From positions 3,330,501 through 3,394,500 of the forward strand of contig NZ_CP054491.1 in the NCBI RefSeq assembly GCF_013343005.1: a stretch of DNA of 64,000 nt, written 5' to 3'. Positions 1-64,000 of the stretch are shown here, piece by piece. The notes beneath the pieces were generated by a model. It was not told where the DNA came from. It did no database searches and was given only the letters and a program-made list of their open reading frames with translations. The position numbers were made by a program, and so were the translations under genes. This DNA is from Candidatus Reidiella endopervernicosa (lineage in GTDB: Bacteria; Pseudomonadota; Gammaproteobacteria; GCF-013343005). Each line of letters begins with the position of its first letter. The first letter of the stretch is position 1.

Positions 1-447
<447 letters not shown>

Positions 448-471
448 TTAAAGCGGTTAATGGTGTAGGGA

Positions 472-762
472 TTAACCCTCAACCACACCCATGATGTCCG
501 CCTCGGTCATCATCATCAGCTCTTCGCCGTCGACCTTGACTGCGGTGCCCGCATACTGGCCAAACAGAACCTTGTCGCCGACCTTCACGTCCATCTGACG
601 CACTTCGCCGTTCTCGAGGATCTTGCCCTTACCAGCAGCGATAACTTCACCCTGATTTGGCTTCTCGGTAGCGGAACCGGGTAGGACGATACCTGAAGCA
701 GTGGTGGTCTCCTCCTCCATACGGCGCACCAATACACGGTCATGTAGCGGACGAATATTCAT
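472..762 (-). CDS. groES: Co-chaperonin GroES
   Basis: This is the 10-kDa lid of the GroEL chamber. The 96-residue length is normal for the family. It starts [14 protein letters not shown], contains the mobile-loop region [12 protein letters not shown] that docks on GroEL, and ends with the typical [13 protein letters not shown] segment. It is the first gene of the groESL operon; the operator and a sigma70-like promoter lie 80-130 bp upstream. Confidence 0.98.
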
Positions 763-838
763 TCAGAAACTCCTTAACTTATTGATTTAAGATCAAAAAA
801 TAAAACCGCATTACGGTTAATTACATATTCCTGGGGCG

Positions 839-865
839 TTAGCACTCACCCCGAGTGAGTGCTAA
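839..865 (-). promoter_or_regulatory. CIRCE operator (HrcA-binding inverted repeat)
   Basis: A perfect TTAGCACTC-N9-GAGTGCTAA inverted repeat matches the CIRCE consensus exactly. CIRCE is the binding site of the HrcA heat-shock repressor. It sits directly downstream of the -10 box of the groES promoter, so HrcA would block initiation until heat shock. hrcA itself is not in the window. Confidence 0.95.
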
Positions 866-892
866 TAATAGTGACGAAGAGGTGAAAATCAA
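865..892 (-). promoter_or_regulatory. groESL promoter (sigma70-like)
   Basis: On the minus strand, TTGATT at 892-887 and TATTAT at 870-865 are separated by 16 bp, a good sigma70 -35/-10 pair. The CIRCE repeat begins at the end of the -10 box. No convincing sigma32-type box was seen, so heat control here probably goes through HrcA. Confidence 0.6.
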
Positions 893-1000
893 GGGTCGTG
901 GGGTGAGATTTCTACTTCAGAGCTGCTTATTAGTGCTCAAAGAAGGGATTTTCGCTCTGACAAGCGGAGAAATGGAACCGAACTGGCAGATACTGACGAT

Positions 1001-1429
1001 TTAATCGCGCCAGAACTCGCCCTCAAGGGTGCGCGGACCATCACCGCTGCCGCCGCTCGGCGGGCGGGGACCACCGCGCTGCCTCAACATCCAACGAATC
1101 ACCACCTTACGCAGCGGTGGTACCAACATCAGAAAACCCAGACCATCACTGAGAAAACCGGGAATCAGCAACAACGCACCACCCAGCAGCAGCGCCACCC
1201 CCTCCAGCATCTCAAGCTCTGGGGTATCGCCACGCGCCATCGCCTCCTGTGCGCGCTGCAGGGTCTTGAAGCCCTGGTAACGCATCAATAGCAGTCCCAG
1301 CGCAGCTGTAAAGATGACCAGAAAGACGGTGGTGAAGGGGCCAATCAGACCACCCACACCGATCATCACGTAGAGCTCCAGCAGACCGATCAGGATCAGC
1401 GCAACAAAGGGGTACAGTAGGGTATTCAT
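1001..1429 (-). CDS. fxsA: FxsA family cytoplasmic membrane protein
   Basis: A small inner-membrane protein of 142 residues. FxsA was named in E. coli for suppressing F-plasmid exclusion of phage T7; its normal role is unclear. Three or four hydrophobic segments are visible (about residues 5-25, 27-47 and 75-103), with the family-typical LLLMRYQGFKTLQRAQ after the second and LLIPGFLSDGLGFLMLVPP in the last. The tail is Gly/Pro/Arg-rich. ATG at 1429 is preferred because a GGAAA Shine-Dalgarno lies just upstream; an in-frame TTG precedes it. In many gammaproteobacteria fxsA sits beside groES, as here. Confidence 0.88.
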   Translation of the reverse strand: MNTLLYPFVALILIGLLELYVMIGVGGLIGPFTTVFLVIFTAALGLLLMRYQGFKTLQRAQEAMARGDTPELEMLEGVALLLGGALLLIPGFLSDGLGFLMLVPPLRKVVIRWMLRQRGGPRPPSGGSGDGPRTLEGEFWRD

Positions 1430-1516
1430 CAATGTTTTCCATGCACCATTTGAGGCATTGTAACAGCCTGCAGAGCTATAATAACCCGCCGACGAGCTAC
1501 GGGACCGAACAATAAA

Positions 1517-1837
1517 ATGGATGATGCCAAACTACTGGTCTACTCCACCTGCCCCGACCGCAACTGCGCCGAACAGATTGCGCAGCAGCTGGTTGAGCTA
1601 CGTCTTGCTGCCTGTGTTTCGATTGCTCCCGGCCTCACCTCCATCTACCGTTGGAAGGAATTGGTTGAGCGAGACGAGGAGCTGCTGCTTATAATCAAGA
1701 CTTCAGAGAGAAGTTACTCTGCGCTCGAAACGAAGCTGAACGAACTCCATCCCTATGAACTTCCTGAGATCGTTGCCGTCCGAATCGAGAGGGGTCACCC
1801 CCAATACCTGAACTGGATCGACGAGAACCTGGATTAA
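1517..1837 (+). CDS. cutA: Divalent-cation tolerance protein CutA
   Basis: A small trimeric ferredoxin-fold protein of 106 residues, linked to copper tolerance in E. coli although its exact role is uncertain. Family features are the N-terminal LLVYSTCPDRNCAEQIAQ, the central ACVSIAPGLTSIYRWKELVERDEELLLIIKT (residues about 32-62) and the C-terminal HPYELPEIVA. It lies 5 bp before dsbD, and cutA-dsbD is a recurrent pair in gammaproteobacteria, so the two are probably co-transcribed. Confidence 0.95.
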   Translation: MDDAKLLVYSTCPDRNCAEQIAQQLVELRLAACVSIAPGLTSIYRWKELVERDEELLLIIKTSERSYSALETKLNELHPYELPEIVAVRIERGHPQYLNWIDENLD

Positions 1838-1841
1838 TACT

Positions 1842-4109
1842 ATGCATCGTAAACTGACCCGCTGGCTCACCACCCTGCTGATCACTCTGCCACTGCTCGC
1901 CTTCGCTGAAGAGGGGGAGCTGCTCGATCCGGAGCAGGCGTTCCAGTTAAGTGTCAGCGCAGCTGATGCAGAGACCCTTATTGCTGAATGGAAGATCGCC
2001 GAGGGTTACTACCTCTATCGCAAGCGCTTCAAATTCAGCACTGAGACAGGCGGCATCACGCTAGGTGAGATCAAATTTCCAGCGGGTGATGTTGAGCCCG
2101 ATCTCGACGGCAAACCGGTGGAGACCTATCGCGGCAGCGTTCGCATTGAGATTCCCGTCAGCCACTCCCAGAGCGGTCCGGTTGACCTGACCCTACTCAC
2201 CACCTCACAGGGCTGTGCTGATGTTGGCGTCTGTTATACCCCGGTCAACGAGAGCAAGCTGATTACCCTACCCGCAGCCGCTGCGCCCGAAAGCAGCAAC
2301 ACCTCATCCCCCTTCTCCAGCCTGAAAAAGCTGGGACAAAGCTTTGGACTCGGCGGCGAGGAGAGCGAATTTCTGCCGGTCGACGAGGCGTTTGCCTTCA
2401 GCGTCGACTCACCCGGTAACAATCAGCTGCTTATCAACTGGCGCGTCACTGAGGGCTATTACCTCTACCGCGACAAACTCCACTTCTCAATCAAGGGCGC
2501 CTCCACCGCCACCCTTGGCGAGGTCCAGCTACCCGCCGGCAAGGTAAAAAATGATGAGTTCTTTGGTCGCATGGAGATCTACCAGAAGAACTTCACCGCC
2601 ACCGCACCGGTTAGCTGGGAAGGCGAACCCACAGAGCAACTCACACTGGTGATCGGCTTTCAGGGCTGCGCCGAGAGCGGTCTCTGCTACCCACCTGAGG
2701 AGCGCGAGCAGTCGGTTACTATCACCGCCTCTGCAACGACCGCGTCTGCAGTGACAACCTCAGCTCCCGCCGCTGACGCACCACCACTGGCCGAGCAGGA
2801 CCGTATCGCCCAAATGCTGCAGAGTGGTAGCGTCTGGTTGATCCTGCTCGCCTTCTTCGGCTTCGGCCTGCTGCTCACCTTCACCCCCTGCGTACTGCCG
2901 ATGGTGCCGATCCTCTCCAGCATCATCGTCGGTCAGGGTGAGGACATCACCACCCGTCGCGCCTTCACCCTCTCGATCGCCTATGTAATCCCGATGGCCA
3001 TCACCTACGCCATCGCCGGTGTCATTGCCGGGATGTTTGGTGCCAACCTGCAGGCCGCCTTTCAGGACCCGTGGATTCTCGGCAGCTTCAGCCTGATCTT
3101 TGTCGCACTCGCCTTCTCAATGTTCGGTTTCTACGACCTGCAGATGCCCAGCGCAATTCAGAACAAACTCAACGCTATCAGCCACCGACAGGAGGGCGGC
3201 ACCATCATCGGCGTGGTGATCATGGGCTTCCTCTCGGCGTTGATCGTCGGCCCCTGCGTTGCCGCACCGCTGGCGGGCGCACTTATATATATAGGTCAGA
3301 GCGGTGATGCGCTGCTCGGTGGTGCCGCACTGTTTGCGATGGGACTCGGCATGGGTGTACCACTGCTCGCCATCGGCACCTCAGCCGGCAAGCTGCTGCC
3401 GCAGGCCGGCGGCTGGATGAATAACGTCAAGGCAGTATTTGGCGTAATGCTGCTAGCGATCGCGGTATGGATGCTCGAGCGCATTGTCCCCACTGCCGTC
3501 ACCATGATGCTCTGGGCCGCGCTACTGATCGGCTCAGCCATCTACCTCGGCGCCACCGAGCCGCTACCCTTCGAGGCGAGCGGCATGAAAAAATTCTGGA
3601 AGGGTTCTGGCGTGGTCATGATGGTCTACGGCGTGCTGCTGATGGTCGGGGCGGCATCCGGCGGTCAGGAGGTACTGCAACCACTACGCGGCCTCTCCTT
3701 TACCAGCGGCACAGCAGGCGCTGGCGCTGTGGCCGAAGCAGAACATCGTTTCAAGCAGATCAAGGGGATCGATGAACTTAACGCCGCAATCGCCGAGGCG
3801 AGCAGCCAGAACCGTCCGATGATGCTCGACTTCTATGCCGATTGGTGTATCTCCTGCAGAGAGCTTGAACGTTTCACCTTCTCCGATCCCAAGGTCGAAC
3901 AGACCCTGAAAACGGCGGTGCTGTTGCAGGCCGATGTGACCGATAACGATGCGACTGACAAGGCGTTACTCAAACATATGAGCGTGCCCGGCCTCCCCTC
4001 GATCCATTTCTTCGACCGAAATGGCGATGAGCTTCGCCCCTACCGTCTGGTCGGTGTTCTCGGTGCCGAGGCGTTCGCAGAGCATGCCAGTGCTGCCTTC
4101 AAGCCCTAG
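1842..4109 (+). CDS. dsbD: Thiol:disulfide interchange protein DsbD with duplicated N-terminal domain
   Basis: DsbD carries electrons from cytoplasmic thioredoxin across the inner membrane to periplasmic disulfide isomerases and cytochrome-c maturation factors. A signal peptide is followed by a first alpha domain with GCADVGVC (Cys near 125 and 131), then a second with GCAESGLC (near 275 and 281). The membrane domain of about eight helices carries FTPC (Cys ~350) and GPCVAAP (Cys ~471), and the C-terminal thioredoxin domain has WCISC (669/672). All redox pairs are intact. At 755 residues it is well over the usual ~570, explained by the extra alpha domain. Confidence 0.95.
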   Translation: MHRKLTRWLTTLLITLPLLAFAEEGELLDPEQAFQLSVSAADAETLIAEWKIAEGYYLYRKRFKFSTETGGITLGEIKFPAGDVEPDLDGKPVETYRGSVRIEIPVSHSQSGPVDLTLLTTSQGCADVGVCYTPVNESKLITLPAAAAPESSNTSSPFSSLKKLGQSFGLGGEESEFLPVDEAFAFSVDSPGNNQLLINWRVTEGYYLYRDKLHFSIKGASTATLGEVQLPAGKVKNDEFFGRMEIYQKNFTATAPVSWEGEPTEQLTLVIGFQGCAESGLCYPPEEREQSVTITASATTASAVTTSAPAADAPPLAEQDRIAQMLQSGSVWLILLAFFGFGLLLTFTPCVLPMVPILSSIIVGQGEDITTRRAFTLSIAYVIPMAITYAIAGVIAGMFGANLQAAFQDPWILGSFSLIFVALAFSMFGFYDLQMPSAIQNKLNAISHRQEGGTIIGVVIMGFLSALIVGPCVAAPLAGALIYIGQSGDALLGGAALFAMGLGMGVPLLAIGTSAGKLLPQAGGWMNNVKAVFGVMLLAIAVWMLERIVPTAVTMMLWAALLIGSAIYLGATEPLPFEASGMKKFWKGSGVVMMVYGVLLMVGAASGGQEVLQPLRGLSFTSGTAGAGAVAEAEHRFKQIKGIDELNAAIAEASSQNRPMMLDFYADWCISCRELERFTFSDPKVEQTLKTAVLLQADVTDNDATDKALLKHMSVPGLPSIHFFDRNGDELRPYRLVGVLGAEAFAEHASAAFKP

Positions 4110-4328
4110 ACCTACCATCGGAGCAGACCCGGCAAATTTGATGCCATCTGCTCCGATCTCCACAGAACAAGTAATCTTCTCGTAATCATATGGACAACTC
4201 CGTCCAATTTGGGCAAAATGCGCCTGACGCTGACAGCCTTGTCAGCCGTTGAACAAGTTCTAAGAAAATCGGTGCGGTTAGCAACAAAATCGCCCAATAA
4301 TTAACGTCGCAAAGGCGTTGGGGGAAAA

Positions 4329-4769
4329 ATGGCTCGTCTGCTGCTCCTGAACGGCCCAAATCTCAATCTGCTCGGTACCCGTGAACCCGATCACTACGGT
4401 GCAATGGACCTTGCAAGCATTACCGAGAGCCTGACCGAGATGGCTGGCGAAGCGGGCTATGAGCTCGATAGCTTCCAGAGCAATGCTGAACATGAACTGG
4501 TAGAGCGCGTCCATCAGGCCCGCCTGGAGGAGGTTGAGTTCATCATCATCAACCCGGCCGCCTTTACCCATACCAGTGTTGCACTGCGTGATGCGCTGCT
4601 GGGCGTCTCGATTCCCTTTATCGAGATTCACCTCTCCAACGTTTTCGCTCGCGAATCGTTTCGACATAAATCCTATTTTTCTGATGTCGCCATTGGCGTT
4701 ATCAGCGGTCTCGGGGCTATGGGGTACAAGCTGGCGCTACTCGCCGCACTCGACCACCTCTCCGAGTAA
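4329..4769 (+). CDS. aroQ: Type II 3-dehydroquinate dehydratase
   Basis: This enzyme converts 3-dehydroquinate to 3-dehydroshikimate, the third step of the shikimate pathway. The 146-residue protein starts with [16 protein letters not shown], the substrate-binding N-terminus with the catalytic Tyr in the nearby HYG. It also has [18 protein letters not shown] (about 77-94) and the HLSN motif (about 102-105), all type II hallmarks. It precedes accB and accC, a common gammaproteobacterial order. The 219 bp upstream of it show no gene. Confidence 0.96.
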
Positions 4770-4799
4770 TCACCACCACAAACATATACAGGTCTGAAC

Positions 4800-5264
4800 A
4801 TGGACATTCGAAAAGTAAAAAAATTGATAGAATTGCTGGAAGAGTCCGGCATCGCTGAGATTGAAATTCACGAGGGTGAAGAGTCGGTACGTATCAGCCG
4901 TCACTCACAGGGCGCACCTGTCGCTATGCCCGCGATGGCAATGCCTGCAGCGGCTCCTGTAGCCGCACCAGCGGCGGCTCCAGCAGCTGCAGCTGCCGAG
5001 CCGGAAGCGAGTGGAGACGCCATCCCTGCTGGACATCAGGTCACCTCGCCGATGGTCGGCACCATGTACCGCTCATCCTCCCCAAGCGCCAAGTCGTTTG
5101 TCGAGGTGGGTGATTCAGTCGCTGCCGGCGATACGCTCTGCATCATTGAGGCGATGAAAATGTTCAACCAGATCGAGTCTGACAAGGCGGGCACCGTCAA
5201 GGCGATCCTGGTTGAAAATGGCACGCCGGTCGAGTTTGGCCAGCCGCTCTTCGTTATCGAATAA
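4800..5264 (+). CDS. accB: Biotin carboxyl carrier protein of acetyl-CoA carboxylase
   Basis: AccB carries biotin between the biotin carboxylase and carboxyltransferase parts of acetyl-CoA carboxylase, the first step of fatty-acid synthesis. Of its 154 residues, the N-terminus ([18 protein letters not shown]) is the family start, followed by a Pro/Ala linker (about 40-65) and the biotinyl domain with [10 protein letters not shown], where the Lys is biotinylated. It is 30 bp upstream of accC and surely in the same operon. Confidence 0.97.
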
Positions 5265-5294
5265 TCGATTCGCCCTACCTATACGGATTCGAAC

Positions 5295-6635
5295 ATGCTG
5301 GATAAAGTAGTTATTGCCAACCGCGGGGAGATCGCCCTGCGAATCCTGCGCGCCTGCCGCGAGATGGGCATCAAGACCGTTGCCGTCCACTCCACCGCAG
5401 ATCGCGACCTGAAACACGTACGCCTTGCCGACGAATCGGTCTGCATCGGCCCACCACCCTCGGCCCAGAGCTATCTCAACATCCCGGCGCTGATCAGCGC
5501 CGCCGAGGTCACCGACTCTGTCGGCATCCACCCCGGTTACGGTTTCCTCTCTGAGAATGCTGACTTTGCCGAGCGTGTTGAGCAGAGCGGCTTCACCTTC
5601 ATCGGACCGCGTGCCGCGACTATTCGCGTGATGGGCGACAAGGTCTGTGCCATTCGTGAGATGAAAAAGGCCGGCGTACCCTGCGTACCCGGCTCGGATG
5701 GCCCGCTCGGTGAAGATGATGCTGAGAACATTCGTATCGCCAAGAAGATCGGCTACCCGATCATCATCAAGGCCTCCGGTGGCGGCGGTGGTCGCGGCAT
5801 GCGCGTGGTCCACAGCGAAGCGGCACTGCTCAATGCCATCGCCATGACCAAGTCCGAAGCGGGATCGTTCTTCGGTAACGATGAGGTCTACATGGAGAAG
5901 TATCTGGAGCATCCACGTCACGTGGAGATTCAGGTGCTTGCCGACGAGCATGGCAACGCCATTCATCTGGGAGAGCGCGACTGCTCGATGCAGCGCCGTA
6001 ATCAGAAGGTCGTCGAGGAGGCACCTGCTCCCGGTATCAGCGAGGAGCTACGCGCCGAGATCGGTGAACGTTGCGCCAAGGCGTGTATTGATATCGGCTA
6101 TCGCGGTGCCGGCACCTTCGAGTTCCTTTACGAAAACGGTGAGTTCTACTTCATCGAAATGAACACCCGCGTACAGGTTGAGCATCCCGTCACCGAGATG
6201 ATCACCGGCGTAGATATCGTCAAGGAGCAGCTGCTAATCGCTGCCGGCGAACCACTCTCCTATCAACAGAGCGATATCAAGGTGCGTGGCCATGCAGTCG
6301 AGTGTCGTATCAACGCTGAGGATCCAGAGACCTTCATGCCTTCACCCGGCAAGATCGCCCTCTACCACCCACCCGGTGGCCCCGGCATCCGTGTCGACTC
6401 ACACATATACACCGGATACACCGTACCTCCGCACTACGATTCGATGATCGGTAAGCTGATCTCTTACGGAGACTCACGTGAGATCGCCTTCAACCGGATG
6501 CAGAACGCTCTGGCGGAGCTGGTGATCGACGGCATCAAGCACAATGGTCCGCTGCACCAGGAGATCCTCTCCGATGCAGCCTTCCAGGCGGGTGGTACCG
6601 ACATCCACTACCTGGAGAAGAAGCTGGGGCTCTGA
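5295..6635 (+). CDS. accC: Biotin carboxylase subunit of acetyl-CoA carboxylase
   Basis: AccC carboxylates the biotin on AccB using ATP and bicarbonate. The 446-residue length is standard. The N-terminal Rossmann-like domain starts [22 protein letters not shown], the glycine-rich ATP lid is [14 protein letters not shown] (about 160-173), and the metal/ATP region includes [16 protein letters not shown] (about 286-301). A Rho-independent terminator follows 25 bp after the stop, closing the aroQ-accBC unit. Confidence 0.98.
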
Positions 6636-6658
6636 TCACCACCCCCTGCTCGTTAGCT

Positions 6659-6690
6659 TAAAGGCCGCCACACTGTGGCGGCCTTTTCAT
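6659..6690 (+). terminator. Rho-independent terminator after accC
   Basis: A strong hairpin, AAGGCCGCCACA / TGTGGCGGCCTT, is followed by TTTTC. It lies 24 bp after the accC stop and ends just before prmA. Confidence 0.9.
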
Positions 6691-6707
6691 TTTGAGCGAT
6701 AGAGAAT

Positions 6708-7589
6708 ATGGACTGGATTCAAATCACCTTCGAGAGCAGTGCTAAAGATGCAGAGCGACTCTCCGAGACACTCAGTGAACTCGATGCCGCATCGGTCTCC
6801 TTGAAGGATAGTGGCGATCAACCGATCTTCGAACCGGAGCTCGGCACCGAACCGCTCTGGGGCGACACACAGGTCGTGGCACTCTTTCCCGGGTCGATCG
6901 ACCTGGATGCCCTGATGAAAGAGCTGAGCCATCGCATCAGACCGATCAAGCTACCGCCGTGGAAACAGGAGCCACTTGAGGAGCGTGACTGGACCCGCGA
7001 GTGGATGACCGACTTCAAACCAATTCAGTTTGGTGAGCGCATCTGGGTGGTGCCGAGTTGGCACGAACCACCCGAGCCCGAAGCGATAAACATCATGCTC
7101 GATCCCGGACTCGCCTTCGGCAGCGGCACCCATCCAACCACAGCACTCTGCCTGGAGTGGCTCGACGGGCTCGATCTCCACGATAAACAGGTTATCGACT
7201 ACGGCTGTGGCTCCGGCATCCTTGCCATCGCTGCGGCCAAGCTGGGCGCCAGGGCAGCACTGGGAATCGACATCGACCCGCAGGCACTTACCGCGACTCG
7301 CGACAACGCCGAACAAAATGGTGTTGCAGAAAAGATCAACGTCGCACTACCCGAGAATGCCCCCGAATTTGAAACCGAGGTCGTGGTGGCCAACATTCTG
7401 GCCGGGCCTCTGGTCGAGCTGGCACCCCAGCTCTCGGCACTGCTGCCAGCCGGTGGTCAGATTGGTCTCTCTGGCATCCTTGAGGAGCAGGCCAAGATGG
7501 TACGTGATGCCTACCTGCCCTTCTTCGCAATGGCAGAGCCTGTGGTTCGAGACGACTGGGTTCGCCTCAGTGGTGTACGACTCGATTGA
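6708..7589 (+). CDS. prmA: Ribosomal protein L11 methyltransferase
   Basis: PrmA methylates ribosomal protein L11 using S-adenosylmethionine. The 293-residue protein has the PrmA N-terminal domain (MDWIQITFESSAKDAERLSETL) and the SAM domain with DPGLAFGSGTHPTT (about 131-144), the motif I stretch VIDYGCGSGILAIAAAKLGA and the catalytic-region VVANILAGPLVELAP. prmA leads into the DUF3426 gene and dusB-fis, the usual gammaproteobacterial order. Confidence 0.97.
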   Translation: MDWIQITFESSAKDAERLSETLSELDAASVSLKDSGDQPIFEPELGTEPLWGDTQVVALFPGSIDLDALMKELSHRIRPIKLPPWKQEPLEERDWTREWMTDFKPIQFGERIWVVPSWHEPPEPEAINIMLDPGLAFGSGTHPTTALCLEWLDGLDLHDKQVIDYGCGSGILAIAAAKLGARAALGIDIDPQALTATRDNAEQNGVAEKINVALPENAPEFETEVVVANILAGPLVELAPQLSALLPAGGQIGLSGILEEQAKMVRDAYLPFFAMAEPVVRDDWVRLSGVRLD

Positions 7590-7665
7590 TTGTCCATCGG
7601 CTTAAATATCGGCTAGAGTTGACCGATAACAATAACCGCTAAAACGGAATACAGACGCGACGCCC

Positions 7666-8502
7666 ATGTATACACAGTGCCCCGAATGCCAAACCATCTT
7701 TGAAGTAAGTGATGCCGACCTCGCGGTCGCCTCTGGAAAGGTACGCTGTGGTAGCTGCAATCAGGTCTTCAAGGCGGACGAACATCTGATGGAGCAGTTA
7801 CCCGAGCCGACACCTGTCGCGATCGAAGAGGATATCGTCGACCTCTCCACGCCAACAGCGGCCATAGATGAACCCGAAATCTTAGAGATCCCTGACACCC
7901 CTGCTGAGGCTGCACCCCAACCTGCAGCCGAAGATTTTGCCAAGGTGCTGGCCGAAACTGAGCTGGAGAAGGAACAACAAGAGGCGGCAGCCGCGCAAAA
8001 GTCAGCCACCAAGGTAAAACACAGTGGCGGCCTGCTCTCCACACTAGCCTGGAGCTTCGCCTCACTCTTGCTGATTAGCGCCCTGCTTCTACAGGGGCTC
8101 TACGTGCTACGCGTCGAGCTCTCTCAAATCGCCTTTCTGGCCGAACCGATCGAGATGCTCTGCGACACACTCGATTGTGAGATTCCGGAGCGTCGCGATC
8201 TGCAGCGCATTGAGGTCGTCGAGCGCGATGTACGCAGCCACCCTGACAATGCCAAGGCACTACTGATTTCAGCCAAACTGGTCAGCACCGCCGAGTTCAC
8301 CCAACCCTACCCGACACTGCGCCTCTCACTTGCCAACATCAACGGCCAGACCACCGCAGCACGCGATTTTCAGCCTTGGGAGTATATTGCAGATGAGACT
8401 GACCTCGATGAGGGGATGGCCGCCAACACCCCCACCACGGTCCGACTCGAAGTGATCGATCCCGGCAGCGATGCCGCCTCATTCCAGATCGAGTTGCTCT
8501 AA
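7666..8502 (+). CDS. Zinc-ribbon and DUF3426 domain membrane protein
   Basis: A 278-residue protein of unknown function, common next to prmA. The N-terminal 36 residues form an MJ0042-type zinc ribbon with two CxxC knuckles (CPEC and CGSC). An acidic, Pro/Glu-rich linker (about 45-110) leads to one membrane helix (about 128-148) and a C-terminal DUF3426 domain that should lie outside the cytoplasm (LISAKLVSTAEFTQPYPTLRLSL). The arrangement suggests a cytoplasmic metal-bound head tethered to the inner membrane; no function is proposed. Confidence 0.85.
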   Translation: MYTQCPECQTIFEVSDADLAVASGKVRCGSCNQVFKADEHLMEQLPEPTPVAIEEDIVDLSTPTAAIDEPEILEIPDTPAEAAPQPAAEDFAKVLAETELEKEQQEAAAAQKSATKVKHSGGLLSTLAWSFASLLLISALLLQGLYVLRVELSQIAFLAEPIEMLCDTLDCEIPERRDLQRIEVVERDVRSHPDNAKALLISAKLVSTAEFTQPYPTLRLSLANINGQTTAARDFQPWEYIADETDLDEGMAANTPTTVRLEVIDPGSDAASFQIELL

Positions 8503-8588
8503 CCCGCCACACTCTCTTTCAGCCACCCCACTTTGGGGTTATGATACTGCGTTCGCTCCACCGCCCGAACGGGCGTCAAGACACGAAG

Positions 8589-9584
8589 ATGGCGATGCAG
8601 ATCGGACCCTACAAACTACGCAATAGACTTATTCTGGCACCAATGGCTGGCATCACTGACCAGCCTTTCCGTCAGCTCTGCCGTGAGCTGGGCGCGGGTA
8701 TGGCCGTCTCCGAAATGGTCTCCTCCAACTCGCTGCTCTGGGGCAGCAAGAAGACCCAGCGCCGCGCCAACCACGATGGCGAATCAGAGCCGCGCTCGGT
8801 ACAGATCATGGGCGCCGACCCAAAGATGATGGCCGATGCGGCACGCTATAACGCCGACAACGGCGCACAGATTATCGATATCAATATGGGTTGCCCAGCA
8901 AAAAAGGTCTGCAACGTCCAGGCGGGCTCCGCCCTGCTCAGAGATGAGCTACTGGTCGGCAAGATTCTGGAGAGCGTGGTCAACGCCGTTCCTAATCTTC
9001 CCGTCACGCTCAAGATTCGCACCGGCTGGGATCGCGATAGCCGTAACGGCGTATCAATCGCCAGGATCGCCGAGAGCGCAGGCATCCAGGCACTGGCGGT
9101 CCACGGCCGCACCCGCGCCGATGCCTATCGTGGTGATGCCGAGTACGAGACAATCGCCGCCATCAAATCAGAGATCGCTATACCGGTCACAGCAAACGGC
9201 GACATCACCACCCCTGAGAAGGCCAAGTTTGTGCTGGAACAGACCGGTGCCGATGCGGTGATGATCGGTCGTGCCGCTCAGGGGCGCCCCTGGATCTTCC
9301 GCGAGATTGAGCACTATCTGACGACCGGCGAAAAACTACCCGATCCGGCTGTCGACGAGATTCGCGACATTCTGCTGGGTCATCTCGAAAACCTCTACCA
9401 CTTCTATGGTGAGTACACCGGTGTACGTATGGCGCGCAAACATATCGCCTGGTACAGCAAGGGGCAGCGCAACGGCGCACAGTTCCGCAACGAGATGAAT
9501 CACACTGAGACGATCGATGAGCAGCTACGGATCACTCGGGAATTTTTTCAACAACTCAGTGACGAGCAGGGAATTGCCGCATGA
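8589..9584 (+). CDS. dusB: tRNA-dihydrouridine synthase B
   Basis: DusB is an FMN enzyme that reduces uridine to dihydrouridine in the tRNA D-loop. Family features are LILAPMAGITDQPFRQLC, MVSSNSLLWGS, the QIIDINMGCPAKKV segment with the catalytic Cys, GADAVMIGRAAQGRPWIF for the FMN phosphate and ARKHIAWYSKG. The reading frame is open from 8541, but homologues start near MQIGPYKLRN, so ATG 8589 (or 8595) is preferred. Its stop overlaps the fis start; dusB-fis is a classic translationally coupled operon. Confidence 0.96.
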   Translation: MAMQIGPYKLRNRLILAPMAGITDQPFRQLCRELGAGMAVSEMVSSNSLLWGSKKTQRRANHDGESEPRSVQIMGADPKMMADAARYNADNGAQIIDINMGCPAKKVCNVQAGSALLRDELLVGKILESVVNAVPNLPVTLKIRTGWDRDSRNGVSIARIAESAGIQALAVHGRTRADAYRGDAEYETIAAIKSEIAIPVTANGDITTPEKAKFVLEQTGADAVMIGRAAQGRPWIFREIEHYLTTGEKLPDPAVDEIRDILLGHLENLYHFYGEYTGVRMARKHIAWYSKGQRNGAQFRNEMNHTETIDEQLRITREFFQQLSDEQGIAA

Positions 9585-9838
9585 GCAGTGTAAAACAGAA
9601 AAAGAGCGCCAAACCTCTGCGTGAGAGCGTTCGATCGGCACTCGAACTCTATTTTATGGACCTCAACGGCCATCAGCCTGAGGACCTCTATCGCATGGTA
9701 ATGGGCGAGGTAGAACATCCACTGCTCGAGACCGTGATGATCTATGCGCAGGGCAATCAGACCCGCGCCGCCGAGATCCTCGGCATCAATCGCAGCACCC
9801 TGAGAAAGAAGCTCAAAGAGCACAACCTGGACAGATAA
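9581..9838 (+). CDS. fis: DNA-binding protein Fis
   Basis: Fis is a nucleoid protein that bends DNA and activates rRNA and other growth-linked promoters. The 85-residue protein ends in the conserved helix-turn-helix NQTRAAEILGINRSTLRKKL, almost identical across gammaproteobacteria. Its ATG overlaps the dusB stop by 4 bp (ATGA type). Confidence 0.97.
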   Translation: MSSVKQKKSAKPLRESVRSALELYFMDLNGHQPEDLYRMVMGEVEHPLLETVMIYAQGNQTRAAEILGINRSTLRKKLKEHNLDR

Positions 9839-9943
9839 ACCATTTCACGGCTGGAGCATAGCGCCTACCGTAGCGAGCCTCTCCGGGCCGAATGAGCCCC
9901 GCGCTTGCGGCAACATCTTTACATAAATTTAGAAGGATCCATC

Positions 9944-11503
9944 ATGAGCAAGATTCAACGCGCCCTGATTAGCGTCTCCGACAAGAGCGGAATCGTCGAC
10001 TTCGCCAAAGAGCTGAGCGGCCTCGGCGTGGAGATCCTCTCCACCGGTGGCACCGCCAAACTGCTGGCAGACAGCGGCATCGCCGTTATCGAGGTCTCTG
10101 ACTACACCGGTTTCCCCGAGATGATGGATGGACGCGTCAAGACCCTGCACCCGAAGATCCACGGTGGCATCCTCGGCCGTCGCGGCACCGATGATGCAGT
10201 GATGGGTGAGCACAACATTGGCGGTATCGACATGGTGGTGGTCAACCTCTACCCCTTCGAACAGACCGTCGCCAAACCCGACTGTACGCTTGAGGATGCG
10301 ATTGAGAACATCGACATCGGCGGCCCAACCATGATTCGTGCAGCGGCGAAGAACCATAAGGATGTCACCATCATCGTCGATGCTGACGATTATGATCGTG
10401 TCCTAAACGAGATGAAGAACAACAGCGGAGAGACCAGCTACAACACCCGCTTCGACCTGGCCGTGAAGACCTACGAGCACACCGCGCGCTACGACGGCAT
10501 GATCGCCAACCACCTCGGAAAGCTGGTTTCAGGCGAAGAAAAAACCGATTTCCCACGCACCTTCAACCTGCAGGTGAAACAGGTACAGACGATGCGTTAC
10601 GGCGAGAACCCGCACCAGAAGGCCGCGTTCTTCGTCGAGCCGAATGCACCGGAGGGCTCAATCGCCACTGCTCGCCAGCTACAGGGTAAGGAGCTCTCTT
10701 ACAACAATATCGGTGATACCGATGCGGCACTTGAGTGCGTAAAACAGTTCAATGAGGGCCCCGCATGCGTCATCGTCAAGCACGCCAACCCTTGTGGCGT
10801 CGCCATCGGCGATGACCTGCTCACCGCCTACGACCGCGCCTATAGCACCGACCCCGAGTCTGCCTTTGGCGGAATCATCGCCTTCAACGGCGAGCTTGAT
10901 GACCATACCGCCAAGACCATCATCGACCGTCAGTTTGTCGAGGTAATCATCGCCCCCTCTGTTTCAACCGAGGCTCTGGAAGTACTGGCCGAAAAGAAAA
11001 ATGTGCGTGTGTTGGAGTGTGGTAGCTGGGACGACTCACTCGAAACCCTCGACTTCAAACGTGTCAACGGCGGCCTGCTGGTACAGTCAAACGACCTTCT
11101 GCTGACCAATGAGATCAAAGTCGTCTCTAAACGTCAGCCCACCGAGCAGGAGATGGCCGACCTAATGTTCAGCTGGCGCGTCGCCAAGTTCGTCAAATCC
11201 AACGCCATCGTCTACGGCAATGAGAATATGACCATTGGAGTGGGCGCCGGCCAGATGAGCCGCATCAACTCGGCACGTATCGCCGGCATCAAGGCGGAGC
11301 ATGCGGGACTAAGCGTTCCCGGTTCAGTCATGGCCTCCGATGCCTTCTTCCCCTTCCGTGACGGCATCGATAGCGCCGCCGAGGCAGGCATAGCAGCCGT
11401 AATCCAGCCCGGCGGCTCAATGCGCGACGAAGAGGTCATCGCCGCCGCCGATGAGCACGGCATGGCGATGGTCTTCACCGGCATGCGCCACTTCCGACAC
11501 TAA
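9944..11503 (+). CDS. purH: Bifunctional AICAR formyltransferase / IMP cyclohydrolase
   Basis: PurH does the last two steps of IMP synthesis. The 519-residue protein has the N-terminal cyclohydrolase domain ([42 protein letters not shown]) and the C-terminal transformylase domain ([19 protein letters not shown] with the catalytic Lys/His, [10 protein letters not shown]). The frame is open 13 codons upstream, but AGAAGGA lies in front of ATG 9944, which gives the family-typical [13 protein letters not shown] start. purD lies 2.8 kb on, separated by an unrelated gene. Confidence 0.97.
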
Positions 11504-11517
11504 TCCGAACAGAGCTA

Positions 11518-13437
11518 ATGGAATCGACGGCCAGCGCACACGAGCGCGCCACTGCACTACTGAGTGCAGGGCTGCTCGATGATGCGGAATCGCTCTGGTT
11601 AAAGATTCTGCATGAGTATCCCAATGCTACCGATGCTCAGCATGGTCTCGGCACCATAGCACTTCAGCGTGGCGATCTGGAGCGCGCGATAGAACTACTT
11701 GAAAGCGCCACCTCAGCTCCACAGGAGAACGCCCAACACCTTAAAGACCTTGGCAACGCTTATGCATCTGCAGGAAAAGGAGAGGCGGCTGAAAACGCGT
11801 TCAGAACTGCCATCAACGTCGACCCAGACTTTTTCGCCGCGCATGCCAATCTTGGTAATTCACTTCTTGCTCGAGGTGAACCTGAACAGGCGATAACCTG
11901 CTATCAGACTGCCATCAGCCTACGTCCAGAAATCCCGCAGCTCCACGACAATCTTGGCACCGCACTACGCTCCAAAGGTGACCTGAGAGCCGCTGCGGAG
12001 GCGTATCAGAAAGCACTCGATATTGCGCCCACTCTGCTCACTGCCCGAATCAACCTGGGTAACGTACTGATCGATCAAAAGCAATATCAGCGCGCTATCA
12101 CACTATTTAGTGATATCTCCGAACAGCACCCAAACATCCCGGACGCCTTCGTTGGCCTTGGCATCGCACAGATGTGGCTCGACCAGTTTGAAGCTGCACT
12201 TACCGCCTTCAACCATGCAGTTAAACTCAACCCCAGACTAATCGACATCCATTTCAAACTGGGACAGATCTACAACGCTCTACATCGACTTCCCGAGGCC
12301 AAAAAGGCACTCATACGCGCCATAGAACTCAACGCCTCACATCTTGGCGCACAACGCCTGATGGCCACCCTGCTGCGACGAGAGGGCAATATCGAACAGG
12401 CTTTATCGCTACTCAATCAAATTGATATCAGAAACAATCTGGGTGAAGAAGCCGGCTCAATACACTTTGAGCTTGGCATGCTTTACGACCGAGCTCAGGA
12501 GAGCGCAAAGGCATTCCACCACTTCTCTGCTGGCAATAACATTCGTAGCGCAGAAATTAACGATGGTAGCGTACAAAAAGAGCGCTATCTGAATCAGCTT
12601 AAACAGCTACACCAGCAGTTCTCACCGGAGTGGTTCGGACAGTGGCATCAGACATCGATTACCGACCAACTGCCCTGTCCGGTTTTCATCGTCGGCTTTC
12701 CACGCTCAGGCACCACTCTTCTGGACCAGATCCTCAACAGCCATCCTAATCTCAGAGTAATGGAGGAGCAACCGGTCATCGCATCACTGATGGGGTTGGT
12801 CAATGAGCAGGGAGGAGGATATCCAGGGGGATTGGCTTCAATCAGCGATGAGTTGCTGGAGACGCTGCGTCGTGACTATTTCAACCTCGCCTCAGAGAGG
12901 GTCAAACTCAAGCCTGGAGAGCAACTGGTCGACAAATTACCACTCAACACGATCCGTATCGGCGCAATTCATCGGCTCTTTCCAGACGCCAAGATCATCC
13001 TCTCTCTTCGTCACCCTTACGACGTATGCCTTAGCAACTTCATGCAGGACTATCATCTCAATGATGCGATGGCCAACTTCCAGACCATTGAAGATTGCGC
13101 CAAACTCTACTCCACCGTCATGTCACTGTGGCAGCAGTATGAAACAACTCTTCCGCTCAATGTTCACAAGCTACCCTATGAATCACTCGTGGATAACCTG
13201 GAAACAAGTAGCCGCGAAGTGATCGACTTCCTCGGTCTGGAGTGGGACCCAACTCTACTCGACTACGCCAGTCACGCCAGAGATCGCGGCTTTATCAAAA
13301 CCCCCAGTTACCTGCAGGTCAGCGAACCGATCTATCAGCGCGCCAAATATCGTTGGCGACGCTACATCAATGAGCTTGAACCCGTGATTGAACAACTAGC
13401 CCCCTACGCCTCTCATTTTGGCTACCCAACCGAATGA
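11518..13437 (+). CDS. TPR-repeat sulfotransferase
   Basis: A 639-residue protein with two parts. Residues about 1-300 are tandem tetratricopeptide repeats (for example LGNAYASAGKGEAAENAFRTA, LGNSLLARGEPEQAITCYQTA), a protein-binding scaffold. The C-terminal part is a PAPS-dependent sulfotransferase domain: the 5'-phosphosulfate loop VGFPRSGTTLLDQIL (about 394-408) and the 3'-phosphate motif LSLRHPYDVCLSNF (about 498-511). The acceptor is unknown; such fusions are often credited with sulfating proteins or glycans. It starts 14 bp after purH but has no known purine role. Codon use resembles its neighbours. Confidence 0.88.
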   Translation: MESTASAHERATALLSAGLLDDAESLWLKILHEYPNATDAQHGLGTIALQRGDLERAIELLESATSAPQENAQHLKDLGNAYASAGKGEAAENAFRTAINVDPDFFAAHANLGNSLLARGEPEQAITCYQTAISLRPEIPQLHDNLGTALRSKGDLRAAAEAYQKALDIAPTLLTARINLGNVLIDQKQYQRAITLFSDISEQHPNIPDAFVGLGIAQMWLDQFEAALTAFNHAVKLNPRLIDIHFKLGQIYNALHRLPEAKKALIRAIELNASHLGAQRLMATLLRREGNIEQALSLLNQIDIRNNLGEEAGSIHFELGMLYDRAQESAKAFHHFSAGNNIRSAEINDGSVQKERYLNQLKQLHQQFSPEWFGQWHQTSITDQLPCPVFIVGFPRSGTTLLDQILNSHPNLRVMEEQPVIASLMGLVNEQGGGYPGGLASISDELLETLRRDYFNLASERVKLKPGEQLVDKLPLNTIRIGAIHRLFPDAKIILSLRHPYDVCLSNFMQDYHLNDAMANFQTIEDCAKLYSTVMSLWQQYETTLPLNVHKLPYESLVDNLETSSREVIDFLGLEWDPTLLDYASHARDRGFIKTPSYLQVSEPIYQRAKYRWRRYINELEPVIEQLAPYASHFGYPTE

Positions 13438-13952
13438 TAAAAATTTATCGGGACCATTAACTCGCCAACATCATCGAATTAGCCTTAGCCGTATACATAC
13501 AAAGATGTGCATTCAAATCAACTTCGACAAGCTTGGAGCCGACAATCGGACATAACCGATTCTCTCCGCCCTTGAGCGCATCTACTCCATTCAAAATATG
13601 GTGAAGCTGTTCGGAATACCCTCGACCGCAAACGCATTGCACGTGGCGATCAACCACTAAATACCGATCCCGTGCTGGAGCAATCCAGCTCTGTTCAGCT
13701 CAAGCCACTCCATTAGTTAGAAGCGCGCCCAGGCATCACCGTCACATCAGCATCCCACAAAGGCAGAGCACTACAATATATTCACTCCACCTCTCATCGA
13801 CAGCGCAGACACCAGTCATGCTATTGAGCCCTATTCCAACACTGCGCTCAAATAACCACCACCATGTAGCCCCCTTCAAGATTCATCTACACCAGCAGAG
13901 GCACTATTGATTTGTGTATCTCAGCCGCTGATTACTCAAGAAAAAAAAAGGC
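13438..13952. other. Gene-free stretch after the sulfotransferase
   Basis: About 515 bp with no convincing protein gene. An in-frame stretch of 66 codons on the minus strand (13457-13657) lacks a recognisable motif and a good ribosome site. The composition is more AT-rich than the flanks. The right end is the poly-A/T tract of the terminator described next. Confidence 0.5.
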
Positions 13953-13981
13953 AAAAAAAAGGGGCCCCGGAGGAGGCCCCT
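13953..13981 (-). terminator. Rho-independent terminator (minus strand)
   Basis: Read on the minus strand, GGGGCC (13980-13975) pairs with GGCCCC (13966-13961) and is followed directly by eight T residues, then a second T-rich run. It faces away from purD and cannot serve the plus-strand sulfotransferase gene as a T-tailed terminator, so it implies a minus-strand transcript from the gap. Confidence 0.85.
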
Positions 13982-14077
13982 ATAACTCACCACAATGCTA
14001 AATTTCACTAGTCACTCTCTAGACCGGGATCCTGCGAGCAAGGCCCTTACACCTCACTCCAGATCACCCAGTGACTA
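13953..14077 (-). ncRNA. Candidate sigma54-driven structured small RNA
   Basis: A predicted ~125-nt RNA on the minus strand. The start at ~14077 is set by a sigma54 promoter. The 5' eight bases (14077-14070, TAGTCACT) pair perfectly with AGTGACTA at 14016-14009, giving a closed structured 5' domain. The 3' end is a strong hairpin plus T8. No start codon with a ribosome site and no known RNA family was recognised. The agreement between the promoter-derived start and the stem that begins exactly there is the best support. Confidence 0.55.
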
Positions 14078-14086
14078 ATCCCTATA

Positions 14087-14104
14087 TAGCAATCAGCGCG
14101 CCAA
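14087..14104 (-). promoter_or_regulatory. Candidate sigma54 (-24/-12) promoter
   Basis: The minus strand reads TTGGCGCGCTGATTGCTA. The invariant GG (14102-14101) and GC (14090-14089) are exactly 10 bp apart, and the whole fits TGGCAC-N5-TTGCW with one change (A to G). The predicted start is ~14077. A perfect long palindrome sits at about -88, where a sigma54 activator would bind. Confidence 0.6.
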
Positions 14105-14154
14105 TCTGTATCTTATTGATTTAATAGGGTATTGACATGTTGCGCCATGCAGCG

Positions 14155-14176
14155 ATGTCATGTCATGACATGACAT
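14155..14176. promoter_or_regulatory. 22-bp perfect palindrome, candidate activator site
   Basis: ATGTCATGTCA followed by its exact reverse complement TGACATGACAT. Each arm holds two TGTCA units, so the site could bind a dimer or a pair of dimers. The centre is ~88 bp upstream of the predicted sigma54 start on the minus strand and ~137 bp upstream of purD on the plus strand, so it could serve either; the sigma54 pairing is favoured. Confidence 0.6.
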
Positions 14177-14302
14177 TTCACGCTACTTGTCATGAGTTTG
14201 TCCGACTGCCAAGCGACAGCCGTGTCACACCAAGACAGCGCCGAACGTAAGCAGTAAGATACGGCCCCTAATCTATTTCTGAAGCTGAAGGTGGGAGTCG
14301 AG

Positions 14303-15592
14303 ATGAAGGTTCTGGTTATCGGTAGCGGCGGTCGCGAGCATGCACTAGCCTGGAAGGCAGCGCAGTCATCTGAGGTTGAGAAGGTATTTGTCGCCCCAGG
14401 CAACGCCGGCACCACGCGAGAAGCGAAGCTGGAGAATGTCGATATCGGCGTCGAGGATATCGAGGCACTGATCGCTTTTGCCAAAGAGCAGGTGATCGAC
14501 CTTACCATCGTCGGTCCTGAAGCACCGCTGGTCATCGGCGTGGTTGACGCCTTTGAAGCTGAGGGACTTCGCTGCTTCGGGCCCAGCAAGGGCGCAGCAC
14601 AGCTCGAAGGCTCCAAGGTCTTCACCAAGGACTTCCTCGCCCGCCACCAGATCCCAACTGCCGACTATCAAAACTTCACTGAGGTTGAACCCGCCCTCGC
14701 CTACCTCGATCAGGTGGGTGCACCGATTGTGATCAAGGCCGACGGCCTCGCCGCTGGCAAGGGCGTCATCGTCGCCATGACCCTCGAGAAGGCCGTGGCA
14801 GCGGTAAAGGATATGCTTGCTGGCAACGCCTTCGGCGAAGCGGGCCACCGCGTCGTCATCGAGGAGTATCTGGAGGGTGAGGAGGCGAGCTTCATCGTCA
14901 TGGTCGATGGTAAAAACATTTTGCCGATGGCGACCAGCCAGGACCACAAGCGTGTGGGCGAGGGCGATAGCGGTCCCAACACCGGCGGCATGGGCGCCTA
15001 CTCCCCCGCTCCGGTGGTTACCGCTGAGATCCACAACCGCATCATGGCCGAGGTGATTGAGCCTACCGTCGAGGGCATGGCCGACGAAGGCAATCCCTAC
15101 ACTGGTTTCCTCTATGCGGGACTGATGATTTCCGCTGACGGCACTCCGAAGGTAATCGAGTACAACTGCCGCTTCGGTGACCCAGAGACTCAACCGATTA
15201 TGATGCGTCTGAAGTCGGATCTAGTCGCACTCTGCAATACCACCCTTGACCGCAAGCTCGACAGCGCCTCAACCGAGTGGGATGAGCGCGCCTCAATGGG
15301 TGTGGTACTCGCCGCAGGCGGCTATCCCGGCAGTTACGGCAAGGGAGATGAGATCAACGGCCTTGATGGTGCTGATTCAGAGAATGCCAAGATCTTCCAT
15401 GCTGGCACAGCAAACAAGGATGGTAGTGTCGTCACCGCCGGTGGACGCGTGCTCTGCGCCACGGCATTGGGCAATAGCGTCAGCGAAGCACAGGCCAACG
15501 CCTACGCACTGGCCGACAAGATCTCCTGGAATGGTATGTTCATGCGACGCGATATCGGTTATCGCGCCATAGAACGTGAAAAGGGAGCCTAA
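14303..15592 (+). CDS. purD: Phosphoribosylamine-glycine ligase
   Basis: PurD makes glycinamide ribonucleotide, the second step of purine synthesis, with an ATP-grasp fold. The 429-residue protein starts [21 protein letters not shown] and has [13 protein letters not shown], the ATP loop [14 protein letters not shown] (about 145-158) and the metal-binding [11 protein letters not shown] (about 289-299). ATG 14303 is chosen because GGGAG lies 5 bp upstream and it gives the family start; the frame opens four codons earlier. Its stop codon falls inside the loop of the terminator that follows. Confidence 0.97.
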
Positions 15593-15603
15593 GCTCCCCT
15601 TTT
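15579..15603 (+). terminator. Terminator overlapping the purD stop
   Basis: AAAAGGGAGC and GCTCCCCTTTT form a hairpin with the purD TAA in the loop and a T-run after it. The A-run on the other side means it may also stop minus-strand transcripts. Confidence 0.8.
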
Positions 15604-15647
15604 CAATGCCGCGTCTTGCCGAGCGGCAAGGCGCCCATGCATCTCTT

Positions 15648-16232
15648 CTAACGCCCCACCACCTCGGCAAAAGTCTTGGCGATCTCGATCGTATCGATTG
15701 ATTCGCCCAGCTGCATACCGATCTGCTTGGCAGAGAAGATGCCGCGAATCACCTGATTGCCATCCGCATCTGTATCAACCACCAAGGCATGCTGACGACC
15801 CACCGTTTTCATGGTTGCCACCACATCGCCGACATGAGCGCGCTCAACATCAGCAATGCTCAACACCTCCAGCTTCTCCTGCGGCGTCATGATGTCACGA
15901 ATAAAGATGTCCTCACGCTTGCCACCCACCTCCTGTAGATATTTCAATGGACGGTCACCAGAGAGGTCGGTACTGGTAATGATGCCGAGAATATTATTCT
16001 GCTGATCGGCAACCATCAGTAGCCGCACGCCACTGGCGACCATGCGTTGATGAGCCGCATCGAGCCCAGCACAGGGTCCCATTGTCATACCGGCCACCTT
16101 AGTCAGGTCGGTCATAACATCGGTTGCGGGGCTGGTCAGCTTAACGCGATCTGGCAGACGCTGCGGCGGACGACGATAGGTCACTCCGCTCTCAAGATAG
16201 GCGTATGACATAGGGTTATAGTTTTCTGACAT
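15648..16232 (-). CDS. CBS-domain protein
   Basis: A 194-residue soluble protein made essentially of a pair of CBS domains (a Bateman module), which bind adenosyl ligands to sense energy state. The first CBS spans about residues 38-105 (LLMVADQQNNILGIITSTDL) and the second about 112-185 (HALVVDTDADGNQVIRGIFSAKQIG). There is no attached catalytic domain, so the partner is unknown. It is divergent from glgP across a 243-bp gap, so a role in sensing adenylates near glycogen breakdown is possible but only inferred. Confidence 0.85.
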   Translation of the reverse strand: MSENYNPMSYAYLESGVTYRRPPQRLPDRVKLTSPATDVMTDLTKVAGMTMGPCAGLDAAHQRMVASGVRLLMVADQQNNILGIITSTDLSGDRPLKYLQEVGGKREDIFIRDIMTPQEKLEVLSIADVERAHVGDVVATMKTVGRQHALVVDTDADGNQVIRGIFSAKQIGMQLGESIDTIEIAKTFAEVVGR

Positions 16233-16475
16233 CAGGGTACCTCCAATTCTGCTTCACCACTCTACGTAGCCCTAGTAATAATCATTCCACCCACCGATGT
16301 AAACCATTCTGGTATCAATATATTTTTAAACCACATTGTTTTTATGAATAAACCTTTTTTCTAATAGAGCTTTATTTGATATCTGTAACACGCACATCCG
16401 CAACCACGTGCTAAGTTTAAGGCTTATCTACCCTGTTCCCAGGGCTAACCAGCGGATTAGAAAGGTCACTGAGCA

Positions 16476-18962
16476 ATGGATGAGAAATCAGAGCGCGGCG
16501 AGATCAACTTCGATCATCTCGACATCGACACCGAATCGATCAAACGCTCGCTGGCCAACCGACTCACCTACACCGTCGGCAAGGATCAGTTCACCGCCAC
16601 CGAGCGTGACTGGTTCCACACCACCGCCTATACGGTACGAGATCGTCTTATCGAACGCTGGATGGAGACGATGCGTAGCTACTACGAGAAGGATGCCAAG
16701 CGCATCTACTACCTCTCTCTCGAGTTTCTGATCGGCCGCACCCTGACAAACAGCCTGCTCAATCTCGACTTTCACGAGCCGTGTCGTGAGGCGTTACAGG
16801 AGATGGGGTATGAGCTGGAACGCATTCGTGAAATTGAGGATGACGCCGCACTCGGCAATGGCGGTCTCGGCCGTCTCGCCGCCTGTTTCCTCGACTCGAT
16901 GGCCACCCTCTGCCTGCCCGGCTACGGCTATGGCATCCGCTACGAATACGGCATGTTCAAACAGCAGATCCGCAACGGCTGGCAGGTCGAACATCCGGAG
17001 AACTGGCTGCGCTATGGCAATCCCTGGGAGTATGCCCGTCCTGAGGTGTTATTTAACGTCAAGTTCAAGGGGCGCGTGGTGCAGTACAAGGACGAAGAGG
17101 GTCGAAATCATCACCACTGGATCGACACCGAGGAGGTGATGGCGATGGCCTACGACACCCCGATCCCCGGCTACAAAAATGACAGCGTCAACAACATGCG
17201 CCTCTGGTCGGCAAAAGGTAGTCGCGATTTCGATCTCAACTACTTCAATCAGGGCGACTACATCATGGCGGTAGAGGAGAAGAATATCTCGGAGAACCTC
17301 TCCCGCGTGCTCTACCCCAACGACACCACAGTGATGGGGCGTGAACTGCGCCTGCAGCAAGAGTACTTCTTTGTCAGCGCCTCACTGCAGGACATTCTGT
17401 TCCGCTTCCAGAAACATCATGACAACATCACCGAGCTGCCCGACAAGGTTGCCGTCCAGCTCAACGACACCCACCCGGCGATTGCCGTTCCCGAGATGAT
17501 GCACCTGCTGGTCGACCACCATCAACTGGAGTGGAAGGAGGCGTGGTCGATCACCACCCGCACCTTCTCCTACACCAACCACACCCTGCTGCCTGAGGCG
17601 CTTGAGACCTGGCCGGTAGCACTGTTCGGCCGCATGTTACCGCGTCATCTACAGATCATTCAGGAGATTAACCGCCGTTTTCTCAACGATGTGATGCACA
17701 CTCATCCCGGCGATGCTGGCCTGTTGAGCCGCATGTCGATCTTTAGTGAGGATGGAGAGCAGCACATCCGCATGGCCCATCTGGCGATAGTCGGCAGCCA
17801 CCACGTCAACGGCGTGGCCGCACTGCACACCGAACTGATGAAGGAGACGATCTTCGCCGACTTCCACAGCTTCTACCCCGAGAAGATCATCAACATCACC
17901 AACGGCATTACTCCACGTCGCTGGCTCAACCAGGCCAATCCACAGTTATCTCAATTGATCACCGAAATGATCGGCACAAAGTGGACCACGCACCTTGATG
18001 AGCTGAAAAAACTTGAGCCCTTTGCGGAAGATGCTGAGTTCCGCAGACGCTTTCACGCCGTTAAACAGGCCAATAAAAAGCGACTGGTAGAACTGATCAA
18101 ACAGCATCTCGAAATCGAGGTGCGCACCGATTCACTATTCGACGTACAGATCAAACGCATCCACGAATACAAACGCCAACTACTCAACCTGCTACATGTG
18201 GTCACCCTCTACAACCGTATCCGTAGCGGCCAGGGTGACGAGATCGTCCCGCGCACCATTATCATGAGTGGCAAGGCGGCTCCCGGCTATGCCACAGCAA
18301 AACTAATCATCAAACTAGCAAACGATATTGCCGACATCATCAACCACGACCCGGCAGTCGGTGACCTGCTCAGGGTTGTTTTTGTACCCAACTACGACGT
18401 ATCGACCGCCCTCGACATCATCCCGGCGGCCGAGCTTTCAGAACAGATATCCACCGCTGGCATGGAGGCCTCAGGCACCGGCAACATGAAACTCGCGCTC
18501 AACGGCGCACTGACTATCGGCACCCTTGATGGCGCCAATGTCGAGATTCGTGATGAAGTGGGGGAGGAGAACATTTTCATCTTTGGCCACACCACCGACT
18601 CGGTGAAGCAGCTTCGCCAGCAGGGTTACAACCCGCAGCAACCGATCGAGGCCTCAAAGGAGTTACAGCAGGTGTTAGAGATGATCGATTCAGGTTTCTT
18701 CTCACCCGACGATCCGACGCGCTATAAACCACTGCTCGAGACACTAAGAAGAGAGGACCACTATCTGGTACTCGACGACTACGCCGACTACATCGCATGC
18801 CAGCAGCGCGTAGAGGCGCTCTATCGCGACTCCGAGGCGTGGGATCGTAGTGCGATTCTCAATGTTGCCAACATGGGCCACTTCTCGAGCGATCGCTCGA
18901 TTCGTGATTATGCAGAGAAGATCTGGGGAGTGAAGCCGGTCTGCAGGCAATCCTGCGACTGA
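16476..18962 (+). CDS. glgP: Glycogen/starch/alpha-glucan phosphorylase
   Basis: GlgP releases glucose 1-phosphate from glycogen using pyridoxal phosphate. The 828-residue length is normal. Recognisable blocks are RIYYLSLEFLIGRTL, ALGNGGLGRLAACFLDSMA, HTLLPEALETWPV, ITNGITPRRWL, RIHEYKRQLLN and the PLP-lysine region EASGTGNMKLALNGALT. It is a single gene, facing away from the CBS gene and converging on rho. No other glycogen gene is in the window. Confidence 0.97.
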   Translation: MDEKSERGEINFDHLDIDTESIKRSLANRLTYTVGKDQFTATERDWFHTTAYTVRDRLIERWMETMRSYYEKDAKRIYYLSLEFLIGRTLTNSLLNLDFHEPCREALQEMGYELERIREIEDDAALGNGGLGRLAACFLDSMATLCLPGYGYGIRYEYGMFKQQIRNGWQVEHPENWLRYGNPWEYARPEVLFNVKFKGRVVQYKDEEGRNHHHWIDTEEVMAMAYDTPIPGYKNDSVNNMRLWSAKGSRDFDLNYFNQGDYIMAVEEKNISENLSRVLYPNDTTVMGRELRLQQEYFFVSASLQDILFRFQKHHDNITELPDKVAVQLNDTHPAIAVPEMMHLLVDHHQLEWKEAWSITTRTFSYTNHTLLPEALETWPVALFGRMLPRHLQIIQEINRRFLNDVMHTHPGDAGLLSRMSIFSEDGEQHIRMAHLAIVGSHHVNGVAALHTELMKETIFADFHSFYPEKIINITNGITPRRWLNQANPQLSQLITEMIGTKWTTHLDELKKLEPFAEDAEFRRRFHAVKQANKKRLVELIKQHLEIEVRTDSLFDVQIKRIHEYKRQLLNLLHVVTLYNRIRSGQGDEIVPRTIIMSGKAAPGYATAKLIIKLANDIADIINHDPAVGDLLRVVFVPNYDVSTALDIIPAAELSEQISTAGMEASGTGNMKLALNGALTIGTLDGANVEIRDEVGEENIFIFGHTTDSVKQLRQQGYNPQQPIEASKELQQVLEMIDSGFFSPDDPTRYKPLLETLRREDHYLVLDDYADYIACQQRVEALYRDSEAWDRSAILNVANMGHFSSDRSIRDYAEKIWGVKPVCRQSCD

Positions 18963-18984
18963 CCGGTATTTGAGTTAAAGCGAT

Positions 18985-20241
18985 TTATCGCTTCATCGAG
19001 TCAAAGAACTCATTGTTCGACTTGGATGTCTTGAGACGATCAAGCAGGAACTCCATCGCCGCCAGCTCATCCATCTCGTGCACAACCTTGCGCAGGATCC
19101 AGATTTTCTGCAACTCATCGGCCTTGGTCAGCAGCTCCTCACGACGGGTGCCCGAACGGTTGATGTTGATTGCCGGGTAGACGCGCTTCTCAGCGATACG
19201 GCGGTCGAGATGGACCTCCATATTACCGGTGCCCTTGAACTCCTCGTAGATCACATCATCCATACGCGAACCGGTCTCAACCAGTGCGGTAGCGATAATG
19301 GTGAGCGAACCACCCTCCTCGACATTACGTGCCGCGCCGAAGAAACGCTTCGGACGATGCAACGCATTGGCATCGACACCACCGGTGAGCACCTTGCCCG
19401 ATGAGGGGATCACGGTGTTGTAGGCGCGTGCCAGACGGGTGATTGAGTCGAGCAGAATCACCACATCTTTCTTGTGCTCCACCAGACGCTTCGCCTTCTC
19501 GATCACCATCTCGGCAACCTGCACATGTCGGCTGGCTGGCTCATCGAAGGTTGAGGAGACCACCTCACCCTTAACCGAACGAGCCATCTCGGTAACCTCC
19601 TCCGGACGCTCATCGATCAGCAGTACGATCAGATAACACTCTGGATGGTTCTCAGCGATCGAGTGGGCGATGTCATGCAGCATCATCGTCTTACCCGCCT
19701 TAGGCGGCGAGACCACCAGACCACGTTGGCCCTTGCCAATTGGCGAGGCGAGATCGATAACACGCGGGGTAATATCTTCCGTACTACCGTTACCCAGCTC
19801 GAGCGTCAGACGTTCGTTGGGGTGCAGTGGCGTGAGATTCTCGAACAACACCTTGTTCTTCGCGTTCTCCGGCTTCTCGAAGTTAATCTTGTCGACCTTG
19901 AGCAGTGCGAAGTAGCGCTCACCCTCTTTAGGGGGGCGAATCTTGCCAGAGACGGTATCACCGGTACGCAGACCAAAACGACGAATCTGACTCGGTGAGA
20001 CGTAGATATCGTCGGGACCGGCCAGATAGGAACTATCGGCACCACGCAGGAAGCCGAAGCCATCCTGCAAAATCTCCAGCACACCATCTCCGTAGATATC
20101 CTCACCACTCTTGGCGTGCGCCTTGAGGATGGCGAAGATGACATCCTGTTTGCGTGAGCGCGCCATATTGTCGATCTTCATCGACTGCGCCAGCTCAAGG
20201 ACTTCGGATGCGGTTTTTTTCTTAAGGTCGGTTAGGTTCAT
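18985..20241 (-). CDS. rho: Transcription termination factor Rho
   Basis: Rho is the hexameric RNA helicase that ends untranslated transcripts. The 418-residue protein starts [18 protein letters not shown], has the RNA-binding domain with GFGFLRG, the Walker [12 protein letters not shown] (about 177-187) and the Walker B region [17 protein letters not shown]. It lies downstream of trxA on the same strand, the standard trxA-rho order, separated by a trxA terminator and a ~220-bp leader of the kind often used for Rho autoregulation. Confidence 0.98.
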
Positions 20242-20423
20242 AGCTTCATGCTTCGGTAGTGTGGAGATAAAGGAATTGGGAATTCGCTCAGGCCAGGACA
20301 GACCCGTACGGATGATCGGTTATGGGTATATAAATTAGTTTCGAATCGGGAATCGTTGTGTCGCGTCTTCAACTGGGAACGTTGTGCACGACTTGATGGT
20401 TGCTAACGCTAACACGGAAGCAA

Positions 20424-20457
20424 CGGGAGGTCCAGCCTACTGACCAGACCTCCCGAC
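20424..20457 (-). terminator. Hairpin terminator after trxA
   Basis: CGGGAGGTC (20424-20432) and GACCTCCCG (20447-20455) form a perfect 9-bp stem 8 bp past the trxA stop. The T-tract after it on the minus strand is weak (TTGCTTCC), so termination may be partial, letting some transcripts reach rho. Confidence 0.6.
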
Positions 20458-20462
20458 CACTG

Positions 20463-20789
20463 CTACAGGTTGCTATCGATAAAGGCGGAGAGCTGAGATT
20501 TGGAGAGCGCGCCAACCTTAGTCGCTTCGACGTTTCCACCCTTGAACAGCATCAGGGTCGGAATGCCGCGAATACCAAACTTAGGTGGGGTGTTGGTGTT
20601 CTCGTCGATATTGAGCTTGGTCACCTTGACCTTACCGGCATATTCAGAGGCAATCTCATCGAGGATCGGGGCAATCATCTTGCAGGGACCGCACCACTCT
20701 GCCCAATAATCAACCAGCACAGGGATATCGGCCTTCAATACTTCTTCTTCAAAGCTGTCATCGGTCACGTAGACGATTTGGTCACTCAC
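20463..20789 (-). CDS. trxA: Thioredoxin
   Basis: The general cytoplasmic disulfide reductant, also the electron donor to DsbD. The 108-residue protein has the active site [13 protein letters not shown] and the cis-proline region [12 protein letters not shown]. The frame runs on upstream, but GTG 20789 has GGAGG 8 bp before it and gives the canonical [13 protein letters not shown] start. Confidence 0.97.
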
Positions 20790-21017
20790 TCTTTCTGCCT
20801 CCAGATTAATTCGGGTGATTTCACTAAGCCGCACGACGCATCACAGTGGTGAGACGGGAATCGAGGCGGCCTTCAAAATTCGGGGTAATCAGTTCAGTAT
20901 CTTTTCGATTATTCTCATTCTGCAGAACTGTTCTCTACAGGGTAGCTGCAATTTGAGCCCAGATGTCGACACATTTCAAGTCCAAACGGTCACACTTTTA
21001 AGTTATGCTCTGGACTC

Positions 21018-22295
21018 ATGAGCGAAAAGAACCTGACAGAGACAAAATTTTCCAGCCTCGGACTTGCCGAGCCACTCATCCAAGGCATTGAGGAGACGGG
21101 CTTTTCGTACTGCACCCCAATCCAGGCTGAGACCCTGCCACCCGCCCTCGAAGGGCACGATGTGGCGGGGCAGGCACAGACCGGCACTGGCAAGACCGCT
21201 GCCTTTCTGCTCGCCGGTTTCCAATACCTGCTCACCCATCCCGCCACCGAACACCGCAAACCGAATCAGCCTCGCGCGATGATTCTTGCTCCAACCCGAG
21301 AGCTGGCGATCCAGATTCACAAGGACGCCGAATCACTCGGCCGACATACCGGACTGAAGCTGGGACTGGTCTACGGTGGCACCGGTTACGAGCAGCAGCG
21401 CACCATGTTACAGGAGGGTGTCGACATTCTGATCGGGACACCAGGGCGCATCATCGACTACTTCAAGCAGAAGGTCTTCAATCTGCGCGAGGCACAGGTA
21501 CTGGTTCTTGACGAGGCAGACCGTATGTTCGACCTCGGCTTCATCGATGACATCCGCTATCTGCTGCGTCGCATGCCCGATCCCGACAAACGTCTCAACA
21601 TGCTCTTCTCGGCAACCCTTTCAATGCGCGTTACCGAACTCGCCTACGAGCACATGAACAACCCAACCAAGGTCACGATTGAGACCGACAGTGTGACCGC
21701 TGACAATGTGCGCCAGGCGATCTACTACACCGCCAACGACGAGAAGATCCCGCTACTGCTTGGCCTGATCAACCAGATGGTCCCGACCCGCAGCATCATC
21801 TTTGTTAACACCAAACGCATGGCAGAACGTATCGACGCCTACCTCGAGGGCAACGACCTCAAGGCGGCGGTGCTCTCCGGCGATGTACCGCAGCAGAAAC
21901 GTCAGCGTCTGCTGGAGCAGTTCCAGCAGGGTGAGCTGCCGATTCTGATCGCCACCGACGTGGCGGCCCGTGGTCTGCATGTACCTGAGGTGAGTCACGT
22001 CTTCAATTTCGACCTGCCACAGGATGCCGAGGACTACGTGCATCGCATTGGCCGTACCGCTCGAGCCGGTGCCAGTGGTGATGCGATCAGCTTCGCCTGT
22101 GAGGACTACAGCTTCTCACTGCCCGACATCGAGAGTTATATCGGTTACAAGATTCCCTCCGAGCCGGTCAGCAGCGACCTATTGGTCGAACCTAAACCTC
22201 CGGCCAAGCGCGAACGTCGCCCACGCAAGCCCAATGGCCGCGGCGGACAGTCACAGGGGCGTCGCAACAACCGTCCACACAAGCGCCACTCTTGA
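21018..22295 (+). CDS. rhlB: DEAD-box RNA helicase RhlB
   Basis: RhlB unwinds RNA for the degradosome. The 425-residue protein begins with the RhlB-type [31 protein letters not shown] and has the motifs AQTGTGKT (I), PTRELAIQ (Ia), DEAD (II), SAT (III) and [10 protein letters not shown] (VI). A basic Arg/Pro/Gly-rich tail (about 390-425) is likely to contact RNA. It is divergent from trxA, and rhlB beside trxA-rho is the usual gammaproteobacterial arrangement. Confidence 0.95.
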
Positions 22296-22402
22296 GTTGC
22301 ACTACCCGTTTCGTGACACGCCACACAGTTAGGCAGCCCCACTCTCTATAGAGATGAGCTGAACATTGGTATGCTGCGCGAAATAATGAACGATGGAATG
22401 TG

Positions 22403-23317
22403 ATGGCAACGCAAGTGGCGAGACTACCCACCTCACTAACTAAACCTGATGGCGCGCAGCGCTTCATCATTACCCTGATCAATCTGATCCTGGTGGTGCT
22501 GATCGCCTACCAACTGGCGCAGCTCACCTGGCGTTTTACCGCACCCGAGCCCGAACCACAGACCCGCCAACAGACAATCCAGCAGGCATCGGCCAAACAT
22601 GCCGCTGAGCACAATAGCGCCGAACAGATCGCCGCCTTGCAGCTCTTTGGCAAGGTAGAGACTCAGCGTGTTGTCACGCCGCAACCGATGGAACAGGCAC
22701 CACCGACACGCCTCAACCTGATCCTGCGCGGCCTGTTGGCCGCCGCCAGTGAAGCAACTGCTCGCGCCATCATCGAGGCCCCCGGCAGCGGCGAACACCT
22801 CTACACCGTGGGCGATGAGCTACCCGGTGGAGCCACTCTGCATCAGATTGAAAACGATCATGTAGTACTGGAGCGCAACGGTCGACTCGAAACCCTGCAC
22901 CTGCCCAAGCACCGTAATACTGCGGCAACAAAACCGCGGAGTAGCAGTGCCTCCCGTAGCACCAGCACCCAGCGTGTCGATCAACGCAGCAGCCGTGCCA
23001 TGACCAATATCGTGCGTGAATATCGGGAGCGCCTCAGCAGTGATCTCAGCACCCTGAGCCAACGCATCAATCTTTCGCCAGTGAATCAGAATGGCAGCTT
23101 CAAAGGTTTCCGCATCAACCGCATCGATAGTCGTGAGCGCAAACTACGCCAGCTTGGACTGCGCCGTGGCGACACCATCACCGCTGTGAATGGCATCGCG
23201 CTCGATAATCCGATGCGCGGCATGGAGGTACTGCAGAACCTCAACAGCGCCACCGAACTACAGATCGATATTCTGCGAAACGGTTCCCAGAAAACATTCC
23301 TCTACAGGGTAGAGTAG
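22403..23317 (+). CDS. gspC: Type II secretion protein GspC
   Basis: GspC links the inner-membrane assembly platform to the outer-membrane secretin. The 304-residue protein has one N-terminal membrane helix (about 24-44), a periplasmic homology region (about 70-170, with LNLILRGLLAAASEATARAIIEAPG) and a C-terminal PDZ-like domain (FKGFRINRIDSRERKLRQLGLRRGD). An in-frame GTG immediately precedes the ATG used here. It opens the gspCDEF block, 19 bp before gspD. Confidence 0.92.
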   Translation: MATQVARLPTSLTKPDGAQRFIITLINLILVVLIAYQLAQLTWRFTAPEPEPQTRQQTIQQASAKHAAEHNSAEQIAALQLFGKVETQRVVTPQPMEQAPPTRLNLILRGLLAAASEATARAIIEAPGSGEHLYTVGDELPGGATLHQIENDHVVLERNGRLETLHLPKHRNTAATKPRSSSASRSTSTQRVDQRSSRAMTNIVREYRERLSSDLSTLSQRINLSPVNQNGSFKGFRINRIDSRERKLRQLGLRRGDTITAVNGIALDNPMRGMEVLQNLNSATELQIDILRNGSQKTFLYRVE

Positions 23318-23336
23318 TCAGCGACAGAGAAGAGCA

Positions 23337-25265
23337 ATGAAGTCAAAAAACAAACATCGCCTGCGCCACGCCCTCACCGGCCTCAAAAGCGCACTCCTGC
23401 TGAGCCTGGCACTCACCGTCGCCCCCTTTGTGAACGCGGCTCCGGTGACGCTGGAGATGAAGGATGCCGAGATCACCACTCTGATCGAACTGGTCTCGAG
23501 CGCGACCGGTAAAAACTTTATTGTCGACCCACGCGTCAAGGGTAAGGTCACCGTCATCTCCTCACGCAGCATGGAGGGCGAGGCGCTCTACCGCGTCTTC
23601 CTCTCGATCCTGCAGGTACACGGCTACGCCGCCGTTGAGAGCGGCAAGATCATCAAGATCGTCCCCGAGGTCAATGCCAAGCAGGGCGCCACTCCAGTTC
23701 GCGATGGTCCACGCCTGCGCGGCGATGAGACCATCACCCGTGTCATCCCGATCGAGTACAGCAACGCGGCGCAGCTGGTTCCAATTCTGCGTCCGCTGAT
23801 TCCTCAACAGGGCCACCTCGCTGCCCACGCCGAGACCAACGTGCTGATCGTCTCCGACCGTGCCGCTAATGTGGCGCGTCTGGAGAAGATCATTCGTCGC
23901 ATCGACCAGGCCAGCGAGGGTGCCGCACCCGCCAAGGGTAAGGGCGGACAGAGCAGCAGCTCTGAACGAGCACTGGTTGCCGATGAACGCACCAACACCA
24001 TCCTGCTGTTTGCCGACAAGAGTGAACGACTACGTCTGCGCGCCCTGATCGCCCACCTCGACACACCGGTGGAGATGGAGAGCGAGGGCGACACCCAGGT
24101 CATCTTCCTGCGCTACGCCAGCGCCAAGGAGCTCGCCCCGGTGATCACCGGCGTCAGCCAGAACATCGTCAGCGAACAGAAAGAGAAGAGCAAAAAGGTC
24201 GAGACCAGCAGCGTTACCATCCAGGCGCATGAGAGCAACAATGCGCTGGTAATCACTGCACCCCCAGCAATGCAGCGCACCCTGCACGCCGTGGTGCGTC
24301 AGCTCGATGTACGACGGGCACAGGTTCTGGTCGAGGCGGTGATCGCCGAAATCCGCTCCGATAAGGCGGCTGAGCTTGGTGTGCAGTGGCGCGCCATGTC
24401 CGACCCCAACGGCACTGGCGGCATCGGCGGCACCAACTTCAATATCACCAAGAACGGTATCAACGCAGTCAGCGCCAATCCGCTCGGTGTCGGCGACGGC
24501 CTCAGCCTCGGTTATTTTGAAGGGACCAAGACCTTACTCGGCACCGAGTTCCTCAATCTAGGTGTACTTCTACGCGCACTCGGCAGCGACGGCTCAACCA
24601 ACATCCTCTCCACCCCGAGCCTGGTGATGATGGATAACCAGGAGGCGGAGATTGTCGTCGGTCAGAATGTGCCGTTTGTTACCGGCTCCTACACCAGTGC
24701 CGGCAGCGGCAGCACCCCCGACAACCCGTTCCAAACGATCCAGCGCGAGGATGTCGGTCTGACCCTGAAGGTCAAACCGCAGATTAACGAAGGTAACGCG
24801 ATCAAGCTCGACATCGAACAGGAGGTCTCGAGCATCAGCACCACCGGCACCAGCGCCTCCGACATCATCACCAACACCCGCTCGATTCGCACCAGCGTGA
24901 TGGTCGAAGATGGCCGAGTGCTGGTGCTCGGCGGGCTGATCGATGATCAGCAGCGTGAAAGCGTGGAGAAGGTGCCGGGCCTCGGCAACATCCCGCTGCT
25001 CGGCCACCTCTTCAGCTACAAACACACCACCAAGGAGAAGCGCAATCTGATGGTCTTCCTCCATCCGCAGATCATGCGCGATGCCGCTACCGAGACCAAA
25101 ATCAGCGGCAGTAAATACAGCCTGATTCGCGCCCAGCAGCTCGATCTTCAGAAAAATGGCGTACCGCTGATGCCCGGCGAAAGTGCACCACTGCTGCCTG
25201 AGATGGAACAGATGATGACCCTGCCTACCCCCTACGAAGCCGAGGCCGATGGCAGTCATCAGTAG
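23337..25265 (+). CDS. gspD: Type II secretion secretin GspD
   Basis: GspD forms the outer-membrane channel of type II secretion. The 642-residue protein has a signal peptide (cleaved near [10 protein letters not shown]), the N0-N3 domains ([32 protein letters not shown] and three ring-building repeats) and the secretin core with [12 protein letters not shown] and the C-terminal [19 protein letters not shown]. It overlaps the next gene by 17 bp if gspE begins at 25249. Confidence 0.97.
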
Positions 25266-26760
25266 CGATGCGATGAGCGCACTGGAGCAGAGCACCCGGC
25301 GACTGCCGTTTGCCTTTGCCAAACGTCACGGCGTATTGGTGACCGGCGGAGATGGGGAGCCACTGCGAGTGCTCTATCGTCCTGGACTGACCACGGCCAC
25401 CATCGCTGAAGTGAAACGCTTCCTCGATGCCCCCTTTATCCTGGAGCGCACCAGCGAGGAGGCGTTCGACGCCCGACTCGCCTCGGGTTATGAGCAGAAC
25501 GCCGGTCACGCCGCACAGATGATGGAGGATATGGGCGAGGATCTCGATCTCTTCAGCATCGCCGAGCAGCTGCCCGAACCAGAAGATCTGATGGAGAGCG
25601 AGGACGATGCGCCGATCATTCGCCTGATCAACGCCCTGCTCACCGAGGCGGTCAAAGAGGGTGCCTCCGATATCCATATCGAACCGTTCGAGAACCGCCT
25701 GGTGGTCCGCTTTCGCATCGACGGTGTGCTACGCCAGGTGATCGAACCACAGCGGGTGCTGGCGCCACTGTTGGTTTCACGCATCAAGGTGATGGCCAAG
25801 CTCGACATTGCCGAGAAACGACTGCCGCAGGATGGGCGCATCTCTCTGCGCGTTGCCGGTCGTCCAGTCGATGTGCGCGTCTCCACCCTCCCCTCCGGCC
25901 ACGGTGAGCGCGTGGTGCTACGACTGCTCGACAAACAGGCGGGGCGTCTCGACCTTGAGCAGCTCGGCATGCTGGCCGCCAGTCGCGACTCACTCGATAG
26001 CCTGATCCATAAACCACACGGCATTATTCTCGTCACCGGCCCAACCGGTTCGGGTAAAACCACCACCCTCTACGCGGCGCTGAGTCGTCTCAATGCGGCA
26101 CGGCGCAACATCATGACCGTCGAGGATCCGATCGAGTACTACATCGACGGCATCGGCCAGACCCAGGTCAACACCAAGGTCGACATGAGCTTCGCCCGCG
26201 GTCTGCGCGCCATCCTGCGACAGGACCCCGATGTCGTGATGGTGGGTGAGATTCGTGATCTGGAGACCGCCGAGATCGCGGTACAGTCGAGCCTGACCGG
26301 TCACCTGGTGCTCTCAACCCTGCATACCAACACTGCTGCAGGTGCCGTAACCCGTCTGCGTGATATGGGCGTTGAACCGTTCCTGCTCTCATCGAGCCTG
26401 ATCGGCGTACTCTCACAGCGACTGATCCGCCTGCTCTGCGACCACTGCAAAGAGCCCTATAGCGCTGGCACTAGCGACTGCGAAGTGATGGGAGTCGATC
26501 CATCAAATCCACCCACCCTCTACAACCCGGTCGGCTGCCCGCACTGCAACGGTCTCGGCTATCGCGGTCGAAGTGGTATCTACGAATTGATCGAGATCGA
26601 CGAGCAGCTGCGCACCATGATCCACGACGGTGCTGGCGAACATGAGCTAGAGCGCCACGCCCGCACCCGTTCACCTGGCATCCATAGCGACGGTGTCCGT
26701 CGTGTCCTCACCGGTGAAACTGCACTGGAAGAGGTTCTGCGCGTGATTCGTAGCGACTAA
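25249..26760 (+). CDS. gspE: Type II secretion ATPase GspE
   Basis: GspE is the cytoplasmic ATPase that drives pseudopilus growth. The 503-residue protein carries the N1E-like start, the Walker [16 protein letters not shown], the Asp box, the Walker B region [14 protein letters not shown], the His box [11 protein letters not shown] and a zinc-binding insert with CDHC and CPHC knuckles. All catalytic parts are present. ATG 25273 ([16 protein letters not shown]) is an alternative start that would avoid the overlap with gspD. Confidence 0.97.
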
Positions 26761-26762
26761 CC

Positions 26763-27977
26763 ATGAGCGCTTTCGAATACGCGGCACTCGACAACACCGG
26801 TAAGACCCGCAAGGGGGTGCTGGAAGGCGATACCGCTCGCCAGATCCGTCAGCAGCTGCGCGACCTGCAGCTCACACCGCTTCAGGTCGAACCGGTTACC
26901 GAACGTGAACAGCGCAGCCAGAAGCAACAGCTTTTTGTGCGCAGCATCGGCGCCACCGATCTGGCACTGATCACCCGCCAACTCGCCACCCTGATTCGCG
27001 CCGGGCTGCCACTCGAGGAGGTGCTGCAGTCGGTCGCCAAACAGAGCGATAAACCGCGCATCAAGAGCATGCTGCTCGAGGTACGCGCGCAGGTAATGGC
27101 CGGCCACCCGCTCGCCGAGGGGATGGGACGCTTCAGCCACATCTTCCCCGACATGTATCGCGCCACAGTGGCCGCAGGCGAACAGTCGGGGCACCTCGAC
27201 ACCGTGTTGGAGCGGCTCGCCGACTACACCGAAAACCGTCAGCAGATGCAGCAGAAGATCCAGCTCGCTCTCTTCTACCCAGCACTACTCACTGTGATGT
27301 CGGTACTGATTGCCGGCGGTCTGCTCACCTACGTGGTACCCGAGGTGGTGCGTGTTTTTGATAACATCGGTCAGACACTGCCGTGGCTCACACGCGCACT
27401 GATCACACTGAGTGAATTTCTGCAAAGCTACGGCATCTATCTGGTACTTGCGCTCGGCCTCTCCGCAATTGCACTGCAGCGACTGTTACGTCACGAGGGA
27501 CCGCGCTACCAATTCCACACCCTGTTGCTGAAACTACCGCTCATCGCACGACTCAACCGTGGTCTTAACACCGCACTCTTCGCCCGCACCTTCAGCATTC
27601 TCACCGCCAGCGGCGTACCGGCACTCGACGGACTCAACATCTCCTCACAGGTGGTTGGTAGCCTGCCGATGCGCCACGCCATTGATGAAGCGGCCACCAA
27701 GGTACGCGAGGGTAGCAACCTGCACACAGCACTGGAGCAGAGCGGCCACTTCCCACCAATGACGCTACACCTGATCGCCAGCGGAGAGGCCAGCGGCAAG
27801 CTGGAAGAGATGCTGGAGCGCGCCGCCACCAATCAGGAGCGCGAGGTCGAGACGCTGATCGCCGGACTGCTCGGCATCTTCGAGCCACTGCTGATTCTGG
27901 TAATGGGTGGTATCGTACTGATTATCGTGCTGGCTATCCTGCTGCCGATCTTCGATCTCAACCAGCTGGTGCAGTAG
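26763..27977 (+). CDS. gspF: Type II secretion inner-membrane protein GspF
   Basis: GspF is the polytopic platform protein that contacts GspE. The 404-residue protein has two repeated cytoplasmic domains (ATLIRAGLPLEEVLQSVAKQ and LTASGVPALDGLNISSQVV) and three membrane helices (about 170-195, 220-240 and 375-397). Its 3' end has a degraded copy 2.2 kb downstream (30210-30314), a trace of duplication. It ends the first gsp block; gspG-N resume at 36.7 kb. Confidence 0.96.
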   Translation: MSAFEYAALDNTGKTRKGVLEGDTARQIRQQLRDLQLTPLQVEPVTEREQRSQKQQLFVRSIGATDLALITRQLATLIRAGLPLEEVLQSVAKQSDKPRIKSMLLEVRAQVMAGHPLAEGMGRFSHIFPDMYRATVAAGEQSGHLDTVLERLADYTENRQQMQQKIQLALFYPALLTVMSVLIAGGLLTYVVPEVVRVFDNIGQTLPWLTRALITLSEFLQSYGIYLVLALGLSAIALQRLLRHEGPRYQFHTLLLKLPLIARLNRGLNTALFARTFSILTASGVPALDGLNISSQVVGSLPMRHAIDEAATKVREGSNLHTALEQSGHFPPMTLHLIASGEASGKLEEMLERAATNQEREVETLIAGLLGIFEPLLILVMGGIVLIIVLAILLPIFDLNQLVQ

Positions 27978-28021
27978 CAGCAGGGAGACATCACAACAAG
28001 GAATTAAGGGAAGAAGGGAGA

Positions 28022-28027
28022 GATAAC
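28022..28027 (+). promoter_or_regulatory. Ribosome-binding region of the first S8 protease
   Basis: The purine-rich GGAGAGATAAC stretch just before ATG 28028 supports that start and shows the gene is translated separately from gspF, 50 bp upstream. Confidence 0.4.
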
Positions 28028-30166
28028 ATGGACGTGATTGTGAAACATTTGATTGGCGCAACGCTGTCGCTTGCACTACTGGCGCTAACAAACCCCGGCG
28101 TGGCTGCGGAGCGCGAAGCGGGAGGCAGTCGCCACACCGATCGATTAATCATCAAGCTCCACGACACGCAGGGCGACAAGCGCACAGCGCTCAATCACGA
28201 TCGAGTTAGCCGCCTCTCCGGCCTTGCAGGGATCACACTAACACCACACCGGCGCATGTCTGGTCGCGCCGAGGTGGTACGGCTTCCTGCACACTACACC
28301 ATCGACACGGTCAAGACATTCGCAGCCTCGATCGCCGAAGACCCCGATGTCGACTACGTCGAACCCGACTACATCCGCTACCCGATGGCCACCCCCGACG
28401 ACACACACTACGACGAACAGTGGCATCTGCACGATGTCACCGACGATAGCGAACCGGGCTCGGCCAACCTGGAAAAGGCGTGGGACATCACCACCGGTAG
28501 CGCCTCGGTAGTGACGGCAGTACTCGATACCGGCCTGCTGCCCCATACCGACATCGTCGCCGACGGCAACATCAACGACGGCGATGACCGCGTCGTACCC
28601 GGCTACGACTTCGTCGACTATGACGACTTCGTCAGCGATGACACCTCCGCCAATGATGGCGACGGCCGCGACACCGACCCGACCGACCCGGGCGACTGGG
28701 TAACCAACGCCGAGAGCAGTGACGCCGAGAGCAGCCTCTTCGGCTGTTTCGTCGCGGATAGCTCCTGGCACGGCACCCACGTCGCCGGCACCATCGCCGC
28801 CGACAGCGACAATAACAGCGGTGTTGCCGGCGTCGACTGGGTGGGCAAGCTGCTGCCAGTGCGCGTGCTCGGTAAATGCGGCGGCTACAACTCCGACATC
28901 ACCGACGGCATGCGCTGGGCGGCCGGCCTCTCCGTCCCCGGGGTGCCCGACAACGCCAACCCCGCCAAGGTGCTCAACCTCAGTCTCGGTGGTTACGGCG
29001 ACTGCAGCACCACCGAGCAGAACACCATCGACGCGGTCACCGCCGCCGGTGCGGTCGTGGTGGTGGCAGCAGGCAACGACGCATGGGACGTCAGCATCAG
29101 CGCCCCCGCCAACTGCAACGATGTGATCGCGGTCGCCGCCGTCGACCGCGCCGGCGGTCTGGCCAGTTACAGCAACTACGGCACCCTGATCGACATCGCC
29201 GCCCCCGGCGGTGATACCAACGAGATTCTCTCCACACTCGACGGCGGCACCACCACAGCCAATAACGACAACAGTTACCTCGGCTATGTCGGTACCAGCA
29301 TGGCCACCCCCCACGTCGCCGGTGTTGCCGCACTGATGTTCGCCATCGACCCGACCCTCCTGCCATCGGAGGTCGAGACGATTCTCACCTCAACCGCGCG
29401 TACCTTCCCCCTCGGTACCGGCAGCGCCGGTGGCGATTGCCATACCCCGCTCTGCGGCGAAGGTATTCTCGATGCCCATCAGGCACTGATCTACACACGA
29501 GACAAGCCGCTAATCGCACCGCTCGCCGACCACACCATCACCAGTGGCGACAATCTCAACATCCCGATCAGCGTCGACTACAGCGGCACCACAGCACCGA
29601 TAATCGTCGCTGCGGGGCAGCCCACCAACGCCCTCTTTAGCGCTGGCGGCAACGGCTCAGCAACCATTACTCTCAACTCCAATGAGACCAACAATGACAG
29701 CAGCTACAATGTAATCGTCATCGCCACCGACGGCGATGATCATTCGCTGGTCGACTACGAGCGCTTCACCATCACCGTCGAGAACGCCGCGCCGATCCTC
29801 ACCACCCTATCCAACCGAAACGCTTCTGCGGGCACTATGCTCGAATTTACCGTCACCGCCAGCGACGTCGACGGCAGCAATCCGCGACTCACCGTCAGCG
29901 ACCTCCCATTAGGAGCGACCTACGATGACAACCACGACGGCAGCGCAAACTTCAACTGGACACCGGGTTCTGATCAGGGAGGGAGTCACGAGATCATCTT
30001 CACCGCCACCGACCGTAGCAACAACGCTCTGATCGACAGACAGACGATCACCGTGACGGTTTCGAACACCTCATCAGGCTCAAGCGGAGGTGGTGGCGGT
30101 AGTCTCGGTCTACTTCCTCTCTTCGTCTTCCTCGCCATGCTCTCACGCCGCCTGAAAGTGCGTTAG
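28028..30166 (+). CDS. Secreted S8 (subtilisin-like) serine protease with GlyGly-CTERM-like tail
   Basis: A 712-residue protease. A signal peptide (about 1-27) precedes an I9-type propeptide (about 35-120, ending DVDYVEPDYIRYPMA) and the catalytic domain with Asp ~167 (VLDTGLLPHTDI), His ~247 (SSWHGTHVAGTIAAD), the oxyanion Asn in AAGND and Ser ~424 (GTSMATPHVAGVAAL). Two Ig-like putative-binding repeats (about 500-685) follow. The tail is SGGGGGSLG, a hydrophobic stretch and a basic end, the GlyGly-CTERM pattern recognised by rhombosortase. It sits between gspF and its own paralogue, so it is a likely type II secretion substrate. Confidence 0.92.
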   Translation: MDVIVKHLIGATLSLALLALTNPGVAAEREAGGSRHTDRLIIKLHDTQGDKRTALNHDRVSRLSGLAGITLTPHRRMSGRAEVVRLPAHYTIDTVKTFAASIAEDPDVDYVEPDYIRYPMATPDDTHYDEQWHLHDVTDDSEPGSANLEKAWDITTGSASVVTAVLDTGLLPHTDIVADGNINDGDDRVVPGYDFVDYDDFVSDDTSANDGDGRDTDPTDPGDWVTNAESSDAESSLFGCFVADSSWHGTHVAGTIAADSDNNSGVAGVDWVGKLLPVRVLGKCGGYNSDITDGMRWAAGLSVPGVPDNANPAKVLNLSLGGYGDCSTTEQNTIDAVTAAGAVVVVAAGNDAWDVSISAPANCNDVIAVAAVDRAGGLASYSNYGTLIDIAAPGGDTNEILSTLDGGTTTANNDNSYLGYVGTSMATPHVAGVAALMFAIDPTLLPSEVETILTSTARTFPLGTGSAGGDCHTPLCGEGILDAHQALIYTRDKPLIAPLADHTITSGDNLNIPISVDYSGTTAPIIVAAGQPTNALFSAGGNGSATITLNSNETNNDSSYNVIVIATDGDDHSLVDYERFTITVENAAPILTTLSNRNASAGTMLEFTVTASDVDGSNPRLTVSDLPLGATYDDNHDGSANFNWTPGSDQGGSHEIIFTATDRSNNALIDRQTITVTVSNTSSGSSGGGGGSLGLLPLFVFLAMLSRRLKVR

Positions 30167-30209
30167 CAAAGCGAGCGTGTAATCAGCCCCACCGCACCGC
30201 AATATCGAT

Positions 30210-30314
30210 GAGACGGTGATCGCTGGGCTGCTCGACATCTTCGAGACGCTGCTAATTCTGCTGATGGGCAGTATCGTGCTGCCGACCTTCGATCTCAATC
30301 AGCTGGTACAGTGA
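30210..30314 (+). pseudogene. Remnant of a gspF 3' end
   Basis: In one frame this reads ETVIAGLLDIFETLLILLMG, then VLPTFDLNQLVQ and a stop. It is near-identical to the last 35 or so residues of GspF (ETLIAGLLGIFEPLLILVMG...LLPIFDLNQLVQ) apart from a short internal deletion. There is no upstream gspF body. It marks the left edge of an old tandem duplication that also gave the second S8 protease. Confidence 0.85.
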
Positions 30315-30410
30315 TGTGCGGTAGTTCACACTCTGAGTGACGGGCGATTGTTACCATCCGGCCTGGGCGCTATAACCGGGGGTAACAAAGCAACCCAAAG
30401 GCGCCTCGCC

Positions 30411-30764
30411 ATGAAATACCACAATCAATTCAATCGACTCCTGGCTGCAGCAATACTATTTCTGACGCTGCTAATGACGGGGTGTGTCGTCGACAAACCC
30501 GCGAACGGTGATCTAAGCGCGCGTATTATCATTAAATTCACTCCAGAGGTGGCTGCACCTGCCGATAACGCCTATATGGCACAGCTGGGTGAAGGTACCG
30601 AAGCGACACTTAAATATATACGAGCAACATCGGGTGGCGCTCATCTGCTCTATGCGGGCAGTCTGACCGACATGGCGCACCTGAACCGCCTCATCGAGAG
30701 ACTCAACAACCGAGAAGACACAATCTATGCCGAGCTGGATGCTCGACGTAAAACCGCGAAGTAA
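30411..30764 (+). CDS. Lipoprotein with protease-propeptide-like domain
   Basis: A 117-residue protein beginning MKYHNQFNRLLAAAILFLTL with a lipobox LMTGC (Cys near residue 26), so it should be lipid-anchored. The mature part (about 38-115) has the layout of the I9 propeptide of the neighbouring proteases: ARIIIKFTPE at the start, LKYIRATSGGAHLLYAG in the middle and a final NNREDTIYAELD where the proteases have DPEVEYVEPD. It ends 15 bp before the second protease. A role as a trans-acting chaperone or inhibitor of that protease is inferred. The frame opens 21 codons upstream; ATG 30411 gives the signal peptide. Confidence 0.72.
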   Translation: MKYHNQFNRLLAAAILFLTLLMTGCVVDKPANGDLSARIIIKFTPEVAAPADNAYMAQLGEGTEATLKYIRATSGGAHLLYAGSLTDMAHLNRLIERLNNREDTIYAELDARRKTAK

Positions 30765-30778
30765 CCGATGGATAGTCG

Positions 30779-33463
30779 ATGAAAACAGTCACCCGGATCG
30801 TTTTACCGGTCCTGCTTTGCACCCTCACTACTTCTGCCACAGCTGGCGGAAAGTATCAGGATGCCCGCAGGTTGCTGCTTGGTGATCACACCGACCGTTT
30901 AATCGTCAAACTACGCCCCGAAAGCGATGGAAAACGGCGCGCACTGAATAGCGACCGCATCAGTCGACTCGCCGTACGTGCTGGCAACACCATCAAACAT
31001 CACCGACGCATGTCGGGCAGATCTGAGGTCATTCGCCTACCCAGACACCTCTCTATCTACGATGTAAGAATGATCGCTCAACGCATACAATTTGATCCCG
31101 AGGTTGAGTATGTTGAGCCCGACTACATCCGCTTCCCAATGGCAGAACCCGACGACACTCGCTACGACGATCAGTGGCCTCTGCACGATGTCATCGATGA
31201 CAGCGAACCGGGTTCAGCCAATCTTGAGAAGGCTTGGGACATCACCACCGGTAGCGCTTCAGTCATCACTGCAGTCATCGATACCGGCTTACTACCTCAC
31301 ACCGACATCGTTGCCGATGGCAATATCAACGATGACGACGACCGCGTGCTGCCGGGATACGATTTCGTCGATGAAGATGGCGCGGGTGATTACACCACCG
31401 CCAACGATGGTGATGCCCGCGATGCAGACCCAACCGACCCGGGCGACTGGGTCAGTAACGCAGAGAGTATTGATGGTGGCAGTGTCCTCTTTGGATGTGA
31501 TGTAGAAAGCAGTTCATGGCACGGCACCCACGTCGCTGGCACTATCGCCGCAGATTCAGACAACAGCAAAGGCGTAGCCGGAGTCGACTGGACCGGAAAA
31601 CTACTTCCCATCCGCGTACTGGGTAAATGTGGCGGATACACCTCTGACATCATTGACGGCATGAGCTGGGCCGCAGGCATTTCGGTCCCAGGTGTCAGCG
31701 ACAATCCAAACCCCGCCAAGGTCATCAACCTCAGCCTGGGTGGCTCTGGCAGCTGTAGCACATCGGAGCAAAACACGGTTGATGCCGTCACCGCAGCAGG
31801 CACTGTAATCGTTGCAGCGGCTGGTAATGATAGCGGTAACGTCAGCAACAGTGCCCCTGCCAACTGCGATGGCGTGGTAGCCGTTGCTGCGGTCGACCGT
31901 ACTGGCGGCCTTGCCAGCTACAGCAACTTCGGCGCGCTTGTCGATATTTCTGCGCCTGGATCCAGCGTCCTCCACGCTCGACACCGCAACACCACGCTAG
32001 ACAACAGCGACACCTACGCATACTACAGCGGTACTAGCATGGCCACGCCACATGTCTCGGGTGTAGCCGCGTTAATGCTCGCCGTTGATGCGACACTGAC
32101 GCCTACCGAAATTGAACAGAAACTAAAAGATTCAGCTCGAATCTTTCCCACCGGTACTGGCGATGACTGCACTACCTCAACCTGTGGAGCGGGCATCCTC
32201 AACGCCTATGCAGCAGTCGGCTGCGCTCGCCCCGCGACCGACCCCACCGCCGATGCCGGAAGTGACACGGCAGGTGATCCAACAGACGAGATTCAATTGA
32301 GTGGTTCGGTAGCCGATGACTGTGTAACGGCCTTTAGCTGGAGCCAGACCGCAGGCACCACCGCCACTATCACCGGTAGCACCACCGCAACACCAACCGT
32401 GACCATTCCGAACAGCTCCGGCTCACTCACTTTTGAACTGACCGTGACCGACGATGAGTCACGCACCGATACCGACACCGTCATCATCAACATTAACAAT
32501 GTCAGCACACCGACTCTCTTCACCATTGAAAACCAAACCATCGTCGTCGGCGATACCAACACACTAACCATCACCGCAACTGATAGTGACGGCTCTGACC
32601 CGATCATGACCGCAGCCACTCTCCCTACCGGCGCCACCTTTGGTGACAACGATGATGGTACCGCTGACTTCTCCTGGGCACCGACCTCGGGCCAGATCGG
32701 TGATCACGACATCACCTTCACCGCCACCGACCGTAACGATAGCGGTTCATCCGACAGCCAGACTGTCACCTTCAGCGTTGTTGGCGATGTTGCGCCGACC
32801 CTCAACACGATCGACGACCAATCGGTAATGGAAGGCGAACAACTCAGCTTCTCGATCTCCGGCACTGATACCGATGGCACCGATCCACTGCTTACCGCCA
32901 CGGGGTTGCCCAGTGGCGCAACGCTGCTCGACAATGATGAGGGAACGGCCTACTTCCTATGGACTCCATCGCCCAGTCAGACCGGCGACCACTCCATTAC
33001 CTTCATCGCCACCGATCGAAACGACTCAGGGCTAACCGACAGCCAGACCATCACCATCAGCGTTGAGGCCGAGGTAGCACCGGTACTAGCCAGCATCGAC
33101 AATCAGACGGTAATCGAGGGAGAGACCTTGAGTTTCAGTATCAGTGCCACCGACAGCGATGGGAGCGACCCTCTACTTACTGCCACCAGTTTACCGAGCA
33201 CTGCAACACTGACCGATAATGGTGACGGTACGGCCGACTTCAGCTGGAGCCCGACCTTCTCTCTGGTCGGTATCCATCGAATCACCTTTATCGCTACCGA
33301 TAGCGGCAACAGCAGTTACTCAGATAGCCAGCAGGTGACCATCACGGTCGAGGCATCACCTGATCGATCAACGGTTAGTGGTGGGGGCAGCAGTAGCGGT
33401 GGTGGCTCGCTGAGCCTCTCGGCCCTGCTAGCGCTGCTCTGTTTGAGGCTCTTTCGTCGTTAG
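30779..33463 (+). CDS. Second secreted S8 serine protease with repeat domains and GlyGly-CTERM-like tail
   Basis: An 894-residue paralogue of the protease at 28.0 kb. It has a signal peptide (about 1-22), an I9 propeptide (about 35-120), Asp ~167 (VIDTGLLPHTDI), His ~247 (SSWHGTHVAGTIAAD), Asn in AAGND and Ser ~419 (GTSMATPHVSGVAAL). After the catalytic domain come a PKD-like segment (about 485-575) and three Ig-like putative-binding repeats of ~95 residues, each with the SITFIATDRNDSG-type end. The tail SSGGGSLSL, a hydrophobic run and RLFRR fits GlyGly-CTERM. The catalytic half is much closer to its neighbour than the C-terminal half, which has gained repeats. Confidence 0.92.
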   Translation: MKTVTRIVLPVLLCTLTTSATAGGKYQDARRLLLGDHTDRLIVKLRPESDGKRRALNSDRISRLAVRAGNTIKHHRRMSGRSEVIRLPRHLSIYDVRMIAQRIQFDPEVEYVEPDYIRFPMAEPDDTRYDDQWPLHDVIDDSEPGSANLEKAWDITTGSASVITAVIDTGLLPHTDIVADGNINDDDDRVLPGYDFVDEDGAGDYTTANDGDARDADPTDPGDWVSNAESIDGGSVLFGCDVESSSWHGTHVAGTIAADSDNSKGVAGVDWTGKLLPIRVLGKCGGYTSDIIDGMSWAAGISVPGVSDNPNPAKVINLSLGGSGSCSTSEQNTVDAVTAAGTVIVAAAGNDSGNVSNSAPANCDGVVAVAAVDRTGGLASYSNFGALVDISAPGSSVLHARHRNTTLDNSDTYAYYSGTSMATPHVSGVAALMLAVDATLTPTEIEQKLKDSARIFPTGTGDDCTTSTCGAGILNAYAAVGCARPATDPTADAGSDTAGDPTDEIQLSGSVADDCVTAFSWSQTAGTTATITGSTTATPTVTIPNSSGSLTFELTVTDDESRTDTDTVIININNVSTPTLFTIENQTIVVGDTNTLTITATDSDGSDPIMTAATLPTGATFGDNDDGTADFSWAPTSGQIGDHDITFTATDRNDSGSSDSQTVTFSVVGDVAPTLNTIDDQSVMEGEQLSFSISGTDTDGTDPLLTATGLPSGATLLDNDEGTAYFLWTPSPSQTGDHSITFIATDRNDSGLTDSQTITISVEAEVAPVLASIDNQTVIEGETLSFSISATDSDGSDPLLTATSLPSTATLTDNGDGTADFSWSPTFSLVGIHRITFIATDSGNSSYSDSQQVTITVEASPDRSTVSGGGSSSGGGSLSLSALLALLCLRLFRR

Positions 33464-33723
33464 GCTCTGGTGTAATTGCGCTGCTCGCAATCAATAGACA
33501 CCGATATCGAGATAGGAACGTGACACCTTCTCCAGCGCCACAACATAGGCGGCTGTGCGCAGGTCGTTGACCCGCCCATTTTCAAGCATCTTCTCACGCA
33601 TCGACTGGTAGGCGAGGCGCATGGTGTCATCCAGGCCTGAGCGGACCAGATCGACCTCGCTGGCACCACTCGTCACATCTTTTTTAACCTTATCGGAGAT
33701 TGAGAAGCCGGTGACCTCCTCCG

Positions 33724-34001
33724 CTGACCGCCATGGATAGCGAAGCGAAGGCGGTTAGTCCGCGATAGTCGACGCCGTCTGCATATTCGTAGTTGAGAGC
33801 GCGAGCGGACGACGAAGAAGATGCAGCAGCGGCTTTATGTCGGCGTAGAGTCACTGAGGGAGTTGTGTAGAGCCGCGAAGAGGTGATTACGCAACGTACG
33901 CAGGACGGTCGGGGCGCCGAAGGCATAAACGGTCGCGTTAAGTTTTGCTGTTTGCTTGGGCTTGGATGCCCAAAACAAACTTTCGCAAAATAGCGACTCC
34001 C
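33724..34001 (-). mobile_element. 277-bp CG-flanked element, copy 1 (in gdh, sense)
   Basis: 278 bp between flanking CG dinucleotides. It starts GGGAGTCGCTATTTTGCGAA and ends CCATGGCGGTCAG. It shares the hairpins and body of the other six copies and belongs to the subgroup ending CTTCGCTTCGCTATCCATGG. It is the only copy oriented on the minus strand, and is in sense with gdh. Confidence 0.9.
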
Positions 34002-35093
34002 CGGAGCAGATTGGCGATTTGGTGACCGCGCATCTCATCCTGACGCCGCTGCATGCGACCGAAACGGATATGGGAGATATTTCGGATCCACTCGAAGTAG
34101 GAGACGGTGACACCGCCCGCATTGACGTAGGCATCGGGCATGATGGTGATACCGCGTTCACGCAGAATCGCATCTGCACCAAAGGTAACCGGGCCATTGG
34201 CCGCTTCCGCGATCAGCTTGGTATCGATCCGCGCTGCGTTCTCCACCGTGATCTGACCCTCAAGCGCCGCAGGGATCAGAATGTCACAACTCTTCTCCAG
34301 CACCACCTTTCCATCAGCCTCGAAGCTCGCATCCGGGTAACCCTTGATGGTGCCGTGCTCCTGGATGTACTGATAGACCGCCTCAACTTTGAGGCCTTTA
34401 TCGTTAATCAATGCACCATCACGCTCGATGATCGCCGTGATCAACGCACCATCATCTTCGCTGAGAAACTTGGCGGCGTGGTAGCCGACATTACCCAGCC
34501 CCTGCACGATAATCCGCTTCCCCTCAAGCGTACCGCTCATCCCGGCATGACCAACATCGGCAGGATGGCGGAAGAATTCCTGCAGCGCATACTCAACACC
34601 GCGCCCAGTCGCCTCGACTCGACCACGGATACCCCCGTGGTTGACCGGCTTGCCGGTCACACAGGCCATGTAGTTAATATCTTCGGGATGGAGGTGTTTA
34701 TAGGTGTCTGCCATCCACGCCATCTCACGCTGACCGGTACCAACATCGGGTGCCGGTACATTCTCTGAGGGACTGAGATAACCCTTTCGCACCAGTTCCA
34801 GGGTAAAGCGACGGGTGATCTGTTCGAGGGCATCGCGGTCATACTTACTTGGATCGATCTGCAGCGCACCCTTGGATCCGCCAAACGGGACATCGACAAT
34901 CGCACACTTGTAGGTCATCAGCGCAGCTAGCGCCTCCACCTCATCCTGGTCGGCGTAGGACGCATAGCGAATACCACCCTTGACCGGCAACCGGTGGTTA
35001 CTGTGAACGGCTCGCCAGCCGGTAAAGACCTCAATCTCACCTTTAATCTTTACTGGAAAGCGAATTTGAATAACAGAGTTACACGACTTGTCG

Positions 35094-35370
35094 GGGAGTC
35101 GCTATTTTGCGAAAGTTTGTTTTGGGCATCAAGCCCAAGCAAACAGCAAAACTTAACGCGACCATTTATGCCTACGGCGCCCCGACCGTCCTGCGTACGT
35201 TGCGTAATCACCTCTTCGCGGCTCTACACAACTCCCTCAGTGACTCTACGCCGACATAAAGCCGCTGCTGCATCTTCTTCGTCGTCCGCTCGCGCTCTCA
35301 ACTACGAATAGGCAGACGGCGTCGACTATCGCGGACTAACCGCCTTCGCTTCGCTATCCATGGCGGTCAG
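35094..35370 (+). mobile_element. 277-bp CG-flanked element, copy 2 (in gdh, antisense)
   Basis: 277 bp between CG dinucleotides, inserted antisense to gdh after the codons for TQQAI. Removing it with one CG gives CAGGCGATCGACAAGTCG in the gene sense, restoring the expected protein. Same subgroup as copies 1, 4 and 5. Confidence 0.9.
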
Positions 35371-35553
35371 CGATCGCCTGCTGTGTCCCCGCATCGAGAT
35401 CCATCGTTGCCAGGGCGCGGTCGACCATCAGGTCGACACTTTCACGGAAGGTGGGTTCTTGTTCGACTGCCATAACATCTCCTTAGGGAAGGATGAGTAA
35501 GGTGGCTTTTTTTATCGCCTTCTTCTGATACTTATAGCTCAAAGCATTTCGTT

Positions 35554-36003
35554 CTACCGCTCGCGTTTTAACAGCGGGCTATAGATGTAGCCAACCAGAC
35601 CGCTCTCGGTCTCGACCTTTGACCAGCGACCCGACTGGCTGATCACCGCCAACTGCGAGCCTACAGCCAGGGTCTCGATCACCGCATGACTGGTTCCCGC
35701 ACCGCCGCGCATATTGACCCGCTCATGCACCCAACGCTGTTCGCGATGATCAACAGCTGGCTCAGGTAGCGGCTCAGACTTACCCTGCGCACTCTCGCTC
35801 GACTCAGGCGTTTCACTCTCACCGCTCCAGTTGTAGATCACCGAACTGAGCACAAACAGCGCTACCAGAGCGCCTGTGACCTTAAGCCAGGTCTTGCTCT
35901 GCTCAGGCCTGGGTTTCGGTTTTCTACGCTTCGGCTCGACCGCCAACCCCATATCCTCGGGCAGCTCGCGGGGATCGATTCGGTTGTCTCTCTCTCTCAT
36001 CAT
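35554..36003 (-). CDS. Membrane-anchored bacterial SH3-domain protein
   Basis: A 149-residue protein with a basic, Pro-rich cytoplasmic start (about 1-40), one membrane helix (about 42-60), an acidic Ser/Glu linker and a C-terminal SH3b domain (about 92-147: RVNMRGGAGTSHAVIETLAVGSQLAVISQSGRWSKVE). SH3b domains often bind cell-wall peptides, so an envelope role is likely but not specified. It lies 51 bp upstream of the rhombosortase stop on the same strand. Confidence 0.8.
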   Translation of the reverse strand: MMRERDNRIDPRELPEDMGLAVEPKRRKPKPRPEQSKTWLKVTGALVALFVLSSVIYNWSGESETPESSESAQGKSEPLPEPAVDHREQRWVHERVNMRGGAGTSHAVIETLAVGSQLAVISQSGRWSKVETESGLVGYIYSPLLKRER

Positions 36004-36054
36004 CTCTTATGTGGTTGGGTTACTTTGAAGTTAGTCACTAGATTACCACCGTCG

Positions 36055-36636
36055 CTATCGTGTTTGTCTACGTAATAACCCGATCAGCAGCAGCCCCGAA
36101 ATCGCACCATAGAGGTGTGCATTGACGATCACCCGACCACCGACCAGCTCTGCGGTACCGGGCGTAGCGCCATTGAACTGCTCCCAGGCGAGCTTGGCTG
36201 CAATCGCCAGCAACAGCCCCATCGACTCGACACGCATCCGACCGATCGAGACGAGAGCTCCGGCCACAAACAGGCCGTGCAGCAGACCGGAGAGACCCAC
36301 ATAGTGGATCAGCTCCCGATCGAATTGCAGCAGGGCGATCGAAACCAGCGGAGCTGAGAGCAGCACCAATAGTAACCAGCTGCGTATCGGCAGGGCGCGA
36401 TCGAAGAGGATCGCTACCAATAACAGGCCGGCGAGGTTGAGCAACAGATGCATGATGTTGAGATGGACCCAATGACCGCTGATCAACCGCCACCACTCCC
36501 CCGCGAGAATCGCGCCCCGATCGTAGCGCAGCAGCTCCACTGCACTCTCGCCAATCAGGGCGATCATCAGTGCTGGTAGCGCTACCCAGAGCGCCCACTG
36601 CCAGCGTCTTATCACCTTTAGTGGAAACTGGTTCAC
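36055..36636 (-). CDS. rrtA: Rhombosortase (rhomboid-family protease)
   Basis: A 193-residue intramembrane serine protease with six or so helices. Family features are GEWWRLISGHWVHLNIMHLLLNLAGL (about 52-77), the catalytic GLSGLLHGLF (Ser, about 121-130) and the helix with catalytic His VNAHLYGAISGLL. Short rhomboids of this type process GlyGly-CTERM tails of type II secreted proteins in Vibrio. Both S8 proteases upstream have such tails. GTG 36636 is chosen because AGAGAG lies just upstream; the open frame before it is the shadow of gspG. Confidence 0.87.
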   Translation of the reverse strand: MNQFPLKVIRRWQWALWVALPALMIALIGESAVELLRYDRGAILAGEWWRLISGHWVHLNIMHLLLNLAGLLLVAILFDRALPIRSWLLLVLLSAPLVSIALLQFDRELIHYVGLSGLLHGLFVAGALVSIGRMRVESMGLLLAIAAKLAWEQFNGATPGTAELVGGRVIVNAHLYGAISGLLLIGLLRRQTR

Positions 36637-36754
36637 ACAATCTCTCTTATGGTCATGAAAAACACAGGGTAATTGGCTATGATGAGCCGACTCAAAACAG
36701 TTGGAAATTGGAATGTTGACAGTGAGAATAACAGAGGGCAACCGAGAGTTCCCC

Positions 36755-37179
36755 GTGCAACGGAAGCAGCACGGTTTCACCTTGATTGAGATATTGGTGG
36801 TGGTGGTCATCCTCGGCATTCTCGCCGCAGTGGTGGTACCAAAATCATGGACCGACCCGATGCGGCGCGTATCACCAAGGCGCGTCAGGATGTACGTACT
36901 CTGGAAAGCGCTCTCAACCTCTACAAACTCGACAATCACCACTACCCCACCACCGACCAGGGACTCGATGCACTGGTCAGCAAACCGAGTGACTCACCCG
37001 AACCGCGAAACTGGAAATCGGGGGGCTATATTGCTCGCCTGCCACAGGATCCCTGGGGTAGTGACTACCAGTACCTGAACCCCGGTGTACGCAACGCGGA
37101 GATCGACATCTTCTCCTACGGTGCCGACAACCAACCTGACGGCGAAGGGAACGATGCCGACATCGGCAACTGGGAGTAA
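36755..37179 (+). CDS. gspG: Major pseudopilin GspG, with a one-base frameshift
   Basis: GspG is the main pseudopilus subunit. The prepilin start QRKQHG-FTLIEILVVVVILGILAAVVVPK is followed, in the next frame, by IMDRPDAARITKARQDVRTLESALNLYKLDNHHYPTTDQGL to the usual end. Together they make a complete ~140-residue GspG. The break is at CCAAAATC (about 36839), where one more A would restore VPKIMDRP. It is probably a base-calling error in an A-run, because the gene is otherwise perfect, but a real mutation is possible. GTG 36755 has GAGAG six bases upstream; an ATG at 36701 is the alternative. Confidence 0.88.
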
Positions 37180-37699
37180 GGCGCTCCGCCTGCCCCAACC
37201 CTACCCACATGGCCGTAAAAACGGCTTTACCCTGCTGGAGCTGATGGTGGTGCTGGTGATTATCGGCATCCTGCTCAGCTTCGCCTCCCTATCGCTCAAC
37301 AGCAGTGGTGATGATCGGGTTAAGCGGGAGGCGCAGCGTATTACCGCGCTGCTGGAACTCGCCTCCGAGGAGGCGGTACTCGGCTCGAGGGAGCTGGGGG
37401 TGGAAATCAGCGCTGAGGGTTACCGTTTTCTGCAGCTCGATCTGGAGAACTGGGTCGCCCTGGAGGATGACACCCTACGACCCCGCACCCTCCCCGAAGA
37501 TATAGAGGCAACACTCTATCTCGATGGCCTTGAGGTGGCACTCGAAGCAGGGGACGATCCGCAACCGCAACTCCTGCTGCTCTCCGATGGTGAGATCGCC
37601 CCCTTTGAACTGAAGCTACAACTGTTCGACAGCGAGCAGCACTATCTGATCAGCGCCAACGCCATCGGCCAGCTCTCACTGCAACGAGGTGAGGAGTGA
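37154..37699 (+). CDS. gspH: Minor pseudopilin GspH
   Basis: A minor pseudopilin at the pseudopilus tip. After a leader of about 24 residues comes the prepilin cleavage motif RKNG-FTLLELMVVLVIIGILLSFA, then a soluble domain of ~140 residues. The start at 37154 has AAGGGA upstream and would overlap the gspG end by 26 bp. Its stop overlaps the gspI start. Confidence 0.9.
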   Translation: MPTSATGSKALRLPQPYPHGRKNGFTLLELMVVLVIIGILLSFASLSLNSSGDDRVKREAQRITALLELASEEAVLGSRELGVEISAEGYRFLQLDLENWVALEDDTLRPRTLPEDIEATLYLDGLEVALEAGDDPQPQLLLLSDGEIAPFELKLQLFDSEQHYLISANAIGQLSLQRGEE

Positions 37700-38085
37700 C
37701 ACGAAGAAATCAACGCGGCTTCACCCTGCTCGAGGTACTGGTCGCACTGTCGATCCTGGCGGTGGCACTCGGTGCCCTGATCCAGAGCGGCGGACAGAGT
37801 GCCAACACCCTCTCCCACCTGCGCGACAAGACACTCGCACACTGGGTCGCCAGTAATAAGGCCAACGAACTGCAGCTTGCCAACGCCTGGCCGGAGAACC
37901 GTACCCAGAAGGGTGAGAGCGAGCCGGCCGATCTGGAGTGGCACTGGCAAATGGCCGTCCACCCCACCGCCGACAGAGACCTGAAACGGATTGAGATCGA
38001 GGTACGTCTCAACAAGGAGAGTGACTCGTCGCTGGCACGCGTGGTCACCCTGCTGACCCGTCCAACCGAGAAGATCACCCAATGA
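37696..38085 (+). CDS. gspI: Minor pseudopilin GspI
   Basis: A 129-residue minor pseudopilin with the cleavage site NQRG-FTLLEVLVALSILAVALGALIQ and the GspI-typical WVASNKANELQL. It starts with GTG overlapping the gspH stop (GTGA) and ends overlapping gspJ (ATGA), so the genes are translationally coupled. Confidence 0.93.
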   Translation: MTRRNQRGFTLLEVLVALSILAVALGALIQSGGQSANTLSHLRDKTLAHWVASNKANELQLANAWPENRTQKGESEPADLEWHWQMAVHPTADRDLKRIEIEVRLNKESDSSLARVVTLLTRPTEKITQ

Positions 38086-38681
38086 AGCGGCAGCACGGTT
38101 TTACACTGCTGGAATTGATGGTCGCGATTGCGATCTTCGCCACCCTCTCGGTGCTCGCCTACGGCGGACTCGCCTCGGTGTTGGAGAGTCATGAACATAC
38201 CGAACGACAGGCCGATCGACTCCAGCAGCTTCAAAAGCTGTTTCGCTATCTGGAACGCGATATCGAACAGGCAGTCGAACGTCCGGTGCGCGGTGCATAC
38301 GGCGATAGCCTGCCAGCCCTGCAGATCTACAGTAGCGACGGTGCACTGCTGGAGCTGACCCGCAGCGGTCGGCGAAACCCAGCCAACCTCCCACGCAGCG
38401 CGCTGCAGCGTGTCGCCTACAGCTTCGATGAGCAGCGCCTGCGCCGTCACCACTGGCGGGTACTCGACCGCGCGCCCGACAGCGAGGCGGTTGAGATCGA
38501 ACTGAGCGATGGTATCGAACAGATCTCACTACGGGTGATGGATGATAAACGTGAGTGGCAACAGAGCTGGCCACCCACACAGATCGGTGCAGCCACCACG
38601 CCCCGCCCCCTCGCCATTGAGGTCATCATTGAGACCGAAGACTACGGGCGTATCAGCCGACTCTTCCGGGTAGGGGGCTAG
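38082..38681 (+). CDS. gspJ: Minor pseudopilin GspJ
   Basis: A 199-residue minor pseudopilin with KRQHG-FTLLELMVAIAIFATLSVLAY and the GspJ block RYLERDIEQAVERPVRG. It forms the tip complex with GspI and GspK. The start overlaps gspI by 4 bp and the stop is 1 bp from gspK. Confidence 0.94.
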   Translation: MKRQHGFTLLELMVAIAIFATLSVLAYGGLASVLESHEHTERQADRLQQLQKLFRYLERDIEQAVERPVRGAYGDSLPALQIYSSDGALLELTRSGRRNPANLPRSALQRVAYSFDEQRLRRHHWRVLDRAPDSEAVEIELSDGIEQISLRVMDDKREWQQSWPPTQIGAATTPRPLAIEVIIETEDYGRISRLFRVGG

Positions 38682-38682
38682 G

Positions 38683-39612
38683 GTGTTGGACCTATACCGA
38701 CAGCGCGGCGTGGCACTGATCACCGCCCTACTGGTGGTGGCGTTGGCCGCCACCGCTGCAACGGCGATGGTCACCCGCCAGCAGCTCGATATTCGTCGCA
38801 CTGCCAATATGATCCATAGCGATCAGACCCGCCACTACGCACTCGGTGCTGAGGCGTGGGGTATCAATCAACTGTTGAAGGATCGTGGTGAAAATAAGAC
38901 CGATAGCCTCAGTGATGACTGGGCCACCATCCTGCCGCCGATGGAGGTCGAAGGGGGATACATCTCCGGCAACATTGAGGAGCTGCAGGGGCGTTTTAAT
39001 CTCAACAACCTCATTGCCAGGGAGGCGCGTGGTGAACTGGCGCGCAAACGCTTTGAGCGACTGCTAAAACAGCTCGGTCTCGAAGCTGCGCTGCTACAGG
39101 CGGTCACCGACTGGATCGATGAAGACATCAATCCGCGCTATCCCGATGGTGCGGAGGATGACTACTACCTCGGTCTGCAACCCGCCTACCGCACCGCCAA
39201 CCGGGAGATCGGCTCGATCAGCGAGCTGCGACTGATCCGCGGTTTTGATACCGACAACATTAGGGCCCTGCGCCCCTACATCACCGCACTACCGCAACCG
39301 AGCAAGATCAATATAAACACCGCACCCGATGAAATTCTGCTGACCCTGGCCGATGATCTTGAGCGCAGTGACATCGATTCGCTGATCGAGACAAGGGATG
39401 AAAACGCCTTTGCCACTACCGCTCAATTCCTGCAAGATAAGGCCTTTGCAGGACGCGAAATCGACGGCAACGGCCTCGGTGTGACCACAGACTACTTCAT
39501 GATCCACAGCCAAAGCGAAATCGGTCGAAGCCGACTCCTTCACCACACCCTTGTACAGCGACCCACTAACGGTTCGGTGGCCATCTTGATGCGCAGTCGG
39601 GGAGAGTACTGA
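38683..39612 (+). CDS. gspK: Minor pseudopilin GspK
   Basis: The large minor pseudopilin that caps the tip. The 309-residue protein has RQRG-VALITALLVVALAATAATA, and the GspK blocks GRFNLNNL, TDWIDEDINPRYPDGAEDDYY and PSKINTAP-type INTAPDEIL. The start is GTG. As in other GspK proteins the Glu at mature position 5 is missing (VALIT rather than FTLIE). Confidence 0.94.
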   Translation: MLDLYRQRGVALITALLVVALAATAATAMVTRQQLDIRRTANMIHSDQTRHYALGAEAWGINQLLKDRGENKTDSLSDDWATILPPMEVEGGYISGNIEELQGRFNLNNLIAREARGELARKRFERLLKQLGLEAALLQAVTDWIDEDINPRYPDGAEDDYYLGLQPAYRTANREIGSISELRLIRGFDTDNIRALRPYITALPQPSKININTAPDEILLTLADDLERSDIDSLIETRDENAFATTAQFLQDKAFAGREIDGNGLGVTTDYFMIHSQSEIGRSRLLHHTLVQRPTNGSVAILMRSRGEY

Positions 39613-40826
39613 TGGAGCCGACCATCCTGCTACAGCTCGAGGGTGAAGATGCGCTTCACTGGGTCACGCTCGATCGTGGTGGCCGTGCCAGCCTGCCGCA
39701 ACACGGCACATTCAGTGAACTGGCACGTCACGCCGGCACCACCCGCCTCACCCTGATTGCACCCGCCGAGTCGCTACTACTAACAGAGGTCTCAATCCCC
39801 ACTCGTAGTCGCCAGCAGTTGCAGCAGGCGCTCCCCTTTGCGATGGAGGAGCAGCTAAGCGAAGAGGTCGAGCTGCTCCACTTCGCCTATCCTCGCCCCA
39901 CCGGTAACGCACCGTTGCCGGTTGCCGTGATTGCCAAATCGAGACTCATCGACTGGCAGCAGCAGTTCGCCGCACACGGCCTGACTCTCACCTCGATCGT
40001 CGCCGAGCCACAACTACTCCCGCTTGATGGGGATACATGGCACCTGCTACTGGATGATCGTCGCGCACTGCTGCGCAGTGGCACCCTCCGTGGCTATGCT
40101 ATCGACCCTGACAATCTCGACAGGGTGTTACAACTCGCCATAGATGAGATGGGAGAGAATCCGCCCGCACAGATCATGGTCAGCGATCTTCGCAGTCAGG
40201 CCACTCCTCTGCCCCACTTCGCCAATATTGAGCTCGTCGTTAAACAGCTGGCCGACGGCACCCTGCCTCTGTATGCCAGAGGCTACCTGGCCACAACACC
40301 GATTGAGCTGCTGCAGGGTGAGTTCAGTCGTCGTGAACAAATGGGGCGCAACCTCAAGCCGTGGATTCCCAGCGCCGCGATGTTAATGATCGCATTGTCC
40401 CTGAGTGGCACCGCCACCATCGGTGACTATCAGGCGCTGCAGGATGAGAGCAAAAACAACCAGCAGCAAATCGAACAGATCTATCTCGAGGCCTTTCCAA
40501 AGAGCAAGCTTGTAACCGGAAGAGAGAAGGCGCTAATGGAGCAGAAGCTGGTCAAGCTGCGCCAGCGCAGCGCCAGTAGCAGCGGCGCACTACCGCTACT
40601 GGAGAAAAGCGGAGAGCGTATCCAGCAACTGGATGGCGTCTCAATCGAGACCATCAATTATCGTAACGGCACACTGGAGCTCGACCTGCGCGCTGAGAAC
40701 CTGCAGCTGATCGATCAACTCAAGCAGCAGCTCGATAACGACACATCACTCAATGTCGAGATCGCCTCCGCTACCTCACGCAATGGTCGCATTGAGGGTC
40801 GTCTGCGCATCAGGAGCGGCTCATGA
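39612..40826 (+). CDS. gspL: Type II secretion protein GspL
   Basis: GspL anchors the GspE ATPase to the membrane. The 404-residue protein has an actin-like cytoplasmic domain (about 1-245), one membrane helix (about 254-270) and a periplasmic ferredoxin-like domain (LEKSGERIQQLDGVSIETINYRNGTLELDLRA). It is coupled to gspK and gspM by 1- and 4-bp overlaps. Confidence 0.92.
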   Translation: MEPTILLQLEGEDALHWVTLDRGGRASLPQHGTFSELARHAGTTRLTLIAPAESLLLTEVSIPTRSRQQLQQALPFAMEEQLSEEVELLHFAYPRPTGNAPLPVAVIAKSRLIDWQQQFAAHGLTLTSIVAEPQLLPLDGDTWHLLLDDRRALLRSGTLRGYAIDPDNLDRVLQLAIDEMGENPPAQIMVSDLRSQATPLPHFANIELVVKQLADGTLPLYARGYLATTPIELLQGEFSRREQMGRNLKPWIPSAAMLMIALSLSGTATIGDYQALQDESKNNQQQIEQIYLEAFPKSKLVTGREKALMEQKLVKLRQRSASSSGALPLLEKSGERIQQLDGVSIETINYRNGTLELDLRAENLQLIDQLKQQLDNDTSLNVEIASATSRNGRIEGRLRIRSGS

Positions 40827-41308
40827 GTCAGTGGTGGAGTGGGCTAGAGGCACGAGAACGCCGCATGCTGATGTTTGGCGCTGTAGCGCTACTCGCACTA
40901 GCGCTCTATGCGCTGGTCTGGGAGCCCTACCAGAAGAGCAACACACGTCTTCAACAGCGCGTTGAGCAGCAGCGCGACACCCTTAACTGGATGGAGCAGG
41001 CACGTCTCGAGGCGGCGTCGCTGCGTGGTCGCACAACGACGCCCCAGGGAAGTAACGAATCACTACTCTCGCTCACCGATCGCACTGCCAAACTGCGCAA
41101 GTTGGGATCTCAGATCAAGCGATTACAACCCGACAGCGATACAAGTGTGCGTGTCTGGCTCGAGCAGAGCCGCTTCGACATCTTGATGCACTGGCTCGGC
41201 GAGTTGCAAAGCCGTTACGGTATCACCATCGCCACGCTACAGATCGACAGGCAGGAGAGCGCCGGGATCGTCAACGCACGTCTGACCCTGCAGCGTCGCG
41301 CACCATGA
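40823..41308 (+). CDS. gspM: Type II secretion protein GspM
   Basis: The 161-residue partner of GspL. It has a short cytoplasmic start (WWSGLEARERRMLMFGAVALLALALYALVWEPY), one helix (about 17-34) and a periplasmic domain ending VNARLTLQRRAP. It overlaps gspL and gspN by 4 bp each. Confidence 0.92.
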   Translation: MSQWWSGLEARERRMLMFGAVALLALALYALVWEPYQKSNTRLQQRVEQQRDTLNWMEQARLEAASLRGRTTTPQGSNESLLSLTDRTAKLRKLGSQIKRLQPDSDTSVRVWLEQSRFDILMHWLGELQSRYGITIATLQIDRQESAGIVNARLTLQRRAP

Positions 41309-42099
41309 AGCCGCTACTTCGTTACCTCGGTCTCGCCGTTGGGGCCTATCTATTAATGCTGGTGATCACACTGCCTGCCACACACCTTAATGGCTGGTTT
41401 GGCGCTCACCTACCGCAGCTCAAGCTGCACACTCCAGGCGGCACACTCTGGTCGGGAAATGCGGCATCGGTCCGTATCGATAACACCACTCTGGAGAACG
41501 TTGAGTGGTGTTATGCGCCCACTGCACTTCTATCCGGACGGATAGGCTTCAATACCCAGATCAAGAGTCGACTAGTGAAGGGCGAAGGTCTGCTCTCAAT
41601 CGATGCCGAGCAACTCGTTGGCATTGATGGTCTCACCGCTATCAGCTCGCTGGCACAGCTACCCCTCCCACCGATGGCCGCAGCCGTGAAACCCACCGGC
41701 AAACTTGAACTACGGCTAACACAGGCACGCCTTGCTGGAAAACAGATTAAATCACTGACAGGAGAACTGATCTGGCGTGACGCCAGCTTCAGTCTGGCAC
41801 AACCGGTCGCACTGGGTGATCTCAAGGCGACATTTGCAACAAATGAGCAGGGACTGCAGATCGATCATCACCACAGCGATACCTCGAGGGTATCTACGCC
41901 ACACGACCTCCATATCTCAAGGAGTCAGCCATCGACGCCAGATGAACTCAATGTCTGAGCAGTGTCCTCAATCTACGCAACTCGTACAGACGTCACCGAC
42001 CTGCAGCAGCTACTCTCAATGCTTGGCGCACGAGGCAACAGTAACCGTGCAGCAATCAATCTCAGTGGTAGGCTTCCCCAGCTTCCTCTGACACTCTAG
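41305..42099 (+). CDS. gspN: Type II secretion protein GspN, with an in-frame stop
   Basis: An inner-membrane-anchored periplasmic protein of variable occurrence in type II systems. The N-terminal helix (about 5-25) and GspN blocks (LHTPGGTLWSGNA, NVEWCYAPTALLSGRIGF, LTGELIWRDASFSLAQPVALGDLKATF) are clear. The frame is stopped by TGA at 41956-41958, but the same frame continues to a family-like end, TDVTDLQQLLSMLGARGNSNRAAINLSGRL, and stops at 42097-42099. So the ancestral gene had ~264 codons and now carries one nonsense codon, or one miscalled base. The last ~46 residues would be lost. Confidence 0.85.
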
Positions 42100-42570
42100 T
42101 ATTAAGCCTCCACATTGACCCACACCGCACCATAGATAAGAGACCAACGCTCTACATAGACCGATCACCCTATGTCTCTGTTACTGCTAACAACCCCCGA
42201 CCAGCACAACTACGACGACCCCTCGGTCGATCTCAAGGAGCGGGCGCTCAATCGCTGGCTCAACGAACTGCCACTATTCAACTACAGTGACACCGCCAGG
42301 CAGATCAGAGAGCGACTCGAGGCATTTAACGCACAGAAGATGCCGATCAAACAGCGTATCAACCTGCTTGAACTCTATCGTAAACCTGTCGAACGACTCT
42401 TCAGCGCTGTCGATATCAAGCAGTTGATTAAACAGATTCAGCAGAGTGACGAGCAGAATGAGTTTATCGACCAGGTGGGACTGCTTTTCGCCACCCTGGC
42501 TGACGGGTACAAACTGGTAGTGATGGAGGGTTATCGCAACAAGCTCGAACCTGAGTAAAGATAAGCTCCG

Positions 42571-42849
42571 GGAAGTCGCTATTTTGCGAAAAGTTTGTTT
42601 TGGGCATCAGCCCAAGCAAACAGCAAAACTTAACGCGACCGTTTATGCCTTCGAGCGCCCCGACCGATCCTGCGTACGTTGCGTAATCACTCTTCGCGGC
42701 TCTACACAACTCCCTCAGTGACTCTACGCCGACTATAAAGCCGCTGCTGCATCTTCTTCGTCGTCCGCTCGCGCTCTCAACTACGAATAGGCAGACGGCG
42801 TCGACTATCGGGGACTAACCGCCCTCACTTCGCTCTCCATGGCGGTCAG
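42571..42849 (+). mobile_element. 277-bp CG-flanked element, copy 3 (hypothetical gene, sense)
   Basis: 279 bp between CG dinucleotides, with a slightly altered start (GGAAGTCGC) and the CTCACTTCGCTCTCCATGG type of end shared with copies 6 and 7. Joining across it with one CG gives AAGCTCCGGCTGTTGTTG, reading KLRLLL, the frame of the downstream part. Confidence 0.88.
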
Positions 42850-43378
42850 CGGCTGTTGTTGGCGATCTTTCGCAGCATGGAACAGATCACCCTCGGACTG
42901 CTGCACACCTACCGCTACTACGGACCGGTGCCACCCTTCGCTCTACTCGAGCTGCACCAACTCTACTACTATGCTGAACAGAGTGGCTGCGAGAACACTC
43001 CGGCGATCGGACGACGCGACAGTAGCACCACCGCCAATCTCTACAAACGAGTGATGTTACTGACCATCAGTGATCCATTCCGACTCGGCGAGAATGAGCT
43101 GCTGCCACTGTTTCAGGCCTATCTAGAACTGGCACCACTCTGCCGCATCGACAGCGCCGAAGCGGCCAAGTGTCAGGGCAGCTTTCTGATCGACCTCAAT
43201 GGCGACTCTCCCCCGCGCGGCTGCAAGGAGGGCGATGTTGAGCGTGCCGAAGTGCCGCGAATTTACGACATTGGACCACTGCTCGATGAGCTGGAACAGC
43301 GCATTGAGAATGGACATGAAAAACAGGCCGAACCGATGCTGGCGCGTCTCTCCAGCCAACACCGAGGCCAGGAACCCG

Positions 43379-43658
43379 GGGAGTCGCTATTTTTGCGAAA
43401 GTTTGTTTTGGGCATCCAAGCCCAAGCAAACAGCAAAAACTTAACGCGACCGTTTATGCCTTCGGCGCCCCGACCGTCCTGCGTACGTTGCGTAATCACC
43501 TCTTCGCGGCTCTACACAACTCCCTCAGTGACTCTACGCCGACATAAAGCCGCTGCTGCATCTTCTTCGTCGTCCGCTCGCGCTCTCAACTACGAATATG
43601 CAGACGGCGTCGACTATCGCGGACTAACCGCCTTCGCTTCGCTATCCATGGCGGTCAG
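43379..43658 (+). mobile_element. 277-bp CG-flanked element, copy 4 (hypothetical gene, sense, read-through)
   Basis: 280 bp; with one CG it adds 282 bp, or 94 codons, and has no stop in the host frame. The host ORF 42856-44190 therefore reads straight through it, inserting a stretch that includes RRHKAAAASSSSSARALNYE. Extra bases in the T-run (near 43391) and A-run (near 43436), compared with other copies, are what keep it open. Confidence 0.9.
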
Positions 43659-44248
43659 CGAACGAAAGCTGCCCCGTGAATCGGCCGAGCGTTATGTGTC
43701 GTTGATTGTTGGCCTGGAGGGCATCTGTGACTATCTCACCAGCCACCGAGAATCCCTGCTCTCAAGCTGGCGCGTGGTCAATGAACACAACGAAGGTAAC
43801 CAGCTCAGTAGTACAACCAGCAGCGGTGTCGAGATACACGTCGGGGAGGTGATCGCCATGCCAGTCCCGGATGACAATCCGCCGCAACTCGCCACCGTAC
43901 GTTGGCTAAAAAATGATGGTACCGGCCATATAGAGATCGGCATCGCCTTTCTCGATGGCAACGCCACACCTACCCACTGTGGCTATGATGATGAACCGGC
44001 CAGGGCATCGTTGTTCCTAAAGGCGCAGCCTGAGATCGGCCTACCGACAACGATGATTGCTGCCAAGGGCATCTATCAAAAGGGACGCCAGCTGCACCTA
44101 ACCGCCGTCACCGGTCAACGGGTAAAGGCCAAGGCGGGCTCGAGTCTGGTGCAGACGCAACGTTTCGATCAGTTCACCCTGCACAAGTAAATATTAAATT
44201 CATCACAGGGCGTTATACTCCACAACATCACAGGTAACGGACAGCACC

Positions 44249-44665
44249 ATGGGCAAGTCAAAAAAGAGTTCGAAAAAAGCGTTGAAAGATATACCGCTGG
44301 AGATCACTCCTGAGAACAAGTGCAGTTTTTGCGTCGGCTCGAAGTGTTGTACCTACATTACCCAGGTGATCGACACGCCACGCTCCAAGGCGGACTTCCA
44401 GCATATGCTGTGGCAGATCTCACACCAGAACATCAGATTCTATAAAGACGACGATGGCTGGACACTACTGGTCGACTCGCCATGCCTTCACCTACAAGGC
44501 GATGGTCGATGCGGCATCTATCATGAACGCCCCGGCATCTGCCGCGACCATAGCAATGATTACTGCGAACTTGATGCGCCCGCCGAAGATGGCTTCAACC
44601 TCTATTTCGACAGCTACAAATCACTACTGAAATACTGCAAGAAACGTTTCAAGAAGTGGGCCTGA
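44249..44665 (+). CDS. YkgJ-family cysteine cluster protein
   Basis: A 138-residue protein of the YkgJ/UPF0153 family, thought to bind zinc or iron through a Cys-rich core. It has CSFCVGSKCCTYIT (about 27-40), SPCLHLQGDGRCGIYHERPGICRDHSNDYCELD (about 84-117) and a final KYCKKRFKKW. A Lys/Ser-rich start precedes the domain. It is a single gene on the plus strand; function unknown. Confidence 0.85.
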   Translation: MGKSKKSSKKALKDIPLEITPENKCSFCVGSKCCTYITQVIDTPRSKADFQHMLWQISHQNIRFYKDDDGWTLLVDSPCLHLQGDGRCGIYHERPGICRDHSNDYCELDAPAEDGFNLYFDSYKSLLKYCKKRFKKWA

Positions 44666-44816
44666 CCTGACCCTGAGTCGGTTAGAAATAACCACACAGG
44701 ATCGTAGCCCGAATAAAACGAAGTCTAATCCTGAACGCCGCTCACCACTCTCCGCGATTCACAGCAGTACATCCTCCTCCCCAGCACGAGGAGCGTGCGG
44801 TTAGTCACCGCTACTC

Positions 44817-45503
44817 TTATGCTGGTGATCGCTCGGCCAATTCCAACAGAGATTCGAAGTGATCCAGAGCTGTGAAGTCAGCAGTATCCCGCGCCGCTCC
44901 CCTGGTATCGGGATTACGTACCGCAAGCAGATGTTTAATACCGTAGCTGTGTGCTGAGCGCAGTACTGGCAGACTGTCATCAATCAACAGCGTTGAGGCT
45001 GGTTCAAACGGTTCCACCGCCTGCAAGGCATCCCAGAAGCTGGTCTCCTCTTTCGGCTTGCCGAAGTCGTGGGTGCAGATAATTTTTTCGAAGTGGCCCG
45101 CCAGCTGCGTCTTCTCCATCTTTAACGCCAGGCTCTTCTGATGCGCATTGGTTACCAGCACACGGCGACGTCCTGAGCGTTCAAGCGCCTCGAGAAAATC
45201 GACCACGTGGGGATGGATCGCGATCAGATGATCGACCTCCTCTTTGAGCATTGCGATATCGAGTCCCAGCTCCTGACTCCAGTAGTCGACGCAGTACCAC
45301 TCCATCGTCCCCTCGGCAGCCTGAAAACGTGGATAGAGCAATTCACGCGCCCGCTCGATCTCAAGTTCATTGATCTCGGCATATCGCTGCGGCACATGCT
45401 CCTGCCAGAAGTAGTTATCGAAGTGCAGATCGAGCAACGTTCCATCCATGTCGAGAAACAGGGTGTGGATCGCACTCCAGTCGGGTTCGGTCGCATTGGT
45501 CAT
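44817..45503 (-). CDS. yrfG: HAD-family nucleotidase, YrfG-like (GMP/IMP nucleotidase)
   Basis: A 228-residue HAD phosphatase with all four motifs: FLDMDGTLLDL (I, nucleophile Asp), VLVTNAH (II), FGKPKEETSFW (III, Lys) and LLIDDSLPVL (IV). The block FWQEHVPQRYAE is typical of YrfG, which dephosphorylates GMP and IMP in E. coli. It is divergent from nudE, a conserved pairing in gammaproteobacteria. Confidence 0.88.
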   Translation of the reverse strand: MTNATEPDWSAIHTLFLDMDGTLLDLHFDNYFWQEHVPQRYAEINELEIERARELLYPRFQAAEGTMEWYCVDYWSQELGLDIAMLKEEVDHLIAIHPHVVDFLEALERSGRRRVLVTNAHQKSLALKMEKTQLAGHFEKIICTHDFGKPKEETSFWDALQAVEPFEPASTLLIDDSLPVLRSAHSYGIKHLLAVRNPDTRGAARDTADFTALDHFESLLELAERSPA

Positions 45504-45606
45504 AAGGGGCTCCTTTGCCCTCTATTATCGACCCTCCCACCGACCTGTGCCAGCCTCAGAGCTGATGTACAATGTCGGCTGCCCAGCAACACCCATAACC
45601 GAGACG

Positions 45607-46152
45607 ATGCAAAAAAAACCTGAAGTCCTCAGTACCACCATGATCGCATCCACTCGACTCTTCAAAGTCGAGCAGCTCGATCTACGTTTTAGTAATGGCG
45701 TCGAGGTGAGTTACGAGCGTCTGATCGGCTCTCCGCACGGTGCGGTACTGATCGTACCGATGCTCGATGCCGACACAGTGCTACTGGTGCGCGAATATGC
45801 CGCCGGTGTCGATCGTTACGAACTGACCCTTCCAAAGGGGCGCATCGAGGCAGGCGAACCTCCAGTCGAGGCGGCCAATCGCGAGATTATGGAGGAGATA
45901 GGTTACGGCGCAGAACAGCTAACACACGTCACCTCTCTGACCCTCGCACCCGGCTATCTGGGGCACACCACCCATATCGTGCTGGCCGAACGGCTCTATG
46001 AGAAACGGATGGAGGGTGACGAACCCGAGGAGCTTGAGGTAGTGCCGTGGAAACTGAGCCAACTCGATCAACTACTGCAACATGAAGAGTGCACCGAGGC
46101 GCGCACCATTGCCGCACTGTTTTTGATACGCGAAAGGACCAACAATGTCTGA
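45607..46152 (+). CDS. nudE: ADP compounds hydrolase NudE
   Basis: A Nudix hydrolase that cleaves ADP-ribose, NADH and diadenosine compounds. The 181-residue protein has a complete Nudix box, GRIEAGEPPVEAANREIMEE (about 79-98) then IGY, and the NudE-type APGYLGHTTHIVLAE after it. ATG 45607 is used; the upstream open frame is the shadow of yrfG. It overlaps cysQ by 8 bp. Confidence 0.93.
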   Translation: MQKKPEVLSTTMIASTRLFKVEQLDLRFSNGVEVSYERLIGSPHGAVLIVPMLDADTVLLVREYAAGVDRYELTLPKGRIEAGEPPVEAANREIMEEIGYGAEQLTHVTSLTLAPGYLGHTTHIVLAERLYEKRMEGDEPEELEVVPWKLSQLDQLLQHEECTEARTIAALFLIRERTNNV

Positions 46153-46969
46153 ATCAAACACCCCCTGCCCACTCGATCTCGAGGCACTGATCGGCCCAGT
46201 AGCCGAACTATCACGTGAGGCGGGTCGTCTCATTATCGAGATCTACAACACCGAATTTAGTGTTGAACTGAAAGAAGACCAGTCGCCACTGACCCAGGCG
46301 GACATGGCAGCACACGGTGCCATCAAGGCAGGGCTCGCAGCACTAACACCCGAGATACCACTACTCTCTGAAGAGGAGGCGAACATCCCCTTCTCCGAAC
46401 GCAGCCAATGGAGCACCTACTGGCTGGTCGATCCGCTCGACGGCACCCGCGAGTTCATCAAACGTAACGGTGAGTTCACCGTCAATATCGCACTGATCCA
46501 CAACCACCGCTCAGTACTCGGCTCGATCCACGTACCGGTCAGTGGCGTCGACTACTTCGCCTGGGAGGGTGGCGGTTCATTCAAGCAGATCCCCGGCGGC
46601 GAGCCTGAGCAGATCAAGGTCGCATCACACAATGACGGTCCGCTTCGGGTCGCTGGCAGTCGCTCACATCGTGGCGACTCACTCAACGCCTTCCTGGAAC
46701 GGATCGGTGAATACGAAATCATCGGCATGGGTAGCTCGCTCAAATCGTGCCTGGTGGCAGAGGGTCGTGCTCATCTCTACCCACGCCTCGGCCCCACCTC
46801 TGAGTGGGATACAGCTGCCGCACAATGCGTGGTCGAAGAGGCCGGTGGTCAGCTGACCGAAACCGACATGCAGCCGCTGCGTTATAACACCAAGGATTCG
46901 CTGCTCAATCCGCACTTCTTTGTATACGGAGAGCAACACGATTGGTCGCAGTACCTCGACAATGCGTAA
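46145..46969 (+). CDS. cysQ: 3'(2'),5'-bisphosphate nucleotidase CysQ
   Basis: CysQ removes the 3'-phosphate of PAP, the by-product of PAPS-using reactions such as sulfate reduction and sulfation, so it would also clear the PAP made by the sulfotransferase at 11.5 kb. The 274-residue protein shows the metal sites EEA (about 76-78) and DPLDGTREFI (about 96-105), and the C-terminal SEWDTAAAQCVVEEAGG. It is co-transcribed with nudE. Confidence 0.95.
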   Translation: MSESNTPCPLDLEALIGPVAELSREAGRLIIEIYNTEFSVELKEDQSPLTQADMAAHGAIKAGLAALTPEIPLLSEEEANIPFSERSQWSTYWLVDPLDGTREFIKRNGEFTVNIALIHNHRSVLGSIHVPVSGVDYFAWEGGGSFKQIPGGEPEQIKVASHNDGPLRVAGSRSHRGDSLNAFLERIGEYEIIGMGSSLKSCLVAEGRAHLYPRLGPTSEWDTAAAQCVVEEAGGQLTETDMQPLRYNTKDSLLNPHFFVYGEQHDWSQYLDNA

Positions 46970-46984
46970 CAGGCTCTAACGGCA

Positions 46985-47446
46985 ATGATCGATCAATTAC
47001 GACGCCTGCTACAGCGTTCCAGGCGCTGTAGCAGCAAAAGCAGCAGCATCATCGATGGCGTGCAGCTGGCAACCGCCACACTGCTAATCGAGATAGCACG
47101 TGCCGATCACACCATCGAAACAGCAGAACGCTCTGCCATTGAACAGCTACTACGCAACCGCTTCTCACTCGATGAGACGGCCCTCAAGCTACTGATGGAC
47201 GAGGCCGAACGCAGTAGTGAACAGAGCGTCTCGCTCTACCCCTACACCCGCCTGATCAACGACCACTTCAAACTCAGCGAGAAAAGAGAGATCATCGAAC
47301 TACTCTGGCGCGTCGCCTTCGCCGATGGCCATAAGGATGATCACGAAGAACACCAGATCCGCAAAATCGCCAGCCTCATCTACCTCCCCCACCGCGACTT
47401 CATCGCTGCACGCCAACAGGCATCCAGGGCAACTAAACATCAATGA
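46985..47446 (+). CDS. TerB-family tellurite-resistance-like protein
   Basis: A 153-residue all-helical protein of the TerB/DjlA-like family. Two repeated acidic motifs are seen, LIEIARADHTIETAERSAIEQLL (about 36-58) and VAFADGHKDDHEEHQIRKIASLI (about 117-139), which bind divalent metals in relatives. It follows cysQ by 15 bp. Tellurite resistance itself is not implied, since many chromosomal TerB proteins have no known role. Confidence 0.82.
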   Translation: MIDQLRRLLQRSRRCSSKSSSIIDGVQLATATLLIEIARADHTIETAERSAIEQLLRNRFSLDETALKLLMDEAERSSEQSVSLYPYTRLINDHFKLSEKREIIELLWRVAFADGHKDDHEEHQIRKIASLIYLPHRDFIAARQQASRATKHQ

Positions 47447-47993
47447 CCGCAGGGTAGGTTGAGCGAGCCCTGAGCGAAGCGAGGAAGTACTCTTGGGTGC
47501 AACAAAACACACCAAATGCCGATGTGGCCCGGTTGTGGGTGATATGTTGGGTTTCCTTATCATTCAACCCAACCTACGACTCTTGCGCCACGTGGGCGCA
47601 TAAACGTGCCCACCCTACATTTTGGAACTTCGCACAGCAGTGCGTGCTTTCAAGCGCCAGGATATTAGTTCGAGGAGAACGCGCGGTAACAGATACAAAT
47701 CGTAGTGCATTACTCGAAGCACTCTACGAAACGATTCAATGACAGATCTACTGTACCGCTCACGAGATAGGAGTGTCGCGTTAGCACCATGAGTAGTGCA
47801 GTCGAGAAGCATCATTATCAATAGTTAATGGGCATCGCAGATGGGCGCTGGAACGTAGTAAGCAGACGAAAAGACAACCTGTGATGTGGCATCGCAACTC
47901 TGCGCATCCCTTTCTCTAGACTCACAATCCAGATGACTTCAGCACGCCGCTCTCGCACATCCGTGTGCTTCGCGGCATAAGGCCATCCATGGC
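47447..47993. repeat. Gene-free region with paired hairpin repeats
   Basis: About 550 bp without a convincing gene. It holds GTTGGGTT (47546-47553) paired with AACCCAAC (47566-47573), then GTGGGC (47592-47597) paired with GCCCAC (47608-47613). An outer match GTAGGTTG near 47454 pairs with CAACCTAC near 47570. This layout is typical of dispersed intergenic repeat units of gammaproteobacteria, here degraded. The rest (47640-47990) shows nothing. Confidence 0.55.
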
Positions 47994-48022
47994 CAAAAAA
48001 AACCGGGGCAAACCCCGGTTCT
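47994..48022 (-). terminator. Rho-independent terminator of the HU gene
   Basis: On the minus strand AACCGGGG-TTTG-CCCCGGTT forms a perfect stem (48020-48001) followed by a run of T. It lies about 25 bp past the HU stop. Confidence 0.92.
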
Positions 48023-48046
48023 TCTTGATCATTGGCCGGTAAGGGC

Positions 48047-48424
48047 TTAGACCATCTCTTTCAGCGCCTTCAGCGGCAGTACCTTGACGGTGTTGCGTGC
48101 TGGTTTCGCCTTGAACATCATCTCTTCGCCGGTGAAGGGGTTGATGCCCTTGCGAGCCTTGGTAGCAGGCTTCTTCACAACCTTGATCTTCATCAGACCT
48201 GGGATATTGAATACGCCCGGTCCACGACGACGTGGGTTGATCTCTTTGTTGATCATTTCTGACATGGCGTCGAATACAGCACCGACATCCTTCTTGGTCA
48301 GACCGGTGGCCTCTGAGAGGTTGTTCAGAATCTCGGTCTTGGTTGCTGCTTTCTTAGGTGCAGCAGCGGCAGCTTTCTTTGCAGCGGCCTTCTTTTTTGG
48401 TGCAGCTTTTTTCTTTACAGCCAT
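48047..48424 (-). CDS. HU-family DNA-binding protein with Lys/Ala-rich N-terminal tail
   Basis: A nucleoid protein of 125 residues. Residues 1-27 are a KKAAPKKKAAAKKAAAAAPK tail like eukaryotic histone H1 tails. The rest is an HU/IHF domain: TKTEILNNLSEATGLTKKDVGAVFDAM and the DNA-binding arm region with NPFTGEEMMFKAKPARNTVKV. The arm RRRGPGVFNIPGLMKIKV is divergent from classic HU. Such tailed HU proteins occur in several proteobacteria. It is a single gene with its own terminator. Confidence 0.88.
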   Translation of the reverse strand: MAVKKKAAPKKKAAAKKAAAAAPKKAATKTEILNNLSEATGLTKKDVGAVFDAMSEMINKEINPRRRGPGVFNIPGLMKIKVVKKPATKARKGINPFTGEEMMFKAKPARNTVKVLPLKALKEMV

Positions 48425-48909
48425 CTAGTTAACTCCTTTTTTGGTGGTTTCCCGCGTGAGGGTGTTGCATAACATAACTGCTTTTAATCCCTATTTCTAT
48501 AGGTGTTTGGCGATTTTGATCACCCTTTAAGCAATATATATAGGGGTTTGGCAACTTCACCATTTCAGGTTGGCAATCAAACATATAGGGAAGGCGATAA
48601 ATATGGCTATCTCACTCTGCGATCCTTTCTCAACTTAACCACATAACCCTCTATAAAACCGAAGATTTAGCATCAACATTATTCCGCCACTCGTCATGAC
48701 AGCCAGTAATTGTTACAGGATCAGCAACGACTTATATAAGAAATACGCTACATATGTAGCACTAAAAGATTGTCATAAATACCACGCTTACTATCACTTT
48801 AAACTCATCCAAAGCACCCAACAGCGGTAAAAACAGCGCTAAATTTTAGTGCCATAATGATAGCGAGCAACGCTCACACCAGTACGAAGTGCAAATTATG
48901 GAGTAGAAG
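48425..48909. promoter_or_regulatory. AT-rich intergenic control region between HU and the sugar kinase
   Basis: 485 bp without a gene, clearly more AT-rich than the surroundings. It has two direct repeats, TATAGGTGTTTGGC (48498-48511) and TATAGGGGTTTGGC (48539-48552), 41 bp apart, about four helical turns. It also has the palindromes CTTATATAAG (48731-48740) and GCTACATATGTAGC (48747-48760). It must hold the promoters of both divergent genes; the repeats look like operator sites, but no regulator is known. Confidence 0.5.
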
Positions 48910-49788
48910 ATGTCCGCTATCCTTGCTGTCGGTATCGCCACCCTCGATATCATCAACACCGTGGATGACTATCCCATCGAGAATAGTGAGCAACGCATCA
49001 CTGGTCAGCGAATCGTCTGTGGCGGAAATGCCACCAACACCCTCTCGGTGCTGCAACAGTTCGGATTCTCCTGTTCACTTGCGGCAAGCCTTGCCGACGA
49101 GCCCGATGGCCGGCGTGTGATCGCCATGCTGGAGGCGCGCAGTATCGACCTTGATCACTGCCTCATCGATAGCACGGGTAAAGTCCCAACCTCCTATATC
49201 ACTCTCAATCTCCACAACGGCTCACGCACTATCCTCCACCACCGTGATCTTGAAGAGTTTCAGCTGGAGGATTTCAAACGTATCGATCTAAGTCGCTACG
49301 ACTGGATCCACTTCGAGGGGCGCAACATCAGCCAGACCAAAGCGATGCTCGACCACCTGCGCAGCCACCACCCCGAAGTTAAGTATTCAATCGAGATTGA
49401 GAAGCCGCGTGACAACATCGAGCAGCTGTTTGATCACGCCGATCTACTGCTCTTTTCACGCATCTATGCACTCCACAACGGCTTCGACTCACCCGAGCTG
49501 TTTCTTAATCAGATTCGTGATCACCACGATGTCGCCGATCTGGTCGTTGCCTGGGGTAAGATGGGTGCAACCGCACTCGATCGCGCGGGTAACTTCTATC
49601 AGGCGCCAGCCTATCCCCCTGAGAAAGTTGTCGATACACTCGCTGCGGGTGACACCTTCAACGCCGCCTTTATCGCCTCGCAACTCAAGCAACAGCCATT
49701 TGTTATGTCACTACACGAGGCGTGTCGTCTCGCGGGTGCCAAGTGCGGTCAGCTGTGTTTAGACAATCTGGTCGATAGCGAATCATGA
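48910..49788 (+). CDS. PfkB-family sugar kinase, ketohexokinase-like
   Basis: A ribokinase-fold kinase of 292 residues. It has the N-terminal CGGNATNTLSVLQQFG substrate region, the ketohexokinase-type block DWIHFEGRN (about 138-146), VVAWGKMGATA and the catalytic AAGDTFNAAF with the conserved Asp (about 251-260). The usual GAGD is AAGD here, as in ketohexokinases. Fructose is the likely substrate by family, but this is inferred. It is coupled to the Rieske gene (ATGA overlap), whose link to sugar metabolism is unclear. Confidence 0.83.
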   Translation: MSAILAVGIATLDIINTVDDYPIENSEQRITGQRIVCGGNATNTLSVLQQFGFSCSLAASLADEPDGRRVIAMLEARSIDLDHCLIDSTGKVPTSYITLNLHNGSRTILHHRDLEEFQLEDFKRIDLSRYDWIHFEGRNISQTKAMLDHLRSHHPEVKYSIEIEKPRDNIEQLFDHADLLLFSRIYALHNGFDSPELFLNQIRDHHDVADLVVAWGKMGATALDRAGNFYQAPAYPPEKVVDTLAAGDTFNAAFIASQLKQQPFVMSLHEACRLAGAKCGQLCLDNLVDSES

Positions 49789-50135
49789 AGGTCAAAACAG
49801 CGCTTGTAGCCGCTACCGAGATCAAAGATGACAGCGCACGTGGTTTCAGTGTCACGGTTAACGATGATCCACTCGAGCTTTTTGTCGTCAACCGCAGCGG
49901 TAACTTCTACGCCTATCTCAATAAGTGCCCCCACGTCGGTGGTGAGCTCAACTGGCGCCCCGATCAGTTTCTCGATGTCGACTGCCAGCACATCGAGTGC
50001 GGCATGCACGGTGCGCTGTTTAAAATCGAGGATGGCTACTGTATCTACGGCCCCTGTCTGGGACACTCGCTAACACCGTTAGAGATTGAACTAATCGACG
50101 GTATGATCACCCTTTTAAGCGACTCGAAACCCTAA
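49785..50135 (+). CDS. Rieske [2Fe-2S] protein
   Basis: A 116-residue soluble ferredoxin-type Rieske protein. The cluster ligands are in CPHVGG (about 46-51) and CGMHGALF (about 74-81), giving C-x-H and C-x2-H. There is no membrane segment, so it is not part of a bc1 complex. It is coupled to the sugar kinase before it; the ABC ATPase starts 2 bp later. Confidence 0.9.
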   Translation: MKVKTALVAATEIKDDSARGFSVTVNDDPLELFVVNRSGNFYAYLNKCPHVGGELNWRPDQFLDVDCQHIECGMHGALFKIEDGYCIYGPCLGHSLTPLEIELIDGMITLLSDSKP

Positions 50136-50137
50136 CC

Positions 50138-51158
50138 ATGCAACAGCCCGCTATTCAGGTCGAACGGCTCCACAAGCAGTTCGATGAGGTCAACGCCGTC
50201 GACGGCATCAGCTTTCAGGTAGACCGGGGGTCAATCTGCGGCCTACTCGGCGGTAACGGTGCCGGTAAAACCACCACCCTCTCTATCCTGCTCGGGGAGT
50301 CGCTATTTTGCGGAAGCATGTTTTGGGCATCCAAGCCCAAGCAAGCGGCAAATACTTAACGCGACCGTTTATGCCTACGGCGCCCCGACGTCTGCGTACG
50401 TTGCGTAATCACCTCTTCGCGGCTCTACACAACTCCTCAGTGACTCTACGCCGACATAAAGCCGCTGCTGCATCTTCTTCGTCGTTCGCTCGCGCTCTCA
50501 ACTACGAATAGGCAGACGGCGTCGACTATCGGGGACTAACCGCCTTCGCTTCGCTATCCATGGCGGTCAGCGTCGGTCTGCTCACCCCTAGCAGTGGCAC
50601 TATCACCGTACTGGATGAGGACATGCTCACCCACCGCTACCGAGTGTTGCCACGGATGAACTTCTCATCACCCTATGTCGACCTGCCGATGCGTCTTACC
50701 GTGCGAGAGAATCTGACCGTCTACGCACATCTCTACGGTGTGCCACAGGTAAAAAGGCGAATTGCACAGCTCTGTGAACAGCTCGATATCGGTGAGTTTA
50801 TTGGCCGCCGTTACGGTACTCTCTCTGCCGGACAACGCACCCGAGTTGCACCTCGCCAAGGCACTGCTCAACCAACCGGAACTGCTACTACTTGATGAGC
50901 CAACCGCCTCACTCGATCCCGATAGCGCCGACCGAATTCGCACCATGCTCACTGATCCAGCAGCGAGACTGAGGCTGGCCACCCTGCTGCTCGCTCTCAT
51001 GGTACATGCGGCGAAGGGAGCGCTCTGCGATGAGGTGCATCATGTTGCCCTGCGTGATCGACCAGGGCACCCCCTCAGAACTGCAGGAACGTTTTGGGCG
51101 CGACTCAATGGAACAGGTCTTTCTCGATGTCGCACGCGCAGGGGAGGGCACCGCATGA
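50138..51158 (+). pseudogene. ABC transporter ATP-binding protein, interrupted and frameshifted
   Basis: The ATPase of an ABC-2 type exporter. The first 52 codons (Walker A GNGAGKTTTL) end at 50294; after element copy 5 the gene goes on from 50571 with GLLTPSSGTITVLDEDML. The signature LSAGQRTRV is followed by a one-base insertion (near 50847, CACCTC for CACTC), then LAKALLNQPELLLLDEPTASLDPD (Walker B) in another frame. At least one more shift (about 51000-51050) precedes the correct end QGTPSELQERFGRD...ARAGEGTA. The gene therefore shows an insertion plus several small lesions and is probably dead, although sequence error could contribute. The stop overlaps the permease start. Confidence 0.85.
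50295..50570 (+). mobile_element. 277-bp CG-flanked element, copy 5 (ABC ATPase, sense)
   Basis: 276 bp between CG dinucleotides, inserted right after the Walker A helix (LSILL). Removal with one CG gives ILLVGLLTP in frame. Removing TCGG as the repeat instead would give the canonical ILLGLLTP, so the exact border here is uncertain by a few bases. Several small deletions (for example CGACGTCTG and CAACTCCTCAG) set it apart. Confidence 0.88.
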
Positions 51159-51955
51159 ATAGCCTCTCGCTACATCGCATCGGCGCGATGGTGCTGCGCT
51201 ACACCTATCTGCTACGCAAGTCGTGGCCACGACTGCTGGAGCTGGTCTACTGGCCGACGGTACAGATGATTCTGTGGGGTTTTATCAGCCAGTTTTTTAC
51301 CCAGCACAGTAGCTGGGTGGCACAGGCGGCTGGGGTACTGATCGCTGGCGTACTGCTCTGGGATGTTCTGTTCCGTGGTCACCTCGGCGTAACCCTCGCC
51401 TTCTTTGAAGAGATGTACTCACGCAATCTCGGTCACCTCTTTGCATCCCCCCTCCGACCCTACGAACTGGTGATCTCGCTCACCACTATCAGTCTGATTC
51501 GTACCCTGATAGGTATCAGCGGGGCCGCAGCACTGGCGATACCGCTCTATCACTTCTCGATCTTCGACATCGGCCTGCCACTACTCGGTTTCTTCGCCGG
51601 GCTGTTGATGATGGGCTGGTCGATCGGCATCCTGCTCTCATCACTGGTGATGCGTTACGGACTCGGTGCTGAGAACCTCGCCTGGGTTGCGATCTTCGCC
51701 ATCGCTCCGATCTGCGGCATCTACTACCCAATATCAACCCTGCCGGAGTGGCTGCAGAGCGTGGCCTGGTGGCTACCAGCAAGCCATGTCTTTGAGGGGA
51801 TGCGTGCGGTAATGTTCGACGGCACTTTCCGCGCCGATCTGATGATTAAGGCACTCACTCTCGATCTACTCTATCTGGCCGTCGCCATTACTATCTTTCT
51901 ACGCACCTTCCGCGTGGCACGCGAAAAAGGGTTACTACTTCATGTTGGTGAGTAA
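51155..51955 (+). CDS. ABC-2 type transporter permease
   Basis: A 266-residue inner-membrane permease with six predicted helices (for example VAQAAGVLIAGVLLWDVLF, LIRTLIGISGAAALAIPLY, LPLLGFFAGLLMMGWSIGILLSSL). It has the ABC-2 features RNLGHLFASPLRPYELV and IAPICGIYYPISTLPEWLQ. It pairs with the broken ATPase upstream by an ATGA overlap. The frame is intact although its ATPase is not, so the transporter is presumably non-functional unless another ATPase serves it. Confidence 0.9.
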   Translation: MNSLSLHRIGAMVLRYTYLLRKSWPRLLELVYWPTVQMILWGFISQFFTQHSSWVAQAAGVLIAGVLLWDVLFRGHLGVTLAFFEEMYSRNLGHLFASPLRPYELVISLTTISLIRTLIGISGAAALAIPLYHFSIFDIGLPLLGFFAGLLMMGWSIGILLSSLVMRYGLGAENLAWVAIFAIAPICGIYYPISTLPEWLQSVAWWLPASHVFEGMRAVMFDGTFRADLMIKALTLDLLYLAVAITIFLRTFRVAREKGLLLHVGE

Positions 51956-52047
51956 AACTGTGACGACTACCCAACTTAGGCCATTGGCATCCTGGCAGAG
52001 CGAGATAGAATAGAAATATCCCTGTAGCCACAATAACAACAAAACCT

Positions 52048-53121
52048 ATGAGTGAAAGTAGCATTGAGGTCGATGAAGAGACGATCAAGGATTTCCTTGG
52101 CGAGCTGACCGACGCCTACGACAATATGTCTGACGCGCTGGTACGCATCGACGATGCACCCGATGACCGCAGCGCCATCGATGAACTGTTCCGCGTAGTC
52201 CACTCGATCAAGAGCAATCTGCGCATGGTGGGGCTCGAGCAGCTCTCCGAGATCATCCACATGCTAGAGGATATTCTCGATGCCATTCGCCACGGCCACC
52301 TCCACCACGTCGCAGGTTTTAACGATCTACTACTACTGGTTGTCGCACAGATTCGTGAACTCTCTGCACAGCAGCTTAGCTCGCCTGGGGAGAGCGCCGA
52401 AAGTGGACAACTACACACTCTCATCCACACGCTCACCGACACCGACCCGGCACATCTTCAGCAGCGTGTCATAGAGACACTGCAGCAGATTGACCCCAAT
52501 GGAGATTACGAGGTTGCTGAATCTCCCCAGCCAACCCGTAGCGACTCAACCGCACAAAGCGCCGACATCGCCTTCTTCTTTGAATTGAGCCAGCAGATCG
52601 AGAGCGTGACCCCATTCTGGCCGGGCCGCAGCACCCGTCTACTCGATCTCTGCCTGAGCATGAATGAGGCGGCGGATAATCCGGTCGACGAGGTACAGCT
52701 CACCGCAGCAGTCTACCTCTACGATATTGGCATGTCGTTCCTACCAATCGAGATCGCCACTAAGGGCGAACCGCTCAGCGATGAGGAGAGCGCACAGCTC
52801 AAAGGTCACAGCCGCATAGGTTACGAGTGGATGCGTCGTATGAGTGGCTGGGAGTCTGCAGCCGAGATGATCCACCACCACCATGAACGGCTCGATGGAA
52901 GCGGTTACCCGCAACAGCTAAACGGGGAACAGATTTGCGAGGGGGCGAAAATCATCGCCATCGCCGACACCTTTGTTGCCATGATCAGCAACCGCTGCTA
53001 CCGCGAACATAAACGTCCAATCATGCGTGCCGTGCTGGAGATCAACAGCCACATCGGCAGTCAATTCGACAAACAGTGGGTGGCGCACTTCAACCAGGTG
53101 GTAAAGGCGAAAATCACCTGA
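52048..53121 (+). CDS. Hpt domain fused to a degenerate HD-GYP-like domain
   Basis: A 357-residue two-domain signalling protein. Residues about 8-110 are an Hpt phosphotransfer domain with the active His in FRVVHSIKSNLRMVG (about 49-63). Residues about 200-350 resemble HD-GYP cyclic-di-GMP phosphodiesterases: HHHHERLDGSGYP (about 276-288) and KIIAIADTFVAM are intact. The HD pair itself is replaced by YDIG (VYLYDIGMSFLP, about 226-237), losing the first metal His. It could have changed activity or serve as a receiver for a phosphorelay. No kinase is adjacent. Confidence 0.82.
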   Translation: MSESSIEVDEETIKDFLGELTDAYDNMSDALVRIDDAPDDRSAIDELFRVVHSIKSNLRMVGLEQLSEIIHMLEDILDAIRHGHLHHVAGFNDLLLLVVAQIRELSAQQLSSPGESAESGQLHTLIHTLTDTDPAHLQQRVIETLQQIDPNGDYEVAESPQPTRSDSTAQSADIAFFFELSQQIESVTPFWPGRSTRLLDLCLSMNEAADNPVDEVQLTAAVYLYDIGMSFLPIEIATKGEPLSDEESAQLKGHSRIGYEWMRRMSGWESAAEMIHHHHERLDGSGYPQQLNGEQICEGAKIIAIADTFVAMISNRCYREHKRPIMRAVLEINSHIGSQFDKQWVAHFNQVVKAKIT

Positions 53122-53132
53122 GACGTTAATAA

Positions 53133-53369
53133 CTAATTTTCAATATCCTGGTCACGTCTCTTCTGGATCCTGACGATGACCTCATACTCATCGTACGCCT
53201 CTTCATCGTGGTGAAACTCATCCACCTCGGCCTCTGTCAAACTCGCAACACCCCACAAGATCAAAATAATACCGACCAGAAGGTATGCCGCTATCGTCCC
53301 CCAGTCGTGTGCCGACCAGTCGTTACAGACGCTGTAGAGCATTGCCGCACCGAATAATATCCGTATCAA
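53133..53369 (-). CDS. Small membrane protein of unknown function
   Basis: A 78-residue protein with two hydrophobic stretches (about 1-14 and 25-42, AAYLLVGIILILWGVASL) and a strongly acidic C-terminal tail (DEFHHDEEAYDEYE). No family was recognised. It lies 21 bp downstream of the ferredoxin gene on the same strand, so the two may be co-transcribed. Confidence 0.55.
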   Translation of the reverse strand: MIRILFGAAMLYSVCNDWSAHDWGTIAAYLLVGIILILWGVASLTEAEVDEFHHDEEAYDEYEVIVRIQKRRDQDIEN

Positions 53370-53390
53370 ACTGCCTCCCAGTTTCGTCCC

Positions 53391-53699
53391 TTAGATCTTC
53401 AACCGCTCCACTACCTTACCCTTGAGCAGATGCTGCTCAATGATCTCGTCGATATCCTCTTTATCGATGAAGGTGTACCAGGTTTCCCCCGGGTAGATCA
53501 CCATCACCGGTCCCTTGTCGCAGCGATCCATGCAACCCGCCGAATTGACTCTCACCTGCCCCGCACCGTGAATACCAAGCTCCTTACAGCGCTTCTTGGC
53601 GTAATCACGCAGGGCCTGCGCACCGTGATTACCGCAGCAGGCACAGCCATCGTCACGTTGGTTGGTACAGACAAAGAGGTGGTACTGGTAGTGGGACAT
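53391..53699 (-). CDS. Thioredoxin-like [2Fe-2S] ferredoxin
   Basis: A 102-residue protein with a thioredoxin-like [2Fe-2S] fold. The Cys ligands lie in VCTNQRDDGCACCG (about 10-23) and NSAGCMDRCDKGP (about 52-64), and it ends in the family-type GETWYTFIDKEDIDEIIEQHLLKG. It is divergent from the glcF-like gene; both are redox proteins, but a shared pathway is not shown. Confidence 0.9.
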   Translation of the reverse strand: MSHYQYHLFVCTNQRDDGCACCGNHGAQALRDYAKKRCKELGIHGAGQVRVNSAGCMDRCDKGPVMVIYPGETWYTFIDKEDIDEIIEQHLLKGKVVERLKI

Positions 53700-53815
53700 C
53701 GACTTAATCCGAATTGAACAATTGATAAGGGGATTATATCGGGAACTGCTAGAATAATGACCTTTGAGGCGCGCAACCTACGGCGTCGAGCAAACCGGCA
53801 ACACAGAGCGACCCT

Positions 53816-55066
53816 TTGGACCAACCCGTTACACCGCCCGATCAGCAGATACTCAAAGAGACCGACCAGTGCGTGCTCTGCGGTCTCTGCCTGCCCCACT
53901 GCCCGACCTACCACCTCACCCGCAACGAGGCGGAGTCCCCGCGTGGACGCATTTCGCTGATGCAGGCGCTGGCGCGTGGCCAGCTGCAGGCAGATGCAGA
54001 GCTCAAGGGGCACCTCGACCGCTGTCTGGTCTGCCGCAGCTGTGAGCGAGTCTGCCCGTCACAGGTCCCCTACGGCAAGCTGATCGATGAGGCGCGTGCG
54101 CTGTTTGCCCCCGGCGCCGCTCAGTCCTCATCACGCAGTGTGCCACTGCAACAGCTGCTCGACAGCGTCGCCGATAAACAGGGGCGTCTACGACAGGTCG
54201 CTAAAGGCCTGCGTCTCTATCAGCGCTCCGGTGCTCAGTGGCTGGCGCGCCAGAGTGGTCTGTTGCGAGGCCTCAAACTCGACGGACTGGAGCAGGCACT
54301 GCCCAACGTGCCCGAACCGCTCAACCTGAAAAGCTACTACCCTCCTCAGGGTGAGAAGCGAGCCGATGTCGCCCTCTTTACCGGCTGTATCGGCGAAATG
54401 ATGGACGACGGCACCCTGCCGAGTGCGATCAAACTGCTCAACATCCTCGGTTATGGCGTGCAGATTCCCGTCAGCCAGGGGTGTTGCGGTTCGCTCCATC
54501 AACACAACGGCGAACCTGAGCAGGCAAAGTCACTCGCTCACATCAATGTCACCGCTTTTAACGGGCTAGAGGTAGAGGCGGTTATCGGTACGGGTAGCGG
54601 TTGTACCGCGCAGTTGCGGGAGTATGCGGCTCGTTATGGAGAAGAGAACGGCTTCAAGGTAGCGGTCTATGACATCTGCGACTTCCTCGCTACGATCGAG
54701 TGGCCGGAGCAGATCTGCTTTCGCCCCCTCAAACAGCGCATCGCCATTCACGAACCCTGTGCCAGCCGCAATCTGCTCAATGGCATGGCGAGCGTACAGA
54801 AGCTACTGGCGATGATCCCGGAACTAGTGGCACGGCCGCTGGCAAACAATAATCGCTGTTGTGGTGCTGCGGGTAGTTACATGGTAACCCAACCAGCACT
54901 AGCCGATGCCTTACGACGTGAGAAACTCTCTGCCATTACCGCCGCGTCGGCCGATGCAGTTGTCAGCACCAACATCGGCTGCGCACTCCATATTCAGGCG
55001 GGCAGGCCGGGGCTTGAACTACACCACCCGATCGCGCTGCTGTTACAGCAGATCACCAGCGTCTAG
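53816..55066 (+). CDS. glcF: Glycolate oxidase iron-sulfur subunit (GlcF-like)
   Basis: A 416-residue protein with two [4Fe-4S] motifs near the start, CVLCGLCLPHCPTYH (about 20-34) and CLVCRSCERVCPSQVPYG (about 70-87), then two CCG domains (GCCGSLHQHNGE and RCCGAAGSYMV), the layout of GlcF. GlcF passes electrons from glycolate oxidation to quinones. No glcD or glcE is in the window, so glycolate is inferred from family only. The start is a TTG at 53816, with no better in-frame start before the first cluster. Confidence 0.88.
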   Translation: MDQPVTPPDQQILKETDQCVLCGLCLPHCPTYHLTRNEAESPRGRISLMQALARGQLQADAELKGHLDRCLVCRSCERVCPSQVPYGKLIDEARALFAPGAAQSSSRSVPLQQLLDSVADKQGRLRQVAKGLRLYQRSGAQWLARQSGLLRGLKLDGLEQALPNVPEPLNLKSYYPPQGEKRADVALFTGCIGEMMDDGTLPSAIKLLNILGYGVQIPVSQGCCGSLHQHNGEPEQAKSLAHINVTAFNGLEVEAVIGTGSGCTAQLREYAARYGEENGFKVAVYDICDFLATIEWPEQICFRPLKQRIAIHEPCASRNLLNGMASVQKLLAMIPELVARPLANNNRCCGAAGSYMVTQPALADALRREKLSAITAASADAVVSTNIGCALHIQAGRPGLELHHPIALLLQQITSV

Positions 55067-55074
55067 CGGCCTCA

Positions 55075-56832
55075 TCAATCACTCGGCACAGTTCGTTCCA
55101 GCGCCCATTCGCGCAGCGCATCGATACGCTCCTGCATCACCAGTGAAAGTGGCCGGGTCTGAATCAGCTCTTCAAGAATATCGCCGGTCCCCAGCTCACT
55201 CTGATTGGCGTGGGTGGCGTAGAGCGCGGAGACGATCGCCTGTTCGATCTCGGCACCAGAGAATCCCTCCGACTGCGCCGCCAACATGCCGGTATCGAAA
55301 CGCTCCGCCTCGATCTCACGTTTTTTCAGATGGATCTCAAAGATATCGCGCCGTACCTCGGCGCTGGGCAGATCGACAAAGAAGATCTCGTCAAATCGCC
55401 CCTTGCGCACCAGCTCCGGTGGTAGCTGATCGATCTCGTTTGCGGTAGCGACGATAAAGACACTGCTCTGCTTCTCCGCCATCCAGGTCAGCAGCGAGCC
55501 CAACACCCGCTTTGAGGTACCGCCGTCATGATCCTGAGTCGAGATCCCCTTCTCGATCTCATCGATCCACAACACGCAGGGGGCCATCGCCTCGGCCATT
55601 TTCAGTGATTCGCGCATCTTGCGCTCGGTCTCGCCGTGAAATGTGTCGTGAATCGCCGCAAAATCGAGCCTCAACAGCGGTACATTCCAACTCCCCGCCA
55701 CCGCCTTGGCGGCAAGGCTCTTTCCACCACCCTGCACACCGAGTAGCAGCACCCCCTTGGGCGGATCGAGGCGTTTGTCATCAACCTCACTGTGGAAGAT
55801 GGCACGACGTGGCTCCAACCAGCTTTTGAGCTTGCGCAGTCCACCCACCTCACCGAAGCGAGCGGTATCGAATTCATAACTGAGCACACCCTCTCCCCGG
55901 GAGTCGCTATTTTTGCGAAAGTTTGTTTTGGGCATCCAAGCCCAAGCAAACAGCAAAAACTTCACGCGACCGTTTATGCCTGCGGCGCCCGACCGTCCTG
56001 CGTACGTTGCGTAATCACCTCTTCGCGGCTCTACACAACCCCTCAGTGACTCTACGCCGACATAAAGCCGCTGCTGCATCTTCTCCGTCGTTCGCTCGCG
56101 CTCTCAACTACGAATATACAGACGGCGTCGACTATCGGGGACTAACCGCCCTCACTTCGCTCTCCATGGCGGTCAGCGGCTGAGCAGTGCATGTTTCGCC
56201 TTCATCACCGTCGGCAGATCGGACTCGGTGATCGCCCCGTCATCGAAGATCGCATTACGAGCCAATCGAGTCGCATCATCACGGGTCAGACCGCTGAGAT
56301 TACTGACCAGCAGTTTGAAGGTCGCTTCATCACTACGCACCGACTGGCGACTCCGCTGCTGATACTGCTGGGTCGTCTCTAGCACGATCTTCTCCAGCGC
56401 CACCTGGTCGGGTAGTGAGATCTCGGCGCTGGCAGTAAAGGGCCTCAGCTCTGGTGGGATCGTAATCTTATGGCTCAGCAGTACCAGCGAGATACCGCTC
56501 TGCTGATGGCTCAGCGCGATATCCTTGAGCAGACGGATGTGTAGCGGCTCGTCGAGATAGGGATGAAAATCACACAGCACATAGATACCGGCATGGCGGT
56601 CGCGACGTAGCTGCCAGAGCATCTCCTCCGGCTTCGCTCCCTCTTCGCTGGAGGGGATATCGATATCGATGCGCCGCATGCCATCGGTCACGCTCCAGCT
56701 ATTCACCGACTTGAAGCGCCGCTGGCCGATACCACTCAGCAGCTGCAGCACCCGCGTCTCCTCCTGCGATTCGATCACTACAATTGGAAAGTGGGAGCTG
56801 AGCAGCAGCTCAAGATCGTGACTCTCATTCAT
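55075..56832 (-). pseudogene. Ycf46-like AAA ATPase interrupted by a 277-bp element
   Basis: A ~493-residue AAA+ protein like cyanobacterial Ycf46. The N-terminal part (56832-56177, with PIVVIESQEETRVLQLL and a Rossmann-like region) is split from the AAA module (55899-55075: VGGLRKLKSWLEPRRAIF, Walker A GVQGGGKSLAAKAVAG, Walker B CVLWIDEIEK, second region [31 protein letters not shown]). Element copy 6 separates them after HALLSR. Apart from the insertion there is no frameshift in either half. Joining with one CG gives ALLSRGEGVLSYEF. Two truncated proteins are expected as it stands, one without nucleotide-binding motifs. Confidence 0.88.
55900..56176 (+). mobile_element. 277-bp CG-flanked element, copy 6 (AAA gene, antisense)
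   Basis: 277 bp between CG dinucleotides, inserted antisense to the host. It starts GGAGTCGCTATTTTTGCGAA and shares TTCTCCGTCGTTCGC and GAATATACAGACGG with copy 7, its closest relative in the window. Excision with one CG restores an uninterrupted frame. Confidence 0.9.
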
Positions 56833-56974
56833 GCAAACGATCCTTATTGTTCGGTAACTTTCAGGGGTCGGAGTCGGTACCGACTCGACCCCATCAGGAC
56901 TAACTCCATCTTGTGCGAAACATTCTAGCCCGACTACCTTGCCTCACCCTACCCCTGCCGCTAAGGTATCAATC

Positions 56975-57619
56975 ATGAATAGACGCGACTACCCCCCCCT
57001 CGACCAGCTGGTGATGAATCTCGACATGGCGCTTCAGACCGTCTTCGGTCAGCCGAAAATCACCGAACGTCCCAACCCGGCCGACGATCTTGATGATACC
57101 GAGCTGAGCGAGGCGGAACAGCGCCATGTAGCGGGGCTGATGCGTATCAATCACGCCGGTGAGGTCTGCGCCCAGGCGCTCTATCAGGGCCAAGCACTGA
57201 CCGCCAAGCTACCCGAGGTGCGCGACAGCATGGCGCGCGCCGCGCAGGAGGAGAACGACCACCTCGACTGGTGCGAGGGACGGGTTAAGGATATGGGTAG
57301 CCGCAAGAGCCTGCTCAATCCCCTCTGGTATGCCGGCTCATTCGCCATCGGTGCCACGGCGGGTCTTGCCGGTGACAAGTGGAGCCTTGGTTTTGTTGCC
57401 GAGACCGAGAAGCAGGTGGTGAAGCACCTCGATGAACACCTCGAGTCAATTCCCGAGCACGACGAGAAGAGTCGCGCAATTCTTGAGCAGATGAAGGTCG
57501 ATGAGCAGCACCACGCTACGCTCGCACTGCAGGCCGGAGGGGCAGATCTACCCTGGCCGATCAAAAAATTGATGGGACTCACCTCCAAGCTGATGACCAA
57601 GAGCGTCTACCACATCTAA
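56975..57619 (+). CDS. coq7: Demethoxyubiquinone hydroxylase Coq7
   Basis: A di-iron hydroxylase of ubiquinone synthesis that adds a ring oxygen in a late step. The 214-residue protein has the di-iron ligands in [39 protein letters not shown] and [15 protein letters not shown] 56975 gives the family start [17 protein letters not shown]; the frame opens 12 codons earlier. It is divergent from the AAA gene. Its presence implies an aerobic ubiquinone pathway. Confidence 0.95.
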
Positions 57620-57650
57620 CCTACCCTCGGGCCAGACGGAACAATCCAGC

Positions 57651-58124
57651 ATGGAACTCAGCTTCAATGACTACACCATTTCCACCGTCTACGGCAGCGT
57701 AGATAACACCCTGCGCGGTGAGATTATCGACTTCTGGAGCCGCAACAATGCCATCGGTAATCCCCTGGAAACGGAACGGAGGGTACAGGAGGTAGTCTGC
57801 ATCGCCCGCAATCCACAGGGCGAGCTGGCCGGACTCTCAACCGTCTATCCCGGCAAGCTCAACGGTGACAACAACTACTTCTTCTACCGGATGTTCATCC
57901 AACCTACCGATCGCATTCCCAACATGATGCGCATCATCACCCGCACCACTCGTGACTACCTCAACAGCGCAGAGATACAGAACAAACCCCAGGGAATCGC
58001 TATCGTCACCGAGAATCCGAAGCTGATGCGCAAGGGAATGAAGAAAATGTTTACCGAGATCGGCTACCACTACCTCGGTAAGGGGCCGAAGGGCAACGAC
58101 ATCTGGACCTTCGACTTCAGCTAA
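57651..58124 (+). CDS. Conserved hypothetical protein, possibly GNAT-like
   Basis: A 157-residue soluble protein following coq7 by 31 bp. The segment VQEVVCIARNPQGELAGLSTVYPG (about 44-67) and YFFYRMFIQPTDR (about 75-87) resemble beta strands of a GNAT fold, and the C-terminus reads KKMFTEIGYHYLGKGPKGNDIWTF. The acetyl-CoA loop is not clear, so enzymatic activity is uncertain. No symbol is given. Confidence 0.6.
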   Translation: MELSFNDYTISTVYGSVDNTLRGEIIDFWSRNNAIGNPLETERRVQEVVCIARNPQGELAGLSTVYPGKLNGDNNYFFYRMFIQPTDRIPNMMRIITRTTRDYLNSAEIQNKPQGIAIVTENPKLMRKGMKKMFTEIGYHYLGKGPKGNDIWTFDFS

Positions 58125-58348
58125 CGGTTCAGCGCGGTATCTTGCTCGTATTTAGACAGCAGAAGATCTCCAGCATCACCCACTCAAGCGATTTGACAAC
58201 CTGCTTCACTTAACGCTTTGACAGCCCTCTCACCCACACCAATGATCAGGCACTTCAGCCGGTTTTCTCAACATGACACAGCCCCATATGATCAGCGAGG
58301 CAAACCTGATTCTTCTAACATTCGCCTCAGAATGCATGGTTCATAGCC

Positions 58349-58981
58349 ATGACTGATGCCCTGCGTATCTCGTCAGTACACCAGACCTCGGGTAGCGAGT
58401 GGAATGCCTGCATGACGATCTATCGCGCGACCTTCCCTGCGTGGGAACGAGAGCCGGAGGCAGTGATCGCCGATCGACTCAACGAGGGCAGCTATCAGTT
58501 GATGGCCGGCCTGTTGAGTGGACGTGTCGTCGGTTTTTACATTCAGGAACTCAACCCATTAAACGCCTATGTCATGTTTAATTATCTAGCAGTGGATGAG
58601 AGCCAGCGGAACGGGGGGATTGGGACACTGTTATGTCGAGATGCCATGGCACGCTTTAAGCGACTCTCCGGTTTCTCCTGGCTACTGGTCGAGGCCGAGG
58701 AGAGACAGGCGATCTTCTACGGTCGGCTTGGGTTTCATAAATTGGCTTTTGACTACTTCGCCCCACGTTATGACGATAGCGAGAGCGTGCCTATGCACTT
58801 GATGGTGCTGCCACAGGAGAAGAGGCCGAAGAGCATTCCGGCCAAGGAGCTGGCTGATATAATCCGACACCTTTTTCATAACGGTTACCTGCTGGACCAT
58901 GACGATCCTCGAGTAGAACGTCAGCTCTCCCGACTAGCCGATGATGTATCACTGGTCACCTGGCCACACAACAAACAATAG
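58349..58981 (+). CDS. GNAT-family N-acetyltransferase
   Basis: A 210-residue protein with a GNAT domain in the first ~150 residues: FNYLAVDESQRNGGIGTLLCRDAM contains the acetyl-CoA loop QRNGGIG (about 88-94), followed by WLLVEAEE and RLGFHKLAFDYF. The substrate is unknown. It stands after a 224-bp gap and 15 bp before a large unknown gene, so both may share a transcript. Confidence 0.82.
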   Translation: MTDALRISSVHQTSGSEWNACMTIYRATFPAWEREPEAVIADRLNEGSYQLMAGLLSGRVVGFYIQELNPLNAYVMFNYLAVDESQRNGGIGTLLCRDAMARFKRLSGFSWLLVEAEERQAIFYGRLGFHKLAFDYFAPRYDDSESVPMHLMVLPQEKRPKSIPAKELADIIRHLFHNGYLLDHDDPRVERQLSRLADDVSLVTWPHNKQ

Positions 58982-58996
58982 TCTGATGAGAAACAC

Positions 58997-61471
58997 ATGC
59001 CACAGGAAAATAGTCCACACCAGCGCCTTTTAAGGTTCTTCGAGCTACTTGGTGATGAAGCCTTTGATGAGGGCAGGCGCGAGGCGCGTGCTGAGGCGCG
59101 TGCGCAGCACCCGCAGCTCTATCCGCTGCTGGAGCAGTTGGAGGATGACCCGATGGCCACATCTCTTCCCGATGGGCTGAGTGTGGATGAGTGCCTGATC
59201 TGTTTCTCCGGTTGCTACTTCAGTGCACGCAGCATTATCGAGTCCAGCTATCGCTACCGGCATGCAGAGCAGCTAATAGAGCGTGCCGTTGAGGCGCTGG
59301 ATGGCGTGACAGGTGCCATTAATACCGACTTTATCGAGGTTCTACGTGAATTCGCTCGCCTACAGGGGGCTATCTGCAATATCGACCGAGGCATCTATCA
59401 GAGTCTCGCCTCAACCATGGGTATGGCCTCTACCGAGCTGGGCGAAGGCGTAGAGCGGTTACTGCAGTTACGCACGGGGCTTAATGGCCTGGAGGCTGAA
59501 CTATATGACGAACACCTCGCCTCGCAACTGGCTGCCTACCACTGTTATGCCGATGCGATAAAAAGCGTTGCTGAACTTTATGGTTTACGTTGGGGTGACG
59601 GAGCAGTACTGCAACAGGCCGTCGATATTAAGCTCCCTTCTATTGAGCGGGCGCTGCGCGAGCTTGAATCGATGGGGGCTCGGATTATGGCCACCGATCT
59701 CGCACCACACGTACCGGTATTGCATCGGTTTGCCGAACGGCAACAGGCCGATAGCAGTGGCAAGCTCTGCATTGAGCACGGGCGTATGCGCATCGCCTAT
59801 TTTGCCTCGTTACACCACAACATGATGAAACCTTTCGCTGCTCTGATGGCAGAGACCCTTGCTGCCGGGGGTACGGAAGGAATGTCGTTAAAAGGATTGG
59901 GGGCCTCGTCACTGGAATCGGACTCAATGTCGGACATCTGGTCGGGGCTGGCCTCGCGCGACTTTATCGACACCTACAGCTGGCAGTTTCCACCGCTGAC
60001 ACTTCCGTTTCGTGGTAGTGAGCTCAACTTTACCGTGGAACTGACCTATTTCAGTATGGGAATCTTCGTCCTCAACCTATCATCCGATCTGTCGCAACTC
60101 AGCGTCTCGGGATTACGCCACGCCATGAGCCTGGGAACCCCCTATGCGGTGGACGAGCAGATTCGTTGTGAGCAATCGGGCGAACAGTTCGCCTTTTTTG
60201 AAGAGTTTTCTGATCACGCACTTTCTCTCCTCAGTAGCGAGTTGAAACTGCAACTCGGCGAGCACCTTCCAGAGGAAGCTCGGGCACTGAACTGGAACAG
60301 TAGTGACAATCGTTTTGTTTCAGTGCGCCTGGAACGAGTAGTTAGCGATACGGGTGAACAGCGACATGAGCTGGACATTGAGGCGTTACAGAATCATATC
60401 GGCTACCCGGCCATTGCCCTGCCGCTACGCGAGGTACGAAGCGCGGTGGATGACTGGATCCTGCGCCCTGCCCCCGATGCCTCAGAAAACCTGGCCCCCC
60501 TGCGTTATAACGAAAATGAACTGATGATGGTGCAACGCCACGGTACTGTGATGGCACTGCTACAGCAGCCCGACTGGGTGCGTGAACAGGCGGCTGAGTC
60601 GGTAGAGGTGGCGGCAGCCATCACCAATCTTTTCCAACTCACCAACACTGTGTTGGGGAAACATATACGACAGTTAGCGGTAGAGGGGCCACAGGAGAAA
60701 GGCGCCGGGGAGTCGCTATTTTGCGAAAGTTTGTTTTGGGCATCCAAGCCCAAGCAAACAGCAAAAACTTCACGCGACCGTTTATGCCTGCGGCGCCCGA
60801 CGTCCTGCGTTCGTTGCGTAATCACCTCTTCGCGGCTCTACACACTCCCTCAGTGACTCTACGCCGACATAAAGCCGCTGCTGCATCTTCTCCGTCGTTC
60901 GCTCGCGCTCTCAACTACGAATATACAGACGGCGTCGACTATCGGGGACTAACGCCTCACTTCGCTCTCCATGGCGGTCAGCGAGGGTGGTCGAAAATCA
61001 CTCAAACGTCTACAGCGCCACCGCAAAGAGATGGAGGCAGAGCTAGACAACCTGAACCGATTCGAACGCGACATCCATTGGTTACTCGACATCATTCAGG
61101 CGGGTTCAATGATGACCTTCCCCGACCATACCCGCTTAATGCGTGCGGTGTTTACCGAGATGGAGTTTGAATCCCTGCGTCAGCGCACCAATGAGATTAT
61201 GGCCGAGGTAAAACAGGTGCATGAGCAGACCATGGAGGGGGTGACGCGCATCTACGATCAGGTTAAAAACCATCTGGCACGACGTATGAACCGTATTCTT
61301 TCCGCCGCGATGTTTCTTATCTCAATCGCGGCATTCAAAGATATGTTTGATCTGTTCAACGAAGCCGAACTAGGCCTCTCCATCTCCGGTTTTACCCAGT
61401 TTGTCTCGATAATGGCGTTGATCGTGATGGCCATTGTTTTGATGTTTAGAGGGATCAATCCTGAGGAGTAG
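58997..61471 (+). pseudogene. Large unknown membrane protein interrupted by a 277-bp element
   Basis: Without the element this gene would encode ~732 residues. The first ~570 (58997-60707, MPQENSPHQRLLRFFELLGDEAFDEGRREARAEARAQHP) are soluble and helical, with no recognised motif. The C-terminal part (60982-61471) starts EGGRKSLKRLQRHRKEMEAELDNLNRFERDI, a coiled coil, and ends in two helices, IAAFKDMFDLFNEAE and FVSIMALIVMAIVLMFRGI preceded by AAMFLIS. Joining with one CG gives EKGAEGGRKS in frame. There is no other lesion in either part. The insertion truncates it before the coiled coil and membrane anchor. Confidence 0.78.
60708..60981 (+). mobile_element. 277-bp CG-flanked element, copy 7 (unknown gene, sense)
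   Basis: 274 bp between CG dinucleotides, the shortest copy, with small deletions (for example GGCGCCCGACGTCC and CTACACACTCCC). It is closest to copy 6. The host frame runs about 49 codons into it before stopping near 60854. Confidence 0.88.
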
Positions 61472-61662
61472 CGACGTAAACTCTAGAATAACATTCCTGT
61501 GCAATGTGGATGGAGCAGGTAATTAATCGCCTTAGGAGTAATTAAAGTATTCATCCACTATTGGTGCAACCGAGGCCATGGTCGTCTCCAGATTCAAGAG
61601 CACCTCCAACTCGTTTAGAAATATTTCAACTATCGGAGCCAGCACTGACTCCGATAGCTCAT
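61472..61662. other. Short gene-free stretch
   Basis: About 190 bp between the interrupted membrane-protein gene and the VOC gene. No terminator or gene was recognised. Confidence 0.4.
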
Positions 61663-62064
61663 TTATCCCTGGCCGACCAGCGGCGGATGGAAGATCATCT
61701 GCACCGTATTGCCATCGGGATCGAGACAGTAGAAGCTGCGCGCACCGTCGCGGTGGGTACGTGGTTCAGTCTTCATCTTCACTCCATTAGCGCGCAGGAA
61801 CTCGAACCAGTCGTCGACGTCCTGCATCGTCTCGAGGATGTAGCCAATATGGTCGAGCGATTGATCGCCGCTGGTGTCGTAACCTTCCGGGGAGCTGTGC
61901 AGGGCGACGTTGTCGTTGCCTGAGGTGAGGTAGACGTTGTTGGCGTCTGGTCGCCACTCAACCGTCATCCCCAACAACTCGACATAGAAGTGTTCCGCTG
62001 CGCCCATATCAGCCACATAGAGCGCCACATGGCGCATACCGCTGGTGGGGTTGGGACGCTTCAT
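61663..62064 (-). CDS. VOC-family (glyoxalase/dioxygenase superfamily) protein
   Basis: A 133-residue single VOC domain. Signatures are MRHVALYVADMGAAEHFYVELLGMTVEWRP and DHIGYILETMQDVDDWFEFL near the middle, and a C-terminal FYCLDPDGNTVQMIFHP, with the likely metal ligands His/Glu/Gln in these positions. The substrate cannot be told. A GTG two codons earlier (62070) would overlap the osmC stop; ATG 62064 is used. It is co-transcribed with osmC, and the pair may act together in oxidative or electrophile stress. Confidence 0.82.
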   Translation of the reverse strand: MKRPNPTSGMRHVALYVADMGAAEHFYVELLGMTVEWRPDANNVYLTSGNDNVALHSSPEGYDTSGDQSLDHIGYILETMQDVDDWFEFLRANGVKMKTEPRTHRDGARSFYCLDPDGNTVQMIFHPPLVGQG

Positions 62065-62069
62065 GCTCA

Positions 62070-62486
62070 CTACGCAACAACCTCGTAATCGTGTGAGATC
62101 TCCACACCTGCATTGCCGAGCATGATAGAGGCTGAACAGTACTTCTCGGCTGAGAGCTCTACCGCCTTCTGCACCTTGCCATCCTTAAGCTCGTTGCCGC
62201 TGACGATAAAGTGGATATGAATCTTGGTGAAAACCTTGGGTTCGCTCTCAGCGCGTTCGGCCTCGATCTCTGCCACACAGTTGGTGACATCCTGGCGCGA
62301 TTTTTTGAGAATATGGATCACATCAAATGAGGCGCAGCCCCCCATACCCAGCAGCAGCATCTCCATCGGACGCACACCCAGGTCACGGCCGCCATGCTCG
62401 GGTGGCCCATCCATCACGACGGCATGACCACTACCCGATTCACCGACAAAGGTCGCCTCTTCAACCCACTTGATTCTCGCCTTCAT
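62070..62486 (-). CDS. OsmC/Ohr-family protein
   Basis: A 138-residue OsmC-fold protein like E. coli YhfA, with the Cys-containing segment PMEMLLLGMGGCASFDVIHIL (about 40-60) and KIHIHFIVSGNEL. Only one of the two Cys expected in classical peroxidatic OsmC is obvious: GCASFDV fits, while the second is weak (KYCSASIM, about 117-124). The gene reads VDEEATFVGESGSGHAVVMDG near the start. It precedes the VOC gene with a few bases between. Confidence 0.85.
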   Translation of the reverse strand: MKARIKWVEEATFVGESGSGHAVVMDGPPEHGGRDLGVRPMEMLLLGMGGCASFDVIHILKKSRQDVTNCVAEIEAERAESEPKVFTKIHIHFIVSGNELKDGKVQKAVELSAEKYCSASIMLGNAGVEISHDYEVVA

Positions 62487-62590
62487 AACGCTTGCTCCCG
62501 CTTTCTGAGACGGCGAAGCGTATCACAGTTCGACAAGCCGAGGCCCTATACCATAAACTGCAAAGACTCCCTCATGGAGATGGGTAAATA

Positions 62591-63226
62591 ATGACAAAAT
62601 TGATTCCACAGGACACCGGAAACCCGGTCATCGACCGCTTTCTCGAGCACTGCCACAAACGCCGCTATCCGCCCAAAACGGTGATCATCGTCGCAGGTGA
62701 CAAACCCGACGTGCTCTACTACATCGTCGAAGGGTCGGTCTCGGTGCTGATCGAGGACGATGATGGTCGCGAGATCGTGCTCGCCTACCTCAATCCCGGT
62801 GATTTCTTTGGCGAAATGGGACTGTTTGACGACAGTACCCGCAGCGCCTGGGTGCGCGCCCGCACCGAATGCACGCTGGCCGAGATCAGCTACAACAACT
62901 TCCGTCAGCTGGCGATGGACGATTCCGACATCCTCTTCGCCCTCTCTTCACAGATGGCAACCCGACTGCGTAATACCAGTCGCAAGGTAAGCGACCTTGC
63001 CTTTCTTGATGTCACTGGACGTGTTGCTGGCACCCTGCTCGACCTGGCGCGCCAACCCGATGCACTGACTCACCCAGACGGCATGCAGATATCGATCACC
63101 CGCCAGGAGCTGGGAAGGATTGTCGGCTGTTCACGAGAGATGGTCGGACGTGTAATAAAGACGCTCGAGGATCAACACCTGATCTCGGCCAAGGGCAAAA
63201 CAATTGTTGTCTACGGAACGCGCTGA
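62591..63226 (+). CDS. CRP-family transcription regulator (Vfr/Crp type)
   Basis: A 211-residue cAMP-receptor-like regulator. The cyclic-nucleotide domain has [53 protein letters not shown], with the phosphate-binding FGEMGLF and the Arg of SAWVRA (Ser/Arg contacts). The C-terminal helix-turn-helix is [27 protein letters not shown], almost the same as E. coli CRP and Pseudomonas Vfr. It is a single gene, convergent with the histidine kinase. Confidence 0.92.
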
Positions 63227-63251
63227 GTCGTAACCTGAAAACACACGGCTA

Positions 63252-64000
63252 CTAAGATACCGGCAGCTCGAAGTAGAAGGTTGTACCGTCACGACCAGCG
63301 CAATCGAAGTCGATTTCACCCCTGTGCGCCTCGATGATCACCCGGCTGATATTGAGTCCGAGCCCGGTGCCATCGGGGCGCTCAATCGAGCTATCGCCCT
63401 CACGGGCAAAGCGCTCAAACACCCGTTCATGGAACGCCTCATCAATGCCTTCACCATGGTCGGTTACACTCACCCGAACACGTTCGCCCTTCACGCTGAT
63501 AACGATCTCAACCCGGTCATTCCGCGCACCATACTTGGCGGCATTTGAGAGCAGGTTTGTCATCACCTGCAAGATGCGATTTCCATCGACCTCAACCTCC
63601 ACTGAATCGGGCGCCTCAAGCAACACATACTCGGCGCCAAAGCGTTCACCGTAGCTATGGTTGCTCTCGATTGCGCGTCGCACCAGCATGACAAGATCGT
63701 GCCTACTCTGCTCCAGCTCCATCTGACCCGATTCGATCTTCTTCAGATCGAGAATATCATTGACGATACCGCTCAACCGCTCACTATTGTTCAAGGCGAT
63801 ATCCAACAACCCCTTCGCCTTCTCCGACACTTCCCCCGCCACACCGTTGATCACCAGTCCCAATGAACCGCGAATCGAGGTCAGCGGGGTGCGCAGTTCG
63901 TGGCTCACGTTGGAGAGAAAATCATCCTTGTGCTGCTCGGCCATACGGCGACGCTGCTCGGCACGTCCCAACGAGTAGAGCATCGCCATTACCACAGCCG
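63252..64000 (-). CDS. Sensor histidine kinase (C-terminal part, cut by window edge)
   Basis: The transmitter module of a two-component kinase. The visible ~249 residues contain the H box FLSNVSHELRTPLTSIRGSLGLV, the N box LLSNAAKYGARNDRVEI, the G1 box VTDHGEGID and the G2 box GTGLGLNISRV. The N-terminal sensor region is beyond the right edge. The start of the segment (MVMAMLYSLGRAEQ) looks like the end of a membrane helix, so it is probably membrane-bound. Confidence 0.93.
   Translation of the reverse strand, partial: AVVMAMLYSLGRAEQRRRMAEQHKDDFLSNVSHELRTPLTSIRGSLGLVINGVAGEVSEKAKGLLDIALNNSERLSGIVNDILDLKKIESGQMELEQSRHDLVMLVRRAIESNHSYGERFGAEYVLLEAPDSVEVEVDGNRILQVMTNLLSNAAKYGARNDRVEIVISVKGERVRVSVTDHGEGIDEAFHERVFERFAREGDSSIERPDGTGLGLNISRVIIEAHRGEIDFDCAGRDGTTFYFELPVS

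Follow-up and report, generated by a model that had tools for sequence, protein, structure and literature searches.

A candidate sigma54-dependent small RNA gene shares a rare activator site with a napC/FCSD operon and may belong to the regulon of a sensorless EBP

The window analysed here is a 64-kb stretch of DNA (positions 3,330,501-3,394,500) from a complete 3.45-Mb gammaproteobacterial genome. Within it, on the minus strand at 13953-14077, we describe a candidate small RNA (sRNA) of ∼125 nucleotides (nt), predicted to run from a -24/-12 promoter to the end of a T8 tract. The explanation that we favor, with moderate confidence, is that it represents a free-standing sigma54 sRNA gene that is part of the regulon of an orphan sigma54 enhancer-binding protein (EBP) and that its RNA probably acts by base pairing. 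The promoter, the terminator, the predicted fold, the shared control sites and the recurrence of these sites at an operon in other families were read from the sequence. The strength of the case lies in a control site that is shared, rare and recurring, and not in the sequence of the RNA.

Results

A predicted sigma54 promoter in the gap upstream of purD. The candidate unit occupies the gap that follows a TPR-sulfotransferase gene (11518-13437, plus strand), to which it is convergent, and precedes purD (14306-15592, plus strand; an alternative GTG start is at 14291), from which it diverges. The sigma54 promoter, TGGCGCGCTGATTGCT at 14103-14088 on the minus strand, has the GG-N10-GC spacing claimed for it in the original prediction and agrees with the consensus at 11 of 12 positions. 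If the C of the GC element, at 14089, is taken as -12, the transcription start (+1) is at 14077. The rpoN gene was found in the host genome, and no ORF of at least 120 amino acids crosses the promoter at 14088-14103. Across the whole genome, this promoter is 1 of 12 matches to the strict sigma54 consensus TGGCNNGNNNNTTGCW. A match of 11/12 quality is expected by chance about 0.5 times per 64 kb, and therefore the promoter by itself is weak proof; the whole arrangement of promoter, palindrome, fold and terminator is above chance. Between the promoter and the activator sites described below, a possible IHF-like site (AATCAATAAGATA; 14109-14121, minus strand) was recognized by eye, with one mismatch to WATCARNNNNTTR.

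The candidate RNA is predicted to be structured, noncoding and terminated. The predicted start at 14077 is the opening base of an 8-bp stem (14077-14070 with 14016-14009, minus strand), a long-range 5' stem that closes an inner hairpin. The stem had been proposed from the sequence before; it is an exact complement by inspection and forms part of a 10-bp helix in the minimum-energy fold. The full candidate RNA has a folding energy of -53.3 kcal/mol (z = -3.9; none of 200 shuffled sequences was as stable), and the RNA body minus the terminator has a z score of -2.5 (3 of 300 shuffled sequences were equally stable). At 13981-13953 (minus strand), a 9-bp stem with a 4-base loop and a T8 tract forms an intrinsic terminator that works on the minus strand only. 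The strong T8 terminator proposed to end the RNA at about 13953 was confirmed in the sequence; it is the sole terminator of such strength in the window, and none was obtained in 30 shuffled windows. A second T9 run (13949-13941, minus strand), which follows a GCC beyond the terminator, is a possible back-up release site.

No plausible ORF was found in any frame of the candidate RNA, nor did it match any Rfam family, including GlmY/GlmZ, CrcZ, Qrr and Rsm. By prediction, it is a structured, short noncoding RNA that ends in an intrinsic terminator. With sigma54 matches expected at about 0.5 per 64 kb and purD diverging from the same gap, the unit might also be explained without any independent sRNA: the promoter would be a chance match, the fold and terminator would belong to some other minus-strand transcript, and the TGTC sites would serve purD or be idle. 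There is, however, no minus-strand gene between purD and the terminator, and purD is transcribed away from it; since the terminator works on the minus strand only and no gene enters from the purD side, a noncoding minus-strand transcript is expected from the gap. The recurrence of the site-plus-promoter set at a conserved operon (see below) argues in the same direction, and we consider an explanation by chance quite unlikely.

The predicted fold combines a stable 5' stem-loop, whose hairpin loop (UGUAAG) is open, with linkers that are also open and a U-tail. Because such features are typical of base-pairing sRNAs, we propose base pairing as its mode of action. An alternative that we regard as decidedly unlikely is that the RNA sequesters a protein, as a titrator of CsrA/RsmA or of Hfq/Crc, with no base pairing. 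Titrator RNAs can be sigma54- or two-component-controlled, with CrcZ and RsmZ as precedents, and the candidate RNA does contain two GGA triplets. Both triplets are, however, paired in the predicted fold and lie outside the loops, which disfavors a CsrA titrator; two triplets are also few for such an RNA, and neither the CrcZ nor the Rsm family of Rfam gave a match.

Two activator sites lie in an unusually dense cluster of half-sites. The proximal activator site (ATGTCATGTCATGACATGACAT, 14155-14176) is centered at -88 and is the 22-bp perfect palindrome that had been noted at about this position; it is the only one in the 64 kb, with 0.015 expected. It contains the motif TGTC-N12-GACA (14156-14175) and a core, TGTCATGACA (14161-14170), that is common to the promoter of the napC/FCSD operon. 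The original prediction overlooked a distal TGTC-N12-GACA site (14199-14218, centered at about -131), whose distance of 43 bp to the proximal one corresponds to about four helical turns. It also overlooked the density of half-sites, with 10 TGTC/GACA half-sites per 120 bp at the sRNA, twice the 5 found in the stretch of the window that ranks second. An additional half-site pair, TGTC-N7-GACA (14223-14237), belongs to this cluster.

The activator sites are shared with a second sigma54 promoter. The core TGTCATGACA is present in three copies in the 3.45-Mb genome: at the sRNA, at the sigma54 promoter of the napC operon and within a coding sequence. The third copy, whose coding sequence resembles a pilus-assembly gene, was set aside. 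Among the 12 strict sigma54 matches in the genome, just 2 combine the core with dense half-sites (9 and 10 per 160 bp), namely, the promoter of the candidate sRNA and that ahead of the napC operon, at 911,242; the remaining matches have 0 to 3 half-sites per 160 bp. Likewise, the pattern of TGTC-N12-GACA with TGGC-N7-TTGC 30 to 60 bp behind it has two matches in the genome, one at the sRNA promoter and one at the napC promoter, and a reversed control of the pattern gave no match. Of the other loci from the site-plus-promoter search, all but one overlie ORFs and were treated as chance matches; the exception, L122, has no ORF over it.

A sensorless EBP is encoded next to the napC operon. Downstream of 911,242, the operon encodes a NapC/NirT tetraheme cytochrome together with an ankyrin protein, a diheme cytochrome c and a flavoprotein of the FCSD (sulfide dehydrogenase) type. 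Directly upstream of it is the gene for an EBP of 315 amino acids (G000:C1:910030-910974) with two domains only, the AAA+ domain for sigma54 interaction and a Fis-type helix-turn-helix (HTH); this gene ends ∼105 bp before the first TGTC-N12-GACA there. The whole region, from the EBP gene through napC, ankyrin, diheme cytochrome and FCSD genes, spans L097:3031-7842 (G000:C1:910030-914841). Close relatives of this sensorless EBP were found in about 45 of the 369 genomes of the class, and its HTH is nearly invariant across families in sequences aligned by eye. From adjacency and co-occurrence, we infer that TGTCATGACA together with the half-sites is the operator of this EBP.

The other EBPs of the host resemble NtrC, PilR, NtrX, a two-component regulator and two PAS-domain proteins. 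One of the two PAS-domain EBPs adjoins a sulfide:quinone reductase-like gene (L106, G000:C1:2247649-2251149; the EBP lies between this gene and a rhodanese-like gene). A decayed sigma54 EBP, interrupted by a stop or frame change, is located at G000:C1:2665311-2665717 (L109/L110). FCSD, NapC-type and sulfide:quinone-reductase-like genes are present in the genome, suggesting that the host is probably a sulfur oxidizer.

The site recurs at napC in other families, in genomes that encode the EBP. NapC relatives were taken from 29 other genomes; the napC loci of 2 of them (G316 and G239) were left out because their sequence extended barely or not at all beyond napC on the upstream side. A sigma54 promoter precedes napC in seven genomes (the host, G097, G335, G207, G083, G124 and G308). 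The exact core TGTCATGACA is present at napC in G097, where only A/T flanks it on either side, and in G335; among loci of other genomes totaling 1.03 Mb, two copies of it were found, both at napC loci (L188 and L189). The napC site in G124 is a TGTC-N12-GACA (TGTCACATACCGTCATGACA), and a looser half-site cluster lies upstream of napC in G308. In G083 and G207, a variant half-site cluster and, ∼100 bp further on, a second sigma54 promoter, TGGCCTGCTGATTGCA, precede the diheme cytochrome gene.

Each of the seven genomes in which a sigma54 promoter precedes napC encodes an orthologue of the EBP, compared with 11 of the 28 informative genomes (one-sided P value for co-occurrence, with kinship ignored, of 2.8e-4). 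In the other four EBP-positive genomes, napC has no recognizable sigma54 promoter. Several further intact EBPs in the host genome, together with these EBP-positive genomes that are without the sites, would fit a genuine sigma54 sRNA that answers to another activator (NtrC, PilR, the response regulator at L102 or either PAS-domain EBP), with the position of the orphan EBP being incidental. We think this rather unlikely, as the sites come directly after the orphan EBP gene, and no genome that has sigma54 sites ahead of napC lacks the orphan EBP. In addition, no TGTC-N2/N7/N12-GACA sites were found at any of the other EBP loci of the host.

The sequence of the RNA itself was not recovered from other genomes of the class. 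Searches of 56 and then 369 gammaproteobacterial genomes, among which the order of the host has no other member, yielded no homologue of the candidate RNA; the leftover matches were fragments of 17 to 35 nt, many of them within the terminator. A comparable unit was also missing beside purD in the purD neighborhoods of 80 other genomes. The overall claim of a sigma54 sRNA with an upstream activator is upheld as the best reading, with rpoN present and the site recurring at conserved sigma54 promoters; conservation of the RNA, which the original prediction asked for in close relatives, was not seen in these genomes of other orders.

Discussion

Taken as a free-standing sigma54 sRNA gene of the orphan-EBP regulon, the unit would work as follows. 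RNA polymerase with RpoN would wait at 14103-14088 until the EBP, having bound its TGTC/GACA sites (centered at about -88 and -131), drives open-complex formation, and a structured RNA of ∼125 nt would then be made, with its 3' end set by the T8 terminator. The most probable activator is the sensorless EBP at G000:C1:910030-910974, which would also drive the adjacent operon of napC, ankyrin, diheme cytochrome and FCSD genes. Under such co-control, the sRNA would be made when the operon is, and it could form the post-transcriptional arm of the regulon, adjusting other respiratory or metabolic mRNAs with its open loop and its linkers as the probable pairing regions. In this reading, transcription, EBP binding, a base-pairing action and targets are inferred. 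A limited target search that compared duplex energies was confined to 98 start regions, a small part of the genome, and ignored self-structure; it is unreliable, and no reliable target emerged from it. The lowest naive duplex energy in this search belongs to the start region of a 437-amino-acid protein without a Pfam match (window positions 42877-44187, plus strand), which we regard as a lead only.

We are evenly balanced on a broader proposal, which is that the sensorless EBP and the TGTCATGACA sites define a new sigma54 regulon present in several gammaproteobacterial families, with the periplasmic cytochrome/FCSD operon as a member and a new sRNA family recruited to it in this lineage. The site would in this case outline a regulon around an electron-transfer operon, and sulfur-related respiration would be tied to RNA-based control. 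A site that is rare in the genome and recurs across families links the sRNA to a named EBP and to a respiratory operon, which makes the regulator and the growth conditions directly testable.

To our knowledge, few sigma54-dependent sRNAs have been described, and these represent a handful of model lineages. The parallel to GlmY and GlrR that was drawn in the original prediction extends to the layout only. Like GlmY of the Enterobacteriaceae, the candidate sRNA is intergenic and combines a sigma54 promoter with several activator sites that are TGTC/GACA inverted repeats. IHF assists at GlmY, and a possible IHF-like sequence is present at the candidate. The sites of GlrR/QseF are TGTC-N10-GACA (PMC8745638) and have also been given as TGTN12ACA (PMC6075780). 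TGTC-N10-GACA is absent from the window, where the sites present have N12, N7 and N2 spacing. A scan of six EBPs, which did not include the NtrC-like L103, gave no GlrR-like protein: the orphan EBP scored 276 bits against the GlrR model (cutoff, 763), and the five others had no NCBIfam match at an E value of ≤1e-150. The candidate further differs from GlmY in its TGTCATGACA core and in having no adjoining kinase/EBP operon. The outer spacing of 12 and an RNA unlike GlmY had themselves been noted in that prediction, and both agree with the TGTC-N12-GACA sites and with the lack of a GlmY match in Rfam.

The Qrr RNAs of the Vibrionaceae depend on sigma54 and on LuxO, which contains a receiver domain, and SypG; they resemble the candidate in being small RNAs with two upstream activator sites and a sigma54 promoter. 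In Vibrio fischeri, the activator sites of qrr1 are located between -175 and -60, with the upstream activator sequence (UAS) TTGCAWWWTGCAA (PMC10162802). This UAS, the site of LuxO, sets Qrr apart from the candidate, which had no Qrr match in Rfam. CrcZ and CrcY of Pseudomonas, under the control of CbrB and sigma54, share with the candidate that they are stand-alone RNAs activated by an EBP and sigma54. CrcZ is longer and has repeated A-rich Hfq/Crc sites, unlike the candidate sRNA, in which no such repeated sites were seen and for which Rfam gave no match.

A literature search (full text, mostly without subscription journals) returned no sigma54 sRNA in sulfur oxidizers and no such regulon. 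The nearest parallel is from Thioalkalivibrio thiocyanoxidans, in which a sigma54 EBP has been proposed to control a cluster of thiocyanate dehydrogenase and fccAB genes (PMC5744179); the available part of that account mentions neither an sRNA nor a TGTCATGACA site. Like the orphan EBP of our host, itself a probable sulfur oxidizer, this EBP is a proposed regulator of FCSD-type genes; it is, however, partnered by a GAF histidine kinase in a two-component system, whereas the orphan EBP is sensorless. Judged by its sequence features, the candidate is best read as a sigma54-dependent sRNA of an established kind that stands outside the GlmY, Qrr and CrcZ families.
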